A DNA stretch of 64,000 nucleotides from Rhodothermales bacterium (GTDB lineage: Bacteria > Bacteroidota > Rhodothermia > Rhodothermales > VXPQ01), in NCBI GenBank assembly GCA_022821845.1, contig JAJECT010000029.1, forward strand, positions 1 to 64,000. The letters are read 5' to 3'. The position numbers were made by a program, and so were the translations under genes. The notes beneath the pieces are model-generated. The model saw only the letters and a list, made by a program, of their open reading frames with translations. It did no database searches and was not told where the DNA came from. This document shows positions 1 to 64,000 of this stretch, one piece after another (the first letter of the stretch is position 1; each line of letters begins with the position of its first letter).

Positions 1-2987
1 TATCGCTTGATATCTCGCCCTCGCAATACTGGCTTGATGATTTCAGCGGAACGAGGATCTTCGGCAACCAGTGCTTCTTTAGTTTCGTTATCAATGATAA
101 AAGCGGCGTTTAGTCCCGTAGTTATTCCTCTGTAAATATCAATATCCCATTCTTTCAGTGGTGTTCCTATAGCTTCCATCTTTTCCATAATTGACCATTC
201 GGTCATGGACAACCCTATCCAAGGCTTTTGTCCTTTTAAGCGTAATCTTCCCCATAAAGGTATCGATGGGGGGAAAGTTTTATCTGATAAACGATCCATG
301 TCTATAGCCTTGCCATTAATATTATGACGTCCAGCACGTAGTATCAATATGTTGGTGTCAACAATAGCATTGGCAAAAACATCCTTACCCATCTCCAATA
401 GAGAAAGTGGTGTATGTTCTTCAGAAAAATAATGTCGCAAAAATTTTCCATATTCTGCCTTAAGCCAACTATTAGAAGTAATGTAAACCAAAACACCTGT
501 GTTAGATTTTAGTAATTGAGATCCACGTTCATAGAAGAGTTGATATATATCACCAGTTCGAGCAAATGTCTTGTAATCAATATCTTTATAATATTTACCC
601 AGCTTACCGCTATTTTTTTGTAACTGAATATAAGGAGGATTCCCAATTATTATATCGAATCCTTTCTTCATTCCAAACATATATTCCGGTTCAAACCAAT
701 CTGCGCAAGTGTTTTGATCATAGGGATTCCAATGAGCTATTTTTTCTGCGACGGCGGATAAAAAACCAGCATTTTGTAATTCCATTGCCAATTTTTTACG
801 GAGTTTCTTATCCGTTTTTCTACATTCAACTTTTTGTTGGCGTGTGGTAGCATGAAAATGTCGTTCGCGATTTTCATTCAGATCCTGTTCCAGTTGGTTT
901 ACGATATCCGATTGAAGCCCCAATTGTGCTGGCTTGTCGAGACGCAACAGGGTATCTGCCGCTACGAAACGGGTTTCCAGGTTGGGTAGAGGCCGAATGC
1001 CATAGTTGTCCGCAGCGCTGTCGGTCGATTCCTGGTCGATTGCCAAGGATATGAAGAAGCGCAACTTGGCGATCTGAGTAGCGATTGGCTGAATGTCCAC
1101 ACCATAAATACCATTCTGGATGAGATAGAGTTTTCGCCCGAAGTCAGAGTCGCGATAGCGCTCAAAAGTGTCACTGATTTCGCACAGTTCGGCATCACGT
1201 TCAGATTGATCAGAGGTATCAAAGGCGGATTTAGCTCGTTGGGAAGCCAATTCCTGTTGAAATTTTTCCCATAATTCGTTTCTGGGATCTAAACGCCGCA
1301 AGGCCAAAGTCAGCTTGTGCAATATACCCATTGGAAATGCACCGGAACCGACTGCGGGATCTAGTACTTTGATTTCTGCAATTGCCCGTACAATGCTTTC
1401 CTTTTCGGAATTCTCAAAGAGATCATTGGCATCTTCGAAGGCATCGGCATAATCCAACAGATACCGCAACCGATCTTGCAAAAAATTCGCATCGCCAACG
1501 GCAGGATGAACCTGCTCAGACAGCACTGTTATCAAAGCCTCATCCACCATATAGTCCACCACCGCGCCAGGTGTGTAATAGGAACCGGTCTGCCTGCGAG
1601 CGGTATCTCGTGTTTCCGGGTTATAGGCTGCCAGCAAATTTTCAAAGACCTTTCCGAGCAATTCGGGATCCAAGGCGACTTCTTGCTCTACTGGCGTGTT
1701 CTCCTCGACGGTAAATTTGTAACGGTCCAGCAGAGGGAAGAGTCCATAAGTATTATCGAAAAACAAAGCATCAGGAACATTTAACTGATGCCATGCCTCG
1801 CGGCGCGCTTCCGCCGCCCTCAGGCCATCGTGCGGGTTTGGATCGCTAAACATGTCGATACGTTGGCCACCAGCACTTTGTGATTCTTCATCGTCCAGGC
1901 AGTCGAACAGGCCACCGTTAATGAAAGGGGTTTGTCCCATCAAGGTTTCAAAGCGATTCCTATCTCGGATAAGCGATTCGTAGCGAAAACGAGAGAAGAC
2001 TCGATGGCTTGGTTCTGTTCGAGTACTGAAACCACGTACATCTATCTCAGTATTGAGTGCTGCAAAGAAAAGATTTTGCAAGACGGCGCGGTAATAGTCA
2101 GAACCTCCAAAATTGTATAGCAAATTTTTTATTTCGGAGAGAACAAACCATTCTTTTGACACCAGTCCCTTTTCCTTGATGAACCATATGAAGAGTATCC
2201 GAGTGATCAGGCGGATGACCTGTTGTTCAATCGAGGTGCTTTTATCAATGGGGAATTTTGCATCCGTCACTGCCTTGTTGAACCAATCGAACAACTCCCT
2301 GTAGAAGCGGCGGTTTAGTTCCTCAGTATTTAGTGCATCCAACCAAGCATCCAAAAGACCATCAAAATTTTTGGACTTGTCATGCGTATTCATCCACCGT
2401 AGCCTCTCCGCCAAATGCAATTCTGCAAGAATATCCAAGTGAGCCCGATGGGGCCTGATTGGATCAATTTCGCGTATCAGGGACACGTGGCCTAATACAT
2501 CTCTCTCCGGATTTCGCTTGTGCTCACGTCGATGCACAAAGGCCAAGGTTAGCCGACAATCGGCAGTTTTGAAAAGAACGATAGTAGGTATTTGCGAGCC
2601 TTTGTTTATCTCTCGGGTGAAAGCGGCGTAACGTCCGCGAGGATAAGTAGTACCACTCAATTCCACTGATACAAAAAGGAAGCTGCGGGCATTCCCGGTA
2701 TTAAGCTGCAAGGTGTCAGCAAACAGACTCGTATTATCTTCTTGGATTGCGGCATCGGTAAGCTGATAGAGGATATGCACAAACCGTGCGTTTATTAGAA
2801 AATCTTTCTCTGATTGCGTACCGGGGTTAGTTGACCGGCGTGCTATGAAGTCGTGAGACGAACCAGACCAGAGAACGGGATTCTGATACCGGTAACCCAG
2901 AGCGCCCAACAGGTCACCGGAAGTTTCCGCGAAGTTACTGTTGGTTATGCCAGCAAGCGCGTTTTGGATATGGGTCTTGGTAGTCAT
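1..2987 (-). CDS. Eco57I/PglX-like N6-adenine DNA methyltransferase, C-terminus truncated by window edge
   Basis: Not in the ORF track because it runs off the left edge. Translating the minus strand from ATG at 2987 gives MTTKTHIQNALAGITNSNFAETSGDLLG...; contains DPAVGSGAFPMGILH (motif I) and IIGNPPYIQLQ (NPPY motif IV). Confidence 0.85.
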   Translation of the reverse strand, partial: MTTKTHIQNALAGITNSNFAETSGDLLGALGYRYQNPVLWSGSSHDFIARRSTNPGTQSEKDFLINARFVHILYQLTDAAIQEDNTSLFADTLQLNTGNARSFLFVSVELSGTTYPRGRYAAFTREINKGSQIPTIVLFKTADCRLTLAFVHRREHKRNPERDVLGHVSLIREIDPIRPHRAHLDILAELHLAERLRWMNTHDKSKNFDGLLDAWLDALNTEELNRRFYRELFDWFNKAVTDAKFPIDKSTSIEQQVIRLITRILFIWFIKEKGLVSKEWFVLSEIKNLLYNFGGSDYYRAVLQNLFFAALNTEIDVRGFSTRTEPSHRVFSRFRYESLIRDRNRFETLMGQTPFINGGLFDCLDDEESQSAGGQRIDMFSDPNPHDGLRAAEARREAWHQLNVPDALFFDNTYGLFPLLDRYKFTVEENTPVEQEVALDPELLGKVFENLLAAYNPETRDTARRQTGSYYTPGAVVDYMVDEALITVLSEQVHPAVGDANFLQDRLRYLLDYADAFEDANDLFENSEKESIVRAIAEIKVLDPAVGSGAFPMGILHKLTLALRRLDPRNELWEKFQQELASQRAKSAFDTSDQSERDAELCEISDTFERYRDSDFGRKLYLIQNGIYGVDIQPIATQIAKLRFFISLAIDQESTDSAADNYGIRPLPNLETRFVAADTLLRLDKPAQLGLQSDIVNQLEQDLNENRERHFHATTRQQKVECRKTDKKLRKKLAMELQNAGFLSAVAEKIAHWNPYDQNTCADWFEPEYMFGMKKGFDIIIGNPPYIQLQKNSGKLGKYYKDIDYKTFARTGDIYQLFYERGSQLLKSNTGVLVYITSNSWLKAEYGKFLRHYFSEEHTPLSLLEMGKDVFANAIVDTNILILRAGRHNINGKAIDMDRLSDKTFPPSIPLWGRLRLKGQKPWIGLSMTEWSIMEKMEAIGTPLKEWDIDIYRGITTGLNAAFIIDNETKEALVAEDPRSAEIIKPVLRGRDIKR

Positions 2988-3062
2988 AGAATGTTGTGGT
3001 TGTGATTAGCAGTCTTCAATAGATTGCTTGACGTAATTATATGTATGCTGTTGTCCAATCGC

Positions 3063-6000
3063 CTACTTGATAACCAGCCATGTAATTAATTCGAAGCCAC
3101 TGGGACCATTGAAATTTTCAAAAGTTCCCGAGAACACAAAATCTCTTGGCCCCCCGGGTCGCAGTGCACGATGCTGGGCATCGGTGTGTGCTTGGCGGAT
3201 GTGGGCGATAACGCCAGCAAGTGGCTTGTCGTACAGTGACATATTGCTTCCATGTTTTGTTTCGCGGTCAAACTGATCGCAAAGGTCGGTAATTGCAGAA
3301 GTCTTTCCGCTGGTCACTTCCTCAAACACGGACAGAATCTGCCGGGCATTACCACAACCGAGTCGAATATTCCCGTCAGTGTGAATATACACCAGGTAAA
3401 AGGGGTGTACCTGACTTGCAACTCGCTGGCGTGAACTAACCTTGCTGGCGTTTCGTTGGCGCAGGCAGAAGATTACGCCGGGCTGGACATTATTACTGGC
3501 ATCAGAAATGGCATATACGCCAAGGGGCATTGCTTCCAGCACGGCCCGATTGCGTTCCAGATAGCGCAGTAGTTGGGCCAGGAAGTGCTCCATTGTGAAG
3601 TCGCTCAGTGTCGGGCCGTCGTCCAGATCGTCCATTGTGAGGGCTTCATCTCGTAGTTTGAGCAACTGCTTATCGCGAAAGGAGAGCTCCAGTTGCGCAT
3701 CCTCTTCGGTGAAAGGGTCACCGTCGCCAGTCGCCGCCAAGTCTGCAAGAGCCATGCGCGCCTGCACCCGGTGCTCCAATTTTAGGTACACATCCATATC
3801 CGAAGTGGGCCAGTAATTTACCATACGCACGGCTCTGTTACGACTGCCTATGCGATCAATACGCCCAAAACGCTGGATGATACGCACCGGATTCCAGTGT
3901 ATGTCGTAATTGAGCACCGTATCGCAGTCCTGCAAGTTTTGCCCCTCGGAAATGCAGTCGGTAGCAATAAGCAGGTCAATGTCCGTATTGCCCTCATCTC
4001 GATTGCGGGCAATGGGAGCAAAATTAGTCAAAATGTCGTTGAATTCATTAGAGCCAGCAGTAGTATGGGTTTCGTCGCCGGAAACCATGGCCATATTTAT
4101 GGCAAGTCCATCGATTATATCCTTAAGATTATCATAGAGATATTTTGCTGTATCCTTGAATGTAGTAAACACTAATATCTTTCGGTTTATATTGCCATCA
4201 AGAGTAAAAGTAGGATTGTTTGCTTTGTAATTTATTGTCTGTTTTATTTTGTACAATTTACCATCGCGTTCTGGCGATATATTGGCCACTTGTTTATGTA
4301 CTTGCGCCAATGTTTTTCGGTCTTGCTCTAAATCTCCTCGCCATTGGATCAGGTCAAGTTCCTGTAGATGATATGGATGACGGCCTCGATTGACAAACAA
4401 TTCATCGTCTTCGTCTTCTTCATGCTCTTCGGGGAGCGTGTCTGTATCAGAAAGGCCGATAGAACTTTGGCTGTTTTGCTCATAGCGGTCTATCTTGCTC
4501 AGAAGGCCATCAATTTTACCGATGGTGCGTTGCAGTGTCAGGGCAAGAGAATGTGCAGAACTTTCCAGCCGCTTGAGAAAGTTGGTACGCATCATCCCCA
4601 CCAGAAAACGCTCGCTGTCCAACTGATTAAAATTATGCTGCGTACGGATCTCTTTCAGTTTTTGTAATCGTTCCGGATCAATAACATACATACTGGGTCT
4701 ATATACAGACAATTTAAACTCGGCTATGCGGTTGGCCAGTTCTGTGTAGGAAAGTTTTTCCAATAGGTCCGTGTGAGGATAGTTATTCTCGGGTTTTTCA
4801 TGCTTTGGAAATTGTCCAACTCGTTCCATTTCGGCGGCGTAAAAGTGTTCGATATGACGACGGGATCGAGAGATGGAAACACCGTCCAGCAGCCGTAGAA
4901 AATCGGAGCCGAGATTTTCCAGGAGTTTTGCCTTGTCCCTATGATCCTGACGAACTTGCCCTGTTTCCCACTTCTTGAATTGGTGCTGGGCGTTCTTCAT
5001 CAAATAGCGAATATTACCCACGCCAAGACTTTCACTAAAATCGTTCTCGCGCCCCTCAGTCATCAGATAAATCTGGTTGCGCAGATCCATCAGCGATGTG
5101 TTTACTGGCGTTGCCGATAACATCAGAACCTTAGTCTTCGCTCCAGATTTAATGACCTCATCCAACAATCTTTGGTAGCGTTTTCCCCCATCGTTGCGAA
5201 AATTGTGCGATTCGTCAATGACTATCAGATCGTAGTTGCCCCAAGTGAAGTTCGATAGATCAACACTACCTGATTTTCCAGTATCTCGGGACAGATCAGT
5301 GTGTGCCAAAAGGCTATAAGCAAAGCGATCTTTAGGAAAGGGATTCTGGCGATGCCCATTGGTGATTGGATAAAGCGACCAATTGTCGTAAAGCTTACGG
5401 GGACAAAGCACCAGAACTCGATCATTATGTTGCTCGAAATACTTGATAACTGCCAGTGCAGTGTAGGTTTTTCCCAAACCTACATTGTCAGCCAGAATGC
5501 AGCCATTGTATTTTTTCAACTTTGTAATGACACTCAATGCCCCATCTTTCTGAAATTCGTATAGCGTGTTCCAAATCTGGCTTTCCTTACAACCAGTGGC
5601 GACAATGATACTGTCCCCGACGAGGCGATTATTAATATCCTGGTGGAATAGTTCATATAGAGTCTTGTAATAAACAGCTTCGGGTGAATAATCGTGACCC
5701 AAACGGGCTAAAGCATCCAATACACGTTGTTTAATATTTTTAGTGGCTTTTCCGTCATTCCATAATTCTTCAAACCATTGCAATAATTCATCAAGAGTTA
5801 TCTTATCATCTGTGGCAAGGTTTATTTCCAAATTTGATTGTTCGTTTCCACCAAGGCCACGTTTAGTGAAATTAGAACTGCCAATCACGCCTGCTGTTGT
5901 TCCATCAGAAGATTCAGTAAGGTACATCTTTCCGTGCAGAAAATTCGCCTGCTTGACGCAGCGTACTTGCACTGAGTCCTTGCTTATCCACTCGGCGCAT

Positions 6001-6293
6001 GCTTTGGCTAAGGCTTTCTGCTGTAGCGTGTGGTTGGGGGTTAAGCCTTTTTCAGTAAAATCGAAGGATTTGGATTCGTTTCTCCCGGGATCGACACCCT
6101 CTACTGATGAGGAATCGCCAAAAAGAAACCGGATATTGCCCACGCTGTCCAATTCGTCAGCAAGCAGTTCGTAACCATAAATAGTAAAATAGGCGGATAC
6201 CATGCTTAGAGCATTTGCGCCATGCAGTTCGCGTTTCAGGTGGTCGACGACGCTGGCGCGATGGTTATCCAGGATGCGATTCTGCAGGGGCAT
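3063..6293 (-). CDS. PLD-domain / SNF2-family helicase fusion (restriction or phage-defence helicase)
   Basis: N-terminal PLD HxK motif (FLHGKMYL...GSSNFT), Walker A ADNVGLGKT, VIDESHN (DExH), C-terminal helicase ATDCISEGQNLQ...QRFGRIDRIG. Confidence 0.88.
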   Translation of the reverse strand: MPLQNRILDNHRASVVDHLKRELHGANALSMVSAYFTIYGYELLADELDSVGNIRFLFGDSSSVEGVDPGRNESKSFDFTEKGLTPNHTLQQKALAKACAEWISKDSVQVRCVKQANFLHGKMYLTESSDGTTAGVIGSSNFTKRGLGGNEQSNLEINLATDDKITLDELLQWFEELWNDGKATKNIKQRVLDALARLGHDYSPEAVYYKTLYELFHQDINNRLVGDSIIVATGCKESQIWNTLYEFQKDGALSVITKLKKYNGCILADNVGLGKTYTALAVIKYFEQHNDRVLVLCPRKLYDNWSLYPITNGHRQNPFPKDRFAYSLLAHTDLSRDTGKSGSVDLSNFTWGNYDLIVIDESHNFRNDGGKRYQRLLDEVIKSGAKTKVLMLSATPVNTSLMDLRNQIYLMTEGRENDFSESLGVGNIRYLMKNAQHQFKKWETGQVRQDHRDKAKLLENLGSDFLRLLDGVSISRSRRHIEHFYAAEMERVGQFPKHEKPENNYPHTDLLEKLSYTELANRIAEFKLSVYRPSMYVIDPERLQKLKEIRTQHNFNQLDSERFLVGMMRTNFLKRLESSAHSLALTLQRTIGKIDGLLSKIDRYEQNSQSSIGLSDTDTLPEEHEEDEDDELFVNRGRHPYHLQELDLIQWRGDLEQDRKTLAQVHKQVANISPERDGKLYKIKQTINYKANNPTFTLDGNINRKILVFTTFKDTAKYLYDNLKDIIDGLAINMAMVSGDETHTTAGSNEFNDILTNFAPIARNRDEGNTDIDLLIATDCISEGQNLQDCDTVLNYDIHWNPVRIIQRFGRIDRIGSRNRAVRMVNYWPTSDMDVYLKLEHRVQARMALADLAATGDGDPFTEEDAQLELSFRDKQLLKLRDEALTMDDLDDGPTLSDFTMEHFLAQLLRYLERNRAVLEAMPLGVYAISDASNNVQPGVIFCLRQRNASKVSSRQRVASQVHPFYLVYIHTDGNIRLGCGNARQILSVFEEVTSGKTSAITDLCDQFDRETKHGSNMSLYDKPLAGVIAHIRQAHTDAQHRALRPGGPRDFVFSGTFENFNGPSGFELITWLVIK

Positions 6294-6470
6294 TTAGAGA
6301 GTATCGAGGCTGTATGTATGTCTACACGCCGTTGAATTTGCTTGGACGGTTTTTCAATGGTTTGGCCTGTGCCGCGTGAGGTTATGCCCTTCAGGGGGCT
6401 TTGCCTGTTTGTAGAATATGGAAATGTGGCGTTCTTGTCAAGGCCCTGTTAATAAAACCACCGCTCCAGG

Positions 6471-8876
6471 CTATTTCTGCCCCAAAATCCACGCCCGCCG
6501 CTCCAGCAGGTCGGGGTTGTCCGGGTACGACGCAAGGAGGCGGTCTGTGTATTCGAGGGCCTGGTCCCAGGCGGCCTGCTGGGCGTAAAAAATGCTCAGG
6601 GCGTTCAGGTAGTCCGCATGGTCCGGGGCGAGGCGCAGCGCGCGGGACAAAAACCGTTCGGCTTGTTCGGCGTCGCCCAGTTGCTGGTAGGCGAGGCCGG
6701 CGTTGTACTGCATGCGGGCGTTGGACGCGTCCAGCAGCGCCGCCTGTTCGAGGCGGCCCGCCGCTTCCGGGAGGCCTTCCGGCGTTTCCCCCAGAAACAG
6801 GCCCAGGGCGTACTGCGCCTCGGCGGCGTCCGGCTCCAGGCGCGCCGCCGCCCGCAGCGCCGTTTCCGCTTCGGCAGCCAGCGCATCCGCCTCCGCGCCA
6901 CCCGCCCCCCGCAAGCGATTGAGCAACATGGCCAGATTCAGATACGCCGGAACGAAACTGGAATCCACGCGGACCGCCGTGCGATAGGCCGCCACGGCAG
7001 AATCCGGCTGTCCAAGCTGCTCGTGCAAAATGGCGAGATTGAGGTGCGAAGCCCCCTGATCGTTCAAGGCGCGCTGCCCCTCCCGATACTCGTTCAGCGC
7101 ATTCCGCCAGGCGGCCGCCGTTTCGCCCGCCTCGTTTCGGACATACCGTTCCGGCGCAATATGGGCCAGCGCGCGGGCCGCCTCCATGCGCACCAGCCGT
7201 ACAGGATCGGCCAAGAGGGCTTCCAACTGCGGAATGACCGACCGGTCGCCATCGCCCTCCGACACGAAACGACGGACGGCCGCCGCCCGCACGAGCGCCG
7301 CCTCGTCCCCCAGCGCCCGGACTGCAATCTCCGAAGCCCGCACGGTGGCGTACCGATCCAGCAAGGTCAACGCCGTCGCCCGCACGATATCCGGCGCGGC
7401 AGGGTCTTCCGTCAGGCGAACCAGTTCCGGCTCCGCTTCGGGATCGCCCGCCCGCCCCCCGGCGAACGCCGCCGCGAACGAAGGCGGACGATCCGGCCCA
7501 TGCCAGTCCGCCACGCGGTCGGCGGCCCACTGCGCAGAACGGTCCGCATGGCACCCTTGACACGAGTTCGGCGCCCCCGTCCGGTCAGACAAGTCGGGTC
7601 GGGGAACCTTGAAACCGTGATCCCGCCGAGGGTCCACGCCCATATACGTCCGTTCGGGCATATGGCAGTCCACGCACTGCGAACCTTCCGCGTCCTCCGG
7701 ATGCCGGATATGCTCGAACGTATCGTAGACCGCCGCGTCGTGGCATTGGCCGCACAGCGCATTCCCCTCGAATTTCACCCGGGTCGTATGCGGGTCGTGG
7801 CAATCCGTGCACGCCACCCCCTCCGCATACATACGGCTTTGCACGAACGAGCCGTACACATACACCTCGTCGCGTATCTGTCCATCGGCGAAGTACAGCC
7901 CTTCCTCCAGCAGTTCGGGATTGTAATGGTCCAGAAACGCATTGCCGGCGATATGATTCGGATACGCGACGCGGCGGCGGGAATGGCACGGCGCACAGGT
8001 TTCTACCTGTTCATGCGGCGTCGCAAAGGACGCCGTCAGGCCGGACCGGGCGGAATCGTACCTCCCGGACCCGGCCCTTTCCACATGGTCCGACCCCGGG
8101 CCGTGACACGTTTCGCAACTTACGTCGATTTCCGCAAAAGCCGTCTCGTACGCGCCTTCGGCCAGATTGAAACGGCGTTGCAGGTCGGTGGAATGGCAAT
8201 CGGCGCACATATAATTCCAGTTCATCCCGGCGCCGGTCCAGTGCAGCCAGTCCGGGGGCTCGATGCAGTCGTCTTCCGACAGCGAGAACCACCGTTCGCC
8301 CTCCGTATCCCAGGCCACGGTGAACGCCTGCAAACGCCCCTTGTCCACAGGAATGAGATATTGCTGGAGCGGGGCGTAGCCGAACGTATAGGCGATGGGC
8401 CAGGTTTGCATGGTTCCGTCGGCCCCCTCCGCGCGAACGAAGAATCGATCCCCCTCTCGAAAAAAGCGCGTCTGGGCGCCGCAACGATCAAACGCCGCGT
8501 CGTCGAAATCCCCCAGCACGGTTTCCGGCGTGGCCTCTTCCATGGCCCGATCGTGGTCCGATCCTTCCCAGGAAAGCGCCGCCTCCGCATGGCATCCGGC
8601 GCACGTTGCGCGGCCCACGTAGGTCGGGGGAGAAGCGCGCTGCGAGCCGCATCCGCTCGCGGCCACGCCCATTGAAAAAACCAGACAGACCCGGAATATT
8701 CGACCCATCCAGCCGACAAACCGCTCCGCGGCGGCGGATTCCGGATCGGAAAACCGCTCGCGGACCGCCCCGGCCCACCCGAACGATCCGCCGAACGATC
8801 CGCGGAGCGACCGCCGGGCAAGCGGCGCAAACGAGGCGCGGCGCAAGAAAAACGAACGCGGATCTGGAGAAGACAT
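6471..8876 (-). CDS. Multiheme c-type cytochrome with HEAT-like and TPR C-terminal region, lipoprotein-like N-terminus
   Basis: Eight CXXCH motifs (CAGCH, CADCH, CETCH, CAPCH, CTDCH, CGQCH, CVDCH, CQGCH), then HEAT-like and TPR repeats. True start may be internal (signal/lipobox near MGVAASGCGS). Confidence 0.85.
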   Translation of the reverse strand: MSSPDPRSFFLRRASFAPLARRSLRGSFGGSFGWAGAVRERFSDPESAAAERFVGWMGRIFRVCLVFSMGVAASGCGSQRASPPTYVGRATCAGCHAEAALSWEGSDHDRAMEEATPETVLGDFDDAAFDRCGAQTRFFREGDRFFVRAEGADGTMQTWPIAYTFGYAPLQQYLIPVDKGRLQAFTVAWDTEGERWFSLSEDDCIEPPDWLHWTGAGMNWNYMCADCHSTDLQRRFNLAEGAYETAFAEIDVSCETCHGPGSDHVERAGSGRYDSARSGLTASFATPHEQVETCAPCHSRRRVAYPNHIAGNAFLDHYNPELLEEGLYFADGQIRDEVYVYGSFVQSRMYAEGVACTDCHDPHTTRVKFEGNALCGQCHDAAVYDTFEHIRHPEDAEGSQCVDCHMPERTYMGVDPRRDHGFKVPRPDLSDRTGAPNSCQGCHADRSAQWAADRVADWHGPDRPPSFAAAFAGGRAGDPEAEPELVRLTEDPAAPDIVRATALTLLDRYATVRASEIAVRALGDEAALVRAAAVRRFVSEGDGDRSVIPQLEALLADPVRLVRMEAARALAHIAPERYVRNEAGETAAAWRNALNEYREGQRALNDQGASHLNLAILHEQLGQPDSAVAAYRTAVRVDSSFVPAYLNLAMLLNRLRGAGGAEADALAAEAETALRAAARLEPDAAEAQYALGLFLGETPEGLPEAAGRLEQAALLDASNARMQYNAGLAYQQLGDAEQAERFLSRALRLAPDHADYLNALSIFYAQQAAWDQALEYTDRLLASYPDNPDLLERRAWILGQK

Positions 8877-8941
8877 GGGCGCTTGTACAGGCGCTTGGAA
8901 GTACGCGGTATACTGTACGGTATACTTGAAGTATACTCTTC

Positions 8942-9198
8942 AGGATACTCTGATTAAATCCGCGAAGCTCAGAGGCATGCGAGGGGTGCGCTGGCAAGGA
9001 ATGACGAAGCAATGTGGTAGGTCCCACATAATGAGGAATGACACAGCCAGCGTGCCGCTCGCAGCCTCCCGAAGGGCGCGTCACGGACGCAACGTACCGA
9101 ATCTACTGTATTTTCTGCTGATTTCAATGATCCGGGCATGACGGTCTTTGCGGGCAATAGTGACGCGCTGAGCGAAGCGGATTTGATCAGAGTATCCT
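8942..9198. repeat. Copy 1 of interspersed TIR-bounded non-coding element (MITE-like)
   Basis: AGGATACTCTGATTAAATCCGCGAAGCTCAG at left and CTGAGCGAAGCGGATTTGATCAGAGTATCCT at right form near-perfect inverted repeats; interior highly similar to 23489-23747. Confidence 0.8.
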
Positions 9199-9417
9199 TC
9201 AGTATACCATTCGCCGGGGGTTCATGGCAGGCCGACCGCCTTCGCGGACCCGCCCATCGAACGGATCAAAACGCGTTATGTTGTGTCCGACGTCGTATTC
9301 TGTAGCGATTCGCAGGCGGTGCCCCTTGACACTGTCCGCCAGAAAACCTATTTGTTATTTGTAACCATGCTTTTTCGTACCCAATGCTTTCCCGATTCCC
9401 CGACCGTCCGTAAAACC

Positions 9418-10887
9418 ATGCGTCTTTTTGCAAACGCCTTCCTGCTTTTCCTGTTCGCGTCCGGCGGCGCGCTGTCCGCCCGGGCCCAATCTGGCGACGC
9501 GTCCGGCGACGCGCCCCGCAACGTCGTGTTCATCCTGAGCGACGACCATCGGTACGATTTCATGGGATTCCATGAACGAGCCCCCGAGTTTCTCGAAACC
9601 CCCCACATGGATCGCATGGCTCGCGAGGGGCTGCATCTGCGCAATGCGTTCGTAACCACGGCGTTGTGTTCGCCGAGCCGCGCCTCCATCCTGACCGGCC
9701 AGTACGCGCACAACCACGGCGTGGTGGACAACCAGCGGCTGGTGCCGGAAGGCACGACCTTTTTCCCGGAATTGCTCCAGGAATCGGGCTACCAGACCGC
9801 GTTCGTAGGCAAATGGCACATGGGTTCTTCCAGCGACGCGCCGCGTCCGGGTTTCGATTACTGGGTGAGTTTCCGGGGGCAAGGCGTCTATATGAACCCC
9901 GATTTGAACGTGAACGGGACGCGGAGTCCGCACGCGGGACACACGTCGGACCTGCTGACCGACTACGCGCTCGAGTGGCTGGACAGCCGGGAGGCGGATC
10001 GCCCCTTCTTCCTGTACCTCTCGCACAAGGCCGTGCACGCCGAGTTCATCCCCCCGGAGCGCTATGCGGGCCGGTATGCGGATACGCCGCTGGAGTATCC
10101 CGTCACCATGGCGAATACGGAGCAAAACTATCGCGCCAAACCCAAGTGGGTCAAGGAGCAACGCTATAGCTGGCACGGCGTCGATCATATGTACCATGGC
10201 GACCTGGTGTACGATCAGTTCTATCGGCGGTACGCGGAAACCTTGCTGAGCGTCGACGACAGCATCGGGCGCGTGCTGGACTATCTCGAAGCACAGGGCC
10301 TGGCGGAAGAAACGCTGGTCGTATACATGGGAGATAACGGGTTTTTGTTCGGCGAGCACGGGCTGATCGACAAGCGGAATGCGTACGAGGAATCCATGCG
10401 CGTACCCATGCTGGCCTGGGCGCCGGGGCACGTTGCGCCGTCGAGCGAACTGGATCAAATGATCCTGAACATAGACGTGGCCCCGACTTTCCTGGCCCTC
10501 GCAGGCCTCAATACGCCGGAGCGCATGGACGGGCGTTCGTTCCTGCCGCTGCTTGGCGGCGCGTCCATTCCCGACTGGCGGACGGAGTTCGCGTACGAAT
10601 ACTTCTGGGAATTTCCCTTTCCGCACACCCCCACGGTGTACGCGCTGCGCGGCGACCGGTACAAATACATGTTCTACCATGGCGTATGGGACATGAACGA
10701 ATTGTACGATCTCGAAAAAGACCCCTTCGAACAGCACAACCTCATCGACAGCCCGGACCATCAGGAACGCATCCTCGAAATGCAAACCCGGCTTTTCGGC
10801 ATCCTGGAGGCGGACGATGCGGTAGACGTGCAATTCCGCCCGCCGGGACAGTGGCAAGCCGACGAGCGCCTGCTGGACGCGGAATAG
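9418..10887 (+). CDS. Secreted sulfatase (arylsulfatase family)
   Basis: CSPSR formylglycine motif, NVVFILSDDHRYD N-terminus, KWHMG; signal peptide MRLFANAFLLFLFASGGALSARAQ at ATG 9418. Confidence 0.9.
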   Translation: MRLFANAFLLFLFASGGALSARAQSGDASGDAPRNVVFILSDDHRYDFMGFHERAPEFLETPHMDRMAREGLHLRNAFVTTALCSPSRASILTGQYAHNHGVVDNQRLVPEGTTFFPELLQESGYQTAFVGKWHMGSSSDAPRPGFDYWVSFRGQGVYMNPDLNVNGTRSPHAGHTSDLLTDYALEWLDSREADRPFFLYLSHKAVHAEFIPPERYAGRYADTPLEYPVTMANTEQNYRAKPKWVKEQRYSWHGVDHMYHGDLVYDQFYRRYAETLLSVDDSIGRVLDYLEAQGLAEETLVVYMGDNGFLFGEHGLIDKRNAYEESMRVPMLAWAPGHVAPSSELDQMILNIDVAPTFLALAGLNTPERMDGRSFLPLLGGASIPDWRTEFAYEYFWEFPFPHTPTVYALRGDRYKYMFYHGVWDMNELYDLEKDPFEQHNLIDSPDHQERILEMQTRLFGILEADDAVDVQFRPPGQWQADERLLDAE

Positions 10888-10973
10888 CGGACGCCGCGCA
10901 GGCGCATGCCAAGCCGGGCGTTTCCCGAAGCGCAAGGAACGTATCGAGCGTATCGAACCCATTTTCCGTCCCC

Positions 10974-13073
10974 ATGTCGATAGGCCTTCTGGAGCAAGGC
11001 GTAGAGCGCGTGCAAGGGATCACGGGCCGCCGCGTGGAGGCGCTGGCGGAGGCGGGCGTACGGACCGTCCGCGACCTGCTGCATTATTATCCGCGGCGCT
11101 ACCTGGACCGGTCTTCGGTCGTCTCCATTCAGGAGTTGCGCGCGGACATGACGTCGGTTACGGTGGTGGGCACGGTCGTTGGCGCGAATACCGTGCGCGG
11201 GCGCACAGGCTACCGGTTCGAAATCGTCCTGCAGGATCAATACAGCCAGACGATGAAGTGCGTCTGGTTCAAGAGCGTACAGTGGATATCGAAACGCTTC
11301 GCCAAAGGCGACCGGGTGGCGTTCCACGGAAGGCCCCAACGCTACGGCGGCACGTTTTCGATGGCGCACCCGGATTTCGACAAGTTGGGCAAGGACAGCG
11401 CGGCGCTGGACACCGGGCGCATCATTGCCTTGTACCCGGGCGGGGCGGCGCTGTCGAGCGTGGGGCTCACCAGCCGGACCTTCCGGCGAATCATTCACGA
11501 ATTCTTCAAGGAAAACCTGGAGGCGTTGCCGGAACCGCTGCCTTCCGATATCTGCGAAGCGGCGGCGCTGATGGACGGCGCGACCGCGCTGCGGGCCATT
11601 CATTTTCCCGAAGACCGGGACGAACTCGAAGCGGCGCAACGCCGGTTGAAGTTCGAGGAACTCTTTTTCATTCAGACGATGCTGGCGCAGATGCGCCGGC
11701 GGCGAATCGTGCACGCCGGTCCCCGGCTCGAACCGCCGGGAACGCGGACGAAGCAGTTTGTCGCAGAGGGCCTTCCCTTTGAATTGACGGGCGCGCAGCA
11801 GGCCGCGCTGAAGGATATTGCGCGAGATATGCAGACCGGCAAGCAGATGCGGCGGCTGTTGCAAGGCGATGTGGGCAGCGGAAAGACCGTGGTGGCCGTG
11901 GCGGCGATGCTGCACGCGCTCGACAGCGGCTACCAGAGCGCATTCATGGCGCCGACGGAAATTCTGGCGGAGCAGCATTACGCCAATTTGCGCAAATACC
12001 TGGACCCCCTCGGCGTGCCGCTGCGCCTCCTCGTCGGGGGATTGCCCAAGGCCGAGCGTACGCGAATTCTTGACGACATAGCGGAAGGCCGGGCCAAAAT
12101 CGCCGTGGGCACGCATGCGCTCATTCAGGACGACGTAACCTTCCAGCGCCTGGGCCTGGCGATCGTGGACGAACAGCACCGGTTCGGCGTCATGCAACGC
12201 GCCCGCATGTTCGAAATGGGCGCCCGCCCCCACATGTTGCTCATGACTGCCACGCCCATCCCCCGTTCCCTAGCGATGACGCTCTACGGCGACCTGGACG
12301 TGTCGATCATGAAGGAAATGCCGGCGGGAAGGCGGCCGGTGCGGACGGCGCTGCGCTACGACAAAAGCCGGGAGCAGGTCTATGACTTCGTACGCAAAGA
12401 GATCGCAAAAGGCAGGCAATGCTACGTCGTCTATCCGCTCGTGGAAGAGTCCGAAAAAATGGAGCTCCGGGACGCCGAGTCGGGATACGCCGAGTTGAAA
12501 CAACGATTCGCCCCGCACAAGGTGGGCCTCATCCACGGACGCATGTCCCGGGGAGAAAAAGAAGACACGATGACCCTGTTCCGCCGAACCGATTTCAAGG
12601 TGCTCGTGGCTACCACGGTGATCGAGGTGGGCGTGGACGTGCCGAACGCCACCATCATGATCGTGGAGCACGCCGAACGGTTCGGATTGAGCCAGCTGCA
12701 CCAGTTGCGGGGGCGGGTCGGACGGGGGGGCGAGCAGAGTTACTGCATCCTGATGGCGGACTACAAGTGCACCCACGAAGCCCGCAAGCGCTTGCAGGTA
12801 ATGGTGGACACGAACGACGGCTTCCGCATCAGCGAAGCCGACCTGAAAATCCGCGGGGCGGGCGACTTTTTCGGCACCCGGCAAAGCGGCCTGCCGGAGT
12901 TGAAAATGGCCGAACTGCCGGAAGACGTGGCGCTCCTCTCGCAAGCCCGCGACCTGGCTTTCGATCTGGTGGCGCGCGATCCCGACCTGAAGGAATCCGG
13001 GCACGCAGCGCTACGGGAGCATCTCCATGCTGCGTACAGGGACCGGGGGCTGGGGCTTTCCCGCGTCGGGTAG
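10974..13073 (+). CDS. recG: ATP-dependent DNA helicase RecG
   Basis: GDVGSGKTVVA, VDEQHRFGV, ATPIPRS, HGRMSRGEKE, HQLRGRVGRG; start at MSIGLLEQGVERVQGI rather than the ORF-track start inside the sulfatase. Confidence 0.95.
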   Translation: MSIGLLEQGVERVQGITGRRVEALAEAGVRTVRDLLHYYPRRYLDRSSVVSIQELRADMTSVTVVGTVVGANTVRGRTGYRFEIVLQDQYSQTMKCVWFKSVQWISKRFAKGDRVAFHGRPQRYGGTFSMAHPDFDKLGKDSAALDTGRIIALYPGGAALSSVGLTSRTFRRIIHEFFKENLEALPEPLPSDICEAAALMDGATALRAIHFPEDRDELEAAQRRLKFEELFFIQTMLAQMRRRRIVHAGPRLEPPGTRTKQFVAEGLPFELTGAQQAALKDIARDMQTGKQMRRLLQGDVGSGKTVVAVAAMLHALDSGYQSAFMAPTEILAEQHYANLRKYLDPLGVPLRLLVGGLPKAERTRILDDIAEGRAKIAVGTHALIQDDVTFQRLGLAIVDEQHRFGVMQRARMFEMGARPHMLLMTATPIPRSLAMTLYGDLDVSIMKEMPAGRRPVRTALRYDKSREQVYDFVRKEIAKGRQCYVVYPLVEESEKMELRDAESGYAELKQRFAPHKVGLIHGRMSRGEKEDTMTLFRRTDFKVLVATTVIEVGVDVPNATIMIVEHAERFGLSQLHQLRGRVGRGGEQSYCILMADYKCTHEARKRLQVMVDTNDGFRISEADLKIRGAGDFFGTRQSGLPELKMAELPEDVALLSQARDLAFDLVARDPDLKESGHAALREHLHAAYRDRGLGLSRVG

Positions 13074-13604
13074 CGTGGCGGGCGCGGCGCGCGGCTTGCG
13101 CCACAGCGGCACGGACGAACACGCCTCGCCGTACATCAACTTTGCGGCCACCTGCTGTAATTTGGTCGTGGCCAAGAGGTAGGCGGCAGGCGGTACGACG
13201 TCGCTGCCGCATCCCTTCACGACCACCGGCTTGCCTTCGTAGCGAGACCAGTCCAGGGATTCCAGGGCGCGCGCGAAGCGCTCTCGAATCAGGTCTTCCC
13301 GACGCCCAAGGGCCACGGAGCGCGCGACGGGTTCCAGTTTCGAGGCAACGAGCATCCACGCCCAGGTGGGAATGATCGCGTCCGCCGAGCAAAAGACAGC
13401 CACATGGGCATCGGCGTATTGCGCCCAGTCGAACGCCTTCATGCTGGCCCGAAAGTCCTTTTCGCGCAGGACCATCTCCCGGAACAGGAACGGGGCCAGG
13501 TCGAATTCCGCGACGGGCCGCTGGTCCCACAGGTCTTCAAGGTTGAACGTGACCAGGTCGCTCTGGGCTACGCGATTTACGATGTTTCCCGAAATCGATT
13601 CCAT
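13011..13604 (-). CDS. DUF2480 family protein
   Basis: MESISGNIVNRVAQSDLVTFNLEDLWDQRPVAEFDLAPFLFREMVLREKDFR...; recognised as the Bacteroidota-type DUF2480 family. Confidence 0.8.
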   Translation of the reverse strand: MESISGNIVNRVAQSDLVTFNLEDLWDQRPVAEFDLAPFLFREMVLREKDFRASMKAFDWAQYADAHVAVFCSADAIIPTWAWMLVASKLEPVARSVALGRREDLIRERFARALESLDWSRYEGKPVVVKGCGSDVVPPAAYLLATTKLQQVAAKLMYGEACSSVPLWRKPRAAPATLPDAGKPQPPVPVRSMEMLP

Positions 13605-13645
13605 GCGGAACAGGAAGGCAGATGGATTTTGCCGGATAGAACCCG

Positions 13646-14812
13646 TCAGGCGGAAGGCAGGGCGGCGCGAGGGGCGGCCTGGACGGCGGCTCCGATCTGG
13701 TCGGCGGCGCGGTCTGCCTCTTCCTCTGTAGTGAATCGTCCAAGGCTGATACGCAGCGTGGACAGGGCTTGTTCGCCGGAGAGGCCCATGGACCGAAGCA
13801 CATGACTCGGTTCGCCGCGCCCGCTGGAACAGGCGCTCCCGGCGGAAAAGGCCAGGTTGCGGCAGGCCGCCATGAGCTTCGCGCCCCGGACGCCTTCGAA
13901 CCGGATGCTGGACGTTTGCGGAAGGCGAGGAATCTGCGGCGGCACATTCGCATGCGCGCCGGGGAGCTGGAGCAAGCGACGCTCCAGGCGATTTCGCAGG
14001 CGCTCCATGCGCTCGCCGAAATCCTCCATTTCCCGGCAAGCGATTTCAAGGGCCTGGCCCATCCCCACAATGCCGGGCACGTTCAGCGTACCCGAGCGGC
14101 GCCCGTTTTCGTGGCCGCCGCCGTCCAGAAGCGGCGCGAGGCGGACGCGGGGATTCCGACGGCGGACGTACAAGGCCCCCGCGCCCTTCGGGCCATAGAA
14201 CTTGTGCGCCGAGCAGACAAGCAAGTCTGCCAGCGGGGCGCGAATGGGAATCTTGCCCGCCGCCTGGGTGGCGTCCGTCATGAACAGTACGCCCCGGGCG
14301 CGGGCTATTTCCGAAATGCGCTCTATGGGCTGGATGGCGCCCGTCTCGTTGTTCGCCCACATCACGGAAACAAGTATCGTGTCGTCGCGCAGGGCGTTTT
14401 CCAGCGCGCGCGGATCGATGCGTCCGCCGCCGTCCACGGGCAGGTAGGCGACTTCGTATCCCTTGCGCTCCAGCGCGCGGTGCGCGCGGAGGACGGCCTG
14501 ATGTTCGGTCTGCGCGGTAACAAGGTGCCGCCCCCGGGACCGGTACGTCTCCGCTACGCCCTTGATGGCCGCATTGGCTCCTTCGGTAGCGCCGGAAGTG
14601 AACACGATCTCCCCCGGCTCCGCGCGCAGGGCGGCGGCCACTTGCTCCCGGGCCTGTTCGCACGCCTCCTCCGCCGCCCAGCCCAGCGGATGGCCCTGGC
14701 TCGAAGGATTGCCGTACTGCTCGCGAAACCAGGGCAGCATGGCCCGCAGAACCCGTTCGTCCACGGGCGTGGACGCATTGTAATCGAGGTAAACGACGCC
14801 TTTCATAGCCAT
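13646..14812 (-). CDS. Cysteine desulfurase (IscS/NifS type)
   Basis: VYLDYNASTPVDERV, TDATQAAGKIPI, CSAHKFYGPKGAGALY, SAGSACSSGRGEPSHVL. Confidence 0.93.
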   Translation of the reverse strand: MAMKGVVYLDYNASTPVDERVLRAMLPWFREQYGNPSSQGHPLGWAAEEACEQAREQVAAALRAEPGEIVFTSGATEGANAAIKGVAETYRSRGRHLVTAQTEHQAVLRAHRALERKGYEVAYLPVDGGGRIDPRALENALRDDTILVSVMWANNETGAIQPIERISEIARARGVLFMTDATQAAGKIPIRAPLADLLVCSAHKFYGPKGAGALYVRRRNPRVRLAPLLDGGGHENGRRSGTLNVPGIVGMGQALEIACREMEDFGERMERLRNRLERRLLQLPGAHANVPPQIPRLPQTSSIRFEGVRGAKLMAACRNLAFSAGSACSSGRGEPSHVLRSMGLSGEQALSTLRISLGRFTTEEEADRAADQIGAAVQAAPRAALPSA

Positions 14813-15014
14813 CCTTGCGGAGCGCAGGCCGAAGCGCCTGCTGCGCGGTTGACGGACGCGGGATTGAGGAGAACGCTATCCTGTAACGCAGCCGAACGGA
14901 TATATGTCCCCCACAAGATAAAACCCGGGATGAGAAGCGCGATATTTCTTCTTATACTGTATCTGCAAGATCGCTGCGGGATGCGGCGAAACGAAACCGG
15001 AGCACAGGCATGCC

Positions 15015-16337
15015 ATGCTAAATCGTATTCGAATTACAGGGTACAAATCTCTTCTGGACGTAGAGGCTCGCATCAAACCCCTTACCGTGCTTTTTGGCCC
15101 GAATGCCGCCGGCAAGAGTAATTTTCTCGATGCGCTGCAATTGTTGTCCAGGCTGGGGGCCAGCAAAACGCTGAAAGACGCCTTTGATTCATCGTACCGG
15201 GGAAAACCCCTCGAATCGTTCGCGATGGGAGCAGGCGGGCTCAAGGAACTCGTCTCCAGGGACGAACTGAGGTTTTCTTTCGAAGCCGACCTGCATCTTT
15301 CGGATCCGGTGGTTGCCGCCGTGAATCAGGAAATACGGGACATGCGACGACCGGGCCGCGACGCGCCGGTTCCTGCAAACGGCAAGGAACGGTTGCCGCA
15401 AGTGCGCGAACGAGACTTGCGCTACCGCATCGAGGTGGAAATGCTGCCGAAGTCCGGCACGCTCCGCGTGGCCGACGAATCCCTGACCGCGCTCAATAAC
15501 AAAGGCGAGCCCAAGGGTACGCGCAGGCCATTCTTCGGACGAGAGGGCGAAAAAATACATCTGCGACTCGAAGGCCAGGCGCATCCAACGTACTATGATC
15601 GTTTTCTGGATCGCAGCATTCTGTCGATGCCGCATTACCCGCCGCATTATCCGCATGTTACCGCGGCTCGCCGCGAACTGGAAAGCTGGTTGTTTTTCTA
15701 CTTCGAGCCTCGCGAACGTATGCGCGCCGCCACGCCAGTCAAGGAAGTGCGCCACATTGGCTTGATGGGCGAAGAGCTGGCGGCCTTTCTGAATACGCTC
15801 AAGGCCGCGGATCCCCACCGGTTCCAGGGCATCGAAAAAGCGCTGCATACCCTCATGCCGAACATCGACGGGATTGACGTGGGCGTTAACGATTTTGGCG
15901 AGGCCGAATTGCACCTGCGCGAAGGGGGCGTGGCCATGCCTGCCCGCGTACTCTCGGACGGGACGTTGCGCATGCTTGGACTACTGGCCCTGGTCGGAGC
16001 CCGGGAAGCGCCTGCGCTCGTAGGATTCGAAGAGCCGGAGAACGGCGTCCATCCCCGGCGCATCCAGCTTATTGCGGAACTGCTGAAAACGCAACAAAGC
16101 CTGCAACAGACTCAATACATTGTCACTACGCATTCGCCGATCTTGCCCAATTTGCTTCCTTATGGTTCCTTGTTTGCCGTCCGGCGGCGCGAGGGCGTCA
16201 CCCGAATCGATCCCGCGTCAACCTGGGGTCCGACAGGGCCGCTGGGACGGAAGGCGGATATCGATCAGGCGCTTTCCGACGAAGCGGAGGATGCGTCGAT
16301 ATCGCAGCGGATTTTACGGGGGGATTTCGATGCTTGA
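15015..16337 (+). CDS. AAA-family (AAA15/AAA21, OLD-like) ATPase
   Basis: ITGYKSLLDVEARIKPLTVLFGPNAAGKSNFLDALQLL (Walker A), LSDGTLRMLGLLAL signature, VGFEEPENGVHPRR (Walker B), TTHSPIL. Confidence 0.88.
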   Translation: MLNRIRITGYKSLLDVEARIKPLTVLFGPNAAGKSNFLDALQLLSRLGASKTLKDAFDSSYRGKPLESFAMGAGGLKELVSRDELRFSFEADLHLSDPVVAAVNQEIRDMRRPGRDAPVPANGKERLPQVRERDLRYRIEVEMLPKSGTLRVADESLTALNNKGEPKGTRRPFFGREGEKIHLRLEGQAHPTYYDRFLDRSILSMPHYPPHYPHVTAARRELESWLFFYFEPRERMRAATPVKEVRHIGLMGEELAAFLNTLKAADPHRFQGIEKALHTLMPNIDGIDVGVNDFGEAELHLREGGVAMPARVLSDGTLRMLGLLALVGAREAPALVGFEEPENGVHPRRIQLIAELLKTQQSLQQTQYIVTTHSPILPNLLPYGSLFAVRRREGVTRIDPASTWGPTGPLGRKADIDQALSDEAEDASISQRILRGDFDA

Positions 16338-16980
16338 GATCGCCTTTTTTGTGGAAGACGATGCGCACAGGCAAATTATTGGCGCGCTCGTGAGCCGGAT
16401 TGCGGAAGAGTTCGAACTCGAAGTGCGTTCGGAATGGCGCAATGCAACCGGCGGCTATGCCCAGGTAGTCGGAGAATTCAGGAAATATCTGGGAGATATC
16501 GAGCGTCAAGGCGGCTTCCCTGATTTGATTCTGGTGGCCACGGACGCCAACTGCAAGGGTTTGAATGAACGCGCGAAGGAAGTGGCGGGTCAAGCGGGAA
16601 GGCGAGATTTCCCTGCGCATATCGTCTACGCCATTCCCGATCCGCATATAGAACGCTGGCTCTTGCTGGATGGCGCCGCCTTCAAGGCCGTTTTTGGGCA
16701 AGGCTGCTCGCCGCCTGATCAAAAATGCGAGAGGAACCGCTACAAACGCAGGCTGGTCGAAGCGATACGGGCGACGGGGGCGTCGCCTATACTTGGCGGC
16801 ATTGAATACGCAGAAGACATCGTGCGCAAGATGGACATGGACCGTTCTGCGCGGGCGGACAGGTCGCTTGGACGCTTTCTGGAAAGCCTGCGCGACGCGT
16901 TTAAAAAGCGAACGCGGCAAGAAGCAGGGCCCGCGCCCGTCCCGCCCGGCGCCGGGAACGGGCCAAAACAGGGCGCCTAA
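16330..16980 (+). CDS. TOPRIM/DUF4276-like partner protein of the AAA ATPase
   Basis: MLEIAFFVEDDAHRQIIGAL...DLILVATDANCKG...AIPDPHIERWLLLDGAAFKAVFG; starts at ATG overlapping upstream stop (ATGCTTGA). Confidence 0.7.
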   Translation: MLEIAFFVEDDAHRQIIGALVSRIAEEFELEVRSEWRNATGGYAQVVGEFRKYLGDIERQGGFPDLILVATDANCKGLNERAKEVAGQAGRRDFPAHIVYAIPDPHIERWLLLDGAAFKAVFGQGCSPPDQKCERNRYKRRLVEAIRATGASPILGGIEYAEDIVRKMDMDRSARADRSLGRFLESLRDAFKKRTRQEAGPAPVPPGAGNGPKQGA

Positions 16981-17020
16981 AAAATTAAATCGATGAATTT
17001 CGCCGCCTTAATTTTTTAGG
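16976..17020. terminator. 13-bp perfect inverted repeat CCTAAAAAATTAA...TTAATTTTTTAGG overlapping the stop of the upstream gene
   Basis: Direct reading of arms 16976-16988 and 17008-17020; AT-rich, bidirectional-terminator-like, though not GC-rich. Confidence 0.5.
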
Positions 17021-17153
17021 AAAGGGGCGATTTGGTCGAGTGTTTCGCGCCTTCATAATATTTTCGCATCTTCAAAAGAAACTATTACAGGCAGGATAGT
17101 ACACTAATCTATAGCGAAGCCCCCGGTTTCACCTTATTTTTTTAAGCAAACCC

Positions 17154-17642
17154 ATGAATTCTCCTTATACCGATACGGTGAGCGGCGCCATGGCCGTCTG
17201 CATCGCATACCGAGGCAGCAAGGAATGGCAAGCCGTGAAAGCCATTCGCACCCGCGTCTTTATCGAAGAGCAAAACTGTCCGGGCGAACTGGAATGGGAC
17301 AAGTACGAAGAGATCAGCCGCCATGTGCTGGGCTCCGTGGACGGCGTGCCGATGGCGGCGGCGAGGTGGCGGCTGATAGCCTACGAGCAGCGTCCCACGG
17401 CAAGGCTGGAACGTTTTTCCGTGCTGAAAGAGTACCGGGGGAAGGGATACGGCAAGGCGCTGGTCTCCTGGGTGATCGAAGACGCCCGGCGGGCCGGACT
17501 GGGAGAATACCTGCTCCATGCGCAGCTGCGCCTTGAAGCGTATTACCGGTCCCTTGGCTTCGATACCGTCGGGGACCCCTTCGAAGAAGTCGGCATCCCG
17601 CACATCCTGATGCGCCGCCACGACAGCGACGCGCTGCGGTAA
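17154..17642 (+). CDS. GNAT family N-acetyltransferase (ElaA-like)
   Basis: AIRTRVFIEEQNCPGELEWD, RLERFSVLKEYRGKGYGKALV acetyl-CoA loop. Confidence 0.88.
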   Translation: MNSPYTDTVSGAMAVCIAYRGSKEWQAVKAIRTRVFIEEQNCPGELEWDKYEEISRHVLGSVDGVPMAAARWRLIAYEQRPTARLERFSVLKEYRGKGYGKALVSWVIEDARRAGLGEYLLHAQLRLEAYYRSLGFDTVGDPFEEVGIPHILMRRHDSDALR

Positions 17643-17661
17643 GGATACGGGCTGCGGCGCG

Positions 17662-18726
17662 CTATTCTTCGGTTGCGTTCAGATCGATGTCCGCTACGTC
17701 CGGGTTGAGGCGCACGGTTGCGCGGGCGCGAAGCTGGTTTATCCCCTCTTCGACGGCGTCTCGCTGGCGTTCCCGCAGGATCCGCTGACGGACCACGGAG
17801 GAATCCATGGGCGTGGCGGCGCGGCGGCCGGTCAATCGGATGATGTGGTATCCGAAATCGGATTCGACGGGCGCTTGCGTTACGTCCCCGGAATCGCTGA
17901 GGGCATAGGCGGCCTCTTCGAAAGGCGCCACCATATCTCCCCGGTTAAAAAAGCCCAGGTCGCCCCCGGCAGGCCCCGAAGGTCCCTGCGAATGCAGGCG
18001 GGCCATTGCTGCGAAGTCCGCGCCGGCGCGAACGCTGTCCAGCACCGCTTCGGCCTGTTTCAGGGTGGAATCTTTCTGCGCGTCGGTTGCGCCCGGCGGA
18101 GGAATGAACAGAATATGCGACGCCCGCACTTCCTCCTCCCGCTCTTCAAGGAACGCCTCGATGGCTTCGGGATCGGGTGCTGCGGCGTTGTCCGCAAGAT
18201 GTTCGATAAACTTGCGCTGCGTGACGTCGTCGCGGATCTGCTCGCGGAGCGTTTCTTCCGTCAGGTTATCCCGCGCCAGGGCCTGGCGGTACGCTTCCTC
18301 TTCGGGAAATTGCGCCCGGACTTGCTGCATTTGCCGGTCCAGGTCCTCTGCCGTGGCGACAAGGCCGAGCCGATCCGCTTCGCCGAAGATCAGATGCCGC
18401 AACAGTACGAATTCTTCCACGATGCCTGTGCGAAGGCGGTCCATTTCGTCCGGATTGGCCATAATGCCGAATTGCATCGCCATGGACAGCGCTTGCTCCT
18501 CGAAGGCTTGCGTAAAGAGCGTGTCCGTTCCGAACTCGGACTGTACAACGACCGCAAGCGTGGGGTCGGACAAGGGTTCGCCCATAACGTAGGCCCCCTC
18601 CCCGGTCTGGGCAGACGTTTCTTCGCCGGATCCGCAGGCGGCGAACAAAAGCAGCGAGCCCAGGACGGCGCCAACGCGAACCGGCGCGAAAAAAGAGCGG
18701 ACGAAAGACAGGAAAGGAGCGTTCAT
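17662..18726 (-). CDS. Peptidylprolyl isomerase (PpiC/SurA parvulin) lipoprotein
   Basis: Lipobox LLLFAACGSG; parvulin core VRASHILF...GPSGPAGGDLGFFNRGDMVAPFEEAAYAL...GYHIIRL. Confidence 0.9.
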   Translation of the reverse strand: MNAPFLSFVRSFFAPVRVGAVLGSLLLFAACGSGEETSAQTGEGAYVMGEPLSDPTLAVVVQSEFGTDTLFTQAFEEQALSMAMQFGIMANPDEMDRLRTGIVEEFVLLRHLIFGEADRLGLVATAEDLDRQMQQVRAQFPEEEAYRQALARDNLTEETLREQIRDDVTQRKFIEHLADNAAAPDPEAIEAFLEEREEEVRASHILFIPPPGATDAQKDSTLKQAEAVLDSVRAGADFAAMARLHSQGPSGPAGGDLGFFNRGDMVAPFEEAAYALSDSGDVTQAPVESDFGYHIIRLTGRRAATPMDSSVVRQRILRERQRDAVEEGINQLRARATVRLNPDVADIDLNATEE

Positions 18727-18872
18727 GATCGGTGCGATTCGTAAGGGATGCGGCAGGCGCGCGCAAGGCGTTCGCTGGCGCTTTCTGAAACTCTTCAGGC
18801 GTGTTTGCGTTGCAAGCAGTCTGGCGACGGTCGTTATGGCAGTATGGTTTTTCCGGCTGTCGCCCGCTGTCC

Positions 18873-18945
18873 GCCGCGTTCGTCTAGGGGTTTAGGACGC
18901 CAGCCTCTCACGCTGGTAACACGGGTTCGAATCCCGTACGCGGTA
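18873..18945 (+). tRNA. tRNA-Glu (anticodon CTC)
   Basis: GCCGCGTTCGTCTAGGGGTTTAGGACGCCAGCCTCTCACGCTGGTAACACGGGTTCGAATCCCGTACGCGGTA folds as cloverleaf; acceptor GCCGCGT/ACGCGGT, loop CTCTCAC. Confidence 0.93.
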
Positions 18946-19003
18946 CGCAATATATTGCCGGCGTCTCTTCCCCGTATCCTGACGCACAGGCATTTCGCGG
19001 CGC

Positions 19004-19729
19004 TTATTGCTGCGCGTCGGCGTCCTTTGCCGTCTGCTGGCGGTCCAGCACATTGTCCACGACGCCATAGTCCTTGGCTTCCTGGGCGCTGAGCCAGTAA
19101 TCCCGGTCCGCGTCGTGTTCGATTTGCTCCATCGACTTGTTCGTGTGCCGGGCAAGCACTTCGTACAACAACCGCTTCAGGCGAATAATTTCCTTGGCCT
19201 GGATTTCAATATCGGACGCCTGCCCTTGCGCGCCGCCCAGCGGCTGGTGCATCATGATGCGGGAATTGGGCAAGGCCCCGCGCTTGCCGGGCGCCCCGGC
19301 GGCCAGCAAGATCGCCCCCATCGACGCGGCGAGCCCCACGCACGTCGTGGCGATCGGAGCGTTGACCCATTGCATGGTGTCGTAGACGGCCAGCCCGCTG
19401 TAGATGACGCCCCCCGGCGAGTTGATGTACATGTTGATGTCCCGCTCGGAGTCCTCGCTCGTCAGGTACAGGAGTTGCGCCACCGCAAGGTTCGCAATCT
19501 GGTCGCTCACCGGCGTTCCAAGGATAATGATGCGTTCTTTCAGCAGTCGGCTGAAAATGTCGTAGGCGCGCTCGCCCCGGTTCGTTTGTTCGACGACCAT
19601 CGGCACGAGGGTCGCGATGGAATCCTCGCGAAAAGGGCCGCTGTATATGCTGCTCGGAACCGAGAGGTCCTTCGCGAACTTGACGAAATCTTCTACCATG
19701 TACGACGAGGGGATTACGGGATGAGACAC
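19004..19729 (-). CDS. clpP: ATP-dependent Clp protease proteolytic subunit
   Basis: [55 protein letters not shown]. Confidence 0.95.
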
Positions 19730-19802
19730 TGAGGGCGACGATGCTACCGTATCCCCGGAAGGGAGTTCCGCCGCGGGCGTTTTCGATCAGGGCGCAGGAT
19801 AC

Positions 19803-21146
19803 TCACATCGGGAGAAATATCCGGGATCGGCTCGGGGACGTCGGATCCGTTGGCTGTTCGTTGTCGTTGCCCTCGGCCCTGTCTTCGATCTCGAACATTT
19901 CGCCGAGGCGGGCGAAAAATTTCTGATGCAACAGGCTCCCCCGGACTTCTTCGATGTCGCCTATGCGTTCGTAGTACCGTCGCAGCGCTTCGCCAGAGAT
20001 CTCCTCGTGCTCTGCGGCGGCTTTGTCGAACCAGTCGTCCAGATTGTCCTCGGTTACTTCCAGTTGCTCCTGTTCGATATACGCGTCGCGGAGCAAGCCC
20101 CACTTGGCGTGCCGGGCGGCCAGGTCGCGCTGCGACTCCCTGAACGCCTGCACGTCGAAATGCTCCGGGAACTTGCCGCCGCGGTTTCTTTTCACGGAGT
20201 CGAGAAAATCGTCCAGGTGCAGTTCCACCGCCGATTCGGGGACGGGTATGTCGTGCAATTCCAGTATGCGTTCGACCATGTTTTCGGCAAGCAATCTTTG
20301 CTTTCGTTCGTTCGCCCGCTCGACGAGTTCTTCGCGCAGCTCGTCTTTCCATTCGTCCAGGGAAGCGATGCGCCCGTTCGTGATCTCTTCTGCAAACGCG
20401 TCGTCGAGGTCGGGCAGGTCCCGGCGCAACGTTTCCCGAATCGTGGCCTCGTACCGCCGCGCAGGGCCCTCGGCGTCTTCTTCGGGGGGCAGTTCCACCA
20501 TGCAGGTTTCCCCGGCCCGTTTGCCAAGAACAGCTTCCCGAATCTCTTTTAGCAGACTCCTTTGGTCCATGAAAAAGGTTACGCCCTCCCGCTTCTCTCC
20601 GATGACGGGCGCGCCGGTGGCGTCGTCCAGGCGCTGCATATCGAGAACGACCTGAAAATCGTCCTTGATTTCTTCGTCTTCGAGCGGAACGAGCGTAGCG
20701 TGCGCCTTCCGGTATCGCGTAATGTTTTCCGCCAGGTACTCGTCCGTAACCTCGCGCTGGAAACGCAGGATTTTTTCGCGGGACAAATCCTTGAGCGCGA
20801 TGTCCGGCCGGATTCCAAACCGGACCACGGCGCGCAGGTCCCCGTCCATTTCATACTCCATCGACGTAAGCATGGGGCGGCCTACCACATCGTAGTCTCC
20901 TTTTTCGACGATTTCCGTATGGAACGTCTCCATCACCTTGTTGTGGGCAAGCAGGCTGGCAAGTTCTTCTCCATGGAGTCTTTTGACGAGATGCAGGGGG
21001 ACCTTGCCGGGGCGGAAGCCTTTCATTTCCGTGCGGGCGCGCCGGCGGCGCAGGGCGGCGTTGAAGTCGGACGCAAGGTCTTCCGCCGCAGCTTCGATCT
21101 CAAGGTCGAGGGTTACTTCGCTGATTGAATGAATATTCGTTTGCAT
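19803..21146 (-). CDS. tig: Trigger factor
   Basis: MKGFRPGKVPLHLVKRLHG ribosome-binding signature and overall trigger-factor layout; adjacent to clpP. Confidence 0.9.
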   Translation of the reverse strand: MQTNIHSISEVTLDLEIEAAAEDLASDFNAALRRRRARTEMKGFRPGKVPLHLVKRLHGEELASLLAHNKVMETFHTEIVEKGDYDVVGRPMLTSMEYEMDGDLRAVVRFGIRPDIALKDLSREKILRFQREVTDEYLAENITRYRKAHATLVPLEDEEIKDDFQVVLDMQRLDDATGAPVIGEKREGVTFFMDQRSLLKEIREAVLGKRAGETCMVELPPEEDAEGPARRYEATIRETLRRDLPDLDDAFAEEITNGRIASLDEWKDELREELVERANERKQRLLAENMVERILELHDIPVPESAVELHLDDFLDSVKRNRGGKFPEHFDVQAFRESQRDLAARHAKWGLLRDAYIEQEQLEVTEDNLDDWFDKAAAEHEEISGEALRRYYERIGDIEEVRGSLLHQKFFARLGEMFEIEDRAEGNDNEQPTDPTSPSRSRIFLPM

Positions 21147-21230
21147 GGCGTCGTGTTTGTGCGCTTCGCGCGCAGGAGATAATCGCTTTCGTCCAGTAGC
21201 CGCAGGGGCCCGTTGCGCCGTTTGCCGGCG

Positions 21231-21557
21231 TTATATCGTGGCCAGCCTGGTTTGGGAAATCGGAATAAGGTAATGGTGTTCAAGCACGTCTTCGTGGACG
21301 CCGAACTCGCCGGTGCCGCGGAAATCCACCGCGACATACCGCCCCACGATTTGTTTGACTTCTCCGATCCCGTAATACGGCGGATGCGGGCCGTAATATA
21401 CCAGTTGGCCTTCCCGGAAGGCTTTTTTGTACCGGGCGCGTCGGTGAAACGAGGGAATCACCGGGAGCAAGTCCAGTCGATATGGAAGCGTTTTTTTCAA
21501 GAGGGCGTTCTCCGGACGTCTTTCCGAAAGGTAGGGCATGCGCGGAATCTCTGCCAC
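21231..21557 (-). CDS. Hypothetical protein
   Basis: Open frame in gap between tig and DUF4290; coherent protein-like sequence, no family recognised. Confidence 0.5.
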   Translation of the reverse strand: MAEIPRMPYLSERRPENALLKKTLPYRLDLLPVIPSFHRRARYKKAFREGQLVYYGPHPPYYGIGEVKQIVGRYVAVDFRGTGEFGVHEDVLEHHYLIPISQTRLATI

Positions 21558-21709
21558 CTATCGATAAAAGTTCACGACGGCGCCCTGTCGGTTTGGTTGT
21601 CGTTCCGGCATTCGTTATTATTGCAATCCCGAATTATCGCGATCCGGAAGCATTGGTTCCCGGATGGCCTGTTCGGGCCGTACCCTAACGCGATGCGATC
21701 CCCAACGGC

Positions 21710-22021
21710 ATGAGCTCCACCGAATTCGACACGAAAATGGTTGACCGCCAGGTCGGCCGCAATGCAGAGCTGTTCGCCCGAGCGCTCAATAAACTGGATA
21801 CCGCGGAGCAGCGATATCCTTATCTGCGCATTCTGGTCAGCATTGTGGAGCAGGCGCATCCCGAGTGGAACCAGGCGCCGCAAAAGGACCTCCAGATCGC
21901 TCGGCTGGTCATGGAGATGGGCGCGCGCGTCGAGGAAAGCGAAATCGTCGAGGTCGTGCGCGTCCGGGACGAGGAGCGCGGCTATTCCCACGACGGAGCG
22001 GGGGCTGCGCCTACTCGATGA
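21710..22021 (+). CDS. DUF4290-like protein
   Basis: STEFDTKMVDRQVGRNAELFARALNKLDTAEQRYPYLRILVSIVEQAHPEWNQ resembles Bacteroidota DUF4290. Confidence 0.7.
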   Translation: MSSTEFDTKMVDRQVGRNAELFARALNKLDTAEQRYPYLRILVSIVEQAHPEWNQAPQKDLQIARLVMEMGARVEESEIVEVVRVRDEERGYSHDGAGAAPTR

Positions 22022-22562
22022 CGATATGCGGGTTCGCCCGCAGGAAACTTTTCCAGCTGGCGGGTCTTCGGGCGCCGCCTTCCGCGCGGCGATGTATGTG
22101 GCATAGCCCGACGGCAAGCGCGTCGGAGGCGTCGGACCCCATGGCGTCCGCATCGCATTCGTCCCGAATCGAGAGGAGGGCGCGCACCATATAGCGAACC
22201 TGTTCTTTCGAGGCGTTGCCTCGTCCGGTGACGGCCTTCTTGACCTGCTTCGGGGTATACTCGGTAACCGGAACCTCCCGGTTCAGCATGGCGATCATGG
22301 CGGCGGCCTGGGCGCGTCCAAGCTTCAGCATGGACTGCGGATTGCTGCCGTACACCGGCATCTCGATGGCGCATTCGTCCGGGCAATGGCGTTCTGCGAT
22401 CGCTGCGACGCCGTCGTAGATTTTTTTGAGGCGCAGCGCATGGTCCTCGCACCGGTCCAGGCGCAACACGCCGTAGTCCAGCATACGCTCGCCGGCGCTG
22501 TCGCAGGCGATCACGCCATACCCTGTGCATTGCGATCCGGGGTCGATGCCAAGCACGATCAT
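22011..22562 (-). CDS. ruvC: Crossover junction endodeoxyribonuclease RuvC
   Basis: MIVLGIDPGSQCTGYGVI, IEMPVYGSNPQSMLKLGRAQAAAM, TGRGNASKEQV, SDASDALAVGLCH. Confidence 0.95.
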   Translation of the reverse strand: MIVLGIDPGSQCTGYGVIACDSAGERMLDYGVLRLDRCEDHALRLKKIYDGVAAIAERHCPDECAIEMPVYGSNPQSMLKLGRAQAAAMIAMLNREVPVTEYTPKQVKKAVTGRGNASKEQVRYMVRALLSIRDECDADAMGSDASDALAVGLCHIHRRAEGGARRPASWKSFLRANPHIVIE

Positions 22563-22586
22563 TGCAGGGGCTCCGCAAAAGGTTTT

Positions 22587-23342
22587 TCAGAAGGACAGGT
22601 CGGCAAGGAGTTCCTCGTTCAAGTCCAGGGTGGTGAAGACCGCCTGCACGTCCGGATGGTCGTCTATGCGTTCGATCAAGCGCAATACTTTCCGGGCGGC
22701 GTCGTCGGGAAGCGCGACGGCGGCGGAGGGTTCCCGAATCAACTGCGCCGCGGCGATCTCGACGCCCGCCTGTTCAAGCGCCGCGCGCACCGCGTCGAGC
22801 AAGTCGGGCGGCGTTGCGACGACATAGGCGTCGCCTTCCTGTTGCATATCCTCGGCGCCTGCTTCCACCACAATGTCGAACAGGGCCAGTTCGTCGCGCG
22901 GCTGTCCGGCAGCGGCAATTTCTATCATGCCTTTGCGTTCGAACAGATACCCCACCGAGCCGGACTTGCCCAGGCTGCCGCCCCCCTTGCCGAAAAGGTG
23001 GCGCAGGTCCGCCACCGTCCGGTTTCGGTTGTCCGTCAGCGTTTCCACGAACACCGCCACGCCATGCGGGCCATACCCCTCGTAGGTCGCCTCTTCGTAG
23101 TCTTCTCCCTGAATTTCCCCGGTGCCCCGCTTGATGGCGCGCGCTATATTTTCCTTGGGCATGTTTTCGGCCTTGGCCTTCTCGACCGCAAGCGCCAGCG
23201 CGGCGTTCATGGCGGGATCGCCTCCGCCTTCCCGGGCGGCTATCGTAACGTCACGAGAAATCCGCGCCCATACTTTCGACTTGCGCTGATCGGTTTTGGC
23301 TTTCTGCCGCTTGATTTTGGACCATTTATTGTGACCGGCCAT
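22587..23342 (-). CDS. YebC/PmpR family protein
   Basis: MAGHNKWSKIKRQKAKTDQRKSKVWARISRDVTIAAREGGGDPAMNAAL. Confidence 0.95.
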   Translation of the reverse strand: MAGHNKWSKIKRQKAKTDQRKSKVWARISRDVTIAAREGGGDPAMNAALALAVEKAKAENMPKENIARAIKRGTGEIQGEDYEEATYEGYGPHGVAVFVETLTDNRNRTVADLRHLFGKGGGSLGKSGSVGYLFERKGMIEIAAAGQPRDELALFDIVVEAGAEDMQQEGDAYVVATPPDLLDAVRAALEQAGVEIAAAQLIREPSAAVALPDDAARKVLRLIERIDDHPDVQAVFTTLDLNEELLADLSF

Positions 23343-23488
23343 GGGAAACGCTGCGTACGGAATAGCATGTATTTATGGATACGCGGATCAAAACCTGACG
23401 TACCTGCTACCGCGCCAGGGGCGATATTGTTCTGGCGACTTCTTCGCATCGTTTCGCAGCAGATCCGGACAGAACGCAGCGTATCCTT

Positions 23489-23747
23489 AGGATACTCTGA
23501 TTAAATCCGCGAAGCTCAGAGGCTGCGAGGGGTGCGCTGGCAAGGAATGACGAAGCAGCGTGGCAGGCCCCACGTAATGAGGAATGACACAGCCAGCGTG
23601 CCCCTCGCAGCCTCCCGCAGGGCGCGTCACGCCCCCTGCCACCCGAATCTACGGTGTTTTTCTGCTGATTTCTAACGATACAAGCATGACACCCTTGACA
23701 TGCGACAGTGACGCGCTGAGCGAAGTGGCTTTAATCAGCGTATCCTT
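23489..23747. repeat. Copy 2 of interspersed TIR-bounded non-coding element (MITE-like)
   Basis: AGGATACTCTGATTAAATCCGCGAAGCTCAG ... CTGAGCGAAGTGGCTTTAATCAGCGTATCCT; interior aligns along its length with 8942-9198. Confidence 0.8.
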
Positions 23748-23888
23748 AACAAATGGGCTGCATAATGGCTATCTTCAGGGATAATCTTCGATTTCCTTGC
23801 GGCGGACGCCATGGGCGGCCCCCGACGTCCGCATTCCGCCGCCAGACGCGACAAATACTCCGAAGCAGGCGAAACAGCCTGTTCGGCC

Positions 23889-24500
23889 ATGCCTGAAAAG
23901 AACGCCCAGACAATCCCTTCGGAATCCGCCGAGCAGGACAAGCGCTGCGTGGCCCGCGCCCTCGCGGGGGACCAGAGGGCGTACGCCGAACTGCTTGAAA
24001 AGTACCACAGCGCGATTCGCCGCCACATCCAGAAAATTATTCGGGACCGCATGATCGTGGACGATCTGGTCCAGGAGGTTTTCGCGAAGGCGTTCGCGGC
24101 GCTGTCGTCGTATTCGTCCGCGTACGCCTTTTCCACCTGGTTGTACAAGATCGCCCAGAACCATGCGATCGACTATAACCGGAAGAAAAAACTCCCTACG
24201 CTGTCCATCGACCAGCCCGTCGAGACGCGCGATGGAGAAATGAAGATAGAATTGCCGGATACGACGTACCGACCGGACCGGCACATCGTGCAAGACGAAC
24301 GCAAAACGCTGATTCAGGAAGCCATCGACGCGCTTCCGGCGAAATACAACCGCGTCATCGTATTGCGCCATCAGCACGAAAAAAGTTACGAAGAAATCGC
24401 GCAGGAGCTCGATTTGCCACTGGGCACGGTAAAAGCGCATCTTTTCCGGGCGCGCCAGGCGCTCAACAAATACCTGCGCGATCGCCGCGACCTGCATTGA
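23889..24500 (+). CDS. ECF-type RNA polymerase sigma factor
   Basis: [66 protein letters not shown]. Confidence 0.92.
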
Positions 24501-24529
24501 CGCCCGCATTCGCCTTTTCGGCCCGAACC

Positions 24530-25828
24530 ATGATACCTCGATACACCCGCCCCGAAATGGGGGCACTGTGGAGCGAAGAAAACCGCTTTCAAGCCTGGCT
24601 GGACGTCGAACTGGCTGCGTGCGACGCCTGGTCGAAACGGGGCGCGATTCCCCGGGAGGACGTGGATTTGCTGTACGCGAAGGCCTCGTTCGACGTGGAT
24701 CGCATACATGAAATCGAGCGAACGACGCGGCACGACGTGGTGGCTTTTACGCGCGCGGTAAGCGAATCGCTGGGACCCGAAAAGAAGTGGGTGCACTATG
24801 GACTTACTTCTTCTGACGTGGTCGATACGGCGCTGATGGTCCAGATCAAAAAAGCCAACGATCTTTTGCTGGCCGCCATCGACCGGATGCTGCGGGCGCT
24901 GGCGGAGGCGGCCCGCAAGCACCGGCGGACGCTTATGATGGGTCGGACGCACGGCGTCCACGCCGAACCCACGACCTGGGGCCTGAAAATGGCGTTGTAC
25001 CATACGGAAATGGTCCGCAACCGGCGACGGTTCGCCGCGGCGGCCGAGGAAATGGCCGTGGGTAAATTGTCGGGCGCCGTGGGCACGTTTGCGCACATCC
25101 CGCCCGAGATCGAGCAGACGGTGTGCGAAAAGCTGGGCTTGCGCCCCGCGCCGGTCTCGACGCAAGTGCTCCAGCGAGATCGGCACGCGCATTATTTGTC
25201 CGTGCTGGCGCTCATCGGCGCGTCGCTTGAAAAAATGGCGGTGGAAGTGCGGGGCCTGCAAAAGAACGAGGTCCGCGAAGTCGAGGAGGCGTTCGGAAAG
25301 GGACAAAAAGGCTCTTCCGCCATGCCGCACAAACGCAATCCGGTAGGATCGGAAAACATCACGGGATGCGCCCGCCTGCTGCGCGGCTATATGATTTCGG
25401 CCTTTGAGAATGTGGCGCTCTGGCACGAGCGCGATATTTCTCATTCGTCCGTGGAACGGGTCGTTATTCCCGACGCGACCACGATTTTGCACTATGCGCT
25501 CCACCGGTTCGCTGGCATTCTGGAAACGCTGGTCGTCTATCCCGAAACGATGCGCGCGAACATGGAGCGGACGCACGGGCTGTACAACAGCCAGCGGCTC
25601 ATGCTTATGCTGATCGACAAGGGGTTGTCCCGCGAGGCGGCGTACGATCTGGTGCAACCGGCAGCGATGCGGGCCTGGGAGGCGGGGCGCCCGTTCCAGG
25701 AGATCGTCGCCGAAGATTCTGCCCTCATGAAGCATTTTTCACCGAAAGAAGTGGAACTTGCTTTCGATGCGTCGTACCACATGCAACGAATCGACTTCAT
25801 TTTCGAGCGCGCCGGCCTCGGCGATTAA
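24530..25828 (+). CDS. purB: Adenylosuccinate lyase
   Basis: [51 protein letters not shown]. Confidence 0.95.
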
Positions 25829-25890
25829 GATTCCGTAACAAAAACTACATTTCGCAACGCTGCGCCTTCGCACAATTCGACATTTTCCCC

Positions 25891-28707
25891 ATGAACGCCA
25901 TGCTACGCCCTCTTTCTGTATTGCTGCTTTCCTGTTTCCTCGCCTTCGCCGCAAGCGCCCCCCGATCGGCGCAGGCGCAAGCCACGGCGTCTGTTCGCGG
26001 CGTCGTTACGGACGCGGCGGAGGCGTCTCCCCTGCAAGACGCCAACGTGGCGTTGTTGCTGGACGGCGTCGTGATCGCGGGCGCGGCCTCGGAGGCGGAC
26101 GGAGCCTACGAAATCACCGGAGTTCCTCCGGGAGAGTATGTGCTTTCGGCGCGTTTCGTGGGCTACGAGGAGGCGCAATCCCTGATATCCTTGCGGCCCG
26201 GGGCATCGTTTACGGCAGACCTGGCCTTGCGCCCGACGGGTTTCAATCTCAACGCCGTGATTGTGAGCGCCTCCCGCGGGTCCGAAAAGGTTCTGGACGC
26301 CCCGGCCTCGATTTCCGTGTTGACCGCGCGGGACATCGAAACCGACGCCTTGCCAGATCCGGTCATGTTGCTTCGGAACGTAACGGGGGTGGACATGGCG
26401 CAAACCGGCGTCAACCGGCACGAGGTGGTGCTGCGCGGATTCAATAACGCCTTTAGCGGCGCCACCCACGTCATGATCGACTACCGGCAGGCGTCCCTGG
26501 CGTCGCTGGGCGTGAACGATTACAGCATGATGCCGCTCTCGCAGATCGACCTGGAGCGCGTCGAGGTGGTGCGGGGTCCGGGGTCGGCGCTTTTCGGCGC
26601 CGGCGTCGACGCCGGGGTGATCCATTTCATCAGCAAGGATCCGTTTGCGCATCCGGGGACGACCGTGCAGCTGGGAGGCGGGCTGCGCAACGCCCTGAAG
26701 ACTTCCGTGCGCCATGCGGGCGTGGCGGGCGGCAAACTGGGATACAAAGTCGTCGCGGATTTTACGCGGGCCGACGATTTCGCCTTTGATCCGAACGACG
26801 CCGCGGACGCCGTGCAATTGGCCACGTTCCGGGAATCGGCGCTGCCCGTCGATTACGATAACCACAACTATACGATGTCGGGGCTGCTGGCCTGGCGATT
26901 TCGCCCGAACGCAACCCTGACAGCCAATGCGGGGCGTTCGGTTACCAAAACCATCGGGCTTTCGGCGATCGGCACGGTGCAAGGGGAAGGATTCGGATAT
27001 ACGTACGGTCAGCTTCGCCTGAACGCCGGAGGTTTTTTCGCCCAGGCCTACGCGAATATCAACGATGCGGGCGATTCCTTCGTCTATCGCGCCGGATCGG
27101 TGGAAGACGTGGTGGACCACTCCACCGTAATGAACGTACAGGGGCAGTACGACTTCGACCTGCTGGAAGAGCGCCTCCGTTTGATTCTCGGCGCGGAATA
27201 CGAGCGCACCAATCCGGTTACGAAGCGCACCATTTTCGGACGAAACGAGGACGAAGATCAGTTTTACGAGGCGGGCGCGTATCTCCAGAGCGTCGTGCAA
27301 CTTGCGCCGTCGCTCAGCGCAACGCTCGCCGTGCGCGCAGACAAGCACGAGCTGTTTGACGATACGCAGGTTTCGCCTCGCGCCGCGCTGGTTTTCAAGC
27401 CGAATCCCTCGCATAGCCTTCGCGCTACGTTCAACCGGGCGTTTGCTTCGCCCAGCACGAACAACCTGTTTCTGGACATCAACGCAGGTTCCGCCGGGCC
27501 GCTTTCTATTCAGGCCCGAGGGGCGCTGGACGGGTTCCATTTTCAGCGCGACGGGCAAGGCAACCTCATCGCCTCCAGCTTGATTCCGGATATTTTCGGG
27601 GCGCCTGTGCCCACAGGCGTTCCGCTCGACTTGCTGTATGCGCAGGTGTACGCAGGCCTTGCGAGCACGCCGACGACCGAACTGCAAGACCTGCTGGCCA
27701 TGCAAGGCTTCAATATTCCAGCGTTTGTCATCGAGCAATTTATCGGGCTGCTTGGCCCGGAGGGCGGCACGGTCGTAACAGGCCTTACGCCGTCCAGCCT
27801 CGGCTATCTGGATCCGAATACGGGCAGCGTGGATCCAAGCAGCATCACCCGGGACGTAGTGGACGTGCCGCCGCTCGAACATACCGTTAGCGAGACATAC
27901 GAATTGGGATACAAGGGGTTGATCGGAGAGCGTCTGCTGTTCGCCGTGGACGGATACTACGCCCGCCGCCGCAATTTCGTAAGTCCGTTGCGGATAGAAA
28001 CGCCCTTCGTCCTGGTCCCGGATCACGAAACGTTGTTCGGCGACCTCGCTGCGGCGCTCGCCGCCGGCATTGCAGGCAACGCGGCCCTGAGCGGGGTATT
28101 GCCGCTCGTGGGGCTGTCCCCGGAGGATGTGGCAGGGCTTATCGTGAACTTGTCGGAACCGGGCCTGGCGGCGGAGTTGCCGGCGAATTCGCCGATCGGC
28201 ATCGTGCAGCCTGCGGAAAACGCGACGCCTGGCCAATTGCTGCTGGCGTACCGAAGCATGGGCGACATCGCGTACTATGGGCTGGACGTATCCGCCGAAT
28301 GGCTGGTTGGCGACGGGTTCCGCGTTTTCGGGAACATGTCCTGGCTTAGCGACAACTTTTTCGACGCCGACGAACTGGGCGAAGAGCAGCAGTCGCTGGA
28401 ATTGGCCATGAATGCTCCCGAAATAAAGGCCAAGGGCGGATTGTCCTATGCATCGTCCGGGGACTGGAGCGTGCACGCCTCCCTTCGACATACCGGGGGT
28501 TTCGAGGTGCGCTCCGGTTTGTACACGGGGGCCGTGGAGGATCATACGCTGCTGGACATAGGCGGCGGATACGATCTCGGGGACTATGTTTCCGGATTGC
28601 GCCTGAATTTGTCCCTGTTCAACGTACTGGATCAGCAGCACCGCGAATTCGTTGGCGCGCCAAAAATAGGTCGCACGGGGATTCTGCAATTGACCCTCGA
28701 TATATAA
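25891..28707 (+). CDS. TonB-dependent receptor with carboxypeptidase-regulatory-like N-terminal domain
   Basis: Signal peptide; VRGVVTDAAEASPLQDANVALL...GEYVLSARFVGYEE; plug DAPASISVLTARDIE, VVRGPGSALFGAGVDAGVIHFISKDPF; C-terminal beta-barrel ending LTLDI. Confidence 0.9.
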   Translation: MNAMLRPLSVLLLSCFLAFAASAPRSAQAQATASVRGVVTDAAEASPLQDANVALLLDGVVIAGAASEADGAYEITGVPPGEYVLSARFVGYEEAQSLISLRPGASFTADLALRPTGFNLNAVIVSASRGSEKVLDAPASISVLTARDIETDALPDPVMLLRNVTGVDMAQTGVNRHEVVLRGFNNAFSGATHVMIDYRQASLASLGVNDYSMMPLSQIDLERVEVVRGPGSALFGAGVDAGVIHFISKDPFAHPGTTVQLGGGLRNALKTSVRHAGVAGGKLGYKVVADFTRADDFAFDPNDAADAVQLATFRESALPVDYDNHNYTMSGLLAWRFRPNATLTANAGRSVTKTIGLSAIGTVQGEGFGYTYGQLRLNAGGFFAQAYANINDAGDSFVYRAGSVEDVVDHSTVMNVQGQYDFDLLEERLRLILGAEYERTNPVTKRTIFGRNEDEDQFYEAGAYLQSVVQLAPSLSATLAVRADKHELFDDTQVSPRAALVFKPNPSHSLRATFNRAFASPSTNNLFLDINAGSAGPLSIQARGALDGFHFQRDGQGNLIASSLIPDIFGAPVPTGVPLDLLYAQVYAGLASTPTTELQDLLAMQGFNIPAFVIEQFIGLLGPEGGTVVTGLTPSSLGYLDPNTGSVDPSSITRDVVDVPPLEHTVSETYELGYKGLIGERLLFAVDGYYARRRNFVSPLRIETPFVLVPDHETLFGDLAAALAAGIAGNAALSGVLPLVGLSPEDVAGLIVNLSEPGLAAELPANSPIGIVQPAENATPGQLLLAYRSMGDIAYYGLDVSAEWLVGDGFRVFGNMSWLSDNFFDADELGEEQQSLELAMNAPEIKAKGGLSYASSGDWSVHASLRHTGGFEVRSGLYTGAVEDHTLLDIGGGYDLGDYVSGLRLNLSLFNVLDQQHREFVGAPKIGRTGILQLTLDI

Positions 28708-28930
28708 GCGTTACCCTGAGATCAAGCCTGTCCGTTTTGCGCGTCGCACCTGATTCACGCCTCTTGACCGGATATTCACGGGCGTTTTGCGTTGATTGCC
28801 CTGCCTGCGTGGGGTATTTTTACTGCGTAGCGCGTTTATGCTGCGTTCGGCGGGACTTTCCGGCGGGCGGGCGCAGGAAGCCTGCTTTGTTTCCTGAACG
28901 CGCGCCGGGCGCATCGTCGTCGTAATTCAT

Positions 28931-29317
28931 TTGCCTGTAGGAACCATGCCTGCGGATTTTATTCCCCTGCTGATCATGATGGCGCTTGCGTCGGGGATGG
29001 CGTTGTCGCTCCTGAAAGGGGCGGACTTGCTGGGCCCGCGCCGCCGCAACCTGATCAAGCAAAGCAGTTACGAGAGCGGAATGGATCCGATCGGCACGGC
29101 GCGGGAGCGCTACTCGGTGAAATTTTACCTCGTGGCGATGATCTTTATCGTATTCGACGTGGAGGTTGTTTTCTTGTATCCCTGGGCCGCAAGTTTCCGC
29201 GAATTCATGGATGCGGGCGTGGCCCCGGGCGCGCTTGCGGTGGTTTGCCTGTTTATTCTTATCCTTGGCGTGGGGCTGCTGTACGACATCAAAAAAGGCG
29301 GACTGGAGTTCGATTGA
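28931..29317 (+). CDS. nuoA: NADH-quinone oxidoreductase subunit A
   Basis: YESGMDPIGTARERYSVKFYLVAMIFIVFDVEVVFLYPWA. Confidence 0.95.
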   Translation: MPVGTMPADFIPLLIMMALASGMALSLLKGADLLGPRRRNLIKQSSYESGMDPIGTARERYSVKFYLVAMIFIVFDVEVVFLYPWAASFREFMDAGVAPGALAVVCLFILILGVGLLYDIKKGGLEFD

Positions 29318-29367
29318 CCTTGGATCTCCTGCTCGTTTCGTTTTCCAACGACAAATAACTGCATAGC

Positions 29368-29886
29368 ATGGTTTCTCCAGACGCGCGCAACGAAGGGTTC
29401 CTTACCACCAGGGTGGACGCCGTGCTGAATTGGGCCCGCTCCAATTCGCTGATGCCCATGCCCATGGGGCTGGCCTGCTGCGCAATCGAAATGATGGCGT
29501 TTGCAGGCCCCAAATACGACGCTGCCCGTTTCGGCAGCGAAGCCATGCGTTTTTCGCCGCGGCAGGCCGATCTGATGATTGTGGCGGGCTGGGTATCGTA
29601 CAAGATGGCGCACGCCATTCGGCGGGTATGGGACCAGATGGCGGACCCCAAATGGTGCATTTCCATGGGGGCTTGCGCTTCGACGGGCGGGATGCACCGT
29701 TGCTACGGCGTGGTGCAGGGATGCGACAATTTTCTGCCGGTAGACGTGTATATTCCGGGCTGCCCGCCTCGCCCGGAGGCGCTGCTGCACGCCTTGATGG
29801 ACATTCAGGAGAAGATTCGCAACGAATACTCCGTGACGCAGGATTATGCGCAGGGACCCGTGCTGACTCCAGAGCAAATCGGCTAA
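29368..29886 (+). CDS. nuoB: NADH-quinone oxidoreductase subunit B
   Basis: [58 protein letters not shown]. Confidence 0.96.
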
Positions 29887-29887
29887 A

Positions 29888-30598
29888 ATGCCCGTAGACG
29901 TCGAACATACCTCGTCGCCGCAGGAAGGCGCGCCGTTTCGCAAGGCGCTGGATTTCTTTTTTACGGCGGCGGACGAAGCGTCTCCCGGCGAGAAGAATCC
30001 GCTGACCCAGCCCACGACGCATCTCCCGGAAATTATCCGGGCGTTGGCCGAGCAGTTCGGCGAAGCCATTCTCGGCGTGGAAGAATACGCCGGCGAACAA
30101 ACGGTGCTGGTCGAAGCACAGCGCATAGCGGAGGTGTGCCGCTTCCTCAAGGACGAGCAGGGATTCCGGTATCTGGCGGACGCAGGCGGCGCGGATCGAT
30201 TCGCGGACGAGGAGCGCTTCGAAGTATTCTATAATCTTGTGTCTTTCGAAAAGAAAAAACGCATTCGGCTGAAGATTCGCGTGGACGAGGCCGCCTTGAC
30301 GGCGCCCACGGTAACGGGCGTGTATCGCGCCGCCAACTGGAACGAGCGCGAAGTGTACGACATGCTGGGCATTCGCTTCGAGGGGCACCCGGATATGCGG
30401 CGGATGTTCATGCCGGAGGATTTCGAATACTATCCGCAACGGAAAGAATTCCCGCAACTGGGCATTCCCGGCTCGTTGCCGCTGCCTCCCCGAACGCCCG
30501 AAGGACCGCTTCAGCGCGACCCGTTCCCGACGGCCCACGAAGGCCCGACGCCGAAGAGTTACGAAGAACCTCCTTCACAAATCGCCCGGGAAGCATGA
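29888..30598 (+). CDS. nuoC: NADH-quinone oxidoreductase subunit C
   Basis: NWNEREVYDMLGIRFEGHPDMRRMFMPEDF. Confidence 0.94.
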   Translation: MPVDVEHTSSPQEGAPFRKALDFFFTAADEASPGEKNPLTQPTTHLPEIIRALAEQFGEAILGVEEYAGEQTVLVEAQRIAEVCRFLKDEQGFRYLADAGGADRFADEERFEVFYNLVSFEKKKRIRLKIRVDEAALTAPTVTGVYRAANWNEREVYDMLGIRFEGHPDMRRMFMPEDFEYYPQRKEFPQLGIPGSLPLPPRTPEGPLQRDPFPTAHEGPTPKSYEEPPSQIAREA

Positions 30599-31914
30599 GT
30601 GCCGCATCGGGTTTTCGGACGGCGGAAGCGGAATCGGTCTTCCGTTTCTGGCCCCGCCACAACGAGGCGATCTACGAACGCCTCGAAAGCAAGCACGTAT
30701 GGCTCGAGCAGGCGCGGCGCGGCGCGGCGAACGGAGCAGATCCGCTCGAACACGAGATGATCCTGAATATCGGGCCGCAGCATCCGGCCACCCATGGCGT
30801 ACTCCGGTGCGTGGTCAAAATGGATGGCGAAACCATTGATAAATCGGTGCTGGATATCGGGTATTTGCACCGAGGCATCGAGAAATTGGCCGAACACAAG
30901 ACCTATCAGGAATTCATGCCCTATACGGACCGCATGGATTACCTGTCGCCGTATTCCAACAATGTGGCGTGGTGCCTGGCCGTGGAGAAACTGGCGGGGA
31001 TCAAGGCGCCCGAGCGGGCGCAATGGCTTCGGATGATTCTGTGCGAACTGGCCCGCATTTCGTCGCATTTGCTTTGGCTGGGCGTCGGCCTGATGGACGC
31101 CGGCGCGGTTTCCGTTTTTCTGTGGACGTTCAAGGGACGCGAGGATCTGTATCGTATTTTCGACGAAGTGGCGGGCGCCCGCTTCACGGTGTCGCATAGC
31201 CGCATCGGGGGGCTGGCCGCCGACCTGACCCCGGAAGCGTTTCGCCTGATACGCCAGTTCACGGACGAATTCGGAAAGGAAATAGCAGGCTGGGAAGCCT
31301 TGCTCAACCGGAATCGCATCTGGATCGACCGGAACCGGAATGTGGGTACGCTGACCCGCGAGGAAGCCGTGGAAATCGGCCTCACCGGACCAAACCTGCG
31401 CGCAAGCGGCGAACCGTACGATATTCGGCGGTTCGAACCCTATTTGTTTTATGGAGACGTAGCATTCGACGTCCCCACCCGCGAAGAGGGGGATTCCCTG
31501 GCGCGGTACTTCGTGCGACTCGAAGAAATGAAAGAAAGCCTTCGGATTATCCGGCAGTGCCTGGAACGTTTGCCGGATGGCCCCATTCGCGCCGACGACG
31601 CCAAGCGGGCCTATCCCTCGAAAGACGAAGTGTATTACTCCATGGAGGGCATGATCCACGATTTTCTGTACACCGACGAGGGCGTCGCCCCGCCAAAGGG
31701 CGCCGCCTGTTATCAGGCCATCGAATCGCCGAAAGGCGAACTGGGCTGGTACCTTCAGTCCGACGGGACGGGCAACCCCTGGCGGGCCAAGGTCAATGCG
31801 CCTTCTTTCACGAATTTGCAAGGCCTCGAACACATGATGGAAGGAGCGCTGGTCGCCGACGCCGTCATTCTCATTGGTTCCATCGACCCGGTCATGGGCG
31901 AAGCCGACAAATAA
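30595..31914 (+). CDS. nuoD: NADH-quinone oxidoreductase subunit D
   Basis: NIGPQHPATHGVLR, GYLHRGIEKLAEHKTYQEFMPYTDRMDYL, GSIDPVMGEADK. Confidence 0.96.
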   Translation: MSAASGFRTAEAESVFRFWPRHNEAIYERLESKHVWLEQARRGAANGADPLEHEMILNIGPQHPATHGVLRCVVKMDGETIDKSVLDIGYLHRGIEKLAEHKTYQEFMPYTDRMDYLSPYSNNVAWCLAVEKLAGIKAPERAQWLRMILCELARISSHLLWLGVGLMDAGAVSVFLWTFKGREDLYRIFDEVAGARFTVSHSRIGGLAADLTPEAFRLIRQFTDEFGKEIAGWEALLNRNRIWIDRNRNVGTLTREEAVEIGLTGPNLRASGEPYDIRRFEPYLFYGDVAFDVPTREEGDSLARYFVRLEEMKESLRIIRQCLERLPDGPIRADDAKRAYPSKDEVYYSMEGMIHDFLYTDEGVAPPKGAACYQAIESPKGELGWYLQSDGTGNPWRAKVNAPSFTNLQGLEHMMEGALVADAVILIGSIDPVMGEADK

Positions 31915-31921
31915 TCCGGCC

Positions 31922-32596
31922 GTGAGCGATTTTATCAAACATCCCGTGGTTTCCTTGCCGGACCGTGCTCCGGAACCCGTCTTTTCCAAAAAGGAACTGG
32001 TCTTCACGGAGGCGGAAAAGGAACAGATCGAGACCTTTCGGGCGCAGTACCCCACGCCGGAAAGCGCCGTCATGAAAACGCTTTGGCTTGCCCAGGAAAA
32101 GTTCGGCTTTTTGCCGCCGGAAGTCATTCGCCTCGCAGCCGATACGCTTGGCATTCCGTTTTCGCTTGCGTACGGCGTGGCGACATTCTATACGCAGTAC
32201 TACAAGGCACAGCAGGGAAAGTACGTGCTGGACGTATGCACCTGCTTCAGCTGCCAGTTGTGCGGGGGCTACGACATGGTGCGCTACCTGGAAGAAAAGC
32301 TGGATATTCGGGAGGGAGAAACCACCGAAGACGGGTTGTTCACGATTCAGGGCGTGGAATGCCTTGGCGCCTGCGGCACGGCGCCCATGCTTCAGGTGAC
32401 CAACGGTCCGTACGTGCATAATCTTTCCAGGGAAAAACTGGATGCGCTGATCGATGCGCTCAAGGCGGGCAAAAAACCGCCGTTCGTATCCGTTACTTTG
32501 CCGCAGGACGAAGACGACCTGGGCGGAAACCGGCGGTCGGATGCAGAAGCGACCGAGGTCGGACAAACCCCGCCCGCCGCCGAAACCTTCGAATAA
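31922..32596 (+). CDS. nuoE: NADH-quinone oxidoreductase subunit E (probable GTG start)
   Basis: VCTCFSCQLCGGYDMVRYLEEKLDI, FTIQGVECLGACGTAPMLQV 2Fe-2S ligands; in-frame GTG at 31922 just after nuoD stop. Confidence 0.92.
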   Translation: MSDFIKHPVVSLPDRAPEPVFSKKELVFTEAEKEQIETFRAQYPTPESAVMKTLWLAQEKFGFLPPEVIRLAADTLGIPFSLAYGVATFYTQYYKAQQGKYVLDVCTCFSCQLCGGYDMVRYLEEKLDIREGETTEDGLFTIQGVECLGACGTAPMLQVTNGPYVHNLSREKLDALIDALKAGKKPPFVSVTLPQDEDDLGGNRRSDAEATEVGQTPPAAETFE

Positions 32597-32650
32597 CCGT
32601 TCCGGGAGCTTTTTTCGAAAAGCCCGCATCGCGACCGCAGAAAAAATTCA

Positions 32651-33976
32651 ATGGAGATGGCCTTGTTCGGCGACAACGGATCCGGCAAAACCGACGCCTG
32701 GCGCAGTTACGAGCGCGTGCTGTTGCCCCCGGTTCGCGATTTGCACCGGTTCGATACGTACGTAGGCCACGGCGGCTACGAAGCGTTGCGCGCCGTGCTG
32801 ACCCGCGAAGAATGGACGCCGGGCAAGGTGATCGAAGCGACGAAGGCCAGCGGCTTGCGCGGACGAGGCGGCGCAGGATTCCCGACCGGGCTGAAATGGA
32901 GCTTCATGCCCCCGGTCGAGCCCGGAAAACCCCGCTACATCGCCTGCAACGGCGACGAAAGCGAGCCGGGGACGTTCAAGGACCGGCAGCTCATGGAATA
33001 CAACCCGCACCTCGTTTTCGAGGGCATCCTGATTGCGGCCTGGGCCATGCAGATCGACGCCACGTACCTGTACGTGCGCGGGGAATACGCCGACTGGATT
33101 CGTCATATGGAAAGCGAACTGGCCATGCTGTACGACAAGGGCTATGCGGGCAAGCGCATCCTCGGAACGGATTTTTCCAGCGACATCGTGATTCACAAAG
33201 GCGCGGGCGCGTACATCTGCGGCGAGGAAACCAGTTTGCTCGAATCCGTTGAAGGGAAGCGAGCCTATCCGCGCATCAAGCCTCCGTTCCCCGCGCAAAA
33301 AGGACTCTGGGGTTGCCCCACCACGGTCAATAACGTGGAAACCCTCGCCTGCGCGCCGCTGATTATTAACCGGGGCGCCGAATGGTTTGCGGGCGTCGGC
33401 GCGGAAAAACACCCGGGGCCGGTGCTCTACGGCATATCGGGGCATGTGGAGCGGCCCGGCGTATACGAATACCCGACCGGCATGTTGATAACCGATTTGA
33501 TCGAGAAGGTAGCCGGCGGCGTGCGGGGCGGCAAAAAACTCAAGGCGATCGTGCCGGGCGGCGCGTCGGTGCCTGTTTTGCGCGCAGACATGATCGAGGG
33601 CGTTACCATGGACGCCGAATCGTTGCGCGAAGCGGGTTCCATGATGGGAACGGCCGGGATGCTGGTCATGGACGAGGATACGGACATGGTCAAGTTTCTT
33701 CGCCGGGTCACCCGGTTCTATCATCACGAAAGCTGCGGACAGTGTACGCCGTGCCGCGAAGGCACCGGATGGATCGAGAATCTTGTTACCCGCATCGACG
33801 AGGGGCAAGGAACCTTGCGCGACCTGGATATCCTGCTGGAGCTGTGCGATCAGATGGAAGGCCGAACGGTGTGCGCGCTGGCCGACGCAGCGGCCTGGCC
33901 CGTTCGCAACACGATCCAGCGTTTCCGGGAAGAATTCGAAGCCAAATGCCGGCAAAGCATATACGCGGTGGCGTAA
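32651..33976 (+). CDS. nuoF: NADH-quinone oxidoreductase subunit F
   Basis: GLRGRGGAGFPTGLKW, CNGDESEPGTFKDR, GAGAYICGEETSLLESVEGKR, ESCGQCTPCREGTGW. Confidence 0.96.
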   Translation: MEMALFGDNGSGKTDAWRSYERVLLPPVRDLHRFDTYVGHGGYEALRAVLTREEWTPGKVIEATKASGLRGRGGAGFPTGLKWSFMPPVEPGKPRYIACNGDESEPGTFKDRQLMEYNPHLVFEGILIAAWAMQIDATYLYVRGEYADWIRHMESELAMLYDKGYAGKRILGTDFSSDIVIHKGAGAYICGEETSLLESVEGKRAYPRIKPPFPAQKGLWGCPTTVNNVETLACAPLIINRGAEWFAGVGAEKHPGPVLYGISGHVERPGVYEYPTGMLITDLIEKVAGGVRGGKKLKAIVPGGASVPVLRADMIEGVTMDAESLREAGSMMGTAGMLVMDEDTDMVKFLRRVTRFYHHESCGQCTPCREGTGWIENLVTRIDEGQGTLRDLDILLELCDQMEGRTVCALADAAAWPVRNTIQRFREEFEAKCRQSIYAVA

Positions 33977-34001
33977 CAAGCGCCGCGCCGCACGTTGAAC
34001 C

Positions 34002-35732
34002 ATGCCGAAAATTACGATAGACAACAAAGCGTACGCGTTCGAAGGGCAGCCGAAGCTGCTCCAGTTTTGCCTGGATCACGGGGTGGAACTGCCGCATTTC
34101 TGCTATCACCCGGCGCTTTCCGTACCGGCCAACTGCCGACAGTGCCTTGTGGAAGTGGGGATGCCGGTTCGGGACCGGGAGACGGGCGAGATCGCGCGGA
34201 ACGACGACGGGGAGCCAATCATCCGTTGGGGTCCGAAAATGACCACGAGTTGCTCCGTGGATATGGCGGACGGCATGGCGGTCCGTACGCATCGGAGTAG
34301 CGAACTGGTGGAGCAAGCCCAGAAAGACAATCTGGAGTTCTTGCTCATAAACCATCCGCTCGATTGTCCCATTTGCGATCAGGCGGGCCACTGTCCGCTG
34401 CAAAACCAGACGTACAAATATGGCCCCGAGGGGTCTCGTTTCGAATTTCGCAAAGTCCAGAAGCCCAAAAAGGTGGTATTAGGCCCGCGGGTGATGCTGG
34501 ACGGCGAGCGGTGCATCAACTGCACGCGGTGTACGCGCTTTACCGACGAGGTGTCGAAGAGTCATCAATTGACCATCATCGAACGCGGCGTAAAAAATTA
34601 TCCCATGACGCCGCCGGGCGAGGTATTCGACGACCCGTATTCGATGAACGTCATCGACATTTGTCCGGTCGGCGCGCTCACGTCCATCGATTTCCGGTTT
34701 CGCGCCCGGATATGGGAAATGAGTTCTGCCCCATCCATCACCGTGACCAACGCCAGGGGAGCCAATTGCTCCTACTGGGTGCGGGACAATCTGGTGCTGC
34801 GCATCACGCCCCGCGCAAACCCGCATATCAACGACTATTGGCTGCCCGACGAGGATCGCGCAACGTATCCGCGGTTCAACGAACAGCGTCCCGACGGGCC
34901 CCGGATCCGCGGCGACGAGGGATTGCAACCGGCGGACTGGGAGACGGCGTACGCCCGCGCGTCCGAACTGCTCGGCGCGGCGGACGGATCGAACATCCTC
35001 TTTCTCGGCTCGCCGTACGCCACCGTGGAAGACAATTATCTCCTGTGCAAGCTGGCGGCGGCGCTGGGGGCTTCCCCGCCCGCGTACATTCCCCATATCG
35101 AACCGGGAGCCGGAGACGGCTGGCTGATTACGGACGACAAAACGCCGAACGCCGAGGGGTGCCGACGGCTGGGCGTCCACCCCGTCGATCCGGCGCTTGT
35201 CCGCGCCAGGCTGGAGGCGGGCGAGATCGCCGCCCTCTATGCGCTGGAGGACGACCCTGTGGCCAGCGGACTGTTCCAGCGAGAGGAAATACAGGACATT
35301 CCGGTTGTCCTGCATACGTACCATACGACCAACGAAACGCTGGCCGCCGCAGACGTGGCGCTCCCCGCCGCGATGGTCGTGGAAACGGTGGGAAGCTACG
35401 TAAGCGAGGACGGGCATGCGCAACGCGTGTGGCCCGCCAAGGCCATCCGGGGCGTCAACCGAACGCTCCGCATGGAAATGGGCGTCAGCCGGCTGGATTC
35501 GCACGGGACCCCCTTCGACCGCTGGCATAATGCGGCGAATCAGGTACATTGCAAGCCCAGCTGGGAAATGTTGCCGAACATTGCGCGGGGCCTGGGCCTC
35601 GAATGGGCCGACGCTTCTCCGAAAGAAATTATGCGGGAAATCGCGCAGCATATTGGCGCCTTCGAAGGGGCTACCTACGAAAACATGGGGTCGAGCGGGG
35701 TTCGCCTGACAGAAATCGGAACGCTTGCGTAG
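34002..35732 (+). CDS. nuoG: NADH-quinone oxidoreductase subunit G
   Basis: N-terminal 2Fe-2S (HFCYHPALSVPANCRQCLVEV), CPICDQAGHCPLQNQTYKYG, GERCINCTRCTRFTDEV, molybdopterin-like C-terminus. Confidence 0.94.
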   Translation: MPKITIDNKAYAFEGQPKLLQFCLDHGVELPHFCYHPALSVPANCRQCLVEVGMPVRDRETGEIARNDDGEPIIRWGPKMTTSCSVDMADGMAVRTHRSSELVEQAQKDNLEFLLINHPLDCPICDQAGHCPLQNQTYKYGPEGSRFEFRKVQKPKKVVLGPRVMLDGERCINCTRCTRFTDEVSKSHQLTIIERGVKNYPMTPPGEVFDDPYSMNVIDICPVGALTSIDFRFRARIWEMSSAPSITVTNARGANCSYWVRDNLVLRITPRANPHINDYWLPDEDRATYPRFNEQRPDGPRIRGDEGLQPADWETAYARASELLGAADGSNILFLGSPYATVEDNYLLCKLAAALGASPPAYIPHIEPGAGDGWLITDDKTPNAEGCRRLGVHPVDPALVRARLEAGEIAALYALEDDPVASGLFQREEIQDIPVVLHTYHTTNETLAAADVALPAAMVVETVGSYVSEDGHAQRVWPAKAIRGVNRTLRMEMGVSRLDSHGTPFDRWHNAANQVHCKPSWEMLPNIARGLGLEWADASPKEIMREIAQHIGAFEGATYENMGSSGVRLTEIGTLA

Positions 35733-35770
35733 CCGCGCCCGCGCCGGAAATCATTTTATCAAAACCACGC

Positions 35771-36805
35771 ATGGATATACCGCTTTACTGGACGGCTATC
35801 GTGGCGTTCGCCGTACTGAACCTGATGATGCTCTCGGCGTCCGTACTGGTGTACGCCGAGCGCAAGGTGTCGGGGTACATCCAGCTCCGGCCCGGCCCCG
35901 ACCGCGTTGGGCCGCTCGGCTTTTTGCAACCGTTCGCCGATGTCCTCAAACTGCTTTTCAAGGAAGATATACGACCCTTCGCCGCGAATCCGTTTGTCCA
36001 TTCGCTGGCTCCGGTCCTCATGGTGGTCGTGGCCATGTCCGTCCCCGCCGTGATTCCCTTCGCCCGCGGGGTGGTTATCGCCGACGTCGGGCCGGGCGTC
36101 CTGGTCATCCTTGCGCTTACGTCCATCAGCGTGTACGGCATTACCCTCGCAGGCTGGAGTTCGAATAGCAAATATTCCCTGCTGGGCGGACTGCGTTCGG
36201 CGGCGCAAATGATTTCGTACGAACTGACGATGGGCCTGGCGGTGGTGTCCGTGATTTTGCTTGCGGGCACGCTCAACGTAACGGGCATCGTGGAGGATCA
36301 GGCGGACGGCTGGGCGATTCTGGGGTGGAACGTATTTCGCAATCCCGTCGGCGCTGTTCTTTTCGTGGTGACGGCGTTCGCCGAAACGAACCGCGCCCCG
36401 TTCGATTTGCCGGAGGCGGAACAGGAACTGGTGGGCGGGTATCACACAGAATACAGCGGAATGAAGTTCGGCATGTTTTTTCTCGCCGAATACGTCAACT
36501 GGTGGGTGGCGTCCTTTGTCATCGTAACCCTCTTTTTCGGGGGATATCTGGTGCCGTTCGAACCCTTGCTGGTGCAGGCGTTTCCCGAACTTGCCGGAAG
36601 CATACTGCTTGGGGCGCTTCAGGTCCTGTCCCTCCTGGCCAAAGTGGCCTTTTTCGCCTTTTTGTTCATCTGGGTGCGGTGGACGCTGCCCCGATTCAAA
36701 TACAATCAGCTCATGCAACTGGGCTGGAAGGTTTTGCTCCCTGTCGGCCTGGTCAATGTCGTGCTCGTTGCGCTCGGCATGATCGTTTTCCGCGTGTTCT
36801 CTTGA
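35771..36805 (+). CDS. nuoH: NADH-quinone oxidoreductase subunit H
   Basis: YAERKVSGYIQLRPGPDRVGPLGFLQPFADVLKLLFKED, FAETNRAPFDLPEAEQELVGGYHTEYSGMKFGMFFLAEY. Confidence 0.95.
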   Translation: MDIPLYWTAIVAFAVLNLMMLSASVLVYAERKVSGYIQLRPGPDRVGPLGFLQPFADVLKLLFKEDIRPFAANPFVHSLAPVLMVVVAMSVPAVIPFARGVVIADVGPGVLVILALTSISVYGITLAGWSSNSKYSLLGGLRSAAQMISYELTMGLAVVSVILLAGTLNVTGIVEDQADGWAILGWNVFRNPVGAVLFVVTAFAETNRAPFDLPEAEQELVGGYHTEYSGMKFGMFFLAEYVNWWVASFVIVTLFFGGYLVPFEPLLVQAFPELAGSILLGALQVLSLLAKVAFFAFLFIWVRWTLPRFKYNQLMQLGWKVLLPVGLVNVVLVALGMIVFRVFS

Positions 36806-37470
36806 TTCTGTCCGCCTCCATCATCGCCTCGGACGCCGCCCGCCTTGGGGCGCAAGCGCGGGAAGCACTGGACGCTGGCGTGGACTGGCTCCATATCGAC
36901 GTGATGGACGGGCGTTTCGTGCCGAACATTACCGTGGGCCCTTTCGTGGTGAACGCGCTGCGCCCGCTGGCGGACGAAACCGGGGCCAAGCTGGACGTAC
37001 ACCTGATGATCGAGGAGCCGCGCCGGTACGTGGACGATTTCATTGCGGCGGGCGCCGACCTCGTTACGGTGCACGTGGAAACCTGTAAGCGCCTGCATCG
37101 CGTCCTGGCGCATATTCGATCGCGCGGCGCGATGGCGGGGGTCACCCTGAATCCCGGAACGCCGCTCAGCGCCATCGCGGCGGCGCTCTCCGGCGTGGAT
37201 ATGGCGCTGGTCATGTCGGTCGATCCCGGATTCAGCGGCCAGAAATACATTCCCGAATCGACGGATAAGATTCGACGACTCAGAGACATGCTCGATCAGA
37301 CGGCGTCCCGAGCCTGGTTGCAAGTGGACGGCGGCGTCTACGCAGGCAACGTACGCGAAGTGGTCCAGGCCGGGGCCACGGTCGTGGTGGCGGGCAACGC
37401 CGTGTTCGGCGGCGCTTCCATAGCCGACAATGTGCAGGCGCTTCGGAAGGCGGCTGCTCCTGAAGCCTGA
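36802..37470 (+). CDS. rpe: Ribulose-phosphate 3-epimerase (likely TTG start overlapping nuoH stop)
   Basis: LILSASIIASDAARLG...WLHIDVMDGRFVPNITVGP, LDVHLMIEEP, MSVDPGFSGQKYIP, QVDGGVYAGN. Confidence 0.92.
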   Translation: MILSASIIASDAARLGAQAREALDAGVDWLHIDVMDGRFVPNITVGPFVVNALRPLADETGAKLDVHLMIEEPRRYVDDFIAAGADLVTVHVETCKRLHRVLAHIRSRGAMAGVTLNPGTPLSAIAAALSGVDMALVMSVDPGFSGQKYIPESTDKIRRLRDMLDQTASRAWLQVDGGVYAGNVREVVQAGATVVVAGNAVFGGASIADNVQALRKAAAPEA

Positions 37471-37474
37471 TCGC

Positions 37475-39721
37475 ATGTTCGCCGAGGTGGCATTTCCCCT
37501 CCCGCTGCCCCAACCCTTCGTATACCGCGTTCCGGAAGATATGGCCGGCGTGGCCGTCGGGTGCCGGGTGCGCGCTCCATTGGGTTCGCGCCGCATGATC
37601 GGCGTCGTAACCGCCCTGCGCCGGGAAGCCCCCGACCTCGAACGCACCAGGGACTTGCTTGAGGCGCTGGACGCCTTGCCGTCGATTTCCGCCGAGTTGT
37701 TCGATCTGGTCCGGTGGATGGCGGACTACTACGTATGTTCCTGGGGCGAAGTGTTTCGCGTCCTGCTGCCGGCAGGCATGCTTTCGGGCAATCCGGCCAG
37801 CGTACGGATGGAACGGCGCGTCCGGTTCGCTCCTGCATGGCGGCATCCCGAAGCCGTGGAAACGTTACGCGCCGAATTGCGCGGCGCCCGGCAAAGGGCG
37901 GTCGTCGAAGCCCTCGCCGACTACAGGGCCGAAGGCTTCCCGGAACCCCGCCAGGCCGATGTGCTGGCCCGCGCAGGCGCCGCGTCCCCGACGCTCCGAA
38001 GTCTTGCGCAGCGTGGCGTACTTGAAATCGTAGAGGCGGAAGCGATTCGCGGCGGGATCCTCGACGCGGGCCCGCCAGCCGCGCTCCCGGAGCGTACGTT
38101 GCATCCTGCGCAGGCCGAAGCGCTGCGGGCCGTTTCGGAATGTATCGAGGCCCGCCGCTTTCGCGCGTTTCTGCTGCACGGCGTAACGGGCAGCGGCAAA
38201 ACGGAAGTGTACATCGAAGCCCTGAAGCAAACCATTCGGCAGGGCCGCACAGGCATCGTGCTCGTTCCCGAAATTGCGCTCACGCCCCAGATCGTACGGC
38301 GTTTCCGGGCGCATTTCGGCAACCGCGTCGCGGTGTTGCACTCCGGCATGAGCGCCGGCGAACGGTTCGATACGTGGCGGCTTTTGCGGGCGGGCCGCTT
38401 CGCCGCCGTCGTAGGACCGCGATCCGCCGTGCTGGCGCCCTTGTCGAACCTCGGGTTGCTGGTGGTGGACGAAGAGCATGGACAATCCTACAAGCAGCAA
38501 GACCCGGCGCCCCGCTATCATGCCCGCGACGTAGCCGTCCTGCGCGCGCGCATGAACGACGCTGCGTGCATTCTCGGATCGGCGACGCCCAGCCTGGAGA
38601 GCCATTACAATGCGCAAACCGGGAAATATACCTTGTTGTCCTTGCCCGAACGGGCCCCCCGCGAAGCAGGCCAATCGGTTTCCTTGCCGCGCGTACGCAT
38701 TATAGACCTGCGCGGCGCGCCTTCGTCCGCCTCGCTGTCCCCCGGACTCGAAGCCGCGATAGAAGAACGGCTTGCGCGTTCCGAACAAGTCATTCTCCTG
38801 CAAAACCGCCGCGGCTACGCCCCCCTGCCCGAATGTACGCGTTGCGGCTGGTCCCCGGAATGCCCGGACTGCTCGATCACGATGGTTTTTCACAAGAGCG
38901 GGCATTGCTTGCGGTGCCATTACTGCGGGCACACAGAGCCGTTTCGCATCGACTGCACAGCGTGCGGGGGAACGGGAGTGGAGGTGTTTGGCGCCGGTAC
39001 GCAGCGCGTAGAAGAGGAACTGGAAACGCGTTTCCCGGAAGCGCGCATCGTGCGCATGGACCTGGACGCCACCGCTGCGAAAGACGCGCACCAAACGCTG
39101 CTCCGCCGCTTCGAAGAAGGCGAGGCGGATATTCTCGTGGGGACGCAGATGGTTGCGAAAGGCTTCGACTTCGAGCGCGTCACGCTGGTCGGGGTGATCA
39201 ATGCGGATATCGGCCTGCTGCTGCCTGATTTTCGGGCCGAAGAACGCGCCTATCAGTTGCTTTCGCAGGTAGCCGGACGCGCCGGACGCGCCTCGCTGCC
39301 GGGCGAAGCAATTATTCAGACCCGGAATCCTGATCGGGCCGTGCTGCGCTATGCGCGGGATCACGACTACGCAACGTTCGCCGCGCGGGCGTTGGCGGAA
39401 CGCCGCGCGCTGGGTTACCCGCCGTTCGGACGGATGGCGGGCGTCGCGTTCCGGGGACCTCGCGCCGGAACCGTCGCCGCGCTGGCCCGCCGCTGGACGG
39501 AAGCCCTGCGGCAAGCCCTGCCCGCCGCCGAGGTCATGGGTCCGGAAGAAGCCTTCGTAAGCCGGGTAAAAAAGCAGTACCGGTATCATTCGATCGTGAA
39601 GCACCGCCGCGCGGGGGGCATGTCCCTGCAAAAAGCCTTGCGGACGGTAGAAAACGACATGCGTTCGCTTCCGACCGGCTGCCGCGTAAACATCGACATA
39701 GACCCGGTCGGATTTTTTTAA
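37475..39721 (+). CDS. priA: Primosomal protein N' (replication restart helicase)
   Basis: LLHGVTGSGKTEVYIEA, VVDEEHGQSYKQ, zinc-binding CTRCGWSPECPDCSITM...CLRCHYCGHTEPF, GTQMVAKGFDFERVTLVGVINAD. Confidence 0.95.
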   Translation: MFAEVAFPLPLPQPFVYRVPEDMAGVAVGCRVRAPLGSRRMIGVVTALRREAPDLERTRDLLEALDALPSISAELFDLVRWMADYYVCSWGEVFRVLLPAGMLSGNPASVRMERRVRFAPAWRHPEAVETLRAELRGARQRAVVEALADYRAEGFPEPRQADVLARAGAASPTLRSLAQRGVLEIVEAEAIRGGILDAGPPAALPERTLHPAQAEALRAVSECIEARRFRAFLLHGVTGSGKTEVYIEALKQTIRQGRTGIVLVPEIALTPQIVRRFRAHFGNRVAVLHSGMSAGERFDTWRLLRAGRFAAVVGPRSAVLAPLSNLGLLVVDEEHGQSYKQQDPAPRYHARDVAVLRARMNDAACILGSATPSLESHYNAQTGKYTLLSLPERAPREAGQSVSLPRVRIIDLRGAPSSASLSPGLEAAIEERLARSEQVILLQNRRGYAPLPECTRCGWSPECPDCSITMVFHKSGHCLRCHYCGHTEPFRIDCTACGGTGVEVFGAGTQRVEEELETRFPEARIVRMDLDATAAKDAHQTLLRRFEEGEADILVGTQMVAKGFDFERVTLVGVINADIGLLLPDFRAEERAYQLLSQVAGRAGRASLPGEAIIQTRNPDRAVLRYARDHDYATFAARALAERRALGYPPFGRMAGVAFRGPRAGTVAALARRWTEALRQALPAAEVMGPEEAFVSRVKKQYRYHSIVKHRRAGGMSLQKALRTVENDMRSLPTGCRVNIDIDPVGFF

Positions 39722-39801
39722 GGATACGCTGATCGGAAGCATTTGGGTCTTGCGATATTTTCGATTGGAACCCAGCCGGTTCGTACGGGTATCTTCGCAA
39801 G

Positions 39802-39900
39802 GGCAAGTTCCGCACGGTCTGCTCCCTGCGAATCCTGTCAGGGCCGGAAGGCAGCAGCAGTAAGCAGGTCGAAGCGACGCGATGCGGGGAGCTTGCCCCT
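39802..39900 (+). ncRNA. ffs: Bacterial small SRP RNA (4.5S-type)
   Basis: Conserved tip GTCAGGGCCGGAAGGCAGCAGCAGTAAGC with closing stem GGGCAAG...CTTGCCC. Confidence 0.88.
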
Positions 39901-39935
39901 CTTTTTTCACCCCGCCGCCATACACAGCTCCATCT

Positions 39936-40241
39936 ATGCCGCTATACGAAACGTTGTTGCCGCTGGCGCAGGCCACCGGCGGTCAGAATCCGATGGCCAT
40001 GTTGCTCCCGCTGATTCTGATTTTTATCGTTTTCTACTTTTTCATTATCCGGCCGCAGCGAAAAAAGGACGCGGAGCGCAAACAGATGATCGCTGCCGTC
40101 CGCAAGGGGGACAAAATCATAACGGTAGGCGGCGTACACGCCTCGGTGACGCAGGTAGACGAGCGGAGCGTACTCGTTCAAGCGGATACGAACGTCAAGT
40201 TGCGCATCGAAAAGACCGCGATCGCAAGCGTAGCGCAGTAA
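39936..40241 (+). CDS. yajC: Preprotein translocase subunit YajC
   Basis: PLILIFIVFYFFIIRPQRKKDAERKQMIAAVRKGDKIITVGGVHA. Confidence 0.93.
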   Translation: MPLYETLLPLAQATGGQNPMAMLLPLILIFIVFYFFIIRPQRKKDAERKQMIAAVRKGDKIITVGGVHASVTQVDERSVLVQADTNVKLRIEKTAIASVAQ

Positions 40242-40356
40242 CGCAGGCGGGATACCAGGAAGTAATGGTTTCGACGCAGAACGGCGCAGGCGGTTTTGAA
40301 GGAATTTTTCGCTGAAACCGTACGGAATTTCGAACCGGACGACAGCACAAGGCGTC

Positions 40357-41634
40357 ATGGGAAAGACACCGGATACGGACTGGATGAAGCGCGGTTTCGA
40401 CACGGTCGAAGACGCTGTTCGAGCGTTGGCGGCGGGACGGCTCGTTATCGTAGTGGACGACGAGGACCGCGAAAACGAGGGGGATTTCATAGGCGCCGCG
40501 GACAAGATTACCCCTGAAACCGTCAACTTCATGGCGACGCACGGGCGGGGGCTCATTTGCGCGGCGCTTACCCGGGAGCGGGCGGCGGCCCTTGACCTGG
40601 ACATGATGGTCGATGCCGACACGTCGCTCTACAACACCCCCTTTACGGTATCCGTCGATTGCAAAAACGGCGTCACGACGGGCATTTCGGCGCCGGATCG
40701 CGCCCGGACCTTTCGCGCGCTCGCCGATCCGCAAAGCGCGCCCTCGGATTTTGCGCGTCCGGGCCATGTATTTCCCCTTCGCGCACAGGACGGCGGCGTG
40801 TTGCGGCGGGCCGGACATACCGAAGCGGCGGTAGACCTGGCCCGCATGACCGGCGGCCCCCCGGTGGGCGCGCTGGTGGAAATCATGACCGAAGAAGGCA
40901 TGATGGCGCGTACGCCCGACCTGATGGACATGGCGGACCGGTTCGGCCTCCGCATTATTACGATCAAGGACCTTATTGCGCACCGTATGAGGACGGAATG
41001 TCTCGTACGGCGGGTGGTGGAAGTGGATATGCCCACGCGCTACGGAGATTTCAAACTGATTGCGTACCAGGATACGCTCAACGAGGAAGCCCACCTGGCC
41101 CTGGTTAAGGGGACCTGGTCGGAAAACGAACCCGTCCTCGCGCGCGTTCATTCGCAATGCGTCACAGGAGATATTTTTGGTTCGATGCGGTGCGACTGCG
41201 GGGAGCAACTGGCCATGGCCATGCAACAGGTGGAAGCCGAAGGGCGCGGCGTGGTATTGTATATGAAACAGGAGGGACGAGGCATTGGCCTGCTGAACAA
41301 ACTGCGCGCCTACAAACTGCAACAGGAGGAGGGCATGGATACGGTCGAGGCCAACGAGGCGCTTGGTTTCCGAATGGATCACCGCGATTACGGCATCGGA
41401 TGCCAGATTTTACGCGACCTGGGGATTCGCAAACTTCGGCTCCTGACGAATAATCCGACCAAACGGGTGGGACTCGCCGGCTACGGACTGGAAATCGTGG
41501 AACGCTGTCCCATAGAAGCCTGCCCGAATACGCTGAATCATCATTATCTCAAAACCAAGCGGGATCGCATGGGGCACCTGATCCTGGGCGCGTCGGACGA
41601 ACACGACGCCGCCATGCTTCGAAAAGTGCTGTAG
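40357..41634 (+). CDS. ribBA: Bifunctional DHBP synthase / GTP cyclohydrolase II
   Basis: [72 protein letters not shown]. Confidence 0.96.
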
Positions 41635-41744
41635 CGCAGGCCCTCGCATGCGGGGCCGCTGCGCTGCTTCGTCATCGCGCCCGCGCACTCCGCAGAGCCT
41701 CCCCGTCTTGCAGGCCTGGCCAGCCAGCGTACCCGCGCAGGGGG

Positions 41745-42341
41745 TCAGGAGGATGTCATATCCCGGTACAACTGCTCCACCTGCTGGCGCAGCCGCGCCA
41801 GGTCGCCGTCGTTTTCGAGCACGACGTCGGCGCGACGGCGCAGCGCGGACGGATCGGCCTGGCGCGCCATGCGAGCGGTTACGTCCTCGCGCGAAACGCC
41901 GTCTCGCTTGCACACCCGCTCAATGCGCGCCGCTGCCGGGGCGTCCACGACGACCACCGCATCCAGCTGCCGCTCGGCGCCCGCTTCGAAAATAAGGGCG
42001 GCCTCTTTTACCATAAGGGTTACGTACGCTCGCGCCGCTTGTTGCGCCGCCTCCTCGAATCGGTCCAGCACCCGGGGATGGATCAGGGCGTTCAGCTGAT
42101 CCAGCAGGGCCTGGTCGGCAAACGCCCTGCGGGCCAGGAAGCGTCGGTTCGGAGCGCCGCCCGGCAGGTAGCTTTCGGGACCGAACAAGCGGACCACGCC
42201 TTCGCGCACCGAGGCGTCTTCCGCAAGCAAGCGTTTCGCTTCGTCGTCTGCGTAGAACGCCTGCGCGCCGAGTGCTTCGAGCATGCGGCATACGGTGGTT
42301 TTGCCGCTTCCGATGCCGCCCGTTACGCCAAGTCGTTTCAT
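41745..42341 (-). CDS. coaE: Dephospho-CoA kinase
   Basis: LGVTGGIGSGKTTVCRMLEALGAQAFYADDEAKRLL; LIHPRV. Confidence 0.94.
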   Translation of the reverse strand: MKRLGVTGGIGSGKTTVCRMLEALGAQAFYADDEAKRLLAEDASVREGVVRLFGPESYLPGGAPNRRFLARRAFADQALLDQLNALIHPRVLDRFEEAAQQAARAYVTLMVKEAALIFEAGAERQLDAVVVVDAPAAARIERVCKRDGVSREDVTARMARQADPSALRRRADVVLENDGDLARLRQQVEQLYRDMTSS

Positions 42342-42354
42342 AGTTCCGGGATGG

Positions 42355-44439
42355 TTACAAGCGCCAGGAAGCGGTCATGGAAATGTTCGGAATGATTTTT
42401 CGATCCCCGGACCATGCGGCTTGCCGTATATCGTCGGCGCGCGCTTCCGGGAGCGCCCCGTAGAGGCGACGCCGGATGCGCTGCACATTGAGCCAGCCAT
42501 TCAACCGGAGCGTAGACCGGTTCGGCATGGGCCAGGAGATCGAGCAAATAGGACCCGCTTGCTCGATTATGGTTCGTCCCGGACGCACGATGCTTGCCGT
42601 GACCGGCTTCCCGGCGGCGTCCAGCGGGCGCGTTCCGTCTTCGTTGCGGATATCGTACCGTACGGTCGCCGCCCGCTCGAAGTCGCTCCGAATGAAGAGG
42701 CGGGCGCCAATAGAAGCCGTAACGCCTTTTCGGGTACGCACTTGCAAGCGCAGGCGCGCGCTGTAGGTGCGCAACGTATCGAACGGAATTTCCGCAAAAC
42801 GATCCCACAGCAAATTCCCCAGGCGCAATTCGCTGAAACTGCCGTCCGCGTACAGGGCGGGACCGCTTCGGAAACGGTGTTCTCCGTCCAGTTCGTACCG
42901 CAATTCTCTCGCCGACTGGTCGACGGCCCTGCGGTTGGGCGTCGTAAAGTCGTGCACGGTATAGGTGGCCCGGATTTCCGTTCCCATGCGAAGCCGCGTA
43001 CGCTCCCCCGGCGTCCAGGAAAAAGCGGGCCGCAAACGCAGGGAACGGCGGATATTGTTTTCCACGGAGCGCGCGGCGTTGAGGTACACGGTATGATACC
43101 AGGTGCCCAGCAAACGCATCTCGGCGCTTGCCCTGCGGTTTATCGCCACGCGCATGCCCATTTCGCCTGTGTGGTACACTTCGTCCCGGTCGTCCAGATT
43201 CGCTTCGGGGGTATCGTGTCGGAGGATGCTGCTGCTGCCGTCGAACGTCGCGGTAAGTCGTCCGAATCCGGCCCGCCCGCGGGCATGCAGCGCGAACAAC
43301 CCCTGATCGTAATCCGCCTGCTGAAGCAGGTTGGTTTTTTGCGCCACTTGCGTCCGGGGCAGGTCTTCCCGGTTCGTCAGGCGGCGGCGTTCTGTTTCGG
43401 CGCCGGTTCGGACCGAAAGGTTCGCCATGAAACGACCCGCGTTCTGCGCGCCGTATCCAATGCCGATTTGCCCGTCCAGCAGCCGCCGATTGAACGCGGT
43501 ATCGAAAAAGATGGCGTTTTCCGGCGCGCCCAGCGTACGGATCCGCCGCTGGTTCGTCCCTGCGTTCAGGCTGCCCGTCAGTCGTATGGATCGGTAAATC
43601 GGGGCTTCGATCTCCATGCTTACCAGCAACGTATCCCCCGCAGTCGCTTCCACGGTTTCCGAAACGCGATTTTCCGTGGTTCTGTTCAGAAACGAGGCGG
43701 CCTGATAGGCGTCGCGGCGATAATTGCTGTACTGCACATTCGTTGCGATGCGCAGGCGGTCGAGCGTACGGACCGCATCCCCGTGCATGTGCAGGGCCCG
43801 CCCCCGGCGCGGATCGATGAACTGGTACGCCGCGTCGCCCGCCACCCGGATGCGGTAGGCGTCTGTAGACGCAGGCGACCATGTTACGCCAAGGGCGTAC
43901 GCCGGACCGATATCCATGCGGAGCGGCGGTTCGGCGGTTCCGGTCCCGATTCCGGGCCGCCGATCCCAGGCCAGCCCGGCCGCCGGTTCGATGCGAAGAC
44001 TTCGCTTCGGCTGAAAAAGCGCCCCGGAGTACACTTCCTGCGAAAATACGCGGCTCTGCGTGTACCAGTGGGAGCGTCCGCGCGCCTGCGCCGCCCACCG
44101 CGTTCCCAGCGGGCGATCAATGCGCCAGCGAAGGATATTTTCGTCCCGAAAACTGAGCTGACCTCCGAAAAGCGCGAACGCATCCGACCGAAACCGGTTA
44201 TCGAGCGTGGCGGTCCATTTCCCGACTTCCTCGGAAAGCAGGGTCCGCGCGGTCCAGCGATACCGGTTGATATCCCGCTCGAAGCCCGTCTCGATCCGGG
44301 GCCCTTCGCGAGGCGCTTGCAATCCAGCTTGTTCCAGGGCCTGCGCCTGGGCCGAAGACGCGACGAACAAGGCCGACAAACCCGCAAGTACGACGCCCCC
44401 GGCGGCGCCGCAAAAAGCAATTCGAAGGAATGCGCGCAT
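42355..44439 (-). CDS. Putative outer-membrane beta-barrel protein
   Basis: Signal peptide MRAFLRIAFCGAAGGVVLAGLSALFVASSAQAQ at ATG 44439; alternating aromatic/polar strand pattern, C-terminal NISMTASWRL. Confidence 0.65.
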   Translation of the reverse strand: MRAFLRIAFCGAAGGVVLAGLSALFVASSAQAQALEQAGLQAPREGPRIETGFERDINRYRWTARTLLSEEVGKWTATLDNRFRSDAFALFGGQLSFRDENILRWRIDRPLGTRWAAQARGRSHWYTQSRVFSQEVYSGALFQPKRSLRIEPAAGLAWDRRPGIGTGTAEPPLRMDIGPAYALGVTWSPASTDAYRIRVAGDAAYQFIDPRRGRALHMHGDAVRTLDRLRIATNVQYSNYRRDAYQAASFLNRTTENRVSETVEATAGDTLLVSMEIEAPIYRSIRLTGSLNAGTNQRRIRTLGAPENAIFFDTAFNRRLLDGQIGIGYGAQNAGRFMANLSVRTGAETERRRLTNREDLPRTQVAQKTNLLQQADYDQGLFALHARGRAGFGRLTATFDGSSSILRHDTPEANLDDRDEVYHTGEMGMRVAINRRASAEMRLLGTWYHTVYLNAARSVENNIRRSLRLRPAFSWTPGERTRLRMGTEIRATYTVHDFTTPNRRAVDQSARELRYELDGEHRFRSGPALYADGSFSELRLGNLLWDRFAEIPFDTLRTYSARLRLQVRTRKGVTASIGARLFIRSDFERAATVRYDIRNEDGTRPLDAAGKPVTASIVRPGRTIIEQAGPICSISWPMPNRSTLRLNGWLNVQRIRRRLYGALPEARADDIRQAAWSGDRKIIPNISMTASWRL

Positions 44440-44527
44440 GGCGAAGCCTGTAGAAACGGCGAGACGGAAGAGGCAAGGCCGAAACACGGGCTTGCGCGTC
44501 CCCGGAAAATATGCAGGGGCGGCGAGA

Positions 44528-44875
44528 TCAGCCTGGCGGCCAGCCCAGCGGTCGTCCGCCGAGCAGGTGCAGGTGGATATGGTCCACCGTTTGCCCGGCC
44601 GCCGGTCCGCAATTGAAAACCGTTCGGTACCCTTCCGCCAGCCCTTCCCTCGCGGCGAGTTTCCGCGCCACGGTAAAAAGGCGTCCAACCAGCTTTTCAT
44701 CCGCTTCGGTGAGGTCGTTCAACGAGGGAACGGGCTTCCGCGGAACGATCAGGATATGTACGGGCGCCTGCGGCGCAATGTCCCGGAAGGCGAAACAGTG
44801 TTCGTCTTCGTACGCCATATCGGACGGAATGTCTCCATCCGCAATTTTCTGAAAAAGCGTTCTGGTATCGGCCAT
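44528..44875 (-). CDS. HIT family (histidine triad) protein
   Basis: TLFQKIADGDIPSDMAYEDEHCFAFRDIAPQAPVHILIVPRKPV...QTVDHIHLHLLGGRPLGWPPG. Confidence 0.94.
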   Translation of the reverse strand: MADTRTLFQKIADGDIPSDMAYEDEHCFAFRDIAPQAPVHILIVPRKPVPSLNDLTEADEKLVGRLFTVARKLAAREGLAEGYRTVFNCGPAAGQTVDHIHLHLLGGRPLGWPPG

Positions 44876-45107
44876 GCTGGTGGAAACGTCCGGTCGCCCG
44901 GAATATTTTCTGTAGAGCGTTGCTTGGAATCCTCTCATCGAATATAGGATACGCGGATCAAAACCGCTTCGCCCGGAGTGCCGCTCCACCGTTTTCGCCC
45001 GTATTAAACGAACATTGGAGCGAGTTTAACGTCCAATAGAAGGCCGAGGCATGCCTTTCGCCATGCCCGACAAGCGTTTCTGACCTGCACGAGAAGTCCT
45101 TTTCCCT

Positions 45108-45521
45108 ATGGCGCGCGTTTACGTAACCCGTACCGTGCATTTTAACGCGGCGCACCGGCTGCACAATCCCGCAAAGTCCGACGCCTGGAATCGCCGTACG
45201 TACGGTCGGTGCAACAATCCGAACGGACACGGGCACAACTACGCGCTGGAAGTGACCGTGGCCGGCGAACCCGACAAGGATACGGGGTACGTGCTCGACT
45301 TGTCCGATCTGAAGCGGATCGTGCAGGAAAAAATCGTGGACAAGTGCGACCATGCCCACCTGAATATGGACGTGGAGTTCATGCAAGGCGTTTTGCCGTC
45401 CACCGAGCAATTCGCCATAGCGATCTGGCGCGAACTGGAAAACGCCCTTCCGGCAGGCGCATTGCATAAGATCCGCCTCGCAGAAACGAACAACAACTCG
45501 GTGGAATACTTCGGCGAGTAA
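45108..45521 (+). CDS. 6-pyruvoyl-tetrahydropterin synthase (PTPS) / 6-carboxytetrahydropterin synthase family
   Basis: VHFNAAHRLHNP, YGRCNNPNGHGHNYALEVTVAGEPDKDTGYVLDLSDLK...DHAHLNMDVEF...STEQFAIAIWRELENALPAGALHKIRLAETNNN. Confidence 0.92.
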   Translation: MARVYVTRTVHFNAAHRLHNPAKSDAWNRRTYGRCNNPNGHGHNYALEVTVAGEPDKDTGYVLDLSDLKRIVQEKIVDKCDHAHLNMDVEFMQGVLPSTEQFAIAIWRELENALPAGALHKIRLAETNNNSVEYFGE

Positions 45522-45557
45522 CCCGCATTTATTTTCGAATACATCCTTTGCGCAACA

Positions 45558-46220
45558 ATGCCCGCACCCTCTTCGAACAACCAGGATACGACGCAGCCTG
45601 CCGCCTCCGACCTTGCGAAACCGGTTCCTGTCCGCTACCGGAGAGAGGACATCTACGACGAGGCCACGACGGAAACGCTGTCCCGGTACGTAGCCGACAT
45701 GATTCCCTTGCTGAACGAAGACCCTGTCCGCGAGGGACTGGTCAAAACGCCTGAGCGCGTGGCCCGGGCGCTCCAGTTTCTTACGAAAGGGTACGGGATG
45801 GATCCGGAAGCCATTCTGAACTCCGCGCTGTTCGAAGAAGATTACAGCGAAATGATTCTGGTGAAGGACATTGAGGTGTTTTCCCTGTGCGAGCACCATA
45901 TGCTTCCTTTCCACGGGCGGGCGCATGTGGCCTACATTCCGAACGGAAAGATTGTGGGCCTGAGCAAGATTCCGCGCGTGGTGGAAGTGTTCGCGCGACG
46001 CCTTCAGGTGCAGGAGCGGCTGACCTTGCAGATACGGGATGTACTGTCCAGTGTGCTGAAACCGCTGGGCGTCGCGGTCGTGATCGAGGCGATTCATTTG
46101 TGCATGATGATGCGGGGCGCAGAGAAGCAAAATGCGGTTACGACGACCAGCGCCATGAGCGGCGAGTTCATGAACACCCCGACGCGCGCCGAATTCATGC
46201 GGCTGATCAACAAATCCTGA
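45558..46220 (+). CDS. folE: GTP cyclohydrolase I
   Basis: [70 protein letters not shown]. Confidence 0.96.
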
Positions 46221-46269
46221 CGGCTTGCCGCCGGATTCCTCCAAACGCATCCAGAGATACCCCCTTTCC

Positions 46270-46971
46270 ATGCCGACCATCTTGATAACCGGAGCAAGCC
46301 AGGGCATTGGCCGGGCCGTCGCCCAGGCGTTTGCAACCTTGCCCGATGCCCGCCTCGTCCTGGTGGCGCGGAGCGAAGAACGCTTGCAAGAAACCTGCGC
46401 GCTGGCCCGGGGGCAGGGCGCGGAAGCCCATGCGTTTCCTTGCGACGTAGCGGACGAAGCGGCGGTGGAAGCGATGGCGCAGTCCGTACGGGACGCGCTG
46501 GGCGCGCCGGACGTGATCGTAAACAATGCGGGGCTTTTCAGGACGGGGCCCGTGCTTGATACGACGGTCGAGGATTTTGGCCGCCAGGTGGCGGTAAACC
46601 TGACCAGCGCCTTTATGGTTACCCGGGCCTTTCTTCGAGAGATGCTGAACCGGGGCAGCGGACATATTTTCTACATGGCGTCCGTAGCCTCGTTGCGAGC
46701 GTACCCCGGCGCGGCAGCCTATTGCGCCGCCAAACATGGGTTGCTTGGGCTGGCCCGCGCCATGCGGGAAGAAACGCGGGCGGGCGGGCTGCGCGTTACG
46801 GCGATCTTGCCGGGCGCCACCTGGACGCCCAGCTGGTACGGCAGCGACACGCCGCCGGAACGGCTCATGCCTCCCGAAGACGTTGCGCAAGCCATCCTGG
46901 ACGCGTGGCGCATGAGCGACCGCACCGTGGTGGAGGAATTGCTACTCCGTCCGCAGGAAGGGGACATTTAG
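46270..46971 (+). CDS. Short-chain dehydrogenase/reductase
   Basis: ILITGASQGIGRAVAQAF (TGxxxGxG), NNAG, YCAAKHGLLGLARAM (YxxxK). Confidence 0.92.
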   Translation: MPTILITGASQGIGRAVAQAFATLPDARLVLVARSEERLQETCALARGQGAEAHAFPCDVADEAAVEAMAQSVRDALGAPDVIVNNAGLFRTGPVLDTTVEDFGRQVAVNLTSAFMVTRAFLREMLNRGSGHIFYMASVASLRAYPGAAAYCAAKHGLLGLARAMREETRAGGLRVTAILPGATWTPSWYGSDTPPERLMPPEDVAQAILDAWRMSDRTVVEELLLRPQEGDI

Positions 46972-46982
46972 CAGAGAACCGA

Positions 46983-48044
46983 ATGCGCAGATTGTCCATG
47001 CGCCGCAAGCGCCTCATTGCGCAGATCGTGCTTGTCCTGACGGCCGCAAGCATGGCGCTTCTTGGGACGGCGACATGGATTGCTTTTGCGCCGAACACGC
47101 CCGATTTCGAGGAGCGGCGCACGGTGCGCATTCCACCGGATACCCCCTTCGAAGCCACAGTCGATTCGCTCCGGGCCCGCGGCGTGCTCCGACGGACCGG
47201 CGCGTTCCGTTTCATGGCGCGCGCTACGGGTTGGGGCGATCAGATCAAGGCGGGGCATTACGCCTTTGCCGCGGGCGCGTCGAACCACGATATGCTGAGC
47301 GCGTTGCGCCGCGGATTGCAAGAACCGGTGCGCCTCACGATCCCCCCCGGCGTACGCCCCGAAACGGCGGCCTCGGCAGCGGCCCGAAACATGTTCTTTG
47401 CTCCCGAAGATTTTACCGCCGCGCTGGCCGATACGCAGCTCGCCGCCGCGTTGCGGACCGATACTTCCGCCCTGTTCGGTTACATACTGCCGGAAACCTA
47501 CCATTTCTACTGGCTTGCCAGCGCAGAACGCGCCGTGCGCGCCATCGCCGAAACCTTCGATGCGTTCTTCGAGCGCGAACTGCGGGCCGGCGCAGACAGT
47601 CTCGGCATGTCCAGGCAGGACGTGGCGACCCTGGCCAGCATTATCGAATGGGAAGCCCTGCGCGAAGAGGAGAAACCCATGATATCCGGCGTGTATCACA
47701 ACCGCTTGCGCATTGGCATGAAGCTGGACGCCGATCCCACCATACAGTACATCGTACTGCAACAGGAAGGCAGCAAACGCCGCCTGCTCTACCGCGATTA
47801 CCGCATTCCGCACCCGTTCAACACCTACCTGCGCGCGGGATTGCCGCCCGCGCCGCTGAACAATCCGTCCTCTTCGTCGCTGCGCGCCGCGGTGCGTCCG
47901 GCTCGCCACGATTTTTTATACTTCGTTGCGACGGGCGACGGTACGCACCATTTCAGCAAAACGCTTGCAGAACACATCCGGGCCGCCCGGCGCTACCATG
48001 CGCTGATGCGACAACGCCGCGCCGAGCAAGAAGAAACCGGATAA
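46983..48044 (+). CDS. mltG: Endolytic transglycosylase MltG (YceG-like)
   Basis: LPETYHFYWLASAERAV, LASIIEWEALREEEKPMISGVYHNRLRIGMKLDADPTIQYI, YNTYLRAGLPPAPLNNPS-like motif. Confidence 0.93.
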   Translation: MRRLSMRRKRLIAQIVLVLTAASMALLGTATWIAFAPNTPDFEERRTVRIPPDTPFEATVDSLRARGVLRRTGAFRFMARATGWGDQIKAGHYAFAAGASNHDMLSALRRGLQEPVRLTIPPGVRPETAASAAARNMFFAPEDFTAALADTQLAAALRTDTSALFGYILPETYHFYWLASAERAVRAIAETFDAFFERELRAGADSLGMSRQDVATLASIIEWEALREEEKPMISGVYHNRLRIGMKLDADPTIQYIVLQQEGSKRRLLYRDYRIPHPFNTYLRAGLPPAPLNNPSSSSLRAAVRPARHDFLYFVATGDGTHHFSKTLAEHIRAARRYHALMRQRRAEQEETG

Positions 48045-48109
48045 TTTGCGCCGCGCCGTCGCGGCCCGCGTAAATTGCCGCTGCCCTTCGGGGACGTAAT
48101 AGCGTATCC

Positions 48110-48751
48110 TTACGGCGCAAGGCGCTCCACCCGCCACGCCCCTGCCTCGTCAAGACGGTACGTTATACGATCGTGCAGGCGGTTCGGGCGGCCTTGCCAG
48201 AACTCCAGCGCATGGGGCCGCAAAAGGTATCCGCCCCAATGTTCGGGACAAGGCACGTCGCGCCCGGCGTATTCCTTCCGCGCCGCTTCCAGAGCAACGA
48301 GCAGCGCCGCCCGGTCCGCAAGCGGACGACTTTGCGCGGAAGCCGCCGCCGCCAGTTGGCTTTCCCGCGGTCGGGACGCAAAATACGCCGCCGAAGCAGC
48401 CCGATCCGTCTGTTCCGTCCGCCCCTCGACGCGCACCTGCCGATCCAGCTCGTCCCACCAGAACGTCAACGACGCCCACGGATTGGCCTCCAGCTCGCCC
48501 GCCTTGCGGCTGCCGTAATTCGTGTAGAACACGAAGCCCCGCTGGTCGAACCCTTTGAGCAGCACGATCCGGCAGGAAGGGCGCCCCCGGGCGTCGGCGG
48601 TGCCAAGCGCCATCGCATTCGGATCGCGGCCCTTGCCTTGCATGGCCCGCGCCGCTTTCTCGAACCATATGCCGAACAACGCCATCGGATCGCTGCCGAC
48701 CGCATCGAAATCGCCCCCCTCATACTCTCGGCGCAACGTGCTTACATCCAT
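48110..48751 (-). CDS. pdxH: Pyridoxamine 5'-phosphate oxidase
   Basis: GRPSCRIVLLKGFDQRGFVFYTNYGSRKAGELEANPWASLTFWWDELDRQVRVEG; WGGYLLRPHALEFWQGRPNRLHDR. Confidence 0.95.
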   Translation of the reverse strand: MDVSTLRREYEGGDFDAVGSDPMALFGIWFEKAARAMQGKGRDPNAMALGTADARGRPSCRIVLLKGFDQRGFVFYTNYGSRKAGELEANPWASLTFWWDELDRQVRVEGRTEQTDRAASAAYFASRPRESQLAAAASAQSRPLADRAALLVALEAARKEYAGRDVPCPEHWGGYLLRPHALEFWQGRPNRLHDRITYRLDEAGAWRVERLAP

Positions 48752-48951
48752 TGTATTATCCTGTATTATCCACGGATACTTGACGATCAAAGCCGGATCC
48801 CTCTCCGCCCCGAACGTTAAAGGCGCTGTATTGAACGAACAGATGGGCAATAGGAGCCCGCAATGCTTGCGACGCAAAACGCGCCCCCTTGCCCTCCGGT
48901 CATGCCGCATATCGTATCCGCCGCGCACAAAAGAGGGGAGTGCTCCGCCCG

Positions 48952-49815
48952 ATGCGTTTTCCGTATTTTCTGGCCCGTCGCTTCGTTGCGGGAGAATCCT
49001 TTCAGGAAGCGCTTCCCGCGATCCAGACCCTGAACAACAAGGGGATGCGCGTCACCCTCGACCTCTTGGGCGAACGCGTCACCCGGCGCAAGGTCGCCGA
49101 AACAAGCCGGGACGCCTACATACGCCTGGTTCGGATCATCGCCAGGGAACGGGAGCGCCGCGCCATGCAGGCCGGCATATCCATCAAACTCTCGATGATC
49201 GGGCAAAAAATCGACGAAGAATTTTGCCTGAAAAACCTGCGCATGCTGCTTGAGGCGGCCAAAGCGTGCAACGTATTCGTCCGACTGGACATGGAAGGCA
49301 GCGACGCGACCGCCTCCACGCTATCCCTCTTTGAGGAAACCTTTCCCGAATACCCGGACCATACGGGGATCGTGTTGCAAGCATACCTGAAACGCACGGA
49401 ACGCGACGTGGAACGCATGTGCGCGCTGAAGGCCCCGGTCCGGCTATGCAAGGGCGCCTATAAGGAACCCCCGGAGATCGCCTGGCGGCATATGCCTGTC
49501 ATCCGCGAGCGTTTCATGGCCTGCGCGCAAGAACTCATGACGCGCGGACGGCATCCGGCCATCGCCACGCACGACGACCAACTGATTTCCGCCACGAAAA
49601 TCCTTGCGGCGAACGAGGGAATAAGCCGGGATCGGTTCGAATTTCAGATGCTCTACGGCATGCGCCCGCAGACCCAGCAACAGATCGTCCGGGACGGGTA
49701 CAGGATGCGGGTGTACGTACCCTTCGGAACGCAATGGGCGCCCTATTTCGCCCGCCGGCTGCGCGAGCGAAAAGAGAACGTATGGTTCGCGCTTCGGAAT
49801 CTCGCCCGGGGATAG
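48952..49815 (+). CDS. Proline dehydrogenase
   Basis: SIKLSMIGQKIDEEFCLKNL, VFVRLDMEGSDATASTLSLFEE, VRLCKGAYKEPPEIAW, FEFQMLYGMRPQTQQQIV. Confidence 0.92.
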   Translation: MRFPYFLARRFVAGESFQEALPAIQTLNNKGMRVTLDLLGERVTRRKVAETSRDAYIRLVRIIARERERRAMQAGISIKLSMIGQKIDEEFCLKNLRMLLEAAKACNVFVRLDMEGSDATASTLSLFEETFPEYPDHTGIVLQAYLKRTERDVERMCALKAPVRLCKGAYKEPPEIAWRHMPVIRERFMACAQELMTRGRHPAIATHDDQLISATKILAANEGISRDRFEFQMLYGMRPQTQQQIVRDGYRMRVYVPFGTQWAPYFARRLRERKENVWFALRNLARG

Positions 49816-49876
49816 CGAGGAATACGCCGAGCAAGGCCGTCAAGGCGGGCGCCCTGCCGCCGCGTCGCAGGGCCGA

Positions 49877-50608
49877 TCAGCGAATCCGCAGCTGTTGCCC
49901 CGCGCTGATGGCGTCGGACGTTAACCCGTTCAGGGCCTTGATCCGGTCCACGCGCACGTCGTACCGCCGGGAAATGGTCCAAAGGCTTTCGCCGCGCGCA
50001 ACGGTGTGATACGCGGGGCCTTCCGCACCGCCTCCAGGCAAGGCCTCGCGTTCGGGCGGCCGGTCTTCTGCGCCGTCCGGCGCCGCATTCGAAACATTCC
50101 CGGAACCTCCAGCGGCTTCCGCAAGCGCCGCGGGCCTTTGCTCCGTGGAAGTGAGCTCGTTCGCAACGGACGTCACGCCCGATACGCCCGCCGCCACGGC
50201 AGCCGCCCGCTCGCGTTGCGCCCAGGTCGCCACATGTCCGCGAAGAATCACATGTCCGTCCGCCGCCTGCGGATCGAACGCGTGCGCCCGCAAACCGCGC
50301 GTGCCCGCAAGCGCCAGCTGCACCCTCGCAGCCAACGAAGCGTCGCGTATTTTCCGGGCGACCGCCCCTTCCGCAACGCGGCCTGGCGCGCTATCGGGAG
50401 CAGAAAACGCTTCCGTCGGCGTTACGGGCAACGTCTCTGCGGAAACCGTTTCTTCGACGCCCGCAGGAAACGGCGCATCTTCTTCGGACGGCGGCCCGCC
50501 CGCGCAGCCGGACCATACCAGGAGGAGCCACGCGCCGCCGCACAGCGCAGCCGGAACGAACCCTCGCGACGGTATCGAATGCGCTCGCATCCAGGACGTC
50601 GTACGCAT
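49877..50608 (-). CDS. BON and LysM domain lipoprotein
   Basis: Lipobox LLVWSGCAGG; BON-like GHVILRGHVATWAQRERAAAVAAGVSGVTSVANEL; LysM YHTVARGESLWTISRRYDVRVDRIKALNGL. Confidence 0.85.
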   Translation of the reverse strand: MRTTSWMRAHSIPSRGFVPAALCGGAWLLLVWSGCAGGPPSEEDAPFPAGVEETVSAETLPVTPTEAFSAPDSAPGRVAEGAVARKIRDASLAARVQLALAGTRGLRAHAFDPQAADGHVILRGHVATWAQRERAAAVAAGVSGVTSVANELTSTEQRPAALAEAAGGSGNVSNAAPDGAEDRPPEREALPGGGAEGPAYHTVARGESLWTISRRYDVRVDRIKALNGLTSDAISAGQQLRIR

Positions 50609-50613
50609 GGCGC

Positions 50614-51615
50614 TTACCCGCTCCCGGCGACCTCGGCGTGTTCCGCAAGCCAGCGCTCCGCATCGATGGCCGCCATACATCCCGTGCCGGCCGCCGTAAC
50701 CGCTTGCCGGTATACATGATCTTGCGCATCGCCGCAGGCAAACACGCCGGGAATATTGGTATGCGTGGATTTACCCTCCGTCAAAATATATCCCTGCGGA
50801 TCCATATCGAGCCATCCCTTGAATACCTGCGTGTTGGGCGTATGCCCGATGGCCACGAAAAACCCGCCTGCCGCCAGTTCAGAGACCGCGTCCGTTTTCC
50901 GGTTGCGCAAGACAAGGCCCGTTACCTCGTCGTCGCCCAGCACGTCCTCCACCACCGTGTTCCAGATAAATTCGATCTTTTCGTTGGCGAACGCCCGATC
51001 CTGCATGATCTTCGAGGCGCGCAAGCGGTCCCGCCGGTGAATAACATACACCTTCGACGCGAAACGGGTCAAAAACATCGCCTCCTCCATAGCGGAATCG
51101 CCGCCGCCCGCGACCGCCACCGGCACGTTCCGAAAAAACGCGCCGTCGCAGGTTGCGCAGGACGACACGCCGCGCCCCAGCAAGCGTTTCTCGTTTTCAA
51201 GGCCCAGGTACCGCGCAGAAGCGCCCGTAGACACGATCGCCGTTTCTGCCAGCACAGGGGTTTCGCCATCCACAAGCAACCGAAACGGACGCTGCGAAAA
51301 GTCCACCGCATTCACCGTGCCGTACCGAAGATCGGCCCCGAAACGGGCAGCCTGTCCGTCGAAGAGGCCCATCATGTCCGGTCCCAGCACGCCCTCGGGG
51401 AATCCGGGATAATTCTCCACGTCCGTCGTGGTCATCAACTGCCCGCCGGGCTCCGGCCCCTGAAACACCACCGGCTCCAGGTTCGCGCGCGCCGCGTACA
51501 GCGCCGCCGTCAATCCGGCGGGTCCCGTCCCGATAATCACAACGCTCCGCCGTTCCGCAGCGGAGAAATCGATCCCGTCGAAAGCGGACAGATCCCGCTC
51601 GCCGCGCTCAGCCAT
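50614..51615 (-). CDS. trxB: Thioredoxin-disulfide reductase
   Basis: VIIGTGPAGLTAALYAARA, GVSSCATCDGAFF (CATC), VFACGDAQDHVYRQAVTAAGTGCMAAIDAE. Confidence 0.95.
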   Translation of the reverse strand: MAERGERDLSAFDGIDFSAAERRSVVIIGTGPAGLTAALYAARANLEPVVFQGPEPGGQLMTTTDVENYPGFPEGVLGPDMMGLFDGQAARFGADLRYGTVNAVDFSQRPFRLLVDGETPVLAETAIVSTGASARYLGLENEKRLLGRGVSSCATCDGAFFRNVPVAVAGGGDSAMEEAMFLTRFASKVYVIHRRDRLRASKIMQDRAFANEKIEFIWNTVVEDVLGDDEVTGLVLRNRKTDAVSELAAGGFFVAIGHTPNTQVFKGWLDMDPQGYILTEGKSTHTNIPGVFACGDAQDHVYRQAVTAAGTGCMAAIDAERWLAEHAEVAGSG

Positions 51616-51657
51616 GGGAAAAAGCGGTCAGGGATATAAAAACCATCGAAAAAGCCG

Positions 51658-51999
51658 TCAGGCCGGTTGCGCAACCAGCGCGTCAAGCCGATCCGCCAAG
51701 TCTTTCTTCGACGAAACCCCGACGAGCTGGTCCGCAACGTTTCCATCCTTGAAAAACAGCAAGGTTGGAATCGACCGGACGCCGTACTGCATGGGGGTTT
51801 CCGGATTCTGGTCCACATCCACCTTGACCACTTTGGCGCGTCCGTCGAATTCTCCGGCCAGCTCCTCGACGGTCGGCGCGACCATGCGGCACGGCCCGCA
51901 CCAGGCAGCCCAGAAATCCACCAGGACCGGTACGTCCGCGTCGAGCACCTCTTCTTTGAAATTGCTGTCCGTAACCGCCAGCGCGTTATGCGTATTCAT
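51658..51999 (-). CDS. trxA: Thioredoxin
   Basis: [39 protein letters not shown]. Confidence 0.96.
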
Positions 52000-52122
52000 G
52001 TTGTTTCTCCGGGAAATGAAGCGACTTCAGGGATGCGTTCGCGGGCGCGACGCCGAAACGCATTGCAGAACATGCTAACAAAAAAAGACCCGCCTGGTTT
52101 CCCGCGCGCGACGTATTTTCGC

Positions 52123-54402
52123 CTATCGGTCCATATAGTCGGGGATGGCGCATTCGTACGGACGGCGCAGCGCGTCTGCGGACAGGTCGATGACCGGTTC
52201 GCCTTCCAGACGAATCGTCAGGTTGCCGGGGCGGACCGCGCCGAGCCGCGTCAGGCGCGTCGGCCTCCCCTTGAGGGCGCGTTCTATTTCGCCGCCGCGC
52301 TGCGGCGACGCGCTGAATACGATGCGGGATTGCGCCTCGCCGAACAAGACCGCGTCCCGCCGCATACCCGGCGCCTCCAGATCGATCTCTGCGCCCAGCG
52401 CTTCCGCATGCAGCACGCATTCGGCCAGGGCCACGGCCAACCCGCCGTCGGAAACGTCGTGCGCGCTGCGCGCCAGGCCTGCCCGTATAAGATGGAGCAT
52501 CGCTTCCTGCACCGCCGCTTCCTCCGCAAGCAGCATGTACGGAGCGCCGCCGCGCGTCACCCCGCGCAGCCCGGCCAGATACTCGGAACCGCACAGATCC
52601 TCCCGGTGCGCCCAGGCCGCAGGACTCAGCAAATAGACCGCGTCGCCCGCCGCCCGAAACGGCGCCGTCGCACTATCCGTCTGGACATTCTCCACGATGC
52701 CAAGCATGCCAATCACCGGGGTCGGAAAAACAGCCCCGTCCGGGTTTTCGTTGTAGAAAGAGACATTGCCGCCGGTCACAGGCGTGCCCAAAGCCCGGCA
52801 GGCGTCGCCCATGCCCCCCACCGCCTCCGTAAAGGTCCAGTAGACTTCCGGCTTGTAGGGATTACCGAAATTAAGACAGTTTGTGACGGCCACTGGCTTG
52901 CCGCCGGCGCACACCACGTTGCGGGCCGCCTCCGCCACGGCGATGCGCCCGCCTTGCCGCGGGTCCAGATACGCGTACCGGCCATTGCAATCCGTCTTGA
53001 CGGCCAACCCCTTGTTCGTCCCCTTGATGCGGACCACGGCGGCGTCGCTTGGTCCCGGCCCCGCCAGCGTATTCGTCCGCACCATCGTATCGTATTGCTC
53101 GAACACCCAGCGTTTCGAGGCGATATTCGGAGAACCCAGCAAATCGAGCAAAACCGCGGCGGCGTCCGCCGCCGACACATCCGGCACGGCAGCAAGGTCC
53201 AGTTCCTGGTCGTCGAGGCGGGCCGGACGGCGCGTTTCCCGGCGATACACAGGCGCCCCGCCTCCCAGCACAAGATGGTCGGCTTCCACGTCCGCAACCA
53301 GCGCGCCATGCCAGAAAACCCGGACGCGGGGTTCGCGAATCACCTCGCCTATGCACTCCGCGTGCAGGTCCCATTTTTGGAAAATAGCCTCTATTTCCTC
53401 CTCCCGGCCCTGCTTGCACACAAGCAACATGCGCTCCTGACTTTCCGAAAGCATGATTTCATAGGGCGTCATGCCCGTCTCGCGTTGCGGCACCTTGTCC
53501 ACGTGCAAAATCATGCCGCAACCGCCCTTGGCGCTCATCTCGCAGGAAGAACAGGTAAGCCCGGCGGCGCCCATGTCCTGAATGCCCACCAGCGCGCCGC
53601 TCCCGATCGCTTCCAGCGTGGCCTCCAGCAAAAGTTTTTCGGTGAACGGATCGCCCACCTGCACGCTGGGCCGTTTCGCCTCGCTCCCTTCCGCAATCTC
53701 CTCGGAGGCGAACGTAGCGCCATGGATGCCGTCCCGCCCCGTCGAGGACCCCACGATGTACACCGGATTCCCCGGGCCCTCGGCGATGGCGGAAGCCGTT
53801 TGCCCGATTTTCGCCACGCCCACGCTCATCGCGTTGACCAGCGGATTCCCCTCGTACGACGGATCGAAATACACCTCGCCCGCCACCGTGGGCACGCCAA
53901 AGGAATTTCCGTAGTCCCCGATGCCGCGCGCCACCCCGTCGAAGAGATAACGTACGCGGGGGTTGTCGAGCGAACCGAACCGGAGCGAATTGAGCGAACA
54001 AATGGGCCGGGCGCCCATCGTGAAGATGTCCCGCTGGATGCCGCCCACGCCCGTTGCGGCCCCCTGATAGGGTTCCACAGCCGACGGATGGTTGTGGGAT
54101 TCTATTTTGAACGCAACCGCAAGCCCGTCTCCTATATCCACCAGGCCGGCGTTTTCCTCTCCGGCTTCCGCAAGGAGCGCGTCCCCCTCTCGGGGCAGCG
54201 TTTTCAGGAGGGCAATGGAATTCTTGTAGGAGCAGTGCTCGCTCCACATAACGGAATAAACGCCCAACTCGACAAAGGTTGGCGTACGCCCGAGCTTGTC
54301 GCGTATCCAGCCATATTCCTCGTCTGTCAACCCGTGGTCCCGGGCCATTTCCAGCGTGACTTCCGGGGTTGCGAGCGGGTGATTCGGCGTTGTTTGGGCC
54401 AT
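52123..54402 (-). CDS. purL: Phosphoribosylformylglycinamidine synthase subunit PurL
   Basis: [79 protein letters not shown]. Confidence 0.96.
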
Positions 54403-54598
54403 GCCTGCGTAAATAAATATAACGTCTTTGATGCGTCCGCAACAATATACCGCTCCCGCGCCCGGTTTCATATGGAAAAATCGTTGCTTCGCCGTACTAT
54501 CTGCTATTCGTTATTTCCCGATTCGGTGGTATACTACAGGATACGATGCGCGCGCGGTACGCAAATAGCGAACAAGACCCGAATCTCCCTGGCGCTAC

Positions 54599-54985
54599 AT
54601 GCTGAAAATCATCCCGAACATCCCGGTGGCCAGCCTCGAACATTCCGTCGAGTTCTATCTTGACGTGCTTGGTTTCGAGATGGTGAACATACGGGGGCGC
54701 GGCGAAACGACGCGGGCGCACCTGCGCAGGGGCGGCGCAGAAATCATTTTTCGTTCTTGCGACCCGGAAGCGCCGCTTCCGTTTCCCGACCCGTTCCTGG
54801 CGAACCAGATCATCCTGCACATTCAGGTAAACGACATCCTGGCCTTGTACGACCGCATCAGGAAAAATCGGGTGGAGATCGTGCAGACGCTTGAACCCAC
54901 GCTGTTCGGAGCGGCCCGGTTCATGATTCGCGACATCGACGGGCGACTCATTTCCTTCGACCAGCCGGGCAACGTGCAAAGATAG
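54599..54985 (+). CDS. VOC/glyoxalase-bleomycin-resistance superfamily protein
   Basis: MLKIIPNIPVASLEHSVEFYLDVLGFEMVNIR...FMIRDIDGRLISF. Confidence 0.87.
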   Translation: MLKIIPNIPVASLEHSVEFYLDVLGFEMVNIRGRGETTRAHLRRGGAEIIFRSCDPEAPLPFPDPFLANQIILHIQVNDILALYDRIRKNRVEIVQTLEPTLFGAARFMIRDIDGRLISFDQPGNVQR

Positions 54986-55052
54986 GCGCTTGGCCTGGGC
55001 GCCCCTCCCCCCGAAAAAGCGCGGGCGACGGCGTACGGCCCGCAAACCGCCG

Positions 55053-55892
55053 CTATCCGATGTGTATCTGCAATTCCTCGCGCCGGTGCTTCTGGCGAAG
55101 TTTGCGAAGGGCTTTTTCCTTGATCTGACGAACGCGCTCGCGGGTAAGATCGAAACGCTGGCCTATTTCCTCGAGCGTCAGCGGGTGCTCGCGTCCGATT
55201 CCGAAATACAGGCGGGTAATCTCCGCTTCCCGCTCCTGCAAGAGGTCCAGCGCGTATTCGATATCGATTTTGATGGAATCTTTCAGGAGGGGATCGTCGG
55301 GCGTGTCGTCTTCGTCGTCAGCGAATATATCCAGTAAACTATTGTCGTCGTCTTCGTTGAACGGCGCATCCATCGAGAGGTGGCGCCCCGTATGCTGCAT
55401 GGCCTCGCGCACCTTGTGCACTTCTATGTCCAGGTCCTCGGCCAACTCCTCGATGTTCGGGGCGCGCTCGTACTCTTGCGAAAGCCGGGCGCTGGTCTTG
55501 CGAATCTTCGAAATCGTCCCGATGCGATTCAGCGGCAGGCGCACGACGCGGCTTTGTTCGGCCAGGGCCTGCAGGATGGCCTGGCGAATCCACCACACGG
55601 CGTACGAGATAAATTTGAAGCCCCGGGTCTCGTCGAAACGCTGGGCCGCCTTGATAAGCCCGTAGTTGCCTTCGTTGATCAGGTCGGCAAGAGACAATCC
55701 CTGCCCCTGATACTTTTTGGCCACGGAAACCACGAAGCGGAGATTCGCGCGCGTCAATTTGTGCAACGCTTCCTGGTCTCCAGTATGGATGCGCTGGGCC
55801 AGATATACCTCTTCATCCGGTTGAAGAAGCGGAATGCGACCGATCTCCTGGAGATACTGGTCCAGCATCCGCTGCTGACGAGGGACATACAT
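55053..55892 (-). CDS. RNA polymerase primary-type sigma factor (short Bacteroidota-style RpoD)
   Basis: [96 protein letters not shown]. Confidence 0.95.
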
Positions 55893-56131
55893 AGGTCAGG
55901 CTGGGTTGTAGCGGTAGTACGGGGGAGTTTGCCGTTTATTTGAAAAAACCTGAACGAGGCGTCCTGGGCGCCGCGAAGCCGGAAAAGCATACGCCTCGCG
56001 CGCGCCCTGTCGAATCGAATCGGTTATAATCCATGCCTGCAAGCGCAAAAAGTTCCAGGGATGTCCACGATTTCGACGCGGGCGGAGCGCATTTCGTTAC
56101 ACAAAGCGCATAATTATTGACTCCGAACATG

Positions 56132-57643
56132 CTACCGGCGTTCCCCGGCGGGGGTTTCCATAGGATACAAGGCAAGCACGGCGTCGGCGATCTCGCGCCG
56201 CTCGGACATGCGCGGCACCTTGGTTTGACCGCTTACTTGCCGCCGCGTTTCCCGAAGCCACGCATAAAACGCGCCGGGAGGCAGCGCCACCACATCGGGC
56301 GCCCCGAAGGCTTGCGCTTCGCGACGAATCCGGTAGTGCCGGTTCGCCTCGTTGAGATAATCGTCTATGGCGCGCGCGAAACAATCCATGCTGTCCGGCG
56401 AACGTTCAAACTCCACCAGCCACTGATGCGCCGGAGGACGATCCGGCAACGGGAAATGCGGAGCGACATGGAAATCGCGTACGCGCGCCCCCGTACGCTC
56501 GCACGCCGCATGCAACGCGTGGCGGGCTTCCTCGCTGAAAACGGCTTCCCCGTACGTGTCCATCATCTCGCTCGTGCGTCCCGCCACAAGAATTTTATGC
56601 GGCGCGATGTCCGCGAAACGCACGATATCCCCGACAGGATAACTCCACAGCCCGCTGCACGTAGAAACGAAAAGGCCATACCGTACGTCGGTTTCCACTT
56701 CGCCAAGCGTATACCGGCGGGCATTCGGATCGTCGATTTCGTCCATCCGCACAAATTCGAAAAATACGCCGTTGTCGATGTGCAGCAGCATGGCCGGATC
56801 GTTCGCGTCGCTTTGAAAGGAAAAAAATCCTTCCGAGGCGCCATAGACCTCCAGAAAGCGCAGGTTCGGCAAGGCGATCTTTTCCCGGAGCAAGTCCCGA
56901 TAGGAGCTTAACGCCACGCCCCCGGCGATAAATACCTGCAACCGGGGCCATACGTCGGCCAGCGTCCTGGCGTCGGAGCCGAACTGTTCCCGATGTTGCC
57001 GAACCAGTTCGTCGAAAAAGGTCATGGACCAGGATGGAACCATGATCAGGCAGCGAACATCCATGCCGACGGTCCGCCGGGCCACCGTACGCAACTTCTC
57101 TTCCCAATTCGGCAGGAAGGCCATTTCGTTCGGGACAGCCTGGAGAATGTGGCGGTATAAAAACGGAACATGCTCCGCCTGAAGCCCGCTCACCTCCCCG
57201 ATTTTCGTGCCGGGATAGGCTGGATCCTCTTCGATGCGGCCGGGCAACGCGACATGCTTGCCCAGCAAATACCCGATATTGCCCGTCCGGGCCAGATACG
57301 TCAGACCCACCGAAAGCGTGAACCGGCGATTCGCCGCAAGCATGTCGGCGCTCACCGGGATGATTTTGCCGGCGGAGGTGGTCCCGCTGGATACCGCGAA
57401 GTGTCGAAACGCGCCGGGCCAGATCACATCGCGGGCGCCCTCCCGAATACGACGTATATCCTCCTCGAAATCGGCGTAGGCGTGCAACGGAACGCGCGCC
57501 TGGTAGGCAGCCACGGCGTCCCGGGCGCGGGCGATCTCCCCGAATCCGTAGCGACGGCCCCATTCCGTATCGGCGGCCCGCCGCAACAAACCGCGCAGCA
57601 GCGCTTGCTGAACCCGCGCCGGATGTTTCGAAAAACCGCCCAT
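56132..57643 (-). CDS. GH3-family (acyl-acid-amido synthetase-like adenylating) protein
   Basis: FAVSSGTTSAGKIIPVS, EVYGASEGFFSFQ, RYGLFVSTCSGLWSYPVGDIVRFADIAPHKILVAGRTSEMMDTYGEAV; start at MGGFSKHPARVQ. Confidence 0.88.
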   Translation of the reverse strand: MGGFSKHPARVQQALLRGLLRRAADTEWGRRYGFGEIARARDAVAAYQARVPLHAYADFEEDIRRIREGARDVIWPGAFRHFAVSSGTTSAGKIIPVSADMLAANRRFTLSVGLTYLARTGNIGYLLGKHVALPGRIEEDPAYPGTKIGEVSGLQAEHVPFLYRHILQAVPNEMAFLPNWEEKLRTVARRTVGMDVRCLIMVPSWSMTFFDELVRQHREQFGSDARTLADVWPRLQVFIAGGVALSSYRDLLREKIALPNLRFLEVYGASEGFFSFQSDANDPAMLLHIDNGVFFEFVRMDEIDDPNARRYTLGEVETDVRYGLFVSTCSGLWSYPVGDIVRFADIAPHKILVAGRTSEMMDTYGEAVFSEEARHALHAACERTGARVRDFHVAPHFPLPDRPPAHQWLVEFERSPDSMDCFARAIDDYLNEANRHYRIRREAQAFGAPDVVALPPGAFYAWLRETRRQVSGQTKVPRMSERREIADAVLALYPMETPAGERR

Positions 57644-57773
57644 TTTGGAAAACGTACGAGAAAAAAGCCGGGGAGCCGACTTTTCGACGCGCCCCGTAAA
57701 ACGATCCGAATCGGCACCGTTTGCGCCAGACAAAGTAAACATACCGCTAAAACAACGTCCGAAACAGGCTTTT

Positions 57774-58697
57774 ATGTTTGAAATACGTCCGGTAAAAACG
57801 AAATTCGATCCGAATGCGTTCCGCTTGCGCGTACGCGGGCGCACGCTGGATTGTACGCCCGGCAAACCCGACGGAACCCATGTCATGGGCATTCTGAACG
57901 TAACCCCGGATTCGTTTTCGGACGGGGGGGCGTACGTTTCCGTGCCCGCGGCGGTGCGGCGCATGGGGGAAATGCTCGACGAAGGCGCTTCGATCATCGA
58001 TATCGGGGGAGAATCCTCCCGTCCGCGCGGCAAGGCGTACGGGGCGGGAGCCGCCGCCGTTCCGGCCCGCGAAGAAATACAGCGCGTACTTCCGGTGGTG
58101 GAAGCCGCGGCCCATCGCTTTCCCGAGGCTATCTTGTCTATCGACACATGGAAACCGGAGGTCGCAGAGGCGGCGCTCGCTGCGGGAGCGCACATCGTTA
58201 ACGACGTAACCGGGCTTCGATACACTACCGAAACGGCGACGGTGGCAGCCGGGTACAATGCTCCGCTCGTACTTATGCACGCTATCGGCAAGCCCGGGGA
58301 CATGCCCGCCCAGGGCGCGTACGCGGATGTCGCCCGCGAAGTCGCCGCGTCGCTGGCCGATAGCGTACGGCGGGCCGAGGAAGCAGGGGTCCGGCATATT
58401 GTCGTCGATCCCGGCTTCGGTTTCGGGAAAAGCCACGAGGAAAACTTGCAACTGCTTGGCGCGGCGGGCGATATATTGGAACTGGGACGGCCGGTCATGA
58501 TCGGCGTATCGCGAAAAAGCGCCATTGGCGCCCTGCTGGGCGCGCCCGACGACCCGGTCCCGATCCGGGAACGGCTTTTCGGATCGCTTGGCGCGACGGC
58601 GGTCGGGGTCCTTCGGGGCGCCTCCGTCGTACGCGCGCACGACGTCCGCCCCACGGTGGAATTCCTCCGGGGCATGTACGCCGTCCTGTACGCATAG
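57774..58697 (+). CDS. folP: Dihydropteroate synthase
   Basis: HVMGILNVTPDSFSDGG, IIDIGGESSRPRGKA, SIDTWKPEVAEAAL, DPGFGFGKSHEENLQLL. Confidence 0.94.
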   Translation: MFEIRPVKTKFDPNAFRLRVRGRTLDCTPGKPDGTHVMGILNVTPDSFSDGGAYVSVPAAVRRMGEMLDEGASIIDIGGESSRPRGKAYGAGAAAVPAREEIQRVLPVVEAAAHRFPEAILSIDTWKPEVAEAALAAGAHIVNDVTGLRYTTETATVAAGYNAPLVLMHAIGKPGDMPAQGAYADVAREVAASLADSVRRAEEAGVRHIVVDPGFGFGKSHEENLQLLGAAGDILELGRPVMIGVSRKSAIGALLGAPDDPVPIRERLFGSLGATAVGVLRGASVVRAHDVRPTVEFLRGMYAVLYA

Positions 58698-58709
58698 ACC
58701 ACGCCGAAT

Positions 58710-59495
58710 GTGCAGATAACCGACTGGATCATACCGCTTCGCATCGTCGATTTCGTCGAAATCGCCGCCGTGTCGTACATCCTGTACAAGTTGTACCGGT
58801 TCATGCGGGGCACGATCGCCCTGCAAATATTACTCGGGCTCGTGGCGCTGTACGTCGTGCAGGTGATCGTGACTGCCGTGGACATGACCATGCTTCCGGC
58901 GCTTTTCGCGTCCATCGGGGAAGTGGCCGTCCTGGCGGTTATTATTCTTTTTCAGCCCGAAATACGGCGCGTGCTGCTCTTGCTGGGCCGCAACCCGCTC
59001 ATACGGCGCTTCGTGCGTTCGGCCGTACGGGAACAGACCATGAAAGAAGTCCTGGACGCCGTGGACAAAATGAGTACGAACCGGGTAGGCGCATTGATTG
59101 CGTTCGAACGCTCGTCGGGCCTGCGGAACTACACCGAAACGGGCGTCGCCGTCAAGGGCGCTGTTTCCTGCGACTTGCTCATCGCTATATTCCATGGACA
59201 AAACCCCCTGCATGACGGCGCCGTGATCATAAGCGGCGACCGCCTGGAAGCCGCCCGCTGCATCTTGCCGGTCTCAAGCAACATAAAACCGGGAGGCACC
59301 CTGGGGCTTCGCCATCGCGCCGCGGCGGGCCTTTCCGAACAGACGGATGCCGTCGTCGTCGTCGTGTCCGAAGAAACGGGCGCTATTTCCGTATCGGTGG
59401 ACGGCGAATTGCGGCGAAATCTGTCCGCCGACGCCCTGGAGGCAAGCCTCGCGGAGGCGTTTACCCATCGCCCCGGCCATGAACCGCCCGCGTAA
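58710..59495 (+). CDS. cdaA: Diadenylate cyclase CdaA (DisA_N domain)
   Basis: N-terminal TM segments; GALIAFERSSGL, NPLHDGAVII (DGA), LGLRHRAAAGLSE (RHR), VVVVVSEETGAIS. Confidence 0.94.
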   Translation: MQITDWIIPLRIVDFVEIAAVSYILYKLYRFMRGTIALQILLGLVALYVVQVIVTAVDMTMLPALFASIGEVAVLAVIILFQPEIRRVLLLLGRNPLIRRFVRSAVREQTMKEVLDAVDKMSTNRVGALIAFERSSGLRNYTETGVAVKGAVSCDLLIAIFHGQNPLHDGAVIISGDRLEAARCILPVSSNIKPGGTLGLRHRAAAGLSEQTDAVVVVVSEETGAISVSVDGELRRNLSADALEASLAEAFTHRPGHEPPA

Positions 59496-59497
59496 TC

Positions 59498-60166
59498 ATG
59501 CTATCTGACGGGGTATTCGACCGGCGACGGCAGCGGCTCGTGGACCAGATGCGAGAGCACGGCATTTCCGACGAACGCGTACTGGCCGCGATCGGCTCGG
59601 TGCATCGGCACCGGTTCGTAGAAAAAGCGTTCCGCCCGCGCGCCTACGAAGACGAGGCGCTGCCTATCGGGATGAAGCAAACCATATCGCAACCGTTTAC
59701 GGTGGCCTACCAGACCATGTTGCTGGACCTACAGCCCGGCGACCGGATTCTCGAAGTGGGAACCGGGAGCGGATATCAGGCCGCCGTACTCTGCGAAATG
59801 GGCGCGCGGGTATTTTCCATCGAACGACACCGACCGCTGCTTGCGCGTACGCGCGACATCCTTGCGTCGCTTGGCTACCGGGTTGCGCTCAAAACCGGCG
59901 ACGGGACGCTTGGGTGGGCATCCCAGGCTCCGTTCGACGGCGTCGTGATCACGGCGGGCGCATCGGAGGCGCCGGAAACGCTGCTCCGCCAACTGCGCAT
60001 CGAAGGCGAAGAGGACAAACCCGCTGGACGCCTGGTCGCGCCCGTCGGCGACCGGGAAACGCAAACCATGTGCCTGTACCGCCGCCTCGGCGAAGATCGC
60101 TACGAAAAAACGGCCAGTCGGCAATTCAAATTCGTCCCGCTGATCGGCCAGCAAGGCGGCTTGTAG
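59498..60166 (+). CDS. pcm: Protein-L-isoaspartate O-methyltransferase
   Basis: ALPIGMKQTISQPFTVAYQTMLLDLQPGDRILEVGTGSGYQAAVL; LVAPVGD. Confidence 0.94.
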   Translation: MLSDGVFDRRRQRLVDQMREHGISDERVLAAIGSVHRHRFVEKAFRPRAYEDEALPIGMKQTISQPFTVAYQTMLLDLQPGDRILEVGTGSGYQAAVLCEMGARVFSIERHRPLLARTRDILASLGYRVALKTGDGTLGWASQAPFDGVVITAGASEAPETLLRQLRIEGEEDKPAGRLVAPVGDRETQTMCLYRRLGEDRYEKTASRQFKFVPLIGQQGGL

Positions 60167-60181
60167 AACCGTCGGGGGAGG

Positions 60182-61588
60182 CTACCCGACGATGGTAGGC
60201 ATGCCCGTGGCGAACGCTTCCCTGAGCGCTTGCGTGGCCTCCCCCCGAAGCGCTTCCGCGCTGGCGTTGCCATCGTCCAGCACGGCAATGCCGATGCTCA
60301 CTGCGCCCCCTCCCGGCAATCTGGAATCAGCAAGCATATCCTGCTGGAGCCGGATCGCCCATTGCTCTACGGCTTCGCCCGCTTCCTTGAAAAATACGCC
60401 GAACAACAACTCGCCGAACCGCTCGACGCGCGCGCCGCGCACGGTTTCCCGCAGCCGCTGCACCAGCAAACTTTCCGCCTGCATAACCGCCCGTTGCCCT
60501 CCTTCGTCCGCAATATCCTCGGCGCAATTCAGGTATACGAGCGCCAGGGCAAGCGGCGTACCCTGGTCCTGCGCCCGCCATATCTCCTCGTCGACGATTT
60601 CGCTTCGCGGGCGGGCGTCCTCTTTCGCTTCCCGCAAGAGTTCGTCGCCAATCCCCGTCTCCAGAATATTGCCCAAAAGATGGGCGAAGTTAAGGGACAG
60701 GATTTGCTTCGCCTCGGAACGGAGCATATGCTCCCGCATCGCATCGGCAAGCAGCACGTACCGGGCCAGCGCGGAGGGCACAGGAACCGGAGCAAGAACC
60801 ACTTGCTTGATCGGAACCCGTTGCCGGTAGTATCCGCACACATTGCCTGCAAGCTGGTTCTTGTCCGCGCCAAGCATGCGCAGCCCCGGCCGGCGGCGCT
60901 CCCACTGCAAGAGCGGCGTTTTCGATACGAACGACCCGCTGCCGCGCGCGTTGCGATTCACGCTTACGATAGCCTCTATATAATATTGAGGCGCCCTGTT
61001 CGGCTGCCTCAAGAGGCACACCGTATCGGCTCGGGTAACGCCGCGGTACGCCTGCATATACGGCAGAAGCACTTCGCGCAGCGACTGGTGCGACGACTCG
61101 TTGACCGCGATCCGAACGCTTTGCGAAGACTCCTGAATGGAAAAATCCAGGGTCCCCTGCACGGGCGCGACCAACCGGGAAACCTTCGATGCCGCGTGCG
61201 GAGCGCCATTCGCGGCGGTCGCCTGCGAGCCATTCCCCGAAACGGCGTCTGTCCCGAGGCTTTCCTCATACTCTCCGTCTCCGCCCGCGGCGCCCTTCGG
61301 ACGAATGCCCAGAATACCCACCGCAGCGAGGTCCTTTTGTCGTTCGTCGCCAGGTTCTTCCTCGTCCGCGAACGTTTCCGGCGCCGCATCGGCCAGGGAT
61401 TCCGCCTTGTCCCGGCTGGATTGCTTGTACCGTTTGCGCCGCAGACGTCGCCGTACGACGTGCATGATCGCCATAGTCAGGGCTACGCCCAACGCAGCGC
61501 CCGCCACCCAAAAAAGAAGCGGCTGGTCAATAACCAGCGCCAGCGCGACGGCCACCACCGCCGCGATGACAAAAAGAACGCGCAACAT
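60182..61588 (-). CDS. Membrane-anchored protein with degenerate GGDEF-like (nucleotidyl-cyclase fold) C-terminus
   Basis: N-terminal TM segments; C-terminal LALALVYLNCAED...RVERFGELLFGVFF...GGGAVSIGIAVLDDG matches GGDEF-domain layout without an intact GG[DE]EF. Confidence 0.6.
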   Translation of the reverse strand: MLRVLFVIAAVVAVALALVIDQPLLFWVAGAALGVALTMAIMHVVRRRLRRKRYKQSSRDKAESLADAAPETFADEEEPGDERQKDLAAVGILGIRPKGAAGGDGEYEESLGTDAVSGNGSQATAANGAPHAASKVSRLVAPVQGTLDFSIQESSQSVRIAVNESSHQSLREVLLPYMQAYRGVTRADTVCLLRQPNRAPQYYIEAIVSVNRNARGSGSFVSKTPLLQWERRRPGLRMLGADKNQLAGNVCGYYRQRVPIKQVVLAPVPVPSALARYVLLADAMREHMLRSEAKQILSLNFAHLLGNILETGIGDELLREAKEDARPRSEIVDEEIWRAQDQGTPLALALVYLNCAEDIADEGGQRAVMQAESLLVQRLRETVRGARVERFGELLFGVFFKEAGEAVEQWAIRLQQDMLADSRLPGGGAVSIGIAVLDDGNASAEALRGEATQALREAFATGMPTIVG

Positions 61589-61985
61589 TATGCTGTCATG
61601 TCCTGCCTGTGAACACGGAAACGAAAGCGAGGCAGCGGCGGCATTGCATTGGGTGGATACAGAATGCCGTAAGTAATCTACAAAAAAGGAAAGATAATGT
61701 CAACAAAATGTAAACACCGCGGCCCCCGCCGGATATCCGCAAGCCGTTCGAAGCAATTTCGCGGCGGGGCCGACCGAAAATCCGGAAGCGGAATTAACGG
61801 GCAAAAAGGGATAAAAACAATATTATAGCATAAAATCTTTTTACGTTATCCAGGGAATTGCCCGCCCTTATGCAGGCCGGTCGCTGGAAAAGCGAACGTA
61901 TGCCCGCCCTGTACACGCGCAACGAAGCCGCAGGACGGGGAGCCGTTGCCCGGTACTACAGGCAAGGGGAACACTACGCCACGCC

Positions 61986-62225
61986 GTGAGCGTATACCCT
62001 GAACGGATTCCTTTCAAAGCCCTTTCAAACCGAAAAGCCATGATCGAATACCTTGACACAATAGCCGTCGTTGTCGCGATAGCCGTTCCGGTTATACGCT
62101 TCTGGAGCATTCCGAAGCGTTTCGACAAACTGGAATCGAAGGTCGAAAACATGGATTTACGCCTTGCCCGCATTGAAGGGCATCTTTTCGGGGCCGCGCC
62201 CGCGCTTCCCGAACAGAAAGGATAA
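61986..62225 (+). CDS. Small membrane-anchored coiled-coil hypothetical protein
   Basis: IEYLDTIAVVVAIAVPVIRFWSIPKRFDKLESKVENMDLRLARIEGHLFG: one TM segment plus heptad-like region. Alternative start at MIEYLD. Confidence 0.5.
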   Translation: MSVYPERIPFKALSNRKAMIEYLDTIAVVVAIAVPVIRFWSIPKRFDKLESKVENMDLRLARIEGHLFGAAPALPEQKG

Positions 62226-62416
62226 TCGAGCGCGCCCGGTCGATCCTGTAAATCTTTGCTGTGCATTGATTTATGGAGCGCGGAGACCCCTGAAGCAAGC
62301 GAATAACAGGGGGGTGGGGAACCGGTGAAGGGGAGTCAGTGTAAAAGATTTGGCAGGTCCTTGCGCCTGCGTGTTCAAGCGTTAACCTCCTTCCCCTTGG
62401 TTCACGGTGCGCCCGG

Positions 62417-62878
62417 ATGCGTACGGTATTTGAGCGCGAAGCTGCGCGTCTTCTGGCGCGTGAAGCAGATCTAAAAAAGCAAGCGGCGGTGGCGGAGGCG
62501 CGTAAAAGGGCCGCGCTGGCACGTACGGAAGCAAGGCGAAGAGAACAAGCGCGCCCGGTTGTTGCAGCGTACGAAGCGCAGGCGCGGGCATGGAATGCGG
62601 AAGCGGATTATGATTTTGTTGAATACGACGGTTTCAACGAACCCAAGCAAAGGCAAGCGGCGGGCGCGAGAATCAACGCTGCACGGGCGGAAGGGGGCGG
62701 TTCCTTTGCGCGTGAACAGGCTTCGCGGGCAAACCTGCACGCTTTGCGGGCGCGGGAGAATGCTTCAGATTGGCGGAGTACTGCAAGGCGTAAACCGGGC
62801 GGCCTGAAGGAACTGGCGAATAAGGCGGCGCAGGCGTGGGAAAGCGCAGCCCAGGCATGGGAAGAGGTAGGGGAGTAG
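62417..62878 (+). CDS. Small Ala/Arg/Glu-rich coiled-coil hypothetical protein (cassette 1)
   Basis: ARPVVAAYEAQARAWNAEADYDFVEYDGFNEPKQRQAAGARINAARAEGGG; the AAYEAQA.A..AEA segment recurs at ~63487-63530. Confidence 0.55.
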   Translation: MRTVFEREAARLLAREADLKKQAAVAEARKRAALARTEARRREQARPVVAAYEAQARAWNAEADYDFVEYDGFNEPKQRQAAGARINAARAEGGGSFAREQASRANLHALRARENASDWRSTARRKPGGLKELANKAAQAWESAAQAWEEVGE

Positions 62879-62889
62879 CTCCGGGGCTT

Positions 62890-62991
62890 GTGCAGATCGA
62901 CGAGGCGGCGTATCTTGTCGGCAGGCGGAAACCCGTTTCGCCGGAGCCTGATCAACGAAAACCCCGAATACAATGGCAAGCAATGCACTAA
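62890..62991 (+). CDS. Very small ORF (GTG start), MQIDEAAYLVGRRKPVSPEPDQRKPRIQWQAMH; overlaps next gene start
   Basis: Absent from ORF track; conserved YL...RKPVSP segment repeated at 63628-63726. Confidence 0.4.
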   Translation: MQIDEAAYLVGRRKPVSPEPDQRKPRIQWQAMH

Positions 62992-63206
62992 AAGACGAAA
63001 TATGCTGTTTTGTTAAAGATAACCCCGGATGTCATTATGGAGATATAAAAACGGCTTTAGGGTTGGGTTATTATCCTGCTGAACCTGTTCACGAGCTTAT
63101 TCAAGAGGGTAGAATAGAACACCGGGGTTTCCCGAAAGCGCAGGCCAAGAATGCTAACTTGTTCATTACGTGGCAGGAGGCACAGGGCCAGGGCATCTTG
63201 AAGTAA
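62973..63206 (+). CDS. Small winged-helix-like DNA-binding protein
   Basis: MASNALKDEICCFVKDNPGCHYGDIKTALGLGYYPAEPVHELIQEGRIEHRGFPKAQAKNANLFITW: wHTH-like; locally low GC. Confidence 0.55.
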   Translation: MASNALKDEICCFVKDNPGCHYGDIKTALGLGYYPAEPVHELIQEGRIEHRGFPKAQAKNANLFITWQEAQGQGILK

Positions 63207-63400
63207 GAGCCCGTTCTGCTGCTTTCCGCGCCGCGAACGCAGGTCGCATCAAGCGGGCAATTGACCGCAAGCGTAGGGGACCCCTGGCGCGAACGGACAG
63301 GGCGGCGAGTAGACCGGTGGGGGGCTTTACTCTCTATGATTATTTTGCTTTGGTGTTACCTTGTTAGGCGTGTAACCCTGACATAGACCGGAGACAAGCC

Positions 63401-63560
63401 GTGCCCTACGCGGACCCCGAAAAGCAACGCGAAGCGAATCGCGGAGAATACGGCTGCGGCTTTGACTCCCTTGCAACGAAAGATTATTGCAGCGTACGAA
63501 GCGCAGGCGGCGGCCTATGCTGCGGAGGCGCGGACTTCGACCGACCCGGCGCGTGATTAA
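63401..63560 (+). pseudogene. Probable frameshifted small gene (cassette 2 relative of 62417-62878)
   Basis: GTG-start frame reads (V)PYADPEKQREANR..., while a shifted frame downstream reads PLQRKIIAAYEAQAAAYAAEARTSTDPARD and stops at 63560. Confidence 0.4.
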
Positions 63561-63627
63561 AGGCGCGAACGGTTTCGGCGGGTGCCGACGCTTTCGGACC
63601 GTGCGGCCTGCATTCTGCGGGCGGCTT

Positions 63628-63726
63628 GTGCGGATCGGCTGCGGGGGGTACCTTTTCTACGGGCGGAAACCCGTTTCGCCCGATTCACGAAATCAGACAA
63701 CCACAGGAGGTAGCCATGAATTTTGA
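63628..63726 (+). CDS. Very small ORF (GTG start), MRIGCGGYLFYGRKPVSPDSRNQTTTGGSHEF; overlaps next gene start
   Basis: Shares ..I....YL...RKPVSP with 62890-62991; in the same frame as the tail of ORF 63487-63726. Confidence 0.4.
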   Translation: MRIGCGGYLFYGRKPVSPDSRNQTTTGGSHEF

Positions 63727-63982
63727 GCAGAAAGTCCAAAACTTCGAGAACCGCTTTGCGGAGAACGAGCGCGAAAAGGTAGAGAAAAGCAAGAAGAATA
63801 TGAAGGATGAATTGGAGGCATTGAGGGCGGACGCCTCATCCCCGTTCCAAAAATCACTGCTCGATCTGATTGGAAAGTCCTTTGAAACAGCGGCAGCGGC
63901 GTGCCATTTTGGGATAAATGCGAACGTAACGGCGGACAAAGCGCTCAAAACAGCGAAAAAAGCGAAGGACGCGGCGAAGTAA
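63716..63982 (+). CDS. Small Lys/Ala-rich coiled-coil hypothetical protein
   Basis: MNFEQKVQNFENRFAENEREKVEKSKKNMKDELEALR...; AGGAGG Shine-Dalgarno just upstream of ATG 63716. Confidence 0.6.
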   Translation: MNFEQKVQNFENRFAENEREKVEKSKKNMKDELEALRADASSPFQKSLLDLIGKSFETAAAACHFGINANVTADKALKTAKKAKDAAK

Positions 63983-64000
63983 GGATTCCCCGCTTCCGGG

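Follow-up and report, generated by a model that had tools for sequence, protein, structure and literature searches.

A probably recombinase-linked, decaying genomic island in a Rhodothermales bacterium with a repeated putative promoter element before different small genes

Genes and features at the locus

The window, a 64,000-nt stretch of Rhodothermales DNA at the start of contig C3, ends on the right with two units of small genes (Table 1). The original prediction had described them as two diverged copies of a three-part cassette, in which two conserved parts are followed by an exchangeable third gene. The ORF positions that it gave were confirmed. The DNA repeats between the units are also real, with identities of 79% and 81%; however, they do not constitute a three-gene cassette, and unit 2 is degenerate. 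The segment taken for a diverged first part of unit 2 is rather a 47-nt relic of ORF A. As proposed, the third genes of the two units are different; H is winged-helix-like and C2 is an orphan coiled-coil protein.

Table 1. Positions of the features in the window and on contig C3.
Feature	Position	Strand	Remarks
Left junction	61795..61796	.	Chromosome through 61795, island starting at 61796
Tyrosine recombinase, 3'-end remnant	61854..61989	+	Inverted relative to C3:64712-65416; 94% over 113 bp to L031 4715-4827, opposite strand
79-aa ORF, likely membrane segment	61986..62225	+	tblastn, 64% over 66 aa to L040 2797-2994, in a G001 island (C46)
Intergenic repeat (GACCCCTG...ACCGGTG) before unit 1	62278..62346	+	Aligned with four other copies
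ORF A, 153 aa, predicted helical bundle	62417..62878	+	Shortened member of an Ala-rich protein family; homologues, dN/dS, structure model
Putative promoter/leader, copy 1	62882..62956	+	TTG, 20 nt, -7-like box 62911-62918, dyad 62924-62942; model R1, E 3.5e-20
H, 77-aa winged-helix-like protein	62973..63206	+	Start codon at about +51 of element copy 1
Intergenic repeat before unit 2	63274..63342	+	85% to G001:C32:175-240
ORF A relic, 47 nt, AAYEAQA stretch	63484..63530	+	81% to 62559-62605
Putative promoter/leader, copy 2	63621..63692	+	TTG, 20 nt, -7-like box 63649-63656, dyad 63662-63680; model R1, E 2.5e-19
C2, 88-aa orphan coiled-coil protein	63716..63982	+	Start codon at about +56 of element copy 2
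60-bp repeat after C2, start	63979..64000	+	Runs past the window to C3:64038; 90% over 60 bp to C37:402-461
Tyrosine recombinase, frameshifted	C3:64712-65416	-	N-terminal part in a different frame; just outside the window

Insertion site and recombinase

Two conserved chromosomal genes are probably separated here by an accessory genomic island, the left part of which forms the right end of the window. In a sequence comparison with the sister species (G001), a DNA identity of 94% to the window stops at 61795. Past the matching point, the G001 sequence proceeds into the next conserved gene and represents the uninterrupted site, at which the gene order is also conserved in G002-G004. In the genome studied here, this next gene is found on contig C42 (starting at base 170, C42:170), and contig C3 ends at 66383. 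The start of C42 is the same IS5-like end as that at the C3 terminus, and it directly abuts the chromosomal sequence TAATGCAACG. Because the site is uninterrupted in G001 and the far flank lies on C42, the insertion comprises all of the sequence that follows 61795 and measures 4.6 kb or more; the IS bounds or has trimmed its right side. The join between C3 and C42 passes through this repeated IS and is putative because the IS is multi-copy. No attachment-site direct repeats were identified at the island ends, the right one having been replaced or trimmed by the IS. An Rfam scan of the island returned no RNA family.

A search for an integrase, which the original prediction had recommended, found a tyrosine recombinase gene just beyond the window (Table 1). 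The 3' ends of this frameshifted copy and of the remnant at the left edge both point inward, and an IS5-like element is also located in the island. An intact relative of the recombinase in G001 consists of 333 amino acids, with a Pfam phage integrase domain (PF00589) and an N-terminal SAM-like domain. In NCBIfam, it gave weak XerC/XerA matches and none to the integron-only integrase model. The recombinase-edged layout recurs at two further chromosomal loci, whose contents differ between the two species. One is C6 of this genome and C7 of G001, with flanks that are 94-95% identical; the other is C45 of this genome and C49 of G001. Where the C45 and C49 islands end on the right, the flanking chromosome contains the sequence GGAACCCGTTTTCG (L072 7885 and L074 6657), which is like the core of the dyad described below and may be a chance occurrence.

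ORF A, H, and C2

ORF A belongs to a real protein family. Codon comparisons within the family gave dN/dS values of mostly 0.25-0.6, with constraint in most pairs. Among 60 related genomes searched, its relatives were confined to this genome and G001. These homologues argue against a chance similarity, which the original prediction would have concluded from a lack of further copies and homologues. In most of the relatives, the common region of approximately 110 residues is the C-terminus of longer Ala-rich ORFs with a signal-peptide-like N-terminus; these longer proteins are probably exported. In the relative on C6, the common residues are preceded by a membrane-like N-terminal segment. ORF A of the window has neither type of segment. 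Its structure was modeled as a helical bundle (pLDDT 95.3, pTM 0.80), and a Foldseek search with the model gave nothing at E <= 0.001 (best 0.93 in the PDB and 0.65 among viral structures). The genes 3' of other family members vary, including a small ORF (G001 C14), a 174-aa ORF (C34), and a type IX-sorted protein (G001 C7). The ORF after one further family gene (L032 9437-9958) weakly matches the candidate defence family PDC-S14 (E 2.5e-5) and appears GIY-YIG-like by eye.

H has two paralogues in this genome. Searches of Pfam and NCBIfam with ORF A, H, and C2 gave nothing convincing, and a defence library had no match to these three window proteins.

The repeated element

The two units are linked by a 61-nt repeat (62885-62945 and 63623-63683), in which 48/61 positions are identical (79%). 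When the region was randomised 100 times with a first-order Markov model, the maximum was 33/61; the duplication is far above the chance level. A search of two genomes with model R1 detected five full copies of the element and one half copy, with the remaining matches near noise. There are at most two copies per island, each located before genes.

The published primary promoter of Bacteroidota consists of a -33 TTTG box and a -7 TANNTTTG box, with the T at -12 as the start of the -7 box (PMC6847099). All six copies of the element have a TTG approximately 20 nt before a box of the TANNTTTG type, with TTG, a spacing of 19-20 nt, and TAYCYT shared throughout. The boxes and their spacing therefore resemble the published promoter, and the predicted start lies just before the dyad. 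However, the -7 box is exact in only one copy and imperfect in the other five, including those in the window (TATCTTGT and TACCTTTT), and a dyad at the predicted transcript start is outside the published consensus. This dyad of 19 nt starts at the predicted +2 to +4 in each of the five full copies, which share the invariant sequence ACCCGTTTCGCC within varying flanks. The intact downstream genes have their ATG at +51, +53, or +56 from the predicted start. The strict promoter motif is not enriched in the whole window (2 sites versus 1.6 expected), and a relaxed motif upstream of genes is only about twofold commoner in the sense than in the antisense direction, in a redundant set. The whole element folds no better than shuffled sequence. 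A terminator was also considered for the dyad and was ruled out, as no T-run follows it.

The genes next to the element differ on both sides. On the 5' side are ORF A (window unit 1 and G001 C6), the ORF A relic (window unit 2), a DUF4126 gene (C6), and a small membrane ORF (C18 and C45). On the 3' side are H (window unit 1 and C6), C2 (window unit 2), an unrelated ORF (C45), and an IS (C18 and G001 C6). Therefore, the element is bound to neither of its neighbours. It is also present without ORF A on C18 and C45, and the DUF4126 gene intervenes on C6. The idea of a modular locus thus holds in that a shared part adjoins different genes; however, this part is most likely a promoter/leader, and it recurs without ORF A as well.

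The original prediction treated the same segment as a tiny gene with a conserved 'RKPVSP' peptide. Translations of the five full copies in the same register are YLVGRRKPVSP, YLFYGRKPVSP, YLYGRQKPVSP, YLCDGAKTRFA*, and YPFRRGGNPFRP, so that the KPVSP peptide is kept in three of the five, as would be expected for a real small protein conserved between the units. However, the frame is lost in the other two, no start codon is common to the copies, and the dyad is conserved as DNA across these frame changes. A small protein is hence extremely improbable, and the tiny ORF is most likely a promoter/leader rather than a gene.

Proposed organization and alternative explanations

We consider it likely that the region is a decaying, recombinase-linked island with a reused promoter module, in which different small island genes are placed behind the same promoter. 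Such an island would carry degraded copies of the tyrosine recombinase and would have been struck later by the IS5-like element. Its interior would be made of copies and relics of gene families common to several such islands of the genus. The repeated piece would act as a promoter module of the Bacteroidota -33/-7 type, and its transcript would start right at the 19-nt dyad or hairpin, followed by the start codon of the next gene at approximately +50 to +56. Since neither neighbour of the module is constant among its copies, different small island genes would come under the same promoter. The promoter is presumably active, and its copies may have spread by duplication and recombination among the recombinase-carrying islands. 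The dyad may form a 5'-terminal mRNA hairpin, a role that we put somewhat ahead of that of a repressor operator.

In the operator explanation, a winged-helix repressor, either H or a relative, would bind GGCGGAAACCCGTTTCGCC immediately past the start site and control each gene that follows a copy of the element. The dyad is indeed the most conserved stretch, H lies directly behind two copies of the element (window unit 1 and C6), and H has weak MarR-type matches (PHROGs E 7e-4; PDB profile E 0.22). However, the structure model of H is unreliable (pLDDT 44.7), no H was detected in G001 although the element is present there, and the third H paralogue (C37) has no dyad upstream. This explanation is possible but doubtful. 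An extended proposal, in which a promoter-plus-hairpin module is shared by the small islands of one Rhodothermales genus and lets a winged-helix regulator encoded on the islands control newly acquired genes jointly, is unlikely; if true, it would amount to a plug-in regulon for accessory genes.

The origin of the island can be explained in two other ways. If it is what remains of a prophage or of a phage satellite with small regulatory genes, this would account for the recombinase of the phage integrase family, the small HTH gene among many small ORFs, and the insertion in a conserved site. However, the recombinase and the weak HTH matches stand alone among the window ORFs scanned, in which no phage structural, packaging, or replication gene was recognised. 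ORF A, H, and C2 have no relatives in IMG/VR, and H has none in phage and plasmid records. The PYADPEKQREANR segment, which the original prediction likened to small phage-encoded proteins, has no PHROGs match, and no other convincing copy of it was found among 20 loci compared. A phage origin is accordingly quite improbable. An integron-like gene-cassette system, with the repeat as the recombination site of the nearby tyrosine recombinase, is very unlikely. It would fit a dyad-bearing repeat that adjoins exchangeable genes and a tyrosine recombinase, the half copy on C45 that diverges just before the dyad, and the presence of GGAACCCGTTT in the chromosomal sequence that borders the C45 and C49 islands on the right. 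However, the recombinase matches no integron-integrase model beyond the weak XerA-type match, and the dyad core was not seen at the left edges of the islands. The repeat is promoter-like and fixed before genes, not after each of them, with no more than two copies per island. An integron proper was rejected on the basis of the integrase type (no IntI-type match) and the repeat layout (the element does not bound each gene).

Comparison with known systems

The decaying island with its reused putative promoter can be compared with the flexible genomic islands described in Salinibacter ruber (PMC6060240), which belongs to the same phylum. Both have variable content at equivalent positions in related genomes, together with recombinases and mobile elements. 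The segment studied here is missing from the equivalent site in close relatives and contains a recombinase gene, although a degraded one. Unlike those of S. ruber, the islands here are a few kb in length and share a few repeated gene families and one promoter element. Integron gene cassettes are superficially similar in having small exchangeable genes near a dyad repeat and a tyrosine recombinase; however, the recombinase here is no integron integrase by family model, and the repeat is promoter-like and precedes genes instead of bounding each one. The intact G001 relative has the catalytic and N-terminal SAM-like domains of the PF00589 recombinases, whereas the copy beside the window is frameshifted.

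The island is a fairly ordinary accessory region, and its notable part is the reused putative promoter. The results correct what was probably a mistaken small-gene call, in that a promoter next to accessory genes can pass for a conserved 'micro-ORF'. They also point to a promoter that is shared by integrase-linked islands of a little-studied bacterial order. The Ala-rich helical family of ORF A, which is probably exported, turns over within these islands; it is an orphan family without relatives in the searched libraries.

Other repeats in and near the islands

The intergenic repeat that precedes both units is weakly conserved. At L037 7796-7976, two inverted GACCCCTG...ACCGGTG copies are located about 180 bp apart and resemble a small transposon-derived element. 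The 60-bp repeat after C2 is also found 3' of the H paralogue on C37; its CCCC/GGGG arms precede a DnaA-box-like sequence, TTATCCACA. Near-identical signal-peptide DNA (MKxRILFLAAALTLAALP) is present in many island genes, fused to differing downstream proteins (L037 8050-8106, 8891-8947, and 16399-16445; L035 10876; L038 13752; L032 11075). One of the carriers of this segment (L037 8901-10031) has a type IX sorting domain. An Ala-rich, exported-looking ORF contains tandem repeats of 21 nt, corresponding to seven residues, at L037 16644-16907.
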